Of a DNA stretch of 48,851 nucleotides, positions 1 through 48,851 are shown piece by piece. How positions within the stretch are numbered: the first letter of the stretch is position 1; the number at the start of each line of letters is the position of its first letter. Origin of the DNA: Enterobacter sp. R1(2018) (GTDB lineage: Bacteria > Pseudomonadota > Gammaproteobacteria > Enterobacterales > Enterobacteriaceae). Both the position numbers and the translations under genes were made by a program. The DNA lies in assembly GCF_003628475.1 (NCBI RefSeq), contig NZ_RCAA01000033.1, positions 100,453-149,303 on the forward strand, written 5' to 3'. Under the pieces are notes generated by a model that was not told the DNA's origin, did no database searches, and saw only the letters and a program-made list of their open reading frames with translations.

Positions 1-212
1 AGCGGCTTGGCCGGCCCGCGCAGTATCAAAACCGGGGAACGATCAAATACGTTATGACGTTAAACGGGCCCGAACCCGTGGATTACCAGCAGTCGCCGCT
101 GGATTACGATCACTACCTCACCCGCCAGCTTCAGCCGGTGGCGGAAGGAATTTTACCTTTCCTTGAGGATGACTTTGCTACACTGATGACAGGGCAATTA
201 GGGCTATTTTGA
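1..212 (+). CDS. polB: DNA polymerase II, C-terminal fragment (5' end outside the window)
   Basis: Only the last 69 or so codons are present. The open frame enters from base 3 and stops at the TGA at 210-212. The translated end reads ...DYDHYLTRQLQPVAEG... and finishes with LMTGQLGLF, which is how the C-terminus of E. coli Pol II (family B, SOS-induced repair polymerase) ends. This segment is the end of the thumb domain, and the extreme C-terminal tail is the type of peptide that docks on the beta clamp. The catalytic and exonuclease motifs lie upstream of the window. The neighbour rapA follows in the same direction, as in E. coli. The truncation comes from the window edge and is not a mutation. 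Confidence 0.93.
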   Translation, partial: RLGRPAQYQNRGTIKYVMTLNGPEPVDYQQSPLDYDHYLTRQLQPVAEGILPFLEDDFATLMTGQLGLF

Positions 213-315
213 CGGTGACTATCTTGTTTCCTTCCAGTACCATAGCGCCCTCCTGAAACATCCATGTACCTGCTTATTGAACTGCCGCCTACTTTTGTGC
301 GCGGTGGTTATGCTA

Positions 316-343
316 TTGCCTGCAAATCTTAGTAACTGATAAT
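316..343 (+). promoter_or_regulatory. Possible sigma-70 promoter for rapA
   Basis: TTGCCT (316-321) and GATAAT (338-343) are separated by 16 bp just before the rapA start at 358. The implied leader would be only about 8 nt, so the real start site could be elsewhere in the 145-bp polB-rapA gap. No strong ribosome-binding site precedes the rapA ATG; GAG at 345-347 is the nearest candidate. Confidence 0.3.
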
Positions 344-357
344 AGAGCCGAAATCTT

Positions 358-3264
358 ATGCCTTTTACACTTGGTCAACGTTGGATCAGCGATACCGAAA
401 GCGAACTGGGACTGGGAACCGTCGTTGCAGTAGACCCAAGGATGGTTACCCTGCTTTTCCCTGCCACCGGTGAAAATCGTCTGTATTCCAGAAATGACTC
501 GCCTATCACCCGCGTGATGTTTAATCCGGGTGATACCGTCACCAGCCATGAAGGCTGGCAACTCAAAGTTGATGAAGTTAAAGAAGAAAAAGGTTTACTC
601 GCCTATATTGGCACCCGTCTGGATACCGAAGAAGCCAATACCATGCTGCGCGAGGTTTTCCTCGACAGCAAACTGGTCTTCAGCAAGCCGCAGGACCGTC
701 TGTTTGCCGGTCAGATTGACCGCATGGACCGTTTTGCCCTGCGTTTCCGCGCCCGCAAATACCAAAGCGAGCAGTACCGTCAGCCGTGGAGCGGCCTGCG
801 CGGCATGCGCACCAGCCTTATCCCGCATCAGCTGAATATCGCCCACGATGTGGGTCGTCGTCATGCGCCGCGCGTCCTGCTGGCGGACGAAGTAGGCCTG
901 GGTAAAACCATCGAAGCCGGGATGATCCTGCATCAGCAGCTTCTGGCCGGCAGCGCCGAGCGCGTTCTGATCGTGGTGCCGGAAACCCTGCAGCACCAGT
1001 GGCTGGTTGAAATGCTGCGCCGCTTTAACCTGCGCTTCGCACTGTTTGACGACGAGCGCTACGCGGAAGCCCAGCACGATAGTGATAACCCGTTCGAAAC
1101 CGAACAGCTGGTGATCTGCTCCCTTGATTTTGTGCGCCGCAGCAAGCAGCGCCTTGAGCACCTGTGCGACGCCGAGTGGGATTTAATGGTGGTCGACGAA
1201 GCTCACCATCTGGTGTGGAGCGAAGACGCCCCCAGCCGTGAGTATCAGGCCATCGAGCAGCTTGCCGAGCGCGTACCCGGCGTCCTGCTGTTAACCGCAA
1301 CGCCTGAACAGCTGGGCATGGAAAGCCACTTTGCGCGTTTGCGCCTGCTGGACCCAAGCCGCTTCCACGATTTTGAGCAGTTTGTCGAAGAACAGCAAAA
1401 CTACCGTCCTGTCGCGGATGCCGTAGCGCTGCTGCTGGCCGGCAACCATCTGACCGACGATCAGTTAAATACGTTAAGCGATCTTATCGGCGAACAGGAC
1501 ATTGAGCCGCTGCTGCAAACCGCCAATAGCGACCGCGAAGGCAGCGAGAGCGCGCGTCAGGAACTGATTTCCATGCTGATGGACCGCCACGGCACAAGCC
1601 GCGTGCTGTTCCGCAATACCCGTAACGGCGTGAAAGGCTTCCCGAAACGCGAGCTGCACACCATTCGTCTGCCGCTGCCGACGCAGTACCAGACGGCGAT
1701 CAAAGTCTCAGGGATTATGAGCGCGCGTAAGTCTGTCGAAGACCGCGCCCGCGATATGCTGTACCCGGAGCAGATTTATCAGGAGTTTGAAGGCGACAGC
1801 GGAACCTGGTGGAACTTCGATCCGCGCGTTGACTGGCTGATGGGCTACCTGACCAGCCACCGCGCTCAGAAGGTGCTGGTGATTTGCGCGAAAGCCGCCA
1901 CCGCCCTGCAGCTGGAGCAGGTTCTGCGCGAGCGCGAAGGCATTCGGGCGGCCGTGTTCCACGAAGGCATGTCGATTATCGAGCGTGACCGCGCCGCCGC
2001 CTGGTTTGCGGAAGAAGACACCGGCGCCCAGGTGCTGCTGTGTTCTGAAATCGGCTCTGAAGGCCGTAACTTCCAGTTCGCAAGCAACCTAGTGATGTTC
2101 GATCTGCCGTTTAATCCGGACCTGCTGGAGCAGCGTATCGGGCGTCTGGACCGTATCGGCCAGGCCCACGACATCCAGATCCACGTTCCCTATCTCGAAA
2201 AGACCGCGCAATCGGTGCTTGTGCAGTGGTATCACGAAGGGCTGGATGCGTTTGAACACACCTGCCCGACGGGTCGCGCTATTTACGACAACGTTTATAC
2301 GCAGCTGATTCAATATCTCGCCGCGCCAGAAAATACCGAAGGTTTCGACGAGCTCATTAAGCAGTGCCGCGAGCAGCACGACGCGCTGAAGCTTCAGCTC
2401 GAGCAAGGCCGCGACCGCCTGTTGGAAATCCATTCCAACGGCGGCGAGAAATCTCAGGCGCTGGCCGAGGCGATTTCCGCTCAGGACAACGACACCGGGC
2501 TGGTGAGCTTCGCCCTGAACCTGTTCGATATCGTCGGCATCAATCAGGACGATCGCGGCGACAACATGGTCGTACTCACCCCTTCGGACCATATGCTGGT
2601 GCCTGATTTCCCGGGCCTGCCGGAAGACGGCTGCACCATAACCTTCGAGCGCGATGTGGCGCTGTCGCGCGAAGACGCACAGTTTGTCACTTGGGAACAC
2701 CCGATTATCCGCAACGGACTGGATCTGATCCTTTCCGGCGATACCGGCAGCTGCGCCCTTTCGCTGCTGAAGAATAAGGCGCTGCCGGTGGGCACGCTGC
2801 TGCTGGAGCTGGTGTACGTCGTGGAGGCGAAAGCGCCGAAGCAGCTACAGCTCAACCGCTTCCTGCCGCCGACGCCGGTTCGTATGCTGGTGGACAAAAA
2901 CGGCACTAACCTCGCAGGCCAGGTGGAGTTTGAAAGCTTTAACCGTCAGCTGAGCGCGGTAAACCGTCATACCGGCAGCAAGCTGGTGAACGCGGTGCAG
3001 CAAGATGTGCATGCCATCCTGCAGCTGGCGGAAGAGAAGGTCGAAGCGGCGGCCCAGGTGCTGATTAAAGCCGCGCGCGAAGAGGCGGACGAGAAGCTCA
3101 GCGCGGAGCTGTCCCGACTCGAAGCGCTGAAAGCCGTTAACCCGAACATTCGTGATGACGAGCTGGAGGCTATCGAAGCCAACCGTCTGCAGGTGCTTGA
3201 GAGCCTCGCGCAGGCAAACTGGCGCCTGGACGCGCTGCGTCTGATCGTGGTGACGCACCAGTAA
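358..3264 (+). CDS. rapA: RNA polymerase-associated ATPase RapA (HepA), SWI2/SNF2 family
   Basis: The 968 residues equal the E. coli RapA length. RapA binds core RNA polymerase and uses ATP hydrolysis to recycle polymerase stalled after termination. The N-terminal tandem Tudor-like segment (about 1-110) starts [10 protein letters not shown]. The SNF2 helicase core follows: motif I DEVGLGKT at 177-184, motif II DEAH at 280-283, LLTATPEQ as motif III shortly after, and in the second RecA lobe the GSEGRNFQ and [11 protein letters not shown] motifs (IV-VI). The C-terminal third is the RapA-specific RNA polymerase-binding part and ends LRLIVVTHQ as in E. coli. The stop codon overlaps the rluA start (TAATG), so the two are probably co-transcribed. 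Nothing unusual was seen. Confidence 0.97.
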
Positions 3265-3923
3265 TGATAATGGAACCCTACAATCCACCGATGGATCCCT
3301 GGCTGGTCATCCTTTATCAGGATGAGCACATCATGGTTGTCAACAAGCCTTCGGGCCTGTTGTCCGTGCCGGGGCGTCTTGATGAGCATAAAGACAGCGT
3401 GATGACGCGCATCCAGCGTGACTTCCCGTTAGCGGAATCGGTGCATCGGCTGGATATGGCTACCAGCGGCGTGATCGCCGTGGCGTTGACCAAGGCAGCC
3501 GAACGCGAGCTGAAACGCCAGTTTCGTGAGCGGGAGCCGAAGAAGCAGTATGTGGCGAGGGTGTGGGGTCATCCGCAGCCGGAAGAGGGGCTGGTGGACC
3601 TGCCGCTGATTTGCGACTGGCCGAACCGGCCTAAGCAGAAGGTGTGCTACGAAACCGGCAAGTCTGCGCAGACGGAATATCAGGTGCTGGAGTATGCGGC
3701 GGATAATACCGCCCGCATCCTTTTAAAACCCATTACCGGGCGTTCACACCAGCTGCGCGTGCATATGCAGGCGTTGGGGCATCCTATTCTCGGGGATCGC
3801 TTCTACGCGACCCCGGAAGCGCGGGCGATGGCGCCGCGTTTACAGCTGCATGCGGAAATGCTGACCATCACCCATCCCGCTTACGGCACGCCGATGACGT
3901 TTCGCGCTGCGGCAGACTTTTAG
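3264..3923 (+). CDS. rluA: Dual-specificity RNA pseudouridine synthase RluA (23S rRNA U746 / tRNA U32)
   Basis: The 219 residues equal the E. coli length. RluA makes pseudouridine at 23S rRNA position 746 and at position 32 of several tRNAs. The catalytic aspartate is D64 in the family motif HRLDMATSG (61-69). The downstream GRSHQLRVHM block and LGDRFYA are typical of the RluA/RsuA fold, and there is no N-terminal S4 domain, which is normal for RluA. The ATG at 3264 shares one base with the rapA stop. A second in-frame ATG at 3270 (MEPYNPP) is an equally plausible start and would remove two residues. The gene ends just before a REP-like hairpin and converges with djlA. Confidence 0.96.
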   Translation: MIMEPYNPPMDPWLVILYQDEHIMVVNKPSGLLSVPGRLDEHKDSVMTRIQRDFPLAESVHRLDMATSGVIAVALTKAAERELKRQFREREPKKQYVARVWGHPQPEEGLVDLPLICDWPNRPKQKVCYETGKSAQTEYQVLEYAADNTARILLKPITGRSHQLRVHMQALGHPILGDRFYATPEARAMAPRLQLHAEMLTITHPAYGTPMTFRAAADF

Positions 3924-3927
3924 CATT

Positions 3928-3962
3928 GTAGGGTGGATAAGCGTAAGCGCCATCCACCCGTT
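3928..3962. repeat. REP-like palindromic element
   Basis: GGGTGGAT (3931-3938) pairs with ATCCACCC (3952-3959), and an inner GCG/CGC pair (3941-3943 with 3948-3950) closes a TAAG loop. The arrangement, a GC-rich imperfect palindrome beginning GTAGGGTGGATAAGCG, resembles the dispersed intergenic REP/BIME elements of enterobacteria. It lies between convergent rluA and djlA and could stabilise 3' ends or stop transcription. It has no T-tract. Confidence 0.55.
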
Positions 3963-4022
3963 ATGTCGGGCGGCGCGGCGCTTACCCGATCTGTAAAAGA
4001 AGTTTCCCCGCGCTCGCCCTTT

Positions 4023-4835
4023 TTATTTGAACCCTTTCGCCGTCTTTATCAAATCATAGGCCTTCTGGATTTCCTGGGCTTTCTGCTTCGCCATCTGCAT
4101 CATCTCCGGCGGCAGCCCTTTCGCCACCAGCTTGTCCGGGTGATGCTCGCTCATAAGTTTGCGATAGGCGCGCTTGATGACCGCCGGATCATCGCTGCTC
4201 TTCACGCCCAGCACGTTACAGGCGTCCTCAAGCGTCGGGCCGCGCTGTTGCTGCTGGAAGCCCTCGCTCTGCCGCTGGCTGTAGCCGCCGCCAAACTGCT
4301 GGCCGCCCTCCATCATGCGCAGGAACTGATCGAACTGAAGGCGTGAAATGCCGAGCTCTTCCGCAATGACATACAGCACCTGACGTTCGTTGGGATGCAG
4401 CGAGCCGTCGGCAAAGGCCGCCTGAATCTGAATTTCCAGAAACATCCTAATCAAATCGAACCGACCAAAACAGACGCTGCGCAGCTGGCGCATTTTCTCG
4501 CGCAGCGGATAGCCGTTCTCTTTGCCAGTGCGAAATGCGTGCTGTGCTGCGCTTCTGGCGTTGCCGTGCAGCTGCATCTGGTCCATCAGCAGGGAGGCTA
4601 TCTGAATATCCGCCTCGGTAACGCGTCCTTTAGATTTGGTCAGATGGCCCATCACCTCAAAGGTGGTGCTAAAAAACAGCGACTGACGCTGCTGTTGATT
4701 AGAAAACCAGGCGCTGCGGCGGCTGCGCACCTTATCGATCGTATGACCAATCAGCAACCCTAACACCACGCCCCAGAAGCCACCGCCCATAATAAGTGCT
4801 ATTGCGACACCGAGTACTTTTCCCCAATACTGCAT
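4023..4835 (-). CDS. djlA: Membrane-anchored J-domain co-chaperone DjlA
   Basis: 270 residues (E. coli 271). DjlA is an inner-membrane type III DnaK co-chaperone that activates the Rcs envelope-stress phosphorelay when overproduced. A single glycine-rich N-terminal transmembrane segment (about 6-31, [15 protein letters not shown]) carries the GxxxG-type dimerisation pattern. It is followed by a TerB-like helical domain (about 50-175), a Q/G-rich linker (about 178-200) and a C-terminal J domain (about 205-270) with the essential HPD at 232-234. Its partner DnaK is encoded at 40396-42312. It is transcribed divergently from lptD across a 182-bp gap in which I could not assign a promoter with confidence. 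Confidence 0.95.
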
Positions 4836-5017
4836 ATACTCCCCAAATCGTCATGCTGTCGGCTAGAATTTGCTTTATCATACCCGTCATTGATAGCGGT
4901 GCCTAACGGCTGCGCGCTAACGGGCAGGATTAACACTAGCGCTGTGGTGATGAGTAAGTTAGTCTCTGACCGTTTGCCGACGCTAAGCCATTGATGATGG
5001 AACAACGAATAACACGT

Positions 5018-7396
5018 ATGAAAAAACGTATTCCCACCTTGCTGGCCACCCTGATTGGCTCAGCGCTTTATAGCCAACAAGGTCTGGCTGCCGATCTTGC
5101 CTCGCAGTGTATGCTTGGCGTACCCAGCTATAATCGCCCGTTGATCGAAGGCGACACGAATAACCTGCCGGTTACGATTAACGCTGACCATGCGAAAGGC
5201 GATTATCCTGACAATGCGGTATTTACCGGCAACGTGGATATTCAGCAAGGTAACAGTCGTCTGCAGTCCGATGAGGTTCAGCTGCATCAGAAGCAGGTCG
5301 AAGGACAGCCCGACCCCGTACGCACGGTGGACGCGTTGGGTAATGTGCACTACGACGACAATCAGGTCATCCTGAAAGGTCCTAAAGCCTGGTCTAACTT
5401 AAACACCAAAGATACCAACGTCTGGGAAGGCGACTATCAGATGGTCGACCGCCAGGGTCGCGGCACGGCCGACGTGATGAAACAGCGCGGCAATAACCGC
5501 TACACCATCCTTGATAACGGGACTTTCACCTCCTGCCTGCCGGGTTCTAATACCTGGAGCGTGGTGGGAAGCGAAGTGATTCAGGACCGGGAAGAGCAGG
5601 TCGCTGAAATCTGGAACGCCCGCTTTAAGCTTGGCCCGGTGCCGGTGTTCTACAGCCCTTATTTGCAGTTGCCGATCGGCGATAAACGCCGTTCCGGTTT
5701 CCTGATCCCCAATGCGAAATACAGCACCACAAACTACTTTGAGTTTTCGCTTCCGTACTACTGGAACATCGCGCCAAACTTCGATGCCACCATCACCCCG
5801 CATTATATTGATAAGCGCGGCGGTATTCAGTGGCAGAATGAATTCCGCTACCTGACCCAAGCGGGTGCCGGCCTGATGGAGTTCGACTATCTGCCGTCTG
5901 ACGACGAGTATAAAAACGAATCTGGCGTTCAGCCCGGTGAAAGCGATCGTCGCTGGTTATTCTACTGGCGCCATGGCGGCGTTATGGATCAGGTCTGGCG
6001 TTTCAACGTCGACTATACCAAAGTCAGCGATGATAAGTATTTTAATGACTTTACCTCGCAGTACGGCTCCAACACCGATGGCTACGCGACGCAAAAATTC
6101 AGCGTCGGCTATGCGGTGCAAAACTTTGACGCAACGATTTCGACCAAGCAGTTCCAAGTGTTTGATTCTCAGCGTACGCGTAACTCCTACCGTGCCGAAC
6201 CGCAGTTGGACGTCAACTACTACCAGAATGACGTTGGGCCTTTCGATACGCGTATTTACGGCCAGGCCGTCAAATTCACCAACGTGAATGAAAACCTGCC
6301 GGAAGCCACGCGTCTGCACGTAGAGCCAACGATCAGCCTGCCGTTATCCAACGGCTGGGCAAGTCTGAATACCGAAGCCAAGGTCATGGCTACGCATTAT
6401 CAGCAGACCAATCTGGATGAGTATCGCTATTACGTCAGAAATAGCGCAACCAGCCTTGCGGCAGCCAACAAACTCGATGGAACCGTTAACCGGACCCTGC
6501 CGCAGTTCAAAATGGACGGTAAGCTGATTTTCGACCGGGATATGGACTCGGTCGCAGGCTGGACGCAAACTCTCGAACCGCGCGCTCAGTATCTTTATGT
6601 CCCTTATAAAGATCAGAGCAATATTAATAACTATGACTCGTCCCTGCTGCAGTCCGACTATAACGGCCTGTTCCGCGACAGAACCTATGGCGGTCTGGAC
6701 CGTATTGCCTCCGCCAACCAGGTTACTACCGGCTTAACCTCGCGTATTTATGATGATGCGTCGATTGAACGTTTTAACGTTTCTGCGGGTCAAATCTACT
6801 ACTTCACTCAGTCGCGTACCGGCGATGATAATATTAACTGGGAGAAGGATAAGCAGACAGGCTCCGTAGTCTGGGCGGGTGACACCTACTGGCGCGTAAC
6901 CGACCGCTGGAATTTACGCGGCGGCCTGCAATACGACGCACGCCTTGATAACGTCGCGACCGGTAACGGCGTGATCGAATATCGTCGCGACGCAGACCGT
7001 ATGGTACAGCTGAACTACCGCTATGCCAGCCCGGAATATATTCAGGCGACGCTGCCGAGCTTTGCGACAGCAAGCCAGTATAAAAAAGGTATTTCGCAGG
7101 TAGGTATGACGGCAAGCTGGCCGGTTGTCGACCGCTGGTCAGTTGTCGGCGCGTACTACTACGACACCAACGCGCAACAGGTGGCAGACTCCCTGCTTGC
7201 CGTGCAGTACAGCTCATGCTGTTATGCGATTCGTGTTGGTTATGAACGCAAAATTAACGGCTGGGAAGACAATCAAAGCAAATACGACAACGTATTCGGC
7301 TTTAACATCGAGTTACGCGGCCTGAGTTCAAACTATGGCCTGGGCACACAGCAGATGTTGCGTTCTAACACGCTGCCGTATCAAAGCTCGATGTAA
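5018..7396 (+). CDS. lptD: LPS-assembly protein LptD (outer-membrane beta-barrel)
   Basis: LptD, with the lipoprotein LptE, inserts lipopolysaccharide into the outer leaflet of the outer membrane. The start is set at ATG 5018 ([10 protein letters not shown]), where the E. coli protein begins and the signal peptide starts; the frame is open to a TTG at 4991, which would prepend nine residues. The signal peptide ends near residue 24 ([10 protein letters not shown]). C31, C173 and the CC pair at 734-735 are the four cysteines whose non-consecutive disulfides are needed for function. Residues about 40-200 form the periplasmic OstA/LptA-like jellyroll, and the rest is the 26-strand barrel with alternating aromatic residues. 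At 792 residues it is slightly longer than E. coli (784), with changes in barrel loops near [10 protein letters not shown] and [12 protein letters not shown]. It heads the lptD-surA-pdxA-rsmA-apaG-apaH cluster. Confidence 0.97.
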
Positions 7397-7452
7397 TTCA
7401 CTTTGACTTGAAAACGTAATCCGCTTTGCGGCTAAGTAAAAATGGAAAAAGT

Positions 7453-8745
7453 ATGAAGAACTGGAGAACGCTGCTTCTTGGTATCGCCTTAGCGGCGAAT
7501 ACTACCTTCGCGGCGCCACAAGTGGTCGACAAAGTAGCAGCCGTAGTAAACAACGGCGTAGTCCTTGAAAGCGATGTCGATGGCTTAATGCAATCGGTAA
7601 AACTCAATGCACAGCAAGCGGGCCAGCAGCTGCCGGATGACAACACGCTGCGCCATCAGATCCTGGAACGTCTGATCATGGACCAGATCGTCTTGCAGAT
7701 GGGCCAGAAAATGGGCGTGAAAATCACCGACGAGCAGCTTGATAAAGCTATTGCGGACATTGCCGCGCAAAACAAAATGAGCATGGATCAGATGCGTAGC
7801 CGTCTGGCCTATGACGGCATCAATTACAACACCTATCGCGAACAGATTCGTAAAGAGATGACCATCTCCGAGGTGCGTAATAACGAAGTGCGCCGTCGCG
7901 TGACCATTCTGCCGCAGGAGGTTGATTCTCTGGCGCAGCAGGTTGGTAGCCAAAACGACAGCAGCACGGAGCTGAACCTGAGCCATATCCTTATTCCGCT
8001 GCCGGAAAACCCAACGTCCGATCAGGTTGACGAAGCGGAGAAACAGGCTCGTGATATCGTTTCTCAGGCGCAAAACGGCGCGGACTTCGGCAAGCTTGCT
8101 ATCACCTATTCAGCCGACCAGCAGGCGCTGAAAGGCGGCCAGATGGGCTGGGGTCGTATCCAGGAGCTGCCATCAATTTTCGCCCAGGCGCTGTCTACCG
8201 CGAAAAAAGGTGACGTCATCGGTCCGGTGCGTTCCGGCGTTGGTTTCCACATCCTGAAGGTGAACGATCTGCGCGGCCAGAGCCAAAGCGTTTCCGTAAC
8301 CGAAGTGCATGCCCGTCACATCCTGCTTAAACCGTCGCCGATCCTCACCGATCAGCAGGCGCGTCTGAAGCTTGAACAAATCGCAGCCGATATTAAGAGT
8401 GGCAAAACCACCTTTGATAAAGCCGCAAAAGAGTTCTCTGACGATCCCGGCTCGGCTAATCAGGGCGGCGATCTCGGCTGGTCTTCTCCGGATGTCTACG
8501 ATCCGGCCTTCCGCGACGCCATCATGAAACTCAGCAAAGGCCAGACCAGCGCGCCGGTGCACTCTTCCTTCGGCTGGCATTTGATCGAACTGCTCGATAC
8601 CCGCAAAGTCGACAAGACTGACGCGGCGCAGAAAGACCGTGCGTACCGTATGCTGTTTAACCGCAAGTTCTCTGAAGAAGCGCAGACCTGGATGCAGGAA
8701 CAGCGTGCCAGCGCTTACGTGAAGATTAACGGCAGCAATGGCTAA
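7453..8745 (+). CDS. surA: Periplasmic chaperone / peptidyl-prolyl isomerase SurA
   Basis: SurA escorts unfolded outer-membrane proteins, including LptD encoded just upstream, to the BAM complex. The ATG at 7453 starts [12 protein letters not shown], a classical signal peptide cleaved after about residue 20 (TTFA/APQ). The frame is open nine codons further upstream, but that part has no signal-peptide logic. The 430-residue protein (E. coli 428) has the N-terminal chaperone domain (about 21-170) and two parvulin PPIase domains (about 172-272 and 283-382) with SHILIPLP and [10 protein letters not shown] as their first strands and GxGFH/SSFGWH near their ends. The C-terminal helix rejoins the chaperone domain. 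The last 8 bp overlap pdxA, suggesting translational coupling. Confidence 0.97.
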
Positions 8746-9727
8746 TGTCTCTCGCGTGACCCTTACGCCCGGCGAACCCGCCGGGATTGGTCCCGACCTG
8801 GTCGTCGCGCTCGCGCAGCGCGACTGGCCTGTTGAACTGGTCGTCTGCGCAGCCCCTGAACTCCTGCTTGAACGAGCAGCCCTGCTCGGCCTGCCGCTTG
8901 CCCTTCAGCCCTATCAGCCTCATCTGCCAGCCGCGCCTCAGGCCGCAGGAACCTTAACCATCCTGCCGCTCGCTCTGCGCGCTCCTGTCGTTCCCGGCCA
9001 ACTGGACGTGCGTAACAGCGCTTATGTCGTAGAAACGCTGGCCCGCGCCTGCGATGGCTGTCTTAACGGTGAGTTTGCGGCATTGATTACCGGCCCGGTG
9101 CACAAAGGCATTATCAATGATGCCGGCATCCCGTTTATCGGCCATACGGAATTCTTTGAGGAACGCTCGCACAGCGAAAAAGTCGTGATGATGCTGGCGA
9201 CGGAAGAGCTGCGGGTGGCGCTGGCAACGACGCATCTGCCGCTAAAAGCGATTAGCGATGCCGTCACGCCAGATTTATTACGCCAGATAATCTCTATCCT
9301 GTATCATGACCTGCAAACTAAGTTTGGTATTGCGCAACCTCACGTGCTGGTATGCGGCCTGAATCCCCATGCGGGCGAAGGCGGCCATATGGGCACCGAA
9401 GAGATTGATACCATTATTCCGGTACTCGACGAGATGCGCGCGCAGGGGATGAACCTCTCAGGCCCGTTGCCGGCTGATACGCTCTTTCAGCCGAAGTATC
9501 TCGACCACGCCGATGCGGTACTGGCGATGTATCACGATCAGGGCCTGCCGGTATTAAAATACCAGGGCTTTGGCCGTGCGGTGAATATCACCTTAGGCTT
9601 ACCTTTTATCCGCACCTCGGTTGACCATGGGACCGCTCTTGAACTTGCAGCCCAGGGAAAAGCCGACGTCGGCAGTTTTATTACGGCGCTTAATCTCGCC
9701 ATTAGAATGATTGCTAATACTCAATGA
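8738..9727 (+). CDS. pdxA: 4-hydroxythreonine-4-phosphate dehydrogenase PdxA
   Basis: PdxA oxidises 4-phosphohydroxy-L-threonine in the DXP-dependent pyridoxal 5'-phosphate pathway, feeding PdxJ. The 329 residues equal the E. coli length. The start [12 protein letters not shown] is the family signature. The divalent metal is held by histidines in [20 protein letters not shown] and [12 protein letters not shown], all present. The ATG at 8738 lies inside the end of surA (8-bp overlap), and the stop overlaps rsmA by 4 bp (ATGA). Confidence 0.96.
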
Positions 9728-10548
9728 ATACTCGCGTCCACCAGGGCCACCTTGCCCGTAAACGTTTTGGACAAAACTTCCTTAATGACCAGTTCGTTAT
9801 CGACAGTATTGTTTCCGCTATTAATCCGCAGAAAGGCCAGGCGATGGTTGAAATCGGCCCCGGCCTCGGTGCATTAACCGAGCCTGTGGGTGAACGCCTG
9901 GACGAAATGACCGTTATCGAACTCGACCGCGATCTGGCGGCCCGCCTGCAGACGCATCCGTTTTTAGCCCCTAAGCTGACGATTTATCAGCAGGATGCCA
10001 TGACCATGGACTTTGGCGAGCTGTCAAAAAAAATCGGCCAGCCGCTGCGCGTATTCGGTAACCTGCCGTATAACATCTCTACGCCGTTGATGTTCCATCT
10101 CTTTAGCTATACTGATGCCATTGCGGACATGCATTTTATGCTGCAAAAAGAAGTGGTGAATCGTCTGGTTGCGGGCCCAAACAGTAAGGCGTATGGTCGT
10201 TTATCGGTAATGGCGCAATACTATTGCAACGTTATCCCGGTGCTTGAAGTGCCGCCAACGGCCTTCACACCCGCGCCAAAAGTGGATTCAGCAGTAGTAC
10301 GCCTGATTCCTCATGCGACGATACCGCACCCGGTAAAAGAGCTGCGCGTGTTAAGCCGCATCACTACTGAAGCGTTTAACAAGCGCCGTAAAACGATTCG
10401 CAACAGCCTGGGTCATCTGTTCAGCGCAGAAGTCATGGCGGAACTCGGTATTGATGCGACCCTGCGCGCTGAGAACATCTCAGTTGCCCAGTATTGCCGG
10501 CTGGCAAACTATCTGGCTGAAAATCCGCAGCAGCCGAAGGAGAGTTAA
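9724..10548 (+). CDS. rsmA: 16S rRNA (A1518/A1519) dimethyltransferase RsmA (KsgA)
   Basis: RsmA dimethylates two adjacent adenosines in the 3' terminal hairpin of 16S rRNA using SAM and acts as a late 30S assembly checkpoint. It has 274 residues (E. coli 273). The SAM-binding motif VEIGPG is at 42-47 and the catalytic NLPY at 113-116, followed by NIST. The C-terminal helical domain contains [16 protein letters not shown], the rRNA-binding region. Loss-of-function alleles give kasugamycin resistance, but no disruption is visible here. The start overlaps the pdxA stop, and apaG begins 2 nt after this stop. Confidence 0.97.
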
Positions 10549-10550
10549 CG

Positions 10551-10928
10551 ATGTTAAATTCGCCCCGCGTATGCGTTCAGGTGCAGAGCGTTTATATCGA
10601 ATCACAGTCCTCCCCCGAGAACGAACGTTTCGTTTTTGCTTATACCGTAACCATCCGCAACCTGGGGCGAACGCCGGTGCAGCTACTTGGCCGTTACTGG
10701 CTGATTACCAACGGCAACGGCCATGAAACCGAGGTGCAGGGCGAAGGCGTCGTCGGCGTCCAGCCCCATATCGAACCGGGCAACGAATACAGCTATACCA
10801 GCGGCGCGGTGCTTGAAACGCCGCTGGGCACCATGCAGGGCCATTACGAAATGGTCGATTCTCAGGGCGAGGCTTTCCGCGTCGCCATTCCCGTCTTCCG
10901 TCTGGCCATACCAGCCTTCATTCACTGA
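10551..10928 (+). CDS. apaG: ApaG protein (FN3-like beta-sandwich)
   Basis: The 125 residues equal the E. coli length. ApaG is a single immunoglobulin/fibronectin-III-like domain protein encoded upstream of apaH across proteobacteria. Its biochemical role is not settled, although nucleotide or pyrophosphate binding has been suggested. The family signatures [22 protein letters not shown] and VVGVQP are present, as is the GTMQGHYEM stretch. A good ribosome-binding site, AAGGAGAG, lies 7 nt before the ATG. apaH starts 4 nt after the stop. Confidence 0.95.
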
Positions 10929-10932
10929 TACG

Positions 10933-11784
10933 ATGTCTACATACCTGATTGGCGACGTTCACGGTTGCTACGATGAACTTATAGCCCTACTGCAGCAGGT
11001 TGAGTTTACGCCTGGCAAAGATACCTTATGGCTGACGGGCGATCTTGTCGCGCGAGGTCCGGGCTCTCTTGAAGTGCTGCGCTACGTCCGCGAACTGGGC
11101 AACAGCGTGCGCATGGTGCTTGGCAACCACGATCTGCATCTACTGGCGGTTTACGCGGGCATCAGCCGTAACAAGCCGAAAGATCGCGTCTCACAGCTGC
11201 TTGAAGCGCCGGACGCGGACGAGCTGCTCAACTGGCTGCGCCGTCAGCCGTTGATTCAGGTCGACGAAGAGAAAAAGCTGGTTATGGCGCACGCCGGGAT
11301 CACCCCGCAATGGGATATCGATACGGCGATCGCCTGCGCCCGGGACGTTGAGGCGGTGCTTTCAAGCGACAGCTATCCGCTGTTTCTCGACGCCATGTAT
11401 GGCGATATGCCAAATAACTGGTCGCAGGACCTAACCGGCCTCGCCCGCCTGCGTTTCATTACCAACGCCCTTACCCGTATGCGCTACTGTTTCCCGAACG
11501 GCCAGCTGGATATGTATTGCAAAGACACGCCGGAAAGCGCGCCTGCGCCGCTTAAGCCCTGGTTTGCCATTCCGGGGCCGGTGACGGATGCCTGGTCAGT
11601 CATCTTTGGCCATTGGGCCTCCCTTGAAGGTAAAGGGACGCCGGAAGGCGTTTACGGGCTGGATACCGGCTGCTGCTGGGGCGGAGAGCTGACCTGCCTG
11701 CGCTGGGAAGATAAAACGTATTTTGTTCAGCCGTCGAATCGTAAAGCCGAGCTCGGCGGCGGCGAAACAGCCGTAGCATCATAA
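10933..11784 (+). CDS. apaH: Bis(5'-nucleosyl)-tetraphosphatase, symmetrical (Ap4A hydrolase) ApaH
   Basis: ApaH splits Ap4A into two ADP and removes Np4 caps from RNA 5' ends, linking it to stress and RNA decay. The ATG at 10933 ([16 protein letters not shown]) is the family start; the same frame continues far upstream through apaG, so the longer reading is an artefact. The 283 residues (E. coli 280) carry the metallophosphatase motifs GDVHG (7-11), [18 protein letters not shown] and the later FGHWAS. It is the last gene of the lptD-surA cluster and is closed by a strong stem-loop shared with convergent folA. Confidence 0.96.
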
Positions 11785-11814
11785 AAAAAGCCCGGTATTA
11801 ACCGGGCTTTTTAT

Positions 11815-11816
<2 letters not shown>
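11783..11816. terminator. Bidirectional rho-independent terminator between apaH and folA
   Basis: GCCCGGT (11790-11796) pairs with ACCGGGC (11801-11807) around an ATTA loop. A run of A on the left and T on the right gives a U-tract for both strands. It begins at the apaH stop codon and ends next to the folA stop, so it serves both convergent genes. Confidence 0.9.
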
Positions 11817-12358
<542 letters not shown>

Positions 12359-12564
12359 CTGCCCTTACCCTTCGCGACAAAAATTATTTTTGTTCTGCTA
12401 TGTTGGGCAGATCGTGCTTTTTCCCTTGTCCTAATACGAACAAAGGGTTAGCAAAAATTTCCAGGACGATTGTCGAAATAGCGCTTATCCATCACGGCGG
12501 CCACTATAAGTTTATGCAATGGCTGAGGTATAGTTTGCTTTTATTCTTTGCGCTGGACTTCGTC

Positions 12565-13179
12565 ATGCTGGAAACCACTCTTTTTGTCGCCACCATTGCC
12601 ACATTGGGCATGCTCTCTCCCGGTCCCGATTTCTTTCTGGTGATAAAGAACGCCGCTCGCTACACGCGTTCGGCGGCGATGATGACCTCTCTTGGAGTGA
12701 TAAGCGGCGTGGCCACTCACATGACCTACTGCGTCGCCGGTCTTGCCGTCGTCATTACCACTACTCCGTGGCTGTTCGGCCTGCTGAAATATGCCGGCGC
12801 GGCATATTTAGTCTGGGTTGGCCTGCACGCTTTGTTCTCCCGCGGCGGCAGCAAAATGGACGTCAGCCAGATTGCTAGTCAGGAGACCACGCTTAAAAAA
12901 GCATTTCTGCAGGGCTATCTGTGCAACCTGCTTAATCCCAAAGCCACCCTGTTCTTCCTGTCGATTTTCACCCAGGTGTTAAGCGTCAATTCAGGCATGC
13001 TGGATAAAATGTGGTACGCGGGGGTTATTCTTATGCTCTCCGTTATCTGGTGGCCGCTGCTGGTGGTGTTAATCCAGAGCGCGCCGGTACGCCTTGGCCT
13101 CGCAAAAGCGCAGAAAATAGTTGATAAGCTGCTGGGCGGGATGCTGGTTGCGCTGGGAATTAAGGTCGCGCTGAGCTAA
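12565..13179 (+). CDS. LysE/RhtB-family amino-acid exporter
   Basis: The ATG at 12565 gives 204 residues, the usual RhtB/LysE family size (about 205). The upstream in-frame extension lacks the family start and covers the promoter region (TATAGT at 12529-12534). The N-terminus reads MLETTLFVATIATLGMLSPGPDFFLV; the SPGPDFFLVI motif is diagnostic of the family. Five or six hydrophobic segments follow, with CNLLNPKATLFFLSIF as the second conserved signature. Members export threonine, homoserine, lysine, leucine or cysteine; the substrate here cannot be told. E. coli has no such gene between folA and kefC as I recall. It is divergent from folA and convergent with kefC. Confidence 0.85.
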   Translation: MLETTLFVATIATLGMLSPGPDFFLVIKNAARYTRSAAMMTSLGVISGVATHMTYCVAGLAVVITTTPWLFGLLKYAGAAYLVWVGLHALFSRGGSKMDVSQIASQETTLKKAFLQGYLCNLLNPKATLFFLSIFTQVLSVNSGMLDKMWYAGVILMLSVIWWPLLVVLIQSAPVRLGLAKAQKIVDKLLGGMLVALGIKVALS

Positions 13180-13180
13180 A

Positions 13181-13206
13181 AAAATGCTCCCTTCAGGGAG
13201 CATTTC
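13181..13206. terminator. Stem-loop terminator between the exporter gene and kefC
   Basis: AAATGCTCCC (13182-13191) and GGGAGCATTT (13196-13205) form a perfect 10-bp stem with a TTCA loop. Read leftward, a run of U follows the stem, so it mainly terminates kefFC. It may also stop the rightward exporter gene, whose stop codon is immediately before it. Confidence 0.82.
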
Positions 13207-13209
13207 GTC

Positions 13210-15069
13210 TTAATTCTCAGGTTTTGCCGGCGGTTCATCCACCAGCCTGCCGGAATGAACCCCTTCTTCCGTTCCCTGCCAGCCGTGCCGCTGGATGACG
13301 TTCAAATGCGCGCGGTCTTCGTTAATCACTTCGGTCAGCATGGCGCTGGTGCGTTTAAGCACGTCTGCGCGAGCGGGCATATCCGCGGCGGCCACCATCT
13401 CTTCCACCATTTGCATGTTGAAGCGCCGGAAATGATCGGCACGCTCGCGCGCTTCATAGCTTCCCACTCCCAGACCTTCCAGCGCGCGGCGTCCCACCTT
13501 CAGCGCGCTCTCAAAGGTTTCACGCTCCGGCTGACCCACGCCTGCCTGACGCAGACGGATAAAGTGGTCAAGGTCCCGCGCCCTGGCGATAATCTGCAGA
13601 TGCGGGAAATGTGCCTGCGCCAGTTCGGAAAGCTGGATATTGGCATCGGGATCGTCAATGGCGTTGATCAGCACTTCTGCTTTCGCCGCACCGGCAGATT
13701 CAAGCAAGTCTACGCGCGTGGCGTCGCCGTAAAATACCTTGGTGCCGAATTTACGCAGCGTTTCGATATGATCCGGATCGTGATCGAGAACCACCATTTT
13801 TACGCCGCTGGTAAGCAACAAACGGCCGGCAATTTGCCCGAAGCGGCCAAAACCCGCAACGATCACCCGCGGTTGCTCTTCATCGATCTCATCCGCCTCG
13901 CGCGCCTGCTCTTTACCCGCTTTTTCCAGACGGCTGAGCAAAACCAGCAGCAACGGCGTAGCGGCCATGGAGAGCGCCACGGCAAGCGTAAGGGATTTAG
14001 CCCAGCCGTCGTCGAGCACTTCCGCCATTCTTGCGGTGCCGAAAATAACGAAGGCGAATTCGCTGCCCTGCCCCAGCAAAACGGCAAACCAGCCGCGCTG
14101 CTTACGCGGGACTTTTAAAGGCCCGGCGATAAGCCACAGCATCAGCGTTTTAATAATCAGGAAGCCTGCCAACAGCGCAAGAATACGCAGCGGGTTTTGC
14201 ACCAGCGTGCCGAAATCTATCGACATGCCTACGCCGATAAAGAACAGCCCAAGCAGCAAACCTTTAAACGGCTCGATATCGCTTTCCAGGGCGTGACGGT
14301 ATTCCGAACTTGCCAGTAACACCCCCGCCAGGAACGCCCCCATCGCCATCGACAAACCGGCTTCTTCAAGCAGCAGACCAAAACCGAAGACGAGGAAAAG
14401 CGCGACGGCGCTGAACACTTCGCGCAGGCCGGAACGGGCAACAAAACGCAATACCGGGCGCGTAACATAGCGTCCAAGCAGGACCACCAGCGCCAGCGCG
14501 CCTGCTACCTTCAGGGCCGAAATAGAAAATGCGGCGAAAGTTGTGGTTGCGCCGCTGCTCGCCAGCAGTGGGATCATCGCAACCAGCGGAATAGCGGCAA
14601 TATCCTGGAACAGCAGCACCGCAAAAGCGCTGCGCCCCATCTGCGAAATGGTCAGGTTACGCTCGTTCATGGCCTGCATGGCAATCGCCGTGGAAGAGAG
14701 CGCAAGCGTCAGGCCGATCAGTATCGCCACCTGCCAGCGCAACCCCATCAGCGTGCAGAATAAGCCGAGAAACAGCCCGCATGCCGCCATTTGCAGGAAT
14801 CCGCCGCCGAATACCGAGGCACGCAGCGTCCACAGACGACGCGGATCGAGCTCAAGCCCGATGACAAACAGCATCAGCACCACGCCAATCTCTGCAAAAT
14901 GCAAAATCGCCCCGGCGTCCGTCACCAGCCGCAGCCCCCAGGGGCCGATGATGCAGCCGGCAATCAGGTAGCCGAGCACCGAACCTAAGCCCAGCCGTAC
15001 CGCCACCGGCACGATCAGCGCGGCAGAGCCGAGATAGATCAGCGCCTGAATCATGCTATGGCTATCCAT
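13210..15069 (-). CDS. kefC: Glutathione-regulated potassium-efflux protein KefC
   Basis: KefC is an inner-membrane K+/H+ antiporter of the CPA2 family. Glutathione holds it closed and glutathione adducts open it, acidifying the cytoplasm to protect against electrophiles. The start is placed at ATG 15069 ([17 protein letters not shown]), as in E. coli; the frame extends 32 codons further but that part lies inside kefF. At 619 residues (E. coli 620) it has about 12 membrane segments over the first 380 residues, the [19 protein letters not shown] regulatory loop, and a C-terminal KTN/RCK Rossmann domain beginning [16 protein letters not shown]. The 8-bp overlap with kefF matches the E. coli arrangement and implies coupled synthesis with its ancillary subunit. 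Confidence 0.96.
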
Positions 15070-15592
15070 GGTTCGCCTCCAGCCAGTCAGACAAACGCTG
15101 TTTATAAAGCCCGGCCTGCGCGTCGAGCGTGTTTTCATCGCAAACGAAGGTGAAATGAATAGCAAAAACCGGCAGCCATTTCATGCCGCAGTAGAGCGCC
15201 GTCGCCTGTAAAGGCTGGCTTAGCACCTCGAAGCCAGGATGATCGCCCAGTTCGAAATGACCTTTTCCGCCGCCGGTCGTTACCGCCCACATAACGTTCT
15301 TACCGTGTAGCGCGGTACCGCCGCGACCATAGGCCCAGCCATGGGAGAGGACTTTATCTATCCAAAGTTTCATCAGCGGCGGCATGCTGTACCACTGCAT
15401 TGGATGCTGCCAGATAACGAGATCTGCGCGCCCGAGCGCTGCTTGTTCCGCTGCGATATCAATATTGAAATCCGGATAAAGTTCATAGAGCGAACGGACT
15501 TCCACACCGGGCAGCGATGTGGCCTGCTCGATCATTTTACGGTTGGCGTGGGAGTGTTGCGGATAGGGGTGCGCATAAATAATTAGGATCAT
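15062..15592 (-). CDS. kefF: KefF, quinone oxidoreductase-like ancillary subunit of KefC
   Basis: The 176 residues equal the E. coli length. KefF is a flavodoxin-fold NAD(P)H:quinone oxidoreductase that binds the KefC regulatory domain and is required for full efflux activity. It begins [17 protein letters not shown] (FMN phosphate loop) and contains [19 protein letters not shown], the family signature, and a [10 protein letters not shown] loop. It lies directly upstream of kefC and shares its transcript. Confidence 0.95.
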
Positions 15593-15695
15593 GAATTAGC
15601 CTGTTGTTTTACCGCCTTCTTTTCCCAAAGGAGTGTAGTCAGTAATTCAGCAGGCTAATAGTCAATATTACCGGCGAGCTAAACGGGAAACTGAA

Positions 15696-15929
15696 TTAGT
15701 TATCCAGTTCGCCCATTGATTTAACCTGATCGCGATTGATCTGCTCGGTCTGGCCGGTTTCCGCGTTTTTATAAGATACCAGGCCGGTATCGTCATCAAC
15801 CTTTGGTTTGCCGTCGGTGACAATAGTTTTGCCATCGGTCGTTTTTACCGCCTGGTTAGATGAACAGCCCGCAACGGTAAACAGCGTCGCGGCAGCAAAT
15901 ACGGAGGCCAGCAGAATTTTGTTTTGCAT
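15696..15929 (-). CDS. Small YgdI/YgdR-family (DUF903) lipoprotein
   Basis: 77 residues from the ATG at 15929, which has a GGGAG ribosome-binding site; the frame runs eight codons further without one. It is a typical lipoprotein precursor: charged start (MQNKI), hydrophobic core and lipobox VAGC followed by SSNQ. The mature part contains the YgdI/YgdR pattern TTDGKTIVTDGKPKVDDDTG, VSYKNAETGQ and INRDQVKSMGELD, an SH3-like fold. Related E. coli proteins (YgdI, YgdR) are lipoproteins of unknown role encoded elsewhere; here one sits where E. coli carries cai/fix genes. Confidence 0.85.
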   Translation of the reverse strand: MQNKILLASVFAAATLFTVAGCSSNQAVKTTDGKTIVTDGKPKVDDDTGLVSYKNAETGQTEQINRDQVKSMGELDN

Positions 15930-16047
15930 TTTATTCTCCCTGTTTGTAGGCATTTTTCATTATCTGACTCAAAAGCTTAGCAGAGGCTTCCAGTTTCGGT
16001 GGAAAATGCAGAACTCTCTGAAACCCATCGGATACGATAAGACCGGT

Positions 16048-16536
16048 TTAGCTTTTCTGCGGCAAACCGTCTTTATAAATGACCCTTTGCAGAACCTTAC
16101 CGCTGGCGTCATAGGTTTTCGCTTCGCCGTTTGCCGCACTCGCTTTATAGGTGATGGTCGTGCGCAGTTTGCCGTCCTGGGTATATCCCTGCGACAGGCC
16201 TTCGGCCTGGCAGTTAACCAGCGGCGTATGGGTTCTTAACCTGCCGTTCGGGTAATAAATATCCAGATAGCTGTCGAAGCAGCGGTTCTTCACTATCGTT
16301 TCGAACTTCTTGCTGCCGTTGTCATATTTCTCGATCAGCTTCCCTTCCGGCACGCTATCGGCCACCTTGACAACCGGCACCGTCAGCTTTTTCTGCGGCT
16401 CCAGATCGTCTGTTAATCCTTTTGCATAATCTGGCGTCATGCTCATCGCATCGATGGTATGGGTCACCGAAGAGGAGAATTCCGCGCAGCCGGACAGTAG
16501 CAGGGTCACAGACAGCAAGGTGATTGAACGTTGCAC
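16048..16536 (-). CDS. Hypothetical lipoprotein with MORN-like (YwqK-type) repeats
   Basis: 162 residues from a GTG at 16536 (GTG CAA CGT), supported by AAAGGAG about 7 nt upstream. The N-terminus MQRSITLLSVTLLLSGCAEF is a lipoprotein signal with lipobox LSGC. Residues from about 65 carry short repeats of the G-x-x-x-x-Y-x-x-x-G type: GKLIEKYDNGSKKFE, LDIYYPNGRLRTH, GLSQGYTQDGKLRTT and GEAKTYDASGKVLQR. This resembles the MORN variant found in proteins annotated as YwqK-family antitoxins, a name that does not establish a toxin-antitoxin role, and no toxin gene is adjacent. Function unknown. It lies between the carB terminator and the YgdI-like gene, on the same strand as both. Confidence 0.8.
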   Translation of the reverse strand: MQRSITLLSVTLLLSGCAEFSSSVTHTIDAMSMTPDYAKGLTDDLEPQKKLTVPVVKVADSVPEGKLIEKYDNGSKKFETIVKNRCFDSYLDIYYPNGRLRTHTPLVNCQAEGLSQGYTQDGKLRTTITYKASAANGEAKTYDASGKVLQRVIYKDGLPQKS

Positions 16537-16618
16537 AACAAACTCCTTTTTTCAGGTATTACCCTAAAGTGTAATTTTCGGAGCGAGGAGACAACCGCCA
16601 AAGTTGGTGGGAAAGGCA

Positions 16619-16646
16619 ATAAAAAACCCGCCGAAGCGGGTTTTGG
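16619..16646 (-). terminator. Rho-independent terminator of carAB
   Basis: AAAACCCGC (16623-16631) and GCGGGTTTT (16636-16644) form a 9-bp stem with a CGAA loop. Leftward transcription then meets a run of T (complement of AAAAAA at 16621-16626). It lies 18 bp after the carB stop. Confidence 0.9.
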
Positions 16647-16662
16647 AAGTCATCCGTAGACC

Positions 16663-19600
16663 TTACTTTGCAATTTGCGCGTGCATTTCCTGCACGGAAA
16701 TTACCTTCTCGGTGGCATCGGCATTCAGCGCCATCGCGGTGGCAAAGCCGCCGTTCAGCGTGGTGTCGTAATGCACTTTATACTGCAGCGCGCTGCGGCG
16801 AATCAGCTTGGAGTCTTCAATCGCCTGGCGGCCGGCGGTGGTGTTGATAATGTAGGTGTACTCGCCATTCTTGATACGATCCTGAATGTGCGGACGACCT
16901 TCATGCACCTTGTTCACCAGACGCGGGTTAATGCCCGCTTCGCCCAGCACGATAGCTGTACCGTGGGTAGCGTCCAGCTCGAAGCCCTGCTTAAGCAGCT
17001 TGGCGGCGAGATCCACGACGCGCTCTTTATCGCCTTCGCGCACGGAGAGCAGCGCGCGGCCTGGCTTACGCATGGTGGACTGGCTGCCGAGCATCGCCTT
17101 CGAGAAGGCTTCCGCGAAGGTGCGGCCCACGCCCATCACCTCGCCGGTAGAGCGCATCTCTGGCCCCAGCAGCGGGTCAACGCCCGGGAACTTGTTAAAC
17201 GGCAGCACCACTTCTTTCACGGAGTAGTAAGGCGGGATGATTTCTTTGGTTACGCCCTGCTCAACCAGCGTTTTACCAACCATCACGCGCGCGGCCACTT
17301 TCGCCAGCGGGATACCGGTAGCCTTCGAGACAAACGGCACGGTACGCGCGGCACGAGGGTTTACTTCAATCAGGTAAACTTCGTTATCCTTCACCGCAAA
17401 CTGCACGTTCATCAAACCGCGCACCTGCAGTTCGAAGGCCAGCTTCTGTACCTGCTGACGCATCACGTCCTGAATTTCCTGGCTTAGCGTATAAGCCGGC
17501 AGAGAACAGGCGGAGTCGCCGGAGTGCACGCCCGCCTGTTCGATATGCTCCATAATGCCGCCAATCAGCACGGTTTCGCCGTCGCAGATGGCGTCCACGT
17601 CCACTTCTACCGCATCATCCAGGAAACGGTCCAGCAGCACCGGCGCGTCGTTAGACACGCTGACCGCGGTCTGGAAGTAGCGACGCAGGTCCGCTTCGTC
17701 ATAAACGATTTCCATCGCGCGGCCGCCCAGTACGTAAGAGGGACGCACAACCAGCGGATAGCCGATTTGCGCCGCTTTCTCTACGGCCTGTTCGATAGCG
17801 GTGACGGTGGCGTTCGCAGGCTGTTTCAGCTTCAGGCGGTCAACCGCATGCTGGAAACGCTCACGGTCTTCGGCGCGGTCAATCGCATCCGGGCTGGTGC
17901 CGATAATCGGCACGCCGGCGGCTTCCAGCTCGCGGGCCAGCTTCAGCGGAGTCTGGCCGCCGTACTGCACGATAACGCCTTTTGGTTTCTCAACGCGGAC
18001 GATTTCCAGCACGTCTTCAAAGGTGACCGGCTCAAAGTACAGGCGGTCTGAAGTATCGTAGTCGGTAGAAACGGTTTCCGGGTTGCAGTTAACCATGATG
18101 GTTTCATAACCGTCTTCGCGTAGCGCAAGTGACGCGTGTACGCAGCAGTAGTCAAACTCAATGCCCTGGCCGATACGGTTTGGCCCGCCGCCCAGCACCA
18201 TGATTTTATCGCGGTCGTTGTTCGGGTTAGCTTCGCACTCTTCTTCATAAGTGGAGTACATGTACGCGGTGTCGGTGGAGAACTCCGCCGCACAGGTATC
18301 AACACGTTTGTAAACCGGGTGCAGCTTGTACTGTTCGCGCAGCTTGCGGATTTCGGATTCGCGAACGCCAGCCAGCTTCGCCAGGCGCGCATCGGCAAAA
18401 CCTTTGCGCTTAAGCAGACGCAGGAAGTCGTGATCCAGACCGGTGATACCGATTTCTTCGACTTTCTCTTCCAGACGCACCAGCTCCTCAATCTGCACCA
18501 GGAACCAGCGGTCGATGTTGGTCAGGTTAAAGACGCCGTCGACGGACAGGCCCGCGCGGAACGCGTCGGCGACGTACCAGATGCGATCGGCCCCGGCGTC
18601 TTTCAGCTCGCGGCGGATTTTGGTCAGCGCTTCCGGGTCGTCCAGATTCACTTTTGGATCAAAGCCCGTCGCGCCCACTTCCAGACCGCGCAGCGCTTTT
18701 TGCAGGGATTCCTGCTGGGTGCGGCCAATCGCCATCACTTCGCCGACGGATTTCATCTGGGTGGTCAGGCGGTCGTTGGCGCCAACGAATTTTTCAAAGT
18801 TAAAGCGAGGAATTTTCGTAACGACGTAGTCGATAGAAGGTTCGAACGAGGCCGGCGTTTTGCCGCCGGTAATGTCGTTCATCAGCTCATCAAGGGTGTA
18901 CCCCACCGCAAGCTTCGCCGCGACTTTGGCAATCGGGAAGCCGGTTGCTTTTGAGGCCAGCGCGGAAGAACGCGATACGCGCGGGTTCATCTCGATAACG
19001 ATCAGGCGACCGGTCTTCGGGTTGACCGAGAACTGTACGTTGGAACCGCCCGTCTCAACGCCGATTTCACGCAGCACCGCCATCGAGGCGTTACGCATGA
19101 TTTGGTACTCTTTGTCGGTCAGCGTCTGGGCCGGCGCGACGGTGATGGAGTCGCCGGTATGGATGCCCATCGGGTCGAAGTTTTCGATAGAGCAGACGAT
19201 GATGCAGTTATCATTTTTATCGCGCACCACCTCCATCTCGTACTCTTTCCAGCCGATAAGCGACTCGTCAATCAGCAGCTCTTTGGTTGGGGAAAGATCC
19301 AGACCGCGTTCGCAAATTTCCTCGAACTCTTCGCGGTTATAGGCGATGCCGCCGCCGGTGCCGCCCATGGTGAAGGAAGGACGGATGATGCACGGATAGC
19401 CCACGTCGGCCGCGACGGCCAGCGCCTCTTCCATATTGTGAGCAATGCCGGAACGCGCGGTATCCAGACCGATTTTCTTCATCGCCACGTCGAAGCGACG
19501 ACGATCTTCCGCTTTATCAATCGCGTCGGCCGTGGCGCCGATCATGGTAACGCCGAACTCTTCCAGCACGCCCTGGCGCTCCAGCTCCAGCGCGCAGTTC

Positions 19601-19887
19601 AGCGCCGTCTGGCCGCCCATGGTCGGCAGCACCGCGTCCGGACGCTCTTTTTCAATGATTTTGCGCACCACTTCCCAGTGAATCGGCTCGATATAGGTGG
19701 CATCGGCCATTTCCGGGTCGGTCATGATGGTGGCCGGGTTGGAGTTCACCAGAATGACGCGGTAGCCCTCTTCGCGCAGCGCCTTACACGCCTGCGCGCC
19801 GGAGTAGTCAAACTCACAAGCCTGGCCGATAACAATCGGGCCTGCACCAAGGATCAGGATGCTTTTAATATCTGTACGTTTTGGCAT
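16663..19887 (-). CDS. carB: Carbamoyl-phosphate synthase, large subunit
   Basis: CarB makes carbamoyl phosphate from bicarbonate, two ATP and ammonia delivered by CarA, for both arginine and pyrimidine synthesis. It has 1074 residues (E. coli 1073). Two homologous ATP-grasp halves are visible: N-terminal carboxyphosphate domain (about 1-400, [20 protein letters not shown]) and carbamoyl-phosphate domain (about 553-933, [19 protein letters not shown]). An oligomerisation region lies between them, and the C-terminal MGS-like allosteric domain (about 936-1074) binds UMP, IMP and ornithine. The repeated [13 protein letters not shown] / [13 protein letters not shown] blocks are ATP-grasp metal sites. 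It starts 16 bp after carA. Confidence 0.98.
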
Positions 19888-19903
19888 TTTTTATGGCTCC
19901 TGA

Positions 19904-21052
19904 TTATTTGGCGGTAGAACGGTAGTGCTTAATCAAGTCGATAAAGTGGTCGAACAGCGGCGCGGCATCGTGCGGACCCGGGCTCGCTTCAGGGTGCCCC
20001 TGGAAGCTGAACGCTGGCTTATCGGTACGATGAATGCCCTGCAGGGTGCCATCAAACAGCGACTTGTGGGTAACGCGCAGGTTCGCCGGAAGCGTGCTTT
20101 CTTCCACCGCAAAACCGTGGTTCTGGGCGGTAATCATCACGCAGTCGCGGTCTAAGTCTTTGACCGGATGGTTGCCGCCGTGGTGGCCGAACTTCATTTT
20201 CACGGTTTTCGCGCCGCTTGCCAGGGCCAGCAGCTGGTGACCGAGGCAGATGCCGAATACCGGCACCTCGGTTTCGAGGAAAGATTTGATGGCGCTAATC
20301 GCGTAGTCGCAAGGGGCTGGGTCGCCTGGGCCGTTGGACAGGAAGATGCCGTCCGGATTCATTTTCAGCACCGCTTCCGCTGAGGTTTGCGCCGGGACAA
20401 TTGTCAGGCGGCAGCCGCGGTCAACCAGCATGCGCAGAATGTTGCGCTTCACGCCGTAGTCATAGGCCACCACGTGGAAAGGCAGCTCTTCTTCTTTTGC
20501 CGCTTCCGACAGCTCGCCTTCGAGCGTCCAGCTCCCCTGCAGCCAGGCGTAGGATTCTTTAGTGGTGACTTCTTTTGCCAGATCCATGCCGTTCAGGCCC
20601 GGGAAGGCTTTCGCTTTCTCAAGCGCCAGCGCGGCATCAGGGCTATCGCCGGCGATAATGCAGCCGTTCTGGGCGCCCTTCTCACGCAGCAGGCGGGTCA
20701 GCTTACGGGTATCGATATCGGCAATCGCCACGATGTTATGACGTTTTAAGTAAGAAGAGAGGTCCTCGGTATTGCGGTAGTTGCTGGCAATCAGCGGCAG
20801 GTCACGAATGACGAGGCCCTGCGCGTGTACCTGGGAGGATTCTTCATCGGCGGAATTGGTGCCGACGTTGCCGATATGAGGATAGGTAAGAGTAACGATC
20901 TGGCGGGAGTAGGAAGGATCAGTGAGGATTTCTTGATAACCGGTCATAGAAGTGTTGAAAACGACTTCCCCCACTGCCTGACCCGATGCCCCAATGGCCC
21001 GACCGTGGAATTGGGTTCCGTCTTCCAGAACCAATATTGCTGACTTAATCAA
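19904..21052 (-). CDS. carA: Carbamoyl-phosphate synthase, small (glutaminase) subunit
   Basis: CarA hydrolyses glutamine and channels ammonia to CarB. The start is placed at a TTG codon (21052-21050): TTG ATT AAG TCA, preceded 8 nt upstream by GGAGG. This gives 382 residues, the E. coli length, and E. coli carA is also known to use UUG. A longer reading from an ATG at 21076 adds eight residues that overlap the ribosome-binding site. The N-terminal half is the small-subunit fold ([14 protein letters not shown]). The C-terminal class I glutamine amidotransferase has the nucleophile Cys in [13 protein letters not shown] and the His/Glu pair in [13 protein letters not shown]. It is co-transcribed with carB. 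Confidence 0.97.
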
Positions 21053-21063
21053 AACGTCCTCCA

Positions 21064-21119
21064 GAGGAATAAACATTCAATTTATTCGCATATTAATTCA
21101 AAACCCATGCCTGAATCAA
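21064..21119 (-). promoter_or_regulatory. carAB promoter P2 with two ArgR-binding (ARG) boxes
   Basis: On the minus strand TTGATT (21119-21114), 18 bp and TAATAT (21095-21090) form P2, with a start near 21083. Two ARG boxes of the type TGAAT-N4-ATTCA lie over and after it: TGAAT TAAT ATGCG (21100-21087) and TGAAT GTTT ATTCC (21079-21066). Their centres are 21 bp apart, as in tandem ARG boxes elsewhere. Arginine-bound ArgR should therefore repress P2. Confidence 0.78.
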
Positions 21120-21161
21120 ATGCAAAACAGCCTGTCATGTGGATTTTTGACAAACGGCGGC

Positions 21162-21191
21162 ATTCTAAGGACAAGTTGGCTAAAAGTCTAC
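21162..21191 (-). promoter_or_regulatory. Probable carAB promoter P1 (pyrimidine/purine-controlled)
   Basis: TAGAAT (21167-21162) is a good -10 on the minus strand, with TAGACT as a -35 candidate 18 bp upstream. The implied start near 21155 lies roughly 70 bp upstream of the P2 start; in E. coli the two carAB starts are 67 bp apart. Confidence 0.6.
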
Positions 21192-21276
21192 CTTAAGACG
21201 AACTTTTTATAGGTATTTTGCCGCTCTGGTTAAAAAATCCGGCGTTGGCAGGTAAAACGAGCACCTAACTTAGCAC

Positions 21277-21292
21277 AGGTAATCGATTGCGA
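21277..21292 (-). promoter_or_regulatory. Probable PurR box of carAB P1
   Basis: The minus strand reads TCGCAATCGATTACCT, matching 11 of 16 positions of the PurR consensus ACGCAAACGTTTGCGT, including the central CG. Its centre is about 129 bp upstream of the predicted P1 start; in E. coli the PurR site is centred near -128.5. The rest of the 459-bp carA-dapB gap (about 21300-21430) is AT-rich and could hold the IHF and PepA sites known in E. coli, but I could not place them. Confidence 0.5.
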
Positions 21293-21432
21293 GGCAGGAA
21301 GAATAGATATTTGTCTCATAGCGTCAATAAAAGTGGACCAGATGGTCAAAATTAACGTTGCGGCAACATAAAAGAAGAGGAAAAGTTGGATTTATAAGGC
21401 ATTGAAGAAGAAATTGTTATGTAGGACATAAA

Positions 21433-21460
21433 TAAAAAAGGGCAATAAATTATTGCCCTG
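21433..21460 (-). terminator. Rho-independent terminator of dapB
   Basis: AGGGCAAT (21439-21446) and ATTGCCCT (21452-21459) enclose an AAATT loop. Leftward transcription then runs into six T residues (complement of 21433-21438). It lies about 50 bp after the dapB stop and separates dapB from the carAB control region. Confidence 0.85.
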
Positions 21461-21511
21461 CCAATCAAAGCATTATGATTGCAATAACCACATCACGATG
21501 GGTAATAACGA

Positions 21512-22369
<858 letters not shown>

Positions 22370-22483
22370 TCAGGTTAACCAGCCCCGCTAAAGGCCGCCA
22401 GCCGAAAACACCGATAATTAGAAATTTATGTCAAACCGCCGCAGTTATCAGTAAAAGCCTTAAAAGCCTTACTGTTTTCAAGC

Positions 22484-23497
22484 CTATGATTGACCATAAC
22501 CGCAGGACTCGCGCACCACCAGCGTCGGCGGTAAAATTATGCGCTTTGGCGGTTCATCGTTACCCTGAATACGGCTGAGTAAAAGCTCGCCTGCTTTACG
22601 GCCAATCTCTTTCGCCGCCACGGAAACCGTGGTCAACGCAGGCTGTACCAGCGAGGCTTCGGTCACATCGTCAAAACCTACCAGCGCAAAATCCCTGCCG
22701 GGAACACGTCCCATCTTACGCAGCGTCTGCATCACACCGAGAGCAACGATATCCTGATAGCACACGGCCGCGGTAATCTGCGGGAAGCGTAAAAAAAGAT
22801 CTTCCGCCGCGCGGGCCCCATCGCTTTGCGACGCCTGCGAGGTAACGATCCACCCACTTTGCGGCTGAATATTGTTTTCCAGCAGTTTGCTGGTATAGCC
22901 ACCGATACGCTGGGCGCGGGTCGTGGAGCCCTGGCTGCCGCCGATAAAGGCAATATGCCGGTGCCCCAGCCTAATCAGATGCTGTGTCGCAAGCTGGGTG
23001 CCGAGGAAATTGTCCGTACCGACGAAATCAAAGGCCACGTCGTCAAACGGGCGGACAACCATAATGGCCGGGATATTTCGTCGCTTCAGGGTCTCGAAGA
23101 ACAAGGGGGAGGTTTCACGCGCCGCGCAAAGCACCATCCCACAGGCGTTGTTACGCATCAAAGAATCAACAAACTTCTGCTGCCGCTCGCCGGACTCCTC
23201 ACTGTTGGCAAGGAACAGCAGCAGATCGTGGCGCTCCATCTCATGGCTCAACCCCGCCGTCATCTCGCCGTAAAACGGGTTGGTAATGTCGTGAAGCAAG
23301 AGCCCGACCTGATTGCTGGTCCGGTTACGGAGATTAGCTGCGGTTTGATTGTAGACATAGCCCATTTCATCGAGCGCAAGAAGCACTCTTTGCCGCGTGG
23401 CTTCTGAAATGCGCCCCCGGTTACGCAATACCATCGATACCGTTGCGGTTGATACTCCTGCACGTTCGGCCACCTTTGCCAAAGTTACGGATGTCAT
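22484..23497 (-). CDS. LacI-family transcriptional repressor, probable local regulator of the PTS island
   Basis: 337 residues from the ATG at 23497, five bases after GAGGAG; a GTG two codons upstream would overlap that ribosome-binding site. The N-terminal helix-turn-helix with hinge (about 3-58) reads VTLAKVAERAGVSTATVSMVL, the LacI pattern, and YVYNQTAANLRNRTSNQVG leads into the periplasmic-binding-like effector domain. That domain has GLLLHDITNPFYGEM, FIGGSQGSTTRAQRI and ALVGFDDVTEASLVQPALTTV, typical of sugar or sugar-phosphate binding members. It is divergent from the PTS operon. Copies of a CG-centred palindrome, as LacI-family proteins prefer, lie in front of this gene, the PTS operon and the cupin gene pair. 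The effector is unknown, presumably the imported sugar or its phosphate. Confidence 0.93.
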   Translation of the reverse strand: MTSVTLAKVAERAGVSTATVSMVLRNRGRISEATRQRVLLALDEMGYVYNQTAANLRNRTSNQVGLLLHDITNPFYGEMTAGLSHEMERHDLLLFLANSEESGERQQKFVDSLMRNNACGMVLCAARETSPLFFETLKRRNIPAIMVVRPFDDVAFDFVGTDNFLGTQLATQHLIRLGHRHIAFIGGSQGSTTRAQRIGGYTSKLLENNIQPQSGWIVTSQASQSDGARAAEDLFLRFPQITAAVCYQDIVALGVMQTLRKMGRVPGRDFALVGFDDVTEASLVQPALTTVSVAAKEIGRKAGELLLSRIQGNDEPPKRIILPPTLVVRESCGYGQS

Positions 23498-23527
23498 CTG
23501 CACTCCTCAAATTAGGATCCCCGGAAG

Positions 23528-23545
23528 AGATTAATCGAATAACCT
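23528..23545. promoter_or_regulatory. Operator copy 1, upstream of the repressor gene
   Basis: AGATTAATCGAATAACCT keeps the central CG and matches 14 of 18 positions of the perfect palindrome at 29427-29444. It lies about 30 bp before the repressor start and overlaps TAATCT on the minus strand (23533-23528), a possible -10, so autoregulation is likely. Confidence 0.65.
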
Positions 23546-23563
23546 AAAAATTGCATTTTCCAA

Positions 23564-23579
23564 TGTGAAACACATCACA
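23564..23579. promoter_or_regulatory. CRP-binding site in the divergent intergenic region
   Basis: TGTGA-AACACA-TCACA is the exact CRP core spacing, with both half-sites perfect (TGTGA-N6-TCACA). It lies between the two operators that flank the 197-bp gap, so it could activate the rightward PTS operon, the repressor gene or both when PTS sugars are scarce. Confidence 0.75.
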
Positions 23580-23649
23580 GATAACCGCCAGAAAAGCCCC
23601 TCTTTCGCAAAACTGGCGGGTTAATCATGTTTAGCACCCTGTTCATTAT

Positions 23650-23667
23650 CGGTTAATCGATTAATCT
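23650..23667. promoter_or_regulatory. Operator copy 2, upstream of the PTS operon
   Basis: CGGTTAATCGATTAATCT has the perfect 12-bp core TTAATCGATTAA (23653-23664) and matches 16 of 18 positions of the palindrome at 29427-29444. It lies 28 bp before the first structural gene and contains TAATCT, a possible -10, so bound repressor would block transcription. Its centre is 122 bp from operator copy 1. Confidence 0.78.
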
Positions 23668-23694
23668 AAAAGTAGGCATAACAGGGAGCCATTT

Positions 23695-25440
23695 ATGAAG
23701 CACGCAACGTATGATAAATACCCGGAAGTTCGGGTAAAAGGATGTGACGGCCAGGCCTGGCGCGGCTGGTCAGCTATTCAGCAGGCCATCGCAGCGCGCC
23801 TGCCGAAACAGCAAAAGACCGTGCTGGTCGTTGACTGCTATCCTGGCGTTCGTCTCGAAGAGCTTGAGCAGCAGCTGCTTAGCCATCTGAATCCGTCGCA
23901 GCTTATCAACGTCGAAACCGCACGCCACAGTGAAGAACAGCTTCACGATTTGCTCGCCGGCAATCTCACGGAAGATCGCGTGTTCGGCGTGCTCTCCTGT
24001 CACCAGCTTAGGGAGTTTTTCTGCGCCGGTAAGCTGGACGAGCTTACACAACAGGTTGAACAGGCCTGCGGTTTGACCGTGGTTTACGGGCCTGGCGCAT
24101 CGCTTGTTCATCCCGGCGATATTCTGGTTTATGCCGATCTTGCACGCTGGGAAATCCAGCAGCGCTTCCGCAGCGGCGAGCTGGGCAACTGGGGCGTGGG
24201 CAATGAGCAAGAAGATATTCTGCGCCGCTATAAGCGCGCCTTCTTTATTGAATGGCGTGTGTTCGACCGCCACAAAACGCCCTTGCTCAAACGCGCGGAT
24301 TTCCTGCTGGATACCAATCAACAACACGATCCCGCATTAGTCAGCGGCGAAGCCCTGCGCTGCGGCCTGCAGCAAACTGCTCAGCAGCCGTTCCGCGTCG
24401 TACCGTTCTTCGACCCGGGCGTCTGGGGCGGACAATGGATGAAAGACAAATTTGATCTCGATCCCTCGAAGCCAAATTACGCATGGTGTTTTGACTGTGT
24501 GCCCGAGGAGAACAGCCTGTTACTGCGTGTAGGTGACGTGCGGATTGAGATCCCCTCTCAGGATTTAGTGCTGCTTTACCCGCGTCCACTGCTCGGCGAG
24601 AAGGTTCACGCCCGTTTCGGCGCTGAGTTCCCCATCCGCTTTGACTTCCTGGACACGGTCGGCGGGCAGAACCTCAGTTTTCAGGTCCACCCGCTCACTG
24701 AATATATTCAGCAAAATTTCGGCATGCACTACACGCAGGACGAAAGCTACTACATGCTGGAAGCCGAGCCGGGTGCAGAAGTCTATCTGGGAACAAAAAC
24801 CGGCATCGATCCGCAGGCCATGCTCGACGATCTGGCTAGCGCGCAGCGCGGTGAAAAAGCCTTTGATGACACAAAATTCGTCAACCGCTTTCCCGCCCGC
24901 AAGCACGATCACTTCCTGATCCCGGCAGGCACGGTTCACTGCGCGGGTACCGGGACGATGGTGCTGGAAATCAGCGCCACGCCGTACATCTTTACCTTCA
25001 AGCTTTGGGACTGGGGCCGTCTGGGCATGGACGGGCTACCGCGCCCGGTACATTTGGATCACGGCAAGCATGTGATCGACTGGCAGCGTGATACCCGGTG
25101 GGTGACGGAGCACCTGGTCAACCGGTTTGAACCCCTTGCCGAAGGCGACGGCTGGCGAGAAGAGCGCACCGGCCTGCACGAGCGCGAATTCATCGAAACC
25201 CGCCGCCACTGGTTCAGCAAACCGGTACTTCACGATACGCATGGCGGCGTCAACGTGCTTAACCTCGTGGAAGGCAGCGAAGCGCTGGTTGAAAGTCCGA
25301 CCAACGCCTTCGAGCCGTTTGTCGTGCATTACGCCGAAACCTTTATTGTTCCGGCTGCGGTAGGCCAGTACCGAATTTCACCTTACGGCAGCGGCAAAGG
25401 ACAGCAGCTTGCCACCATGAAAGCCTGGGTCAGAGGATAA
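23695..25440 (+). CDS. Class I mannose-6-phosphate isomerase-like protein with an extra N-terminal domain
   Basis: 581 residues, much longer than E. coli ManA (391), preceded by CAGGGAG. The C-terminal half (from about residue 233) is a type I phosphomannose isomerase cupin. Its Zn ligands are visible as Q330 and H332 (LSFQVHP), E350 (DESYYML) and H415 (PAGTVHC). Other blocks are VPFFDPGVWGGQWMK and ISATPYIFTFKLWDWGRLG. Residues about 1-230 are not part of ManA: VLVVDCYPGVRLEELEQQL, then YGPGASLVHPGDILVYADLAR and YKRAFFIEWRVFDRHK, reminiscent of a P-loop kinase-like fold that has lost its GKS/T loop. I infer aldose/ketose 6-phosphate isomerisation of the PTS product; the substrate need not be mannose. 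EIIA starts 3 nt after the stop. Confidence 0.85.
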   Translation: MKHATYDKYPEVRVKGCDGQAWRGWSAIQQAIAARLPKQQKTVLVVDCYPGVRLEELEQQLLSHLNPSQLINVETARHSEEQLHDLLAGNLTEDRVFGVLSCHQLREFFCAGKLDELTQQVEQACGLTVVYGPGASLVHPGDILVYADLARWEIQQRFRSGELGNWGVGNEQEDILRRYKRAFFIEWRVFDRHKTPLLKRADFLLDTNQQHDPALVSGEALRCGLQQTAQQPFRVVPFFDPGVWGGQWMKDKFDLDPSKPNYAWCFDCVPEENSLLLRVGDVRIEIPSQDLVLLYPRPLLGEKVHARFGAEFPIRFDFLDTVGGQNLSFQVHPLTEYIQQNFGMHYTQDESYYMLEAEPGAEVYLGTKTGIDPQAMLDDLASAQRGEKAFDDTKFVNRFPARKHDHFLIPAGTVHCAGTGTMVLEISATPYIFTFKLWDWGRLGMDGLPRPVHLDHGKHVIDWQRDTRWVTEHLVNRFEPLAEGDGWREERTGLHEREFIETRRHWFSKPVLHDTHGGVNVLNLVEGSEALVESPTNAFEPFVVHYAETFIVPAAVGQYRISPYGSGKGQQLATMKAWVRG

Positions 25441-25443
25441 ACC

Positions 25444-25872
25444 ATGATCAATGTGATTTTTGCCACGCACGGCCCGCTGGCCGAAGCCATGATCGCCAGC
25501 GCCCGCATGGTGTACGGCGAGCTGGAACATGTCTTTCCCGTCGTTCTTAGCGAAACAAAAGGCATTAACAGCTTCCGCGACGAATTCGCCGCGGTGCTTC
25601 ATCAGGCCGGTAAAAATGCCGACGGCGTGCTGGTGCTGTGCGATTTACAAAGCGGTACGCCGTGGAACGTGGCCTGCCACCATGCATTCGATCCTGCAAG
25701 CCGCCCGCCGGTAGCGGTACTGGGCGGCGCGAACTTCCCGATGCTGCTGTTAAGCGATGACGTAAAAGAGCTGAAGGACGTCAACCAGGCTGCGGCAGCG
25801 CTGCTCGACCAGGCCAGAGAGACGATGGTACAAGCGCGCCTGGTCGAAACCGCTCCATCAGATGATTTTTAA
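25444..25872 (+). CDS. PTS system mannose-family EIIA component
   Basis: 142 residues; a stand-alone EIIA of the mannose/fructose/sorbose family (PF03610). It begins MINVIFATHGPLAEAM, with H9 as the residue phosphorylated by HPr. The segment VLVLCDLQSGTPWNVAC is the family's D-x-x-x-G-T-P signature around the active-site aspartate. It passes phosphate to the EIIB encoded 9 nt downstream. The ATG follows the isomerase stop by 3 nt, indicating one operon. Confidence 0.93.
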   Translation: MINVIFATHGPLAEAMIASARMVYGELEHVFPVVLSETKGINSFRDEFAAVLHQAGKNADGVLVLCDLQSGTPWNVACHHAFDPASRPPVAVLGGANFPMLLLSDDVKELKDVNQAAAALLDQARETMVQARLVETAPSDDF

Positions 25873-25881
25873 GGGGAAACG

Positions 25882-26376
25882 ATGAGCATTTCTTTTGTAC
25901 GTATTGACGACCGGGTCATCCACGGCCAGCTCGTCACCCGCTGGGCCAAAGAGCTGCCGTGCGACGGCATCATTGCCATTGATGATGCCGTCGCCGCCGA
26001 CCCCCTGCTCTCTTCCGTCATGAAGGGCGCGGTGCAGGATCTCAAAGTCTGGCTGTTTGACACGACGACGGCGATTGAAAAACTGCCGAAAATTATTGCC
26101 AGCGATAAACGCTACTTCGTCATTGGCAAGTCACCCGTAACGCTAAGGCGTATTGAAGAAGCAGGCATCAGCCTGCAAAACGGAAACCGTAAAATCAACG
26201 TCGGGCCCATGAGCGCCCGCGCCAACACCACCACCATTGGGCCGAACCAGGCGGTCAGCGAGGAGGAAGCCTCGGCATTCGATTACCTGGCGCAAAAGGG
26301 ACATCAGATTGAGTTCCGTCTGGTGCCGGATGCCAGCAGCTACGGCTGGCAGGAAGCCCGACTAAAAATAAAATAA
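25882..26376 (+). CDS. PTS system mannose-family EIIB component
   Basis: 164 residues, the usual length for stand-alone EIIB of the mannose/sorbose family (PF03830). The start MSISFVRIDDRVIHGQL contains the phosphorylated H14 in the DDRxxHGQ motif. KINVGPMSAR and AFDYLAQKGHQIEFRLVPD are family features. A strong AAGGGGA ribosome-binding site precedes it. It transfers the phosphate to the sugar as it crosses EIIC/EIID. Confidence 0.94.
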   Translation: MSISFVRIDDRVIHGQLVTRWAKELPCDGIIAIDDAVAADPLLSSVMKGAVQDLKVWLFDTTTAIEKLPKIIASDKRYFVIGKSPVTLRRIEEAGISLQNGNRKINVGPMSARANTTTIGPNQAVSEEEASAFDYLAQKGHQIEFRLVPDASSYGWQEARLKIK

Positions 26377-26386
26377 GGAATGAGCT

Positions 26387-27181
26387 ATGGCCTTTGAAGC
26401 TACATTAATCGGCATTCTCTGCTACCTCGGCGCGCTCAGCAGCCCCTGGCTGCTCGGGCTGACGGGAGGGTGGTATCTCATCTCCCGTCCGCTGGTATCG
26501 GGGATGCTGGTGGGGTTGATCCTCGGCGATGTGCAAACCGGGATTATTATCGGCGTGGCCGTGCAGGCGGTCTACATTGCGATGGTCACCCCCGGAGGTT
26601 CGATGCCGGCGGATCTCAACTTTGTCGCCTTCCCGGCGATTGCGCTGGGGATCTTATCCAATAAAGGACCAGAAGTGGCCGTGGCGCTGGCTGCGACCAT
26701 CGGCATTGCCGGCACCGTGCTCTTTAACGCCATGCTGGTTCTGAACTCATGGTGGAATCACCGCGCCGACGTGGCGCTGGAAAAAGGCGATGAACGGGGT
26801 ATTTACCTCAACAGCGCTATCTGGCCGCAGGTGACCAATTTCCTGATGCGCTTTGTGCCCACCTTTATCGCCGTCTATTTTGGCGCCCAATATATCAGCG
26901 CCTTTATGGACAGCCTGCCGCACATCGTCTTAGCCACGATGAACGTGCTGGGCGGCATCCTGCCCGCGGTAGGTATCGCCATCCTGCTTAAACAGATAAT
27001 CAAAAACTACAGCATGCTGATCTACTTCCTGGTGGGCTTTATCTGCATCGTGTTCCTGAAGCTCAACATGGTGGCGTTAGTGATCGTGGGCGCGCTGCTG
27101 GCGCTGATTCATTACAACTACAAGCCCGAGCCGCAGGTGGCAAGCGCGGAAAAACCGGCCGATGATGAGGATGAATTCTGA
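26387..27181 (+). CDS. PTS system mannose-family EIIC component (permease)
   Basis: 264 residues, hydrophobic almost throughout with about eight membrane segments (PF03609, EIIC sorbose/mannose type). SRPLVSGMLVGLILGDVQTG and VAVQAVYIAMVTPGGSMPAD form the conserved substrate-domain region. A charged tail (ASAEKPADDEDEF) ends the protein. The stop overlaps the EIID start by one base (TGATG), so the two membrane subunits are translationally coupled. Confidence 0.94.
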   Translation: MAFEATLIGILCYLGALSSPWLLGLTGGWYLISRPLVSGMLVGLILGDVQTGIIIGVAVQAVYIAMVTPGGSMPADLNFVAFPAIALGILSNKGPEVAVALAATIGIAGTVLFNAMLVLNSWWNHRADVALEKGDERGIYLNSAIWPQVTNFLMRFVPTFIAVYFGAQYISAFMDSLPHIVLATMNVLGGILPAVGIAILLKQIIKNYSMLIYFLVGFICIVFLKLNMVALVIVGALLALIHYNYKPEPQVASAEKPADDEDEF

Positions 27182-27996
27182 TGGAAGAACGTAAACTTAC
27201 CCGCCGGGATCTGCGCCGCTGCTGGCGCAGCTGGATGATGTACAACCTCTCCTCCATGAGCTTTGAACGCCTTGAGTCTTTTGGCTTTTGTCTGAGCATG
27301 CTGCCGGTGGCGAAAAAGCTCTACCCGGACGCGCAGGAACGCAAGGAGATGCTCAAACGGCATGCCTCGTTTTATAACACCGAGCCGCAGCTCGGCGCCA
27401 TCGTTAACGGTATGGTGCTTGGACTGGAAGAGAAGCGTGCCAACGGCGAGCCGATTGACGGCGAAACTATTAATACCCTGAAGGTGGGGCTGATGGGCCC
27501 GGTTGCCGGGATCGGCGACTCCATGATCCCCGGCATGCTGATTCCTATCCTGCTGAGTATCGGCATGGCGCTGGCGGCAGGCGGAAATATTCTCGGGCCG
27601 CTGTTTTACTGCGTGGCCTGGCTGGCGATAATCATTCCCGGTTCGTGGTTCCTGTTTTTAAAAGGGTACCGCATGGGCTCGACGTCCGTTGAAATGCTGG
27701 TCAGCAGCAGGTCAACACGCCTCAGGGAAGCGCTTTCCCTGCTGGGCGTATTCGTGATGGGCGGCGTAGCGGCAAGCTACGTTAAGCTCGGCACCGGGCT
27801 GGAGTTCGTCACCAAAGACGGCGTGAACATCCATCTGCAACAGATGCTCGACGGCATCTTCCCGCAGCTGCTGCCGCTGCTGGTTGTCATCGGCACCTGG
27901 TATCTAATGGCCAAACGGGGAGTTTCTCCGGTGAAAGCTATGCTGCTGCTGTTAGTACTGGCCGCGGCTGGCGTGGCTGTTGGTCTGTTTTCTTAA
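27181..27996 (+). CDS. PTS system mannose-family EIID component (permease)
   Basis: 271 residues (PF03613). EIID occurs only in the mannose class of PTS. The amphipathic N-terminal part reads KLTRRDLRRCWRSWMMYNLS and FYNTEPQLGAIVNGMVLGLE. The signature MGPVAGIGDSMIPGMLIPI is complete. The C-terminal part has several membrane segments. It is the last gene of the operon and is followed by a strong hairpin. No sugar kinase, aldolase or dehydrogenase is encoded in this operon. Confidence 0.94.
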   Translation: MEERKLTRRDLRRCWRSWMMYNLSSMSFERLESFGFCLSMLPVAKKLYPDAQERKEMLKRHASFYNTEPQLGAIVNGMVLGLEEKRANGEPIDGETINTLKVGLMGPVAGIGDSMIPGMLIPILLSIGMALAAGGNILGPLFYCVAWLAIIIPGSWFLFLKGYRMGSTSVEMLVSSRSTRLREALSLLGVFVMGGVAASYVKLGTGLEFVTKDGVNIHLQQMLDGIFPQLLPLLVVIGTWYLMAKRGVSPVKAMLLLLVLAAAGVAVGLFS

Positions 27997-28014
27997 TGCT
28001 TTTCTGAGGCTTTT

Positions 28015-28040
28015 AACGGGTGGCGCAACGCCACCCGTTT
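28015..28040. terminator. Stem-loop between convergent EIID and cupin operons
   Basis: AACGGGTGGCG (28015-28025) pairs perfectly with CGCCACCCGTT (28029-28039) around a CAA loop. It sits between the EIID stop (27996) and the stop of the leftward cupin gene (28046). The U-tracts are short (TTTT before, TTT after), so termination in both directions is likely but not certain. Confidence 0.78.
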
Positions 28041-28045
28041 CATCT

Positions 28046-28828
28046 TTAGGGATGAAAATTCACCCACTTCTCCCTCGCCATTCCCGGCTTTGAAATAAAC
28101 TGAAAGCGTGCAGGATCGTCAATAAACTGCTGATACAGCGGTTCATTTGTGATGCCAAACTCGCTGTACCTGCGCGGTGAAGTCACCTGTAGTCGTCCCG
28201 GCAAATAATGCCGGTTATGCTGCCAGGCTATATGTTCATCCTGTAAGAGCGGATACCAGGCCAGACCTTTGTACGCGCGCACGGCATCGTACTCGAAACC
28301 ATATTCCCGATCGCACCAGGCGCCAAACGTCAACGGCTCATCCGGCGAGGCGGAAATTGTGGCGTGCGCCCAGCCGGGCGGCACCAGCACCTTCTCGCCC
28401 GGCCCTGCATAAACGGCGAAGCAGCGGCCGGGGTCATCGGCCACATATTCCTGCATGTAGATAATCGCTTTACCCTGCCAGATTTCATAAAGCTCAGGCG
28501 GCGACCAGCCGCTGTGCTCGCTGATACGGTGGATGTGCCCCTGGCTGCGGATCGGCTCATCGCCCAGTCGTCCGCTGGCGTACGTCACCACGCCGAACAA
28601 CAGCATGCGCTTTTTCAGCTCTTCGCGATCCTTCAGGCGGGCCACGTCCATGACTATCGCATAAACATCTTCCGGCCCTTCGCATTGAGGATCTCTTAAC
28701 GAGGCGCGGATCCGATCGAGCTTGCGGATCTCAGGCAGCGGGCCGATCACTTCTTCGCCGTAGCTAAATCCCATCGGCGAGTGGTGAATCGCCATATCCA
28801 GGCCAAAGTTGCAGGGCTGCTTAGCCAT
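28046..28828 (-). CDS. Cupin glucose-6-phosphate isomerase-like protein (archaeal PGI type), second of a pair
   Basis: 260 residues from the ATG at 28828, with AGAGGTG upstream; 13 further in-frame codons overlap the previous gene. It resembles the cupin phosphoglucose isomerase family (PF06560), unrelated to the usual Pgi. The metal-site motif is GHIHRISEHSGWSPPELYEI, with HxH and the later E, and a second His comes in PPGWAHATIS. Compared with its neighbour it has a longer N-terminal part and a longer spacing between HxH and E (insert SGWSPP), plus about 60 extra C-terminal residues. It could interconvert an aldose- and a ketose-6-phosphate; the substrate is unknown. The start overlaps the preceding gene by 8 bp. 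Confidence 0.78.
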   Translation of the reverse strand: MAKQPCNFGLDMAIHHSPMGFSYGEEVIGPLPEIRKLDRIRASLRDPQCEGPEDVYAIVMDVARLKDREELKKRMLLFGVVTYASGRLGDEPIRSQGHIHRISEHSGWSPPELYEIWQGKAIIYMQEYVADDPGRCFAVYAGPGEKVLVPPGWAHATISASPDEPLTFGAWCDREYGFEYDAVRAYKGLAWYPLLQDEHIAWQHNRHYLPGRLQVTSPRRYSEFGITNEPLYQQFIDDPARFQFISKPGMAREKWVNFHP

Positions 28829-29384
28829 TTTGCACCTCTTTAGCCTGAACCTTGCCGTCGCGCTCAAAAACTCTTACGGCAAAACCACGCGTCAGCGAAG
28901 CGTAATCGTGCCCGGCAACACTCGGCCAGACGGCCAGCGCACGGAGAACGTCATTACCGGTATTAATCAGACGGTGGGCCGTGAAGCCCGGAATAATATG
29001 AATGGAACCCGGCGACACGGGCTCCAGGCGGGCTTTGCCCTGCTCATCTTCCAGCAGCAGCAGACCGGTACCTTTTAATCCAAAATAGACTTCCCCCTGT
29101 TCCCGACGCCGATGGAAATGCCCGCGCGTCATATAGAATTCATCCCCTATACGACCAGGCTGTAAATGCGTAACGCCGACGTACAGCTCCCCTTCTCCTT
29201 GCATAGAATCCAGCATTTCTACTTCGTAGACAGGGGTATCCGGCGGGGTTGCCCGCCATGAAACAGGATCGTGAAACACGCCGCTTAGATCGCCGCAACG
29301 GGTCACTTTTTTTATCACATTATCGGCCGAAAACAGGCCGGTCAGAAACGCCACGCCTGGCGGCAGGGTAAAAGAGATGCTCAT
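28821..29384 (-). CDS. Cupin glucose-6-phosphate isomerase-like protein (archaeal PGI type), first of a pair
   Basis: 187 residues from the ATG at 29384 (MSISFTLPPG), with GGAGA upstream; the frame runs six codons further. The size matches cupin phosphoglucose isomerases such as those of Pyrococcus (about 189 residues). The signature TRGHFHRRREQGEVYFGLKG holds the HxH and E metal ligands, followed by IIPGFTAHRLINTG with the last His. It probably isomerises a sugar 6-phosphate. A perfect operator palindrome lies 43 bp before the start, over the -35 to -10 region, so the same LacI-type repressor should control it together with the PTS operon. Confidence 0.82.
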   Translation of the reverse strand: MSISFTLPPGVAFLTGLFSADNVIKKVTRCGDLSGVFHDPVSWRATPPDTPVYEVEMLDSMQGEGELYVGVTHLQPGRIGDEFYMTRGHFHRRREQGEVYFGLKGTGLLLLEDEQGKARLEPVSPGSIHIIPGFTAHRLINTGNDVLRALAVWPSVAGHDYASLTRGFAVRVFERDGKVQAKEVQNG

Positions 29385-29418
29385 TGATTTTCTCCGGCCC
29401 AAGGAGAACAGCGAAGTC

Positions 29419-29444
29419 AGTATAAACGGTTAATCGATTAACCG
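29419..29444 (-). promoter_or_regulatory. Operator copy 3 (perfect palindrome) and promoter of the cupin pair
   Basis: CGGTTAATCGATTAACCG (29427-29444) is an exact 18-bp palindrome. Immediately downstream on the minus strand lies TATACT (29424-29419), a good -10. The operator fills the -35 to -10 spacer, which explains the lack of a clear -35 and implies direct repression. It is the same motif as the two copies 5.8 kb away beside the repressor gene. Confidence 0.8.
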
Positions 29445-29486
29445 CCTGTTCAAGCCGGAGAAAGTAGAGCCATGTCGCAATATTAA

Positions 29487-30404
29487 TTAAGGCGCAAGGA
29501 TAAGGACTTCCGCCACCCAATTCCGGAAGCCTTCGACATCAATATCCAGCGCAACCTGGGCGTTGGGCTGGCGCTCAAGCCGTCCTTCTATGTCCACAAC
29601 CGTGGTGCCCGCCGTATATTCACCCTGGGTTTCCACCGCCACAAAGCATGGGTGCATGCGGAACAGTTCCGGTTTTACCAGCCAGGCAATGGCGCAAAGA
29701 TCGTGCATCCGCAGGCCGGTTGTCATACTGCCGCTACGGTAATGGCTAAACAGAGCATGAAGCATTTTGCCGGTTTGATTGAGGTGCGGCAGCTTTTCTA
29801 AATAAGCCGGGCTGAGCATCGCCTGGTTAGTGACATCCAGACCGCACATGACGATCTCCAGTCCGTTTGCGAACACCCGCGCGGCGGCTTCCGGATCGAT
29901 GGCGATATTAAACTCGGCGTTCGGCGTGAAATTACCGCGTCCGGCAGAACCGCCCATCATCACCAGACGTTTAATTTTGCTTTTACAATCCGGATATTGC
30001 GTCAGCAGCAGCGCGATATTTGTCAACGGCCCGATAGTGACCAGCGTGAGCGGCTCAGCGCTGCTATTCAAAACCTGCCAGATGGCCTCGAAAGCAGGCT
30101 GCGCCAGCGGCTTACGCTGGTGCTCGACAAACGCATAGCCCTCCATGCCGGTTTCGCCGTGGACGTACGCGGCGTCACGCAGCTTGCGCACCAGCGGCGT
30201 GGCGGCGCCCCGGGCGACGGGAATATCTTTGCCCCAGAAATGCATAAGCTGCAGCGCGTTACGCGTAGTTTTTTCTACCGAGACATTGCCGGCAACGGTG
30301 GTGATAAGTTTTAAATCAATCTGCGGCGAAAAGAGCGCGGCGGCAATCGCCACCGCATCGTCGATGCCGGGATCGGTATCCAGAATAATTGGCGTTCTGC
30401 TCAT
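29487..30404 (-). CDS. rihC: Non-specific ribonucleoside hydrolase RihC
   Basis: RihC cleaves purine and pyrimidine ribonucleosides to base and ribose. The ATG at 30404 has GGAGG five bases upstream and gives 305 residues (E. coli 304); 11 upstream in-frame codons are not needed. The N-terminal [14 protein letters not shown] is the calcium-binding signature of the nucleoside hydrolase family, with TNIALL and [10 protein letters not shown] as further active-site elements. It follows ispH as in E. coli. No terminator is visible between it and the cupin pair, so some read-through into those genes is possible. Confidence 0.95.
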
Positions 30405-30413
30405 GCTTCCTCC

Positions 30414-30448
30414 ATAAAAAATGCCAGACGGTTTCACCCGGCTGGCAT
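30414..30448 (-). terminator. Terminator after ispH
   Basis: ATGCCAG (30421-30427) pairs with CTGGCAT (30442-30448), with an inner CGG/CCG pair. Leftward transcription then meets a run of T (complement of AAAAAA before 30421). It sits between the ispH stop and rihC, so rihC probably has partly separate expression. Confidence 0.75.
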
Positions 30449-30474
30449 CTTCTCATATCCGAAAACGGCTGACG

Positions 30475-31425
30475 TTACTCCACTTCACGAACGTCCATAC
30501 GCAGCTCGCGCGGCACTTCAAAGACGATATTTTCTTCGCGTCCCGTCAGCTCGCGTGTTTCGCTGCCGCCCAGCTCGCGCAGGCGCGCAAGAACGTTTTG
30601 CACCAGGATATCCGGTGCGGAAGCCCCGGCGGTAACGCCGACGCATTTCGCTTCTTTTACCCAGCCTTCCTGGATATCCGCCGCGTCATCAATCAGATAC
30701 GCCGATTTACCCATACGCTGCGCCAGTTCAGCCAGGCGATTGGAGTTGGAAGAGTTTTTCGACCCAACCACCAGCACCACGTCCGCCTCATCAGCCAGCG
30801 CACGCACCGCTTCCTGACGGTTAGTGGTGGCGTAGCAGATATCGTCCTTACGCGGGCCGATGATTTTCGGGAAACGGTTACGCAGCGCGTCAATCACATC
30901 GGAAGTATCATCCACGGAAAGCGTGGTCTGCGTCATAAACGAAAGCCGGGACTCGTCTTTCACGTTCAGCTTGCTGACGTCTTCCGGGGATTCGACCAGG
31001 TACATTCCCCCTTTCGGGTTGCTGTACTGGCCCATGGTGCCCTCCACTTCCGGATGGCCCGCATGGCCAATCAGAATGGATTCTTCCCCACGACGGCTGG
31101 CGCGCGCTACTTCCATATGCACTTTGGTCACCAACGGACAGGTGGCGTCAAACACCGTTAAATCACGGCATTTTGCTTCGTTTCGTACCGCCTGGGAAAC
31201 CCCGTGCGCGGAGAAAATCAGGATCGCGCCGTCCGGCACCTCGCTGATTTGCTCGATGAAAATCGCTCCGCGCGCGCGCAGGCTGTCCACCACATAACGG
31301 TTATGCACCACTTCGTGACGGACATAAATTGGCGCGCCGTAAATAGCCAGCGCGTTTTCCACAATGCTGATAGCGCGGTCGACCCCTGCGCAAAAGCCGC
31401 GTGGGTTAGCCAACAGGATCTGCAT
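30475..31425 (-). CDS. ispH: 4-hydroxy-3-methylbut-2-enyl diphosphate reductase IspH
   Basis: IspH is the last enzyme of the MEP isoprenoid pathway, reducing HMBPP to IPP and DMAPP with a 4Fe-4S cluster. The 316 residues equal the E. coli length. Cluster ligands are C12 (NPRGFCAGV), C96 (DATCPLV) and C197 ([11 protein letters not shown]). Active-site His residues are in [12 protein letters not shown] and [11 protein letters not shown], and [10 protein letters not shown] holds the proton-relay region. Its first 20 bp overlap the end of fkpB. Confidence 0.97.
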
Positions 31426-31876
31426 TCAACGCCTCCAGTACCGGATCGATCTCCAGCACTTCGATATCAAAATGAATGGTTTGCCCGGCGAGCGGGTGAT
31501 TAAAGTCAACGGTGATGGAATCCCCGTTCACTTCACGCACGACGCCCGGCATCTCGCTGCCATCCATTGCGGTGAAAAGCATAATCGCGCCCGGTTCAGG
31601 TTCGCCCGCGTCGACAAACTCACGACGAGAGAAATACTGGATCATATCCGGGCTTGGGATCCCAAACGCTGATTCAGGCGCCAGCGAAAAGGCCTTCTTA
31701 TCGCCGGCTTTTAACCCTACAAGCTGATCTTCCAGACCCGGCGACAGCGTTTCATCGCCGAGGGTGAAGAGCGCGGGCTTACCGTTGTTACGGGTGGACT
31801 CAGCGGTAGAGCCATCTTCGAGCTTCAGCGTGAAATGTACCAACACCCGGCTGTTGGCCTGTATGGAATCAGCCAT
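31406..31876 (-). CDS. fkpB: FKBP-type peptidyl-prolyl isomerase FkpB (SlpA-like)
   Basis: 156 residues (E. coli 149). An FKBP domain with an IF (insert-in-flap) chaperone domain; it catalyses prolyl isomerisation and assists folding. [18 protein letters not shown] opens the FKBP fold, and [16 protein letters not shown] to [20 protein letters not shown] covers the IF domain and its return. The protein is seven residues longer at the C-terminus (LNADPVG) than E. coli, so the gene runs 20 bp into ispH, a longer overlap than I recall for E. coli. Confidence 0.95.
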
Positions 31877-31879
31877 TGT

Positions 31880-32386
31880 TTACCCTTTAATCTTTGCAGG
31901 CTTGTCGGAGGAGACAAAGAACCCCTCCAGCACAATCAGCGCCGCGCCGATACAGATTGCCGTATCGGCCAGGTTGAAGGTGGCAAAGTGCCAGTCGCCG
32001 ACATAGAAATCGATCATGTCGACGACGAAACCGTGCCACAGACGGTCGAACAGATTACCCAGCGCGCCGCCAATAATTAAAGCATAGGCAATATTATGCA
32101 GCTTCTGGCTCGCCTTCGCGCGGTACATCAGCACCGCCAGCATCACGCAGATACCGATAGCGATACCCGCAAAGAACCAGCGCTGCCAGCCGCCTTTATC
32201 GGCGAGGAAACTAAACGCCGCGCCGTAGTTACGGGCGTAGTGCAGATTCAGCGACGGAAACAGCGAGACGGTGTCCCCCAGCATAAAATGCTGGAGGATA
32301 AGGGACTTGCTGCCAAGATCGACGATCAGCACCACGACCACCAGCCACAGCCAGCGCAGGCCGGTAGAAAGAATAGGTTTACTCAT
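31880..32386 (-). CDS. lspA: Lipoprotein signal peptidase (signal peptidase II)
   Basis: LspA cleaves prolipoproteins before the lipidated cysteine and is the target of globomycin. 168 residues (E. coli 164), with four membrane segments. The catalytic aspartates are D123 (VVDMIDFY) and D141 (FNLADTAI), and the conserved NYGAAFSF and [10 protein letters not shown] are present. It would process the two lipoproteins encoded at 15696-16536. The start overlaps the ileS stop by one base (TGATG). Confidence 0.97.
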
Positions 32387-35202
32387 CAGGCAAATTTACG
32401 CTTTTCGCCGTCGCCGGCTACGTTGCTGACACAGCGGCCGCAGATTTCTGCGTGTTCCGCCACCTGGCCGACGTCTTTAGTATAGTGCCAGCAGCGCGGG
32501 CACTTCTCACCGTCGGCTTTACGCAGAGCGATCTTCAGACCTTTAAGCATTTCGCTTGCCTGAGCGTCTTCCGGCGCCTGCGCATAATCCGCAACTTCAG
32601 CTTCGGAGGTCAACAGGACAAATCGCAATTCTTCGCCGAGGCTGTTCAGCTTCGCCGCCAGCTCGCTATCCGCATACAGCGTGACCGCCGCTTCCAGCGA
32701 ACCGCCAACGCGCTTATCGGCACGCGCCTGTTCAATAACCTTGTTCACTTCGCCGCGAACCGTCAGCAGCGTATCCCAGTAGTCATTGTTCATGGTTTCG
32801 CTGTCGGCAAGACCAAACAGACCTTCGTACCATTCGCCGGTAAAGACATACTGCTCGCGGTTGCCCGGCAGGTAGCCCCAGATTTCATCCGCGGTGAAGG
32901 ACATGATCGGCGCCATCCAGCGAACCAGCGCTTCGGCGATATGGAACAGCGCGGTCTGGCAGCTACGACGCGCCACGCTGTCCGCTTTCGCGGTGTACTG
33001 GCGATCTTTAATGATGTCGAGATAGAACGACCCCATTTCGATGGAGCAGAAACGCATCAGGCGCTGCACCACTTCGTGGAAATCGTAGTTTTCGTAGGAA
33101 GCCAGGATATCAGCCTGCGCTTCCTGCGCGCAGCCAACGGCCCAGCGATCCAGCGTCACCATATCTTCCGGTTTCACCATGTCGGTTTCCGGATTAAACC
33201 CGTTCAGGTTCGCCAGGAGGAAACGGGCGGTGTTACGGATACGGCGATAAGAGTCAGCGGCGCGCTTGAGGATTTCGTCGGAAACCGCCATTTCGCCGGT
33301 GTAGTCGGTCGAGGCGACCCACAGACGCAGGATATCCGCGCCCAGCTTGTTCATCACGTCCTGAGGGGAGACGGTGTTGCCGATGGACTTGGACATTTTG
33401 CGGCCCTGGCCATCGACGGTAAAGCCGTGCGTCAGCACCTGGCGGTAAGGCGCCTTGCCTTTCATCGCCGTCGAGATCATCAGGGAAGACATAAACCAGC
33501 CGCGATGCTGATCTGAACCTTCCAGATACATATCCGCCGCGTGGCCGTTGAATTCCGGACGCACGTCGACAACGGATGAGTGCGTTGAACCGGAGTCAAA
33601 CCAAACGTCCAGGGTATCCGGCACTTTGGTGTAATTTTCGGCGTCGTCACCCATGATGTCGCGCGGATCGAGATCCCACCATGCCTGAATACCGTCCTGC
33701 TCTACGCGCTTAGCGACTTCTTCCATCAGCTCCAGCGTGCGCGGGTGCAGCTCTTCGGTCTCTTTGTGTACGAACAGAGACATCGGCACGCCCCAGGTAC
33801 GCTGACGGGAGATACACCAGTCCGGACGGTTCGCCACCATGGACTCGATGCGCGCCTGGCCCCAGTCAGGGATCCACTGCACGCCTTTGATCTCTTTTAA
33901 GGACTGCGCGCGCAGGCCTTTTTGATCCATGCTGATAAACCACTGCGGCGTGGCGCGGAAGATGATCGGCGTTTTGTGACGCCAGCAGTGCGGATAGCTG
34001 TGCAGCAGTTTTTCAACGTGCAGCAGAACGCCTTTATCACGCAGGATGTTAACGATCAGATCGTTGGCTTTGAACACCTGTACGCCGTCCAGCCCTTCGT
34101 AAGTCCCCGGCAGGTAGCAACCGTCCGGACCAACCGGGTTAGCGATCTCCAGACCGTATTTCTGGCTGATGACATAGTCGTCCGGGCCGTGGCCGCCGGC
34201 GGTATGCACCGCGCCGGTACCGGCTTCCAGCGTAACGTGATCGCCCAGAATGACCGGCACGTCGAAATCCAGGAACGGATGTTTAAAGCGCATCAGCTCC
34301 AGGTCCGCGCCCTTCGCGACGCCGAGCACCTGCCAGTCGCTGATAGCCGCGCTTTTCATCACGCCTTCGAGCAAATCTTTCGCCACGATCAGCGCCTGGC
34401 CATCAACCTGCACCAGCACGTACTCGAACTCGGCATTCAGGGAAACGGCGCGGTTAGCCGGCAGCGTCCATGGCGTGGTGGTCCAGATGACCATCGAAAC
34501 CGGACCGTTAACCTGCGCGGCGCCGAATTTGGCTTTTACCGCGTCGGCATCAACGGCCTGGAAGTTAACGAAGATCGACGGGGAAGTTTTGTCGTAATAT
34601 TCAACTTCCGCTTCAGCCAGCGCTGAACGGCAGTCGACGCACCAGTGCACCGGTTTCGCCCCTTTATGCAGGTGGCCGTTACCGATGATTTTACCGAGCG
34701 CACGAATGATGTTCGCTTCGGTGTTGAAATCCATAGTCAGGTAAGGACGCGACCAGTCGCCGAGCACGCCTAAACGGATAAAGTCCGCACGCTGGCCTTC
34801 AACCTGCTCTGCCGCGTATTTACGGCATTCGGCGCGGAATTCCGCCGCCGATACTTTCTCGCCCGGCTTGCCGATCAGCTGCTCTACTTTCAGCTCAATT
34901 GGCAGACCGTGGCAGTCCCAGCCCGGAACGTACGGAGAATCAAAACCGGAAAGCCCTTTGGACTTCACGATAATGTCTTTCAGAATCTTGTTAACGGAGT
35001 GACCAATATGAATGCTGCCGTTCGCGTACGGAGGGCCATCATGCAGAATGAAGGATTTTTTGCCCTTTTTTGCATTGCGGATGATGCCGTACAGATCGTC
35101 ATCGTTCCAGCGCGCCAGCATGCCCGGTTCGCGTTTAGCGAGATCGCCGCGCATCGGGAACCCTGTTTCCGGCAGGTTCAGGGTAGATTTAAAGTCACTC
35201 AT
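32386..35202 (-). CDS. ileS: Isoleucine--tRNA ligase
   Basis: The 938 residues equal the E. coli length. A class I aminoacyl-tRNA synthetase that charges tRNA-Ile and edits valine. The HIGH motif is at 65-68 ([10 protein letters not shown]), and the KMSKS motif is [10 protein letters not shown] around residue 600. The CP1 editing domain lies between them ([24 protein letters not shown]). The C-terminal zinc finger carries CPRC and CGRC pairs. The sequence appears to be the standard bacterial form rather than the mupirocin-resistant type. Confidence 0.98.
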
Positions 35203-35242
35203 TAGATTCTCGGTTCCGTATTTCGGTTTGAGGAAAGTCTGC

Positions 35243-36175
35243 TCAGGCGTTTGACCCGAAAAACTCGCGGGCTGTTACCACGTCTTTTGCGATTTGCGCT
35301 TTGAGTTCATCAAGCGAAGCAAACCGCTGTTCATTGCGTATTTTTTTACGCAGCACCACATCTATATGGTGCCCATACAGGTCCATTGCAACGTCCAGCA
35401 AATGGACCTCCAGCTGCTGGCGCATCCCGGCAACCGTCGGGCGAGTGCCGATATTGGCCACGCCGGGCAGCAGCCTGTCGCCGAGGCCCGCTACTTCTAC
35501 CGCAAAGACCCCTTTGACCGGGGAAACCTGACGACGCAGCGGTAGGTTTGCCGTTGGAAAGCCAATAGTGCGCCCCAACTCATCACCGTGAACGACGCGC
35601 CCTGAGATGATAAATGGGTGCCCAAGCAGGCTTTGAGCCAGCTCAAGGTTGTCGTCAGCCAGCGCCTGGCGAACCGCCGTGCTACTGATGCGCACGCCGC
35701 CTTCGCAGAAGGTCTGCGTGCTGGTGACGTCAAAGCCGTATTCCAGGCCTGCCTTCTGTAATAACAAGAAATCCCCCTGGCGACCAGCGCCAAAGCGGAA
35801 ATCGTCCCCGACGGCGAGAAACTTCACCCCGAGGCGGTCAACCAGCAGATCGCTGACAAAGTTTTGCGCCGTCAGCGCGGCAAAGCGTCGGTCGAAGCGG
35901 ACGCAAAGCACATAGTCCACGCCGCATTCCGCCAGATAACGCAGCTTCTCGCGCAGCCTTGTCAGACGTGCGGGAGATTTGCCGGCGGCAAAAAGTTCAA
36001 GCGGTTGCGGCTCGAAGATCATGACCATCACCGGAAGATTGCGCGCGCGCCCTTCCGCACACAGCCCTTGTAGCAGAGACTTGTGGCCTCGATGCACGCC
36101 GTCGAAGTTACCAATGGTGAGGACACACCCGTGGTGGTTCTGGCGTAAATTATGTATGCCGCGTATCAGCTTCAT
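35243..36175 (-). CDS. ribF: Bifunctional riboflavin kinase / FAD synthetase RibF
   Basis: RibF phosphorylates riboflavin to FMN and adenylylates FMN to FAD. 310 residues (E. coli 313). The N-terminal nucleotidyltransferase has [18 protein letters not shown] at 20-37. The C-terminal riboflavin kinase domain has [11 protein letters not shown] and [13 protein letters not shown]. It is the first gene of the ribF-ileS-lspA-fkpB-ispH operon and is divergent from rpsT. Confidence 0.96.
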
Positions 36176-36344
36176 GGCTGGCTCAAAACAGTGGAAATCG
36201 GCGGATTATATCAACTACCACGGTGAACGTTAACCAACGATTGCCCCCTTTGGCATAAAGCTTGAAGGATTTCATTACGCTGAAGGATAGTTTCAGCGGG
36301 CAAGCGCGCCGTTGAGCGAATTTTGTTAGCTAAAGACTGTATTC

Positions 36345-36366
36345 GTAGCCATGAAGCTGGTAGAAT
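36345..36366 (+). promoter_or_regulatory. Possible upstream promoter (P1) of rpsT
   Basis: TAGAAT at 36361-36366 is a good -10 followed by a GC-rich stretch (CCGCGCC), as in growth-rate-controlled promoters. The -35 is weak. E. coli rpsT also has two promoters. The rest of the 327-bp ribF-rpsT gap up to 36344 should hold the ribF promoter, which I could not assign. Confidence 0.4.
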
Positions 36367-36426
36367 CCGCGCCATCACAACGTAAGAGGTGTCGTAAGTT
36401 TAACGGCGCTTATTTGCACAAATCCA

Positions 36427-36455
36427 TTGACAAAAGAAGGCTAACCGGGCATATT
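36427..36455 (+). promoter_or_regulatory. Main sigma-70 promoter (P2) of rpsT
   Basis: TTGACA (36427-36432), a 17-bp spacer and CATATT (36450-36455). Transcription should start near 36462, about 40 nt before the UUG start codon. Confidence 0.82.
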
Positions 36456-36481
36456 CCTCGGCCTTTGAATTGTCCACATAG

Positions 36482-36766
<285 letters not shown>

Positions 36767-36786
36767 TCGCCTTTGTGTTGTCAGCT

Positions 36787-36820
36787 TAAAAAAAAACCGG
36801 CTAACGCCGGTTTTTTTATG
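36787..36820. terminator. Bidirectional rho-independent terminator between rpsT and nhaR
   Basis: ACCGGC (36796-36801) and GCCGGT (36806-36811) enclose a TAAC loop, with long A and T runs on either side that serve both strands. It lies 20 bp after the rpsT stop and just beyond the nhaR stop. Confidence 0.92.
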
Positions 36821-36834
36821 CCCGACATTCACCG

Positions 36835-37722
36835 CTACTTAAAGAGCGCCGAGTAATCACGGTTGCATACGCGCTGCACCGCCGGGTGCTGAATCATGCG
36901 TTCGGCAAAAATAGCGTGATACTCCTCCATCACGTTCTCAATCCGCCCTATCTCAACGATATTATCGTCGCTGTATATATCCTGTCCGTAAAGCGTAGGC
37001 GCGACGAAAATGGCGTTATGCGCCGCTCCGAAAGCTTTCATCAGCGCGGCATCGTCAAACTCGCCGAGGATTTCCACCTTCAGGCCCTGGCCGTTAAGCC
37101 AGTTCAGGATTTTACGTCCCAGCATTGAACGGCGGCCGGGTATCAGCAAACGCCTCGTTTCCAGACAGGCCGGGAACGGTAAATCCGGCAGGGGATTCTG
37201 ACACCAGAAGCTGATGCCGCATTCGCCGATTTTCACCGAGAACAGGCCTTCCTGCTGCGTGGAGTCGATGGGGCAGTCGGAGATAATCATGTCCAGCTTG
37301 TGCTGGCTGAGCTGCTCGAGAAGCATTTCGTGGGTCGATTCAAAACAGCGCAGGTGAATTTGCTCGTCTTCCACCACCGCTGCATCCAGCACGCCGCTCA
37401 CCAGCCGTTTGGAAAGCGCGTCGGCAATGCCGACGTCGAACAGCAGGCTGGACTCTTTACGGTAGTTAACGATATCCAGCATTTCCTGGCTTAAGGTAAA
37501 CATACGGTCCGCATAGCGGAACACCAGCTGTCCCAGCTCGGAAGGCTCCAGGCCTCGCCCCTTACGCTTGAACAATTTACCGTCCAGCCGCTCTTCCAGC
37601 GCCTTGATTTGTCCGGTGATGGTCTGCGGCGTCAGGTAAAGTGCTTCCGCCGCTCCCACCACAGAGCCTTCTTTACAGACATGCCAGAAATAATAGAGGT
37701 GGTTGTAATTGATATGGGACAC
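36835..37722 (-). CDS. nhaR: LysR-family transcriptional activator NhaR
   Basis: NhaR activates nhaA in response to Na+ and, in E. coli, also osmC and pgaABCD. The start is GTG at 37722 (GTG TCC CAT ATC), with GGGAGGG upstream. The protein has 295 residues (E. coli 301), shorter at both ends. The N-terminal LysR helix-turn-helix (about 5-63) reads [20 protein letters not shown], and the effector domain contains [15 protein letters not shown]. It is downstream of nhaA in the same direction with a 62-bp gap, the E. coli order. Confidence 0.96.
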
Positions 37723-37784
37723 GCGCTTTCCCTCCCTGAGAAACTATCCGTTGGCTGACGACGGTTTCGCGCCGTCAGCGTAAA

Positions 37785-38963
37785 TTAGTGCTGTTGCGCT
37801 ACCGTTGAAAAACGGCTTCTCAACATACTGTACCCCACCACGGCGGACAGTAAAGAGCCGAGCAGGATACCGAGTTTCGCCCAGATAATAAGCGCGGGAT
37901 CGACGCTGCCAAAAGCAAGCGAAGCGATGAAGATCGACATCGTAAAGCCGATCCCGCACAGCACGCCTACGGCCATAATATCTTTACCCGTCGTTCCGGC
38001 GGGCAGGCTTGCCAACCTGAGCTTTAAGGCGGCCCAGCAAAACAGACTGATACCCAGCGGCTTGCCAATAAACAGGCCGGCGATAATCCCCATCGGCAGC
38101 AGTGACGTTAAGCCTGCGGGCGTTACGCCTTCCAGGGATACGCCCGCATTCGCAAAGGCGAACAGCGGCAGAATCAAAAACGCCACCCAGGGATGCAGCA
38201 CATGCTCCAGCTCACGCGCGGGCGATCGCCCATCCTTTTCCTTCAGCGGGATGAAGAAGCCAATAATCACCCCGGCAAGCGTCGCGTGAACGCCGGACTT
38301 CAGGACCGCAGTCCACAGCACAAGGCCGACCAGAATATACAGGCCCGTGCGACGAATGTTGCAGAAGTTCAGCAAAGCCAGTAACGCAATGGCGCCCGCG
38401 GCTACGGCCAGCGAAAGCAAGGAGAGATCGCTGGTATAGAACAGGGCGATAATAATAATCGCGCCCAGGTCATCGATAATGGCCAGCGCCATCAGGAACA
38501 CTTTTAAAGCGACCGGCACGCGGTTGCCCAACAGCGCCAGAATACCCAGCGCAAAAGCGATATCCGTGGCGGCAGGTATCGCCCAGCCCGCGCGCGCGAT
38601 CGGATCCTGGAAGTTAAAGAGCAAATAGATAACGGCGGGAGCGATCATTCCCCCAAGCGCTGCGATCATCGGAAAAGCGGCCTGCCGCCGGCTCGCTAAA
38701 GACCCGACGACCATTTCGCGCTTCACTTCCAGACCAATCATCAAAAAGAAGATGGCCATCAAAGCGTCGTTCACCCACAGCAGCAGGTTTTTACTGATAT
38801 CTAAAGAGCCGATGCGTAGCTCAACGGGCGTTTCTAAAAAAGCCTGATAAAAGCCGCTGGTGAAATCGAGGTTAGCCAGCATCATCGCCAGAGAGGCAGC
38901 AATAATCAGCAGGATGCCGCCTGCGGCATCATTATGGAAAAAACGTTGCAGTGTTTTGGTCAT
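37785..38963 (-). CDS. nhaA: Na+/H+ antiporter NhaA
   Basis: NhaA expels Na+ or Li+ in exchange for two protons and sets cytoplasmic pH under alkaline salt stress. 392 residues (E. coli 388) with 12 membrane segments. The ion-binding aspartates are D164 and D165 ([11 protein letters not shown]), corresponding to E. coli D163/D164, with D134 ([10 protein letters not shown]) in the crossing TM IV helix. The TM XI crossing is [14 protein letters not shown]. Regulation by NhaR, encoded next door, is expected. Confidence 0.97.
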
Positions 38964-39075
38964 TTTTTATCCTGAAGTTAAGCAGCGCAAACATTTAAGC
39001 CACCCACAGGCCGTTAAAATAACAGGGCACATACTTCGTTAAAAGCAGGTTATATAGCAGGGATAATTCGGAAAT

Positions 39076-39095
39076 TACGAATAAATAATTTCGTA
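39076..39095. repeat. Inverted repeat upstream of nhaA
   Basis: TACGAA (39076-39081) and TTCGTA (39090-39095) are exact inverted repeats 8 bp apart in an AT-rich stretch about 115 bp upstream of the nhaA start. It could be a site for NhaR or another regulator of nhaA. The rest of the 214-bp nhaA-dnaJ gap holds only the dnaJ terminator. Confidence 0.35.
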
Positions 39096-39115
39096 GTCGG
39101 CGTCTGCAGAAGAAT

Positions 39116-39152
39116 AAAAAAAGCCTGAGCCGGTATTACCCGGCCCAGGCCT
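39116..39152 (-). terminator. Rho-independent terminator of dnaKJ
   Basis: GCCTG-A-GCCGG (39123-39133) folds with CCGGC-CCAGGC (39140-39150), followed leftward by a run of T (complement of AAAAAAA at 39116-39122). It lies about 30 bp after the dnaJ stop. Confidence 0.85.
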
Positions 39153-39177
39153 GTTCTTTACAGCGCAAACTGATGAA

Positions 39178-40311
39178 TTATTTGGTTAAGTCATCAAAGA
39201 AACGTTTTACGCCGTCAAAGAAGCTTTTTGAGCGCGGGCTATTTTTCTCACCGCTTGGGCCGCCAAAGCTCTCTTCCAGATCGCGCAGCAGCTGCTTCTG
39301 TTTTTCATTCAGGCTGACGGGCGTTTCCACCACCACGCGGCACAGCAGATCGCCCTGCGCACCGCCGCGTACGGATTTCACGCCTTTGCCACGCATTCTG
39401 AACAGCTTGCCGGTTTGCGTTTCGCCCGGCACCTTCAGATTCACGCGGCCATCAAGCGTCGGCACTTCGATCTCGCCGCCCAGCGCCGCCATCGCAAAGT
39501 TGATCGGCACTTCGCAGTAAAGGTTGTTGCCTTCACGTTCGAAGATCGGGTGCGGTTTAACCTGCACCTGAACATACAGATCGCCCGATGGCGCGCCGTG
39601 CTCGCCTGCTTCACCTTCACCAGCCAGACGAATACGATCGCCGGTATCCACGCCCGCCGGAATTTTCACCGACAGCGTTTTGGTTTTTTCTACACGACCG
39701 TGGCCATGACAGGTGTTGCACGGATCTTTAATAATGGTGCCGCGGCCCTGACAGTGCGGACAGCTCTGCTGCACGGTAAAGAAGCCCTGGCGCATCTGCA
39801 CCTGTCCTGCACCGTGGCAGGTCGGACAGGTTTGCGGCTTCGAGCCTGCTTTCGCGCCGCTGCCGTGGCAAACGTCGCACTCTTCAAGCGTTGGAATGCG
39901 GATCTCTTTGGTCACGCCGCGAACGGCTTCTTCCAGCGTTAAATCCATGTTGTAGCGCAAATCGGCGCCGCGCGCGGCGCGCTGACGACGGCCACCGCCG
40001 AAAATGTCGCCGAATACGTCGCCAAAGATATCGCTGAAATCAGCACCGCCGCCGCCAAATCCGCCGCCGCCGCCCATGCCGCCTTGCTCAAACGCTGCGT
40101 GACCGTACTGGTCATACGCCGCGCGTTTTTGCTCGTCGGTCAGAATTTCATAGGCTTCTTTGATTTCTTTAAACTTACCTTCAGCCTCTTTGTCACCCTG
40201 ATTACGATCCGGGTGGAATTTCATCGCCAGGCGTTTGTAAGCTTTTTTGATTTCACGCTCGTCCGCCGATTTCGGGACGCCTAAAACCTCGTAATAGTCT
40301 TTCTTCGCCAT
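39178..40311 (-). CDS. dnaJ: Chaperone protein DnaJ (Hsp40)
   Basis: DnaJ delivers clients to DnaK and stimulates its ATPase. 377 residues (E. coli 376). The J domain (1-70) has HPD in [14 protein letters not shown], followed by a Gly/Phe-rich linker ([16 protein letters not shown]). Four zinc-binding CxxCxGxG repeats follow: [24 protein letters not shown] and CNTCHGHG. The C-terminal part is the client-binding and dimerisation region. It is co-transcribed with dnaK across an 84-bp spacer. Confidence 0.97.
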
Positions 40312-40338
40312 GTCTTTATTCTGCCCCTAACATGCGTA

Positions 40339-40369
40339 CACGGGCGTGGAGGAAACCCCAACGCCCGTG
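40339..40369 (-). other. Hairpin in the dnaK-dnaJ intercistronic spacer
   Basis: CACGGGCGT (40339-40347) pairs perfectly with ACGCCCGTG (40361-40369) around a 13-nt loop. There is no T-run, so it is not a simple terminator. In E. coli the short RNA tpke11 is annotated in the same dnaK-dnaJ spacer. This hairpin may be its counterpart, or an mRNA stability or partial-termination element that sets the DnaK:DnaJ ratio. Confidence 0.45.
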
Positions 40370-40395
40370 CCAGTTATCAACCGCTCAAAGGGCGA

Positions 40396-42312
40396 TTATT
40401 TTTTGTCTTTAACTTCTTCGAACTCAGCGTCAACAACATCGTCGTCTTTACCGGCGTTGGTCGCGTCTGCCGCGCTGCCCGCCTGCTGTTCAGCGTGTTG
40501 CTGCTGAGCCAGTTCCATCAGCTTCTGGGAAACCTGCGCCAGCGCCTGCATTTTCGCTTCGATATCCGCTTTGTCTTCGCCTTTCAGAGAAGTTTCCAGC
40601 GCGCTCAGTGCAGACTCGATAGCGGTTTTGTCGTCAGCCGGCAGCTTATCGCCCGCTTCTTCAACCTGCTTACGGGTGCTGTGCAGCAGATGGTCGCCCT
40701 GGTTGCGGGTCTGAACCAGCTCTTCGAACTTACGGTCGGATTCGGCATTAGCTTCCGCGTCGCGTACCATTTTCTGGATCTCTTCTTCGTTCAGACCGGA
40801 AGAAGCCTTGATGGTGATCTTCTGCTCTTTACCGCTGTTTTTGTCCTTCGCGGAAACATGCAGGATACCATCGGCGTCGATATCGAAGGTAACTTCGATC
40901 TGCGGCATGCCGCGCGGCGCCGGGCTGATACCATCCAGGTTGAACTGACCCAGAGATTTGTTATCGGACGCGCGTTTACGTTCCCCCTGAATCACATGGA
41001 TGGTTACCGCAGACTGGTTGTCTTCAGCGGTAGAGAACACCTGGCTGTGCTTCGTCGGGATAGTGGTGTTTTTGTTGATAAGCGCGGTCATCACGCCGCC
41101 CATGGTTTCGATACCCAGTGACAGAGGGGTAACGTCCAGCAGCAGTACGTCTTTCACTTCGCCTGTCAGAACACCACCCTGAACGGCTGCGCCAATTGCA
41201 ACGGCTTCGTCCGGGTTAACGTCTTTACGCGGTTCTTTACCAAAGAACTCGGCAACTTTTTTCTGCACCATCGGCATACGAGTCTGGCCGCCGACCAGGA
41301 TAACGTCCTGGATGTCGGATACGGACAGGCCGGCATCCTGCAGCGCAACTTTCAGCGGATCGATGGAACGGTTTACCAGGTCTTCGACCAGGGATTCCAG
41401 TTTCGCACGGGTTACTTTGATGTTCATGTGTTTTGGACCGGTCGCGTCTGCTGTGATGTACGGCAGATTCACGTCGGTCTGCTGCGCAGAAGACAGTTCG
41501 ATTTTCGCTTTTTCAGCAGCTTCTTTCAGACGCTGCATCGCCAGCGGATCGTTACGCAGATCGATGCCCTGATCTTTCTTGAACTCTTCTACCAGATAGT
41601 TAATCAGACGGCTGTCGAAGTCTTCACCACCCAGGTGGGTATCACCGTTGGTCGCCAGAACTTCGAAGGTTTTCTCGCCGTCCACTTCGTCGATTTCGAT
41701 AATAGAGATATCGAAAGTACCACCACCCAGGTCGTAAACCGCGATAGTACGGTTGCCGACTTCTTTATCCAGACCGTAGGCCAAAGCCGCCGCGGTTGGT
41801 TCGTTGATGATACGTTTTACTTCCAGACCTGCGATACGACCGGCGTCTTTGGTTGCCTGACGCTGCGCGTCATTGAAGTAAGCAGGTACGGTGATAACAG
41901 CTTCAGTTACCGGCTCGCCCAGGGAATCTTCCGCGGTTTTCTTCATTTTTTTCAGCACTTCTGCAGAGATCTGCGGAGGCGCCATTTTCTGGCCCTTCAC
42001 GTCGATCCATGCGTCGCCGTTATCAGCGCCGATGATTTTGTACGGCATGATAGCTTCGTCGCGCTGCACTTCTTCGTCCTGGAAACGACGGCCAATCAGG
42101 CGTTTGATCGCAAACAGGGTGTTCTGCGGGTTAGTCACTGCCTGACGTTTAGCCGGCTGACCTACCAGAGTTTCGCCATCCTGGGTGTATGCGATGATGG
42201 AAGGCGTGGTGCGATCGCCTTCGGCGTTTTCCAGCACGCGTGCCGTGGTGCCGTCCATGATTGCCACACAAGAGTTGGTTGTGCCCAGGTCAATACCAAT
42301 AATTTTACCCAT
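40396..42312 (-). CDS. dnaK: Molecular chaperone DnaK (Hsp70)
   Basis: The 638 residues equal the E. coli length. N-terminal ATPase domain (1-385) with [12 protein letters not shown] at the phosphate-1 motif and [15 protein letters not shown] at phosphate-2; a hydrophobic linker [15 protein letters not shown] leads into the substrate-binding domain. The C-terminal lid ends in the EEVKDKK tail. It folds nascent and stress-damaged proteins with DnaJ and GrpE and controls sigma-32. Two heat-shock promoters lie upstream. Confidence 0.98.
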
Positions 42313-42361
42313 CTAAACGTCTCCACTTAAAATTTGTTCGTCATGTGGTTGTGAACCTGTT

Positions 42362-42387
42362 ATGCGGGCAAACAAGAGGGTTTCAAC
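42362..42387 (-). promoter_or_regulatory. Sigma-32 promoter P2 of dnaKJ
   Basis: On the minus strand GTTGAAA (42387-42381) and CCCGCAT (42368-42362) are separated by about 12 bp. The flanking TTGGGCAGTTGAAACC resembles the E. coli dnaK P2 region. Confidence 0.65.
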
Positions 42388-42435
42388 TGCCCAAACGTGT
42401 TTTTTTCCAGGTCCGTCAACTGCGGTTGCATACAA

Positions 42436-42466
42436 GATGGGGTCGGCTTGTCCGCCATCAAGGGGC
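42436..42466 (-). promoter_or_regulatory. Sigma-32 promoter P1 of dnaKJ
   Basis: CCCCTTGAT (42465-42457) and CCCCAT (42442-42437), with 14 bp between CTTGAT and CCCCAT, fit the heat-shock consensus CTTGAA...CCCCAT. Transcription should start near 42430, roughly 118 nt before the dnaK ATG, close to the E. coli arrangement. Confidence 0.82.
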
Positions 42467-42611
42467 AAAGCAAAAAAAATTTTCATCTTCACACCTGTTT
42501 AGATCATGGACTCCTGTCAGACACCTGATTATGATGCCGCGCCGCGCAGCCCTTTAACGGATGCGCGGCCTTAATACACACTACATTTCAGCTGAATTTT
42601 TTAGAGGAACT

Positions 42612-43178
42612 ATGGGCAACACTAAGTTGGCTAACCCCGCTCCCCTGGGCTTGATGGGCTTTGGCATGACCACCATTCTGCTCAATCTGCACAACACCGG
42701 TATTTTCCCAATGGATGTCAACATCCTTGCTATGGGCATTTTTTATGGCGGTATTGCCCAGATTTTTGCGGGCCTGCTGGAATTTAAAAAAGGGAACACC
42801 TTCGGCTTAACCGCCTTCACCTCTTATGGCTCTTTCTGGCTGACTCTGGTTGCCATTCTGCTCATGCCTAAGATGGGTCTGGCGGATGCCGCGAACGCAC
42901 ACTTCCTTGGCGCATACCTTGGCTTGTGGGGCGTATTCACCCTGTTCATGTTCTTCGGCACGTTGCGTTCCGCGCGCATGCTGCAGTTTGTATTTGCCAG
43001 CCTGACCTTATTGTTTGCCCTGCTGGCTGTCGGCCACCTTGTCGACAACGAAGGCATCGTTCGCGTGGCGGGCTGGATTGGTCTGATCTGCGGCGCAAGC
43101 GCCATTTATCTGGCGATGGGCGAAGTGCTGAACGAGCAGTTTGGCCGCACCGTGCTGCCGATTGGCGAAAAGCATTAA
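42612..43178 (+). CDS. satP: Acetate/succinate-proton symporter SatP (YaaH)
   Basis: 188 residues from the ATG at 42612 (AGAGGAAC upstream), the E. coli length; 17 earlier in-frame codons lack any family similarity. It is the AceTr (GPR1/FUN34/YaaH) family: NPAPLGLMGFGMTTILLN is the family motif, followed by six membrane segments and the conserved FGLTAFTSYGSFWL. It takes up acetate and succinate with protons. In E. coli yaaW and yaaI lie between it and dnaK; here satP is directly divergent from dnaK. Confidence 0.95.
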   Translation: MGNTKLANPAPLGLMGFGMTTILLNLHNTGIFPMDVNILAMGIFYGGIAQIFAGLLEFKKGNTFGLTAFTSYGSFWLTLVAILLMPKMGLADAANAHFLGAYLGLWGVFTLFMFFGTLRSARMLQFVFASLTLLFALLAVGHLVDNEGIVRVAGWIGLICGASAIYLAMGEVLNEQFGRTVLPIGEKH

Positions 43179-43197
43179 CGACTGTCGCAGTCGATAA

Positions 43198-43230
43198 ATA
43201 AAAAGCGGAGCCCGGCTCCGCTTTTTTTAT
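43198..43230. terminator. Rho-independent terminator after satP
   Basis: GCGGAGC (43205-43211) and GCTCCGC (43215-43221) enclose a CCG loop and are followed by seven T. A-rich sequence on the left side gives a U-tract for the leftward MFS gene as well. Confidence 0.9.
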
Positions 43231-44552
43231 GAGTGCTGCAACGGTCTTTCCACTACCGCATCTTCGTGATTCAGATCCTGCCGCAGCCAGATCCCAAGCG
43301 CTAATCCCACCAGCGCCAGCGCCAGCACGTACCAGGCAGGCGCCATCGGGGATACGCCCATCAGCATGGTGACCAGCACTGGCGTGAGGCCGCCGAAAAT
43401 GGCGTACGACACGTTATAAGAGAAAGAAATGCCGGTAAACCGCACCTCCGCCGGAAACGCCCGCACCATGACAAAGGGCACCGCGCCAACAACCCCAACG
43501 CTCAGCCCTACAAGGCCATACAGCACAAACAGATGCTGAGGATAGATTGGGGTCAGGTGATAGAACATCCAGCTGCAGGCCGCCAGCAGCAGGCTGCCGA
43601 TGATAAACGTTTTGCTCGCGCCGATACGATCGATAACCAGACCCGCGGCAATGCAGCCAAAGCACAGCATCACGGTGGCGATGCTATTAGCCTGAAGCGT
43701 CAACGCAGGCGCTATGCCGACCTGCTTTTGCAGCCATGTGGGCGCCATTAAAATAACCACCACGATACCCGCTGAAAGCAGCCAGGTGAGCAGCATGGAA
43801 ATCACTACCGCCTTCTTATGGTTAACTACTACGGACTTGAGCGGCAGCTCTTCGGCCAGGGCTTTACGTTTTTGCATCTCGATAAAGATGGGGGTTTCCT
43901 GCAGCCAGCGGCGTAAGTACATCGCCACCAGCCCGAAGATGCCGCCAAGGAAGAAAGGAATACGCCAGCCGCCGCCGTGGATTGCTTCCTGCGTCATTGA
44001 GGTATTGATGATGGTTGCCACGACGGAACCGAGCAAAATCCCCACGGTTAATCCGGCCGTAAGCGTTCCGCAGGCAATGCCGATACGTTTATAAGGAACG
44101 TGTTCGGCGACAAACACCCAGGCGCCGGGCACTTCGCCGCCAATGGCCGCGCCCTGAAGGACACGCATCAGCAGCAGTAACAGCGGCGCCGCAATGCCAA
44201 GCGTGGCATAGGTCGGCAGCAGGCCAATCGCCAGCGTCGGCAGGGCCATCAGCAGAATACTTAGCGTGAACATTTTTTTGCGCCCGACCAGGTCGCCAAA
44301 GTGCGCCATCACGATGCCGCCCAGCGGACGGGCCAGATAGCCGGCGGCAAAAATGCCGAAGGTCTGCACCTGGCGCAGCCATTCCGGAATATCCGCAGGG
44401 AAAAAGAGCGCCCCGACGACCGTTGCGAAAAAGACAAAAATAATGAAGTCGTAGAATTCGAGCGCGCCGCCGAGGGCCGCGAGGGTCAGAGTTTTGTAAT
44501 CCTGACGGTTCAGAGGTCTTGCTGGTGGTGTCGTTGCGTTTTGTATGGACAT
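43227..44552 (-). CDS. MFS transporter, metabolite:H+ symporter (MHS) type
   Basis: 441 residues with 12 predicted membrane segments. The N-terminus ALGGALEFYDFIIFVFFATV and the loop 2-3 motif GGIVMAHFGDLVGRKKMF are typical of the MHS group (citrate, alpha-ketoglutarate, proline/betaine, shikimate carriers). LLLMRVLQGAAIGGEVPGA is the TM4-5 signature of the same group. The substrate cannot be assigned. It lies between mog and satP on the mog strand, an insertion relative to E. coli. The leader lacks a good Shine-Dalgarno sequence, so translation may be weak or the start may be elsewhere. Confidence 0.85.
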   Translation of the reverse strand: MSIQNATTPPARPLNRQDYKTLTLAALGGALEFYDFIIFVFFATVVGALFFPADIPEWLRQVQTFGIFAAGYLARPLGGIVMAHFGDLVGRKKMFTLSILLMALPTLAIGLLPTYATLGIAAPLLLLLMRVLQGAAIGGEVPGAWVFVAEHVPYKRIGIACGTLTAGLTVGILLGSVVATIINTSMTQEAIHGGGWRIPFFLGGIFGLVAMYLRRWLQETPIFIEMQKRKALAEELPLKSVVVNHKKAVVISMLLTWLLSAGIVVVILMAPTWLQKQVGIAPALTLQANSIATVMLCFGCIAAGLVIDRIGASKTFIIGSLLLAACSWMFYHLTPIYPQHLFVLYGLVGLSVGVVGAVPFVMVRAFPAEVRFTGISFSYNVSYAIFGGLTPVLVTMLMGVSPMAPAWYVLALALVGLALGIWLRQDLNHEDAVVERPLQHS

Positions 44553-44677
44553 AAGAAACCGCGCGTAAAGAGGAGTGTGATAATTATTTTCCGTCTAACT
44601 GTAAAGCAAACATTACTATAACGGTTAAAAATCGACACTCCAGAGGCGCTGCATCTTATATCAGAAAGGGGATAACT

Positions 44678-45265
44678 TTAGGATTTTGTTTCGCGAATGG
44701 CGCTTTTAGGACGAAAAGCTGCTACTACCGTCGGATCGGTTTCAATATAAGGCCCGTCCAACAGCTGTACACAATAAGGTACACTCGCAAAGATGCCGTG
44801 TACGATCGCTTTGCCGTTTTCATCCTTCACCCCTTCCAGGGTTTCCTGAATGGATTTCGGCTGGCCGGGCAGGTTGAGGATCAGCGCCTGTTTACGAATC
44901 ACTCCCACCTGACGCGACAGAATGGCCGTCGGCACATAGTGCAGGCTTATCTGGCGCATCTGCTCGCCGAAACCGGGCATTACGCGGTCGGCAATCGCAA
45001 GCGTTGCATCCGGGGTAACGTCGCGGCGAGCCGGACCGGTGCCGCCGGTCGTCAACACGAGATGACAGCCCATTTCATCCACCAGCCCGCAAAGCGTTTG
45101 TTCGATTATCGGTTGCTCGTCTGGGATCAGGCAGGTTTCAATGTGAAAAGGCGTAATGAGCGTTCGCTCCAGCCAGGCCTGCAGAGCCGGAATGCCTTTA
45201 TCCTGGTAGACGCCGCTTGAGGCGCGATCAGAGATGGAAACTAAACCGATGCGTAAGGTATTCAT
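44678..45265 (-). CDS. mog: Molybdopterin adenylyltransferase Mog
   Basis: Mog adenylylates molybdopterin before molybdate insertion by MoeA. The ATG at 45265 (MNTLRIGLVSISDRASSG) has GGGAGTG upstream and gives 195 residues, the E. coli length; 36 upstream in-frame codons are spurious. The MoaB/Mog active-site signature TTGGTGPARRDVTPDAT is complete, as is NLPGQPKSIQE. It follows talB on the same strand as in E. coli. Confidence 0.96.
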   Translation of the reverse strand: MNTLRIGLVSISDRASSGVYQDKGIPALQAWLERTLITPFHIETCLIPDEQPIIEQTLCGLVDEMGCHLVLTTGGTGPARRDVTPDATLAIADRVMPGFGEQMRQISLHYVPTAILSRQVGVIRKQALILNLPGQPKSIQETLEGVKDENGKAIVHGIFASVPYCVQLLDGPYIETDPTVVAAFRPKSAIRETKS

Positions 45266-45338
45266 ATCACTCCCGGGGAAATCAGCAAATCTGAACGGAA
45301 TGATACACGGCGAAGAAGGTTGCAGACAGGGGATACCA

Positions 45339-45371
45339 CTAAAAAGCGTGACCGGGAGCCCCGGCCACGCC
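45339..45371 (-). terminator. Terminator of talB
   Basis: GCGTG-A-CCGGG (45346-45356) pairs with CCCGG-C-CACGC (45360-45370) around AGC. Leftward transcription then meets five T (complement of AAAAA at 45341-45345). It lies just after the talB stop and upstream of mog. Confidence 0.82.
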
Positions 45372-45376
45372 AATGA

Positions 45377-46330
45377 TTACAGCAGGTCGCCGATCATTTT
45401 TTCCAGTTTTTCCTGGTCGATAGCAAACTTGCGGATACCGTCGGCCAGTTTATCAACGGCCATCGGATCCTGGTTGTGCTGCCACAGGAACTGGGATTCG
45501 GTAATACGTTCAGGGCGCGCTTTCACTTCGCCGCTGTAAGCCAGTTTACGCTCAACCGCGCCTTCGCTTTCCGCCAGCTCTTTAAGCAGCGCCGGTGCGA
45601 TGGTCAAACGATCACAGCCCGCCAGCTCGAGGATTTCGCCTACGTTACGGAAGCTTGCGCCCATCACCACGGTCTCGTAACCGTGCTGTTTGTAGTACTG
45701 ATAGATTTCAGCCACGGACACCACGCCCGGATCTTCAGAGGCCGCGTACTCTTTCTTGTCGGTGTTAGCTTTGTACCAGTCGAGGATACGGCCCACAAAC
45801 GGAGAAATCAGGAACACGCCGGCTTCGGCACAGGCGCGAGCCTGAGCAAAGGAGAACAGCAGCGTCAGGTTACAGTTGATGCCTTCTTTTTCCAGCTGCT
45901 CGGCAGCACGGATGCCCTGCCAGGTAGAAGCCAGTTTGATCAGGATGCGGTCGTTGCCGATGCCCGCGTCGTTGTACAGTTTGATCAGACGTTTCGCTTT
46001 CGCGATGCTGGCTTCGGTGTCATAGGACAGACGAGCGTCAACTTCTGTAGAAATACGACCTGGGATCAGTTTCAGGATTTCCAGACCAATGTTTACCGCC
46101 AGCTTATCGGTGGCGTCTACTACCTGCTGTTCCCGGTTGCTGCTCTGCTCGCGCGCCCAGTTCACCGCATCGTCAATCAGTTTGCGGTATTCAGGGATTT
46201 GCGCTGCGTTCAGAATCAGGGAAGGGTTAGTGGTAGCATCCTGCGGCTGGTACAGCTTCATTGCCGCAATATCTCCGGTGTCAGCAACCACTGTGGTTAG
46301 CTGACGCAGGGAGGTCAATTTATCCGTCAT
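45377..46330 (-). CDS. talB: Transaldolase B
   Basis: TalB exchanges dihydroxyacetone units in the non-oxidative pentose phosphate pathway. The ATG at 46330 gives 317 residues, the E. coli length; the frame is open 24 codons upstream. The Schiff-base lysine is K132 (RILIKLAST, 128-136) and D17 is the acid/base residue (VVADTGD). Signatures [10 protein letters not shown] and [10 protein letters not shown] are present. It does not belong to the PTS island, although fructose-6-phosphate links the two functionally. Confidence 0.97.
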
Positions 46331-46546
46331 GATAGTGTTTCTCGTCAGGTGTAGCTTGTTAGGGAGATGTAACCGGTCTTGCCTGATGATATCACGACGC
46401 AAGTCAGGTGCAACCGTAGCAACATCCCGCCTGGCAGCCGACGCATTTATGATAAACTGCCGAAAATATTTGCCTGCTATGTCTTAGGCGACGTGGAGCA
46501 AACGTCTTCCGGCGAGACTCATCTTACATTGACAAGAAGGACGTTA

Positions 46547-47992
46547 ATGAGCGATTTTCTTCACTTTATCAATGAGGTACTTTGGGGCTCCGTGCTGATT
46601 TACCTGCTTATCGGCGCAGGCCTGTGGTTTACTTTTCGCTGTGGTTTTGTTCAGTTCCGCTACTTCACCCAGTTTCGCTCCCTTATCAGTCTTTCTCCTT
46701 CCCACGACGGCGCGGGGATTTCCTCTTTTCAGGCGCTTTGTACGAGCCTTGCCGCACGCGTCGGCAGCGGCAATATCGCAGGCGTTGCGCTGGCGCTAAC
46801 GATAGGCGGTCCGGGCGCGATTTTCTGGATGTGGGTCGTCGCCGTCATCGGTATGGCGACGTCATTTGCCGAATGCTGCCTGGCGCAGCTCTACAAGCGC
46901 CGTGACGGCGAGGGCAACTATCGCGGCGGCCCGGCCTGGTACATGGAAAAAGGGCTGGGGATGCGCTGGATGGGCGTCATGTTCTCCGTCTTTTTAATGC
47001 TCGCCTTCGGGCTGATTTTCAACGCCGTACAGGCAAACTCTATCGCCAATGCGGTGAACCACGCCTTTGCCGTACCGAAAACCTGGGTGGGCATTGTGCT
47101 GGTGATGCTAACCGCCGTGGTTATCTGGGGCGGAATGCGCGGCGCGGCGCGTCTTGCGCAATACCTGGTGCCCTTTATGGCGCTGGTCTGGGTGATGATG
47201 AGCCTGTACGTCGTCGCGCTGCACGCCGCTCGTATTCCTGACGTCGTCATGCTGGTGTTTAAAAGCGCTTTCGGCTGGCATGAAGCGGCTTCCGGAGCGC
47301 TGGCGTTTACGCTGGGCCAGGCGATTACGACGGGTTTTCAGCGCAGCATGTTTTCTAACGAGGCGGGTATGGGATCGACCCCCAACGCCGCCGCGGCCGC
47401 ATCCGCATGGCCCCCGCATCCAGCTTCTCAAGGGCTGGTGCAGATGTTCGGCGTATTTATCGATACTATGATTATCTGTACCGCCACGGCGGCTATCGTG
47501 CTTTTCTCCGGCATACTTGATAACCCAACGGCCAGCGCTGACGGCATAACGCTTGTGCAAACGGCGCTTAGCAGCATGGTGGGAAACTGGGCTTCGGGCT
47601 TTATCGCCTTTATCGTCTTCCTGTTCGCCTTTACCTCCATCGTGGCGAATTATGCCTATGCCGAGAACAATCTGCTGTTTTTACAGCCTAAAAGTTTATT
47701 CACGCCGGTGCTGTTCCGCTGTCTGGCGTTAGTGATGGTGATGTCTGGCGCCCTTTCTCCCCTGCCGCTGGTCTGGCAACTCGCCGATGTCGCTATGGCG
47801 TGCATGGCGATAATCAACCTCAGCGCCATTCTTTTGCTTTCACCGGTGGTGCGCGAGATCACCGCAGACTATCTTCGCCAGCAGAAGCTTGGCGTAACGC
47901 CGGTCTTTGACCCCGCCCGCTTCCCGGAAATCAAAAACCAGCTGGCTCCGGGCGTGTGGGACGATCCGAAGGCCAGCAAAACGAGGCGCTAA
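46547..47992 (+). CDS. yaaJ: Sodium:alanine/glycine symporter family transporter YaaJ
   Basis: 481 residues from the ATG at 46547 (AAGAAGG upstream); E. coli YaaJ has 476. The frame continues upstream into the talB leader, but the family start is MSDFLHFINEVLWGSVLIY. AGCS family features are LCTSLAARVGSGNIAGVALAL, FAECCLAQLYKRRDGEGNYRGGPAWYMEKGLG and FQRSMFSNEAGMGSTPNAAAAA. About ten or eleven membrane segments. The substrate is probably alanine or glycine with Na+, inferred from the family. It is divergent from talB across a 216-bp gap. Confidence 0.94.
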   Translation: MSDFLHFINEVLWGSVLIYLLIGAGLWFTFRCGFVQFRYFTQFRSLISLSPSHDGAGISSFQALCTSLAARVGSGNIAGVALALTIGGPGAIFWMWVVAVIGMATSFAECCLAQLYKRRDGEGNYRGGPAWYMEKGLGMRWMGVMFSVFLMLAFGLIFNAVQANSIANAVNHAFAVPKTWVGIVLVMLTAVVIWGGMRGAARLAQYLVPFMALVWVMMSLYVVALHAARIPDVVMLVFKSAFGWHEAASGALAFTLGQAITTGFQRSMFSNEAGMGSTPNAAAAASAWPPHPASQGLVQMFGVFIDTMIICTATAAIVLFSGILDNPTASADGITLVQTALSSMVGNWASGFIAFIVFLFAFTSIVANYAYAENNLLFLQPKSLFTPVLFRCLALVMVMSGALSPLPLVWQLADVAMACMAIINLSAILLLSPVVREITADYLRQQKLGVTPVFDPARFPEIKNQLAPGVWDDPKASKTRR

Positions 47993-48060
47993 TCGCAACC
48001 ATTGGCGGATACTTGCAGGAAATTTGTTAAAGTAGACGGCATAATTTGCAAGGAGCGAAC

Positions 48061-48834
48061 ATGCTGATTGTTATTTCCCCCGCTAAAACGCTTGATTATC
48101 AAAGCGATCTGCCAACAGAACGCTATACCCAGCCGGCGCTGCTGGAATATTCGCAGCAGCTGATTGGTATCGCCCGTAAGCTCAGCGCGCCGCAGATCGC
48201 CTCGCTGATGAGCATCAGCGACAAGCTGGCCTCGCTCAACGAAACGCGCTTCCATGAATGGCACCCGGATTTCACTCCGCAAAACGCGCGCCAGGCTATT
48301 CTGGCTTTTAAAGGCGACGTGTATACCGGTTTAAAGGCCGAAACATTTAGCGAGGCGGATTTTGATTTTGCCCAACAGCATTTGCGTATGCTGTCAGGTC
48401 TGTATGGCGTGCTGCGCCCGCTGGATCTGATGCAGCCGTACCGCCTGGAAATGGGCATTCGTCTGGAGAATCCGCAAGGCAAGGATCTTTATCATTTCTG
48501 GGGCGACGTCATTACCGAAAAGCTGAACCAGACGCTGGCGCATCAGGGAGATAATATCCTGATAAATCTGGCTTCAGACGAATACTTTAAGGCGGTAAAA
48601 CCGAAGAAACTGCAGGCTGAGATTATCAAGCCCGTGTTTCTTGATGAGAAAAACGGCAGGTTCAAGATTATCAGCTTCTACGCCAAGAAAGCGCGTGGGC
48701 TGATGAGCCGTTACATCATCGAAAACCGGCTCACTAAACCTGAGCAGCTCAGCGCGTTTAATAGCGATGGTTACTTCTTTGACGAAGCGGCATCGGGTAA
48801 AAACGAGCTGGTGTTTAAGCGTCACGAGCAGTAA
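48061..48834 (+). CDS. yaaA: Peroxide stress resistance protein YaaA
   Basis: 257 residues (E. coli 258). The ATG at 48061 has AAGGAGCG at the right distance; five upstream in-frame codons overlap it. YaaA (DUF328) lowers free intracellular iron under peroxide stress in E. coli and is a member of the OxyR regulon. It begins [16 protein letters not shown] and contains [22 protein letters not shown] and [16 protein letters not shown], the family signatures. It is the last gene of the window and is intact. Confidence 0.96.
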
Positions 48835-48851
48835 AAAAGACTCGGCGGGAG

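Follow-up and report, generated by a model that had tools for sequence, protein, structure and literature searches.

A putative local LacI-family regulon over two convergent operons in Enterobacter sp. R1(2018), with operators flanking a CRP-type site

In the 48,851-nucleotide stretch of the Enterobacter sp. R1(2018) genome analysed here (hereafter the window), a CG-centred palindrome stands before a LacI-family repressor gene, before a ManA-like/PTS operon and before a pair of cupin genes, raising the question of whether one repressor controls both operons. The first-pass annotation had proposed one local LacI regulon over both, and this is borne out by the rarity of the sites, their co-occurrence with the repressor gene and the operators found on the cupA side: a local LacI-family regulon over two operons, with putative operators, is well supported. 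Very probably, a MalI/RbsR/PurR-like repressor regulates its own gene, the manA-like/PTS operon and cupA-cupB via a 16-bp palindrome, a reading that rests on sequence features, i.e. the sites themselves, their near-confinement to the island, the way in which they and the repressor gene are conserved jointly, and the fixed layout of O1, CRP site, odd-spaced element and O2 (Table 1).

Table 1. Features of the island in the window, and the second module of a related locus (last line)
Feature	Position	Strand	Remarks
LacI-family repressor gene, 337 aa	22484..23497	-	ATG 23497; GTG 23503 alternative start
O1, operator on the side of the repressor gene	23528-23545		AGATTAATCGAATAACCT; 16-mer core 23529-23544 GATTAATCGAATAACC
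CRP-type site	23564..23579		TGTGAAACACATCACA; 10/10 consensus positions; 35 bp from O1, 87 bp from O2 (centres)
Odd-spaced operator-like element	23619..23635	+	GGTTAATCATGTTTAGC; 31.5 bp upstream of O2
O2, operator upstream of the ManA-like/PTS operon	23650-23667		CGGTTAATCGATTAATCT; core 23651-23666
ManA-like gene, 581 aa	23695..25440	+	1-225 P-loop-kinase-like fold; 230-581 phosphomannose isomerase fold
Mannose-family PTS EIIA	25444..25872	+	PF03610
Mannose-family PTS EIIB	25882..26376	+	PF03830
Mannose-family PTS EIIC	26387..27181	+	PF03609
Mannose-family PTS EIID	27181..27996	+	PF03613
Terminator-like hairpin between the convergent operons	28015..28039	+	consensus match only
CupB, GPI-family cupin	28046..28828	-	PF06560, E 1.5e-17; weak match to archaeal-type PGI
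CupA, cupin-type glucose-6-phosphate isomerase relative	28821..29384	-	PF06560, E 1.4e-22; PGI structures best E 2e-39
Possible -10 hexamer TATACT, cupA promoter	29419..29424	-	by eye; just downstream of O_cup
O_cup, perfect palindromic operator upstream of cupA-cupB	29427-29444		CGGTTAATCGATTAACCG; core 29428-29443
L014 second module	O 12832, CRP 12866, odd element 12921, O 12953		

The three copies and the 122 bp between the centres of O1 and O2 proved exact on recounting, with identities to the O_cup 18-mer of 18/18 (O_cup), 16/18 (O2) and 14/18 (O1). At up to three mismatches, the 18-mer matched twice in the window against 0.02 matches expected from shuffles, and O1 was the sole additional site at four mismatches; the 16-mer, GGTTAATCGATTAACC, had exactly three window sites within two mismatches, a number that none of 190 control palindromes with shuffled half-sites reached (maximum one). 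In the own genome (4.13 Mb searched, estimated 96 % complete), four places lay within two mismatches of the 16-mer, three of them being O1, O2 and O_cup, and the reversed 16-mer gave none. A chance origin of the operators was therefore rejected on the shuffle expectations, the control palindromes and this genome-wide rarity. The fourth place, GGTTAAGCGAATAACC, is inside a coding sequence, in a reading frame that we assigned, by reading, to a TerC-like membrane protein; the scan for matches upstream of unrelated genes thus came out negative, no further regulon member was found in the own genome at this threshold, and a wider regulon was rejected. Two points of the first-pass annotation had to be amended. 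Its operons are convergent, the PTS genes ending at 27996 and the cupin genes at 28046, i.e. tail-to-tail, and its 5.8 kb is the separation of the promoters rather than of the operons. Its three sites are all real and form an incomplete set, as a CRP site and an odd-spaced pair of half-sites lie between O1 and O2.

The candidate repressor matches the Pfam models PF00356 (LacI HTH), PF13377 (Peripla_BP_3) and PF00532 above cut-off, i.e. it is a LacI-family regulator. Its best NCBIfam match is the MalI model NF007449 with 308.7 bits, 1.3 bits under the cut-off of 310, so that equivalog status is not reached. CupA and CupB both carry the cupin-type phosphoglucose isomerase domain, the activity being predicted, and the island genes otherwise bear generic family names only. 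From reading, we take the flanking genes to be dapB/carA and rihC/ispH, among which RihC is the only one with HMM confirmation; several relatives share these neighbours. Since a simple promoter scan called no sigma-70 promoter at either control region, transcription start sites are guesses.

We searched 99 relatives for the exact pattern GRTTAATCGAWTAAYC and, in the same set, for the repressor protein. Exact sites were present in all nine genomes with an orthologous repressor (own genome included), always less than 7 kb from the repressor gene, the orthologues sharing at least 78 % identity and the next best protein 43 %; in one of these genomes (G059) the repressor gene is broken by a stop at residue 135. 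Among the 90 repressor-less relatives, one (G088) had an exact site, a single one. The exact pattern is strict and misses diverged operators, such as those of loci L188 and L189, in which a ManA-like gene (51-53 % protein identity) is preceded by an operator with one or two mismatches. The 401-bp control region had no match in an E. coli collection of 5,426 genomes, and 11 plasmid records gave partial matches of 65-70 % identity. Our literature search, with subscription journals and supplementary tables outside its scope, found the 16-mer in none of the papers covered and this locus in no title or abstract listed. Shared ancestry explains part of the conservation of operators and layout.

For a wider comparison, the related loci consisted of the best 80 of at least 586 relatives, 34 of them gammaproteobacterial and 46 from outside the Gammaproteobacteria; genome searches found the ManA-like protein in 12 of 394, 55 of 392 and 5 of 37 genomes, in overlapping sets. 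The window, the 34 gammaproteobacterial loci and 53 fetched stretches made up 88 oriented loci, from which 6 without an adjacent divergent repressor of at least 50 % identity and 13 exact duplicates were removed, leaving 69 distinct regions. An O1-O2 pair was found at 112, 121-123 or 130-132 bp in 66 of these 69, i.e. at 121-123 bp in 49 (including locus L222, whose O2 is weak and doubtful and which was excluded from the tests on 65 regions), at 130-132 bp in 16 and at 112 bp in one. One Photobacterium region (L030) gave 73 bp through a mis-picked O2, a site with three mismatches lying at 132 bp, and in two of the 69 no O2 was found. Since dozens of related bacteria thus carry the same operators at matching positions, the signal is real, and the operator motif is probably functional.

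The sequence between the operators was scored against the generally known CRP consensus. All 48 regions of the 122-bp class, and only 7 of the 16 of the 131-bp class, had a CRP site scoring at least 9/10; none was found in the control region of Pantoea conspicua (L011). CRP would bind at the site in the window. Wherever the site scores at least 8, its distance to O2 is 86-88 bp in both classes, and the O1-CRP distance varies, being either 34-36 or 43-45 bp. In the 122-bp class, information amounts to 1.91 bits per base in O2 and 1.23 in the CRP site, compared with 0.43 in the spacer between CRP site and odd-spaced element. The O1-CRP-odd-O2 layout is rigid.

The odd-spaced element has the form GGTTAA-N5-TTAACC, i.e. 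its half-sites equal the operator half-site and are arranged as an inverted repeat. Its copy in the window is imperfect, with two mismatches, and the consensus of close relatives, GGTTAATCGCGTTAACC, is nearly invariant. Significance of the window copy by itself was rejected, as the loose dyad at up to two mismatches occurs at 275 places in the genome (reversed control, 53); the weight of this putative element lies in its position and conservation. Of 65 regions, 64 carry it within 60 bp of O2 at up to two mismatches, where shuffles predict 0.15; the one exception, L011, has an N6 form without mismatch. Across the 69 regions, the distance between the centres of odd element and O2 is 31.5 bp in 50, 32.5 in eight, 30.5 in four and 33.5 in two, with outliers of 21.0 bp in L011 and 20.5 in L222; the script did not find the element in three. 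In the 122-bp class, the information content of the outer blocks is 2.0 and 1.85 bits per base; the figures of the 131-bp class are not comparable there, as its alignment did not follow the shift of the element. With two mismatches allowed, 48 of 65 regions also accept a 6-base gap, owing to a G in front of the element; with one mismatch, it is the 5-base gap that fits (56 of 65). A tighter pattern, GGTTAATCNNGTTWANC, was present in 24 of 99 relatives (reversed control, 6 of 99), namely in all nine that have the repressor gene and in 15 of the 90 that lack it.

Instead of binding the repressor, the odd element could be part of the PTS promoter, with GTTAAT as -10, or with TTAACC as -35 paired with a -10 within O2, so that its conservation would reflect the geometry of RNA polymerase and CRP. 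As GTTAAT in this role would set CRP near -60.5, a canonical activating position, a promoter function is a live rival, and it is further favoured by the fixed CRP-O2 distance next to a variable O1-CRP distance, by conservation reaching past the dyad (TG.CGG before, CAC.CT after) and by the loose sequence occurring in 15 of the 90 repressor-less relatives. Against it, the inverted repeat is conserved in both of its halves, each equal to the operator half-site, and in locus L014 another promoter has the element as well. In L011, moreover, the N6 form at 21.0 bp from O2 breaks the -35/-10 pairing and keeps two whole turns, although this is a single case in which the CRP site is also lost (the L011 repressor is open to its end). 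On balance, we consider a promoter element a serious contender, though less likely than not.

A second alternative concerns the mechanism, i.e. that repression would work mainly through a DNA loop joining O1 to O2, by analogy with gal or lac. The three spacing clusters, roughly 10 bp apart, speak for a loop, as does the gal precedent, in which, according to the accessible text, operators 113 bp apart, each bound by a GalR dimer, are looped with HU (PMC4693257). By contrast, if one turn takes 10.5 bp, 122 bp corresponds to 11.6 turns, and the repressor lacks the LacI-type C-terminal tetramerisation helix: the protein ends at 337 and its alignment with LacI stops at LacI residue 327 of 360, the seven orthologues examined ending at residues 333-337. 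In addition, the spacing clusters are mostly clade-wide, with three class changes on a tree of 67 repressors, from which L011 (stop at its natural end, residue 332 of 333) and L214 (stop at residue 135) were excluded. With so few spacing classes, mostly shared by whole clades, phasing is suggestive only, and we regard looping as the main mechanism as less likely than not.

It is highly improbable that these operators serve a different LacI-family protein of the same cell, e.g. MalI: LacI paralogues do recognise similar CG-centred palindromes (accessible text of PMC4052901) and the own genome has a 40 % identical MalI-like gene, but this gene is adjoined by GATAAAACGTTTTACC and GGTAAAACGTTTTATC (by eye, 79 bp apart by reading), of a G(A/G)TAAAAC half-site type different from the local GGTTAATC, so that the paralogues appear to use different half-sites, and a genome of the same genus (G005) has a 38 % identical MalI-like gene, yet neither the local repressor nor its operators.

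Returning to the local repressor, its recognition helix STATVS and hinge are near-invariant among the 67 orthologues, and the third operator was followed on the cupin side. From 82 loci with a repressor of at least 50 % identity we removed 15 in which cupA is absent from the stretch examined, two cut by an edge and nine duplicates, leaving 56 distinct regions upstream of cupA. An operator at up to two mismatches was found in 51 of them (7 perfect, 38 with one mismatch, 6 with two; the other five have three to six). The reversed control gave 0 of 68 cupA regions, duplicates and repressor-less stretches kept, and never fell below five mismatches. TATACT-like hexamers occur near the same place in many of 24 loci examined. 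In the window, where the promoter scan made no call, O_cup lies directly upstream of TATACT, so that occlusion of RNA polymerase is the simplest reading. A stretch resembling GTTCTCCT(T/C)GGGC(C)GGAG before the cupA start is conserved in relatives, and a structured cupA leader was dropped, since the window RNA folds no better than shuffles (z 0.22).

Taken as a mechanism, the repressor would bind the 16-bp palindrome at the three places and, in the absence of inducer, shut its own gene via O1, the manA-like/PTS operon via O2 and cupA-cupB via O_cup. The inducer may be a phosphorylated sugar, e.g. mannose 6-phosphate or the 6-phosphate of a mannoside. At the PTS promoter, O2 and the odd element would cover the promoter itself, and at cupA, O_cup would cover the -35/spacer region, with CRP activating the PTS operon when preferred sugars are scarce. 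EIIABCD, the PMI-fold protein and the two cupin isomerases would then serve the import of mannose-type sugars and their isomerisation to glycolytic hexose phosphates.

The module can also be found twice in one locus. In Enterobacter sp. kpr-6 (L014), a second O-CRP-odd-O module lies between cupA and a PTS + GH38 operon, its elements being 69-94 % identical to those of the repressor-side module and the three spacers 39-47 %; the layout has therefore outlasted the spacer sequence. In L020, PTS/GH38 genes lie directly behind the repressor-side module. GH38 (alpha-mannosidase) genes were present in 14 of the 88 loci, some genomes counted twice, and two were HMM-checked. It is tempting to speculate, though we give this a little less than an even chance, that a tail-less LacI-family repressor uses even 16-bp and odd 17-bp operators in a portable cassette (O-35-CRP-55.5-odd-31.5-O, in bp) that recruits a mannoside PTS/alpha-mannosidase operon; if true, a further divergent promoter has received the cassette, its spacers since diverged, and is under the same repressor. 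Relatives of both proteins of the MngA/MngB system for 2-O-alpha-mannosyl-D-glycerate adjoin the operator module in L014 and L020, well below equivalog level (GH38 of L020, 655 bits against a cut-off of 1138; PTS of L014, 427 against 763); the window has neither. The mng system as known is GntR-regulated.

Like GalR, which has no LacI-type tail, the local repressor is tail-less. In the gal operon, too, two operators flank a CRP site (113 bp apart, compared with 122 bp here; accessible text of PMC4693257), whereas the local system has a divergent gene pair and a third, odd-spaced element. Similarly, the accessible text on MalI/malXY of E. coli describes a LacI-family repressor beside a PTS operon with a 16-bp site at both promoters (PMC5543585), and MalI is the closest model to the local repressor, just under its cut-off; the local system differs in its cargo, the additional odd element and the convergent second operon. 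As far as the accessible text of the survey by Ravcheev et al. (2014) goes, LacI-family operators are even, CG-centred palindromes with inter-site peaks at 13, 22 and 32 bp, autoregulation is frequent and the RegPrecise regulons include the category 'mannose and mannosides'; odd palindromes are reported for 4 % of the regulators, and operator spacing is usually constant within an orthologous group, flexibility being rare (PMC4052901). The local system shares the even CG-centred palindrome with these sugar regulons and differs in mixing even and odd spacings in one control region. This kind of system is well known, and the mixture of even and odd operators is uncommon. What began as a repeat spotted by eye is now a well-bounded regulon, for which a repressor, an operator and a co-activator site are candidates and a pathway is likely, and the four-part layout, with its natural spacing variants of about one turn, offers a test of how a tail-less LacI-family protein uses several operators around CRP. 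The operator motif can also be used to find mannoside genes and to work out what the ManA-like fusion protein and the cupins that accompany it do.

The ManA-like protein has no Pfam or NCBIfam match. In its predicted structure (mean pLDDT 93.6), residues 230-579 superpose on 1qwr_B with Z 33.0 and an rmsd of 2.5 over 308 residues, i.e. a type I PMI fold. Residues 1-225, folded alone (pLDDT 93.5), are structurally similar to pantothenate and uridine kinases, at best with Z 12.8 and an rmsd of 3.7 over 184 residues, and the usual Walker A loop was not visible there on reading of the sequence. Given the PMI fold and the neighbouring genes, mannose-type sugars are the likely substrates, and the context points to mannose 6-phosphate; counter-points are that the window holds no mannosidase and that ManA/GPI chemistry duplicates housekeeping enzymes. 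A single pathway, as suggested by the first-pass annotation, is supported by the joint occurrence of ManA-like and cupin genes in part of the loci from other phyla: among the 46 loci from outside the Gammaproteobacteria (within the best 80 of at least 586), 16 had at least one cupin relative nearby, 10 of these had both, and 30 had none. One locus of Bacteroidota, from Dysgonomonas (L064), also holds a ROK kinase, as well as a GH2 enzyme that has mannosidase domains.

Several of the related loci carry further genes near the operators or the PTS genes. In L020, the PTS gene behind the operators encodes a short relative (314 aa) of MngA, the PTS protein of the 2-O-alpha-mannosyl-D-glycerate system, comprising EIIA and the end of EIIC, and is adjoined by a full-length GH38 gene. 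Two other loci, L035 and L031, one from an Aeromonas and the other from a Vibrio, harbour an N-acylglucosamine 2-epimerase family gene behind the PTS genes, with the assignment checked by Pfam for L035 only and made for L031 by likeness of the start of the gene. The cupin gene cupB was not found in either of these two loci, and the epimerase family gene perhaps provides an alternative isomerisation step. In L018, the stretch separating the EIID gene from cupB encodes an EIIC of the lactose/cellobiose type as well as a GH1 glycosidase. A search for operators before these two genes, allowing up to two mismatches, gave none, and the genes may therefore represent an extension of the PTS operon.

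Features of the window and of related loci (each locus in its own coordinates)
Sequence	Position	Strand	Feature
Window	21430-21506	minus	DapZ RNA family match, near dapB
Window	23695-24369	plus	ManA-like protein, residues 1-225
Window	29376-29416		cupA leader stretch
L018	11452-14151		EIIC and GH1 genes
L020	3395-4336		short MngA-relative PTS gene
L031	11998-13122		epimerase family gene (by likeness)
L035	11427-12590		epimerase family gene

The N-terminal part of the ManA-like protein is predicted by structure modelling to adopt a P-loop kinase-like fold of the pantothenate/uridine kinase type, with no Walker A loop visible in this part. A Pfam search with the entire protein gave no match, and full-length relatives are found across many phyla.

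Directly 5' of the cupA start lies a conserved GTTCTCCT(T/C)GGGC(C)GGAG-like stretch, also present in relatives, for which pairing with the ribosome-binding site is possible. As RNA, the window copy did not fold better than shuffled sequences.

The island is also present in L019, whose record title gives the species as Escherichia coli (SCPM-O-B-8794). When the control region of the window was compared with the complete E. coli genome collection, no genome matched, and the species name of this record may be wrong.

The island copy in L214 (genome G059) is in decay. Its repressor is broken by a stop at residue 135, the ManA-like gene is split into three pieces and only the left half of O2, the operator upstream of the ManA-like/PTS operon, is kept, while O1, the operator on the repressor-gene side, the CRP site and the odd-spaced element are still present.
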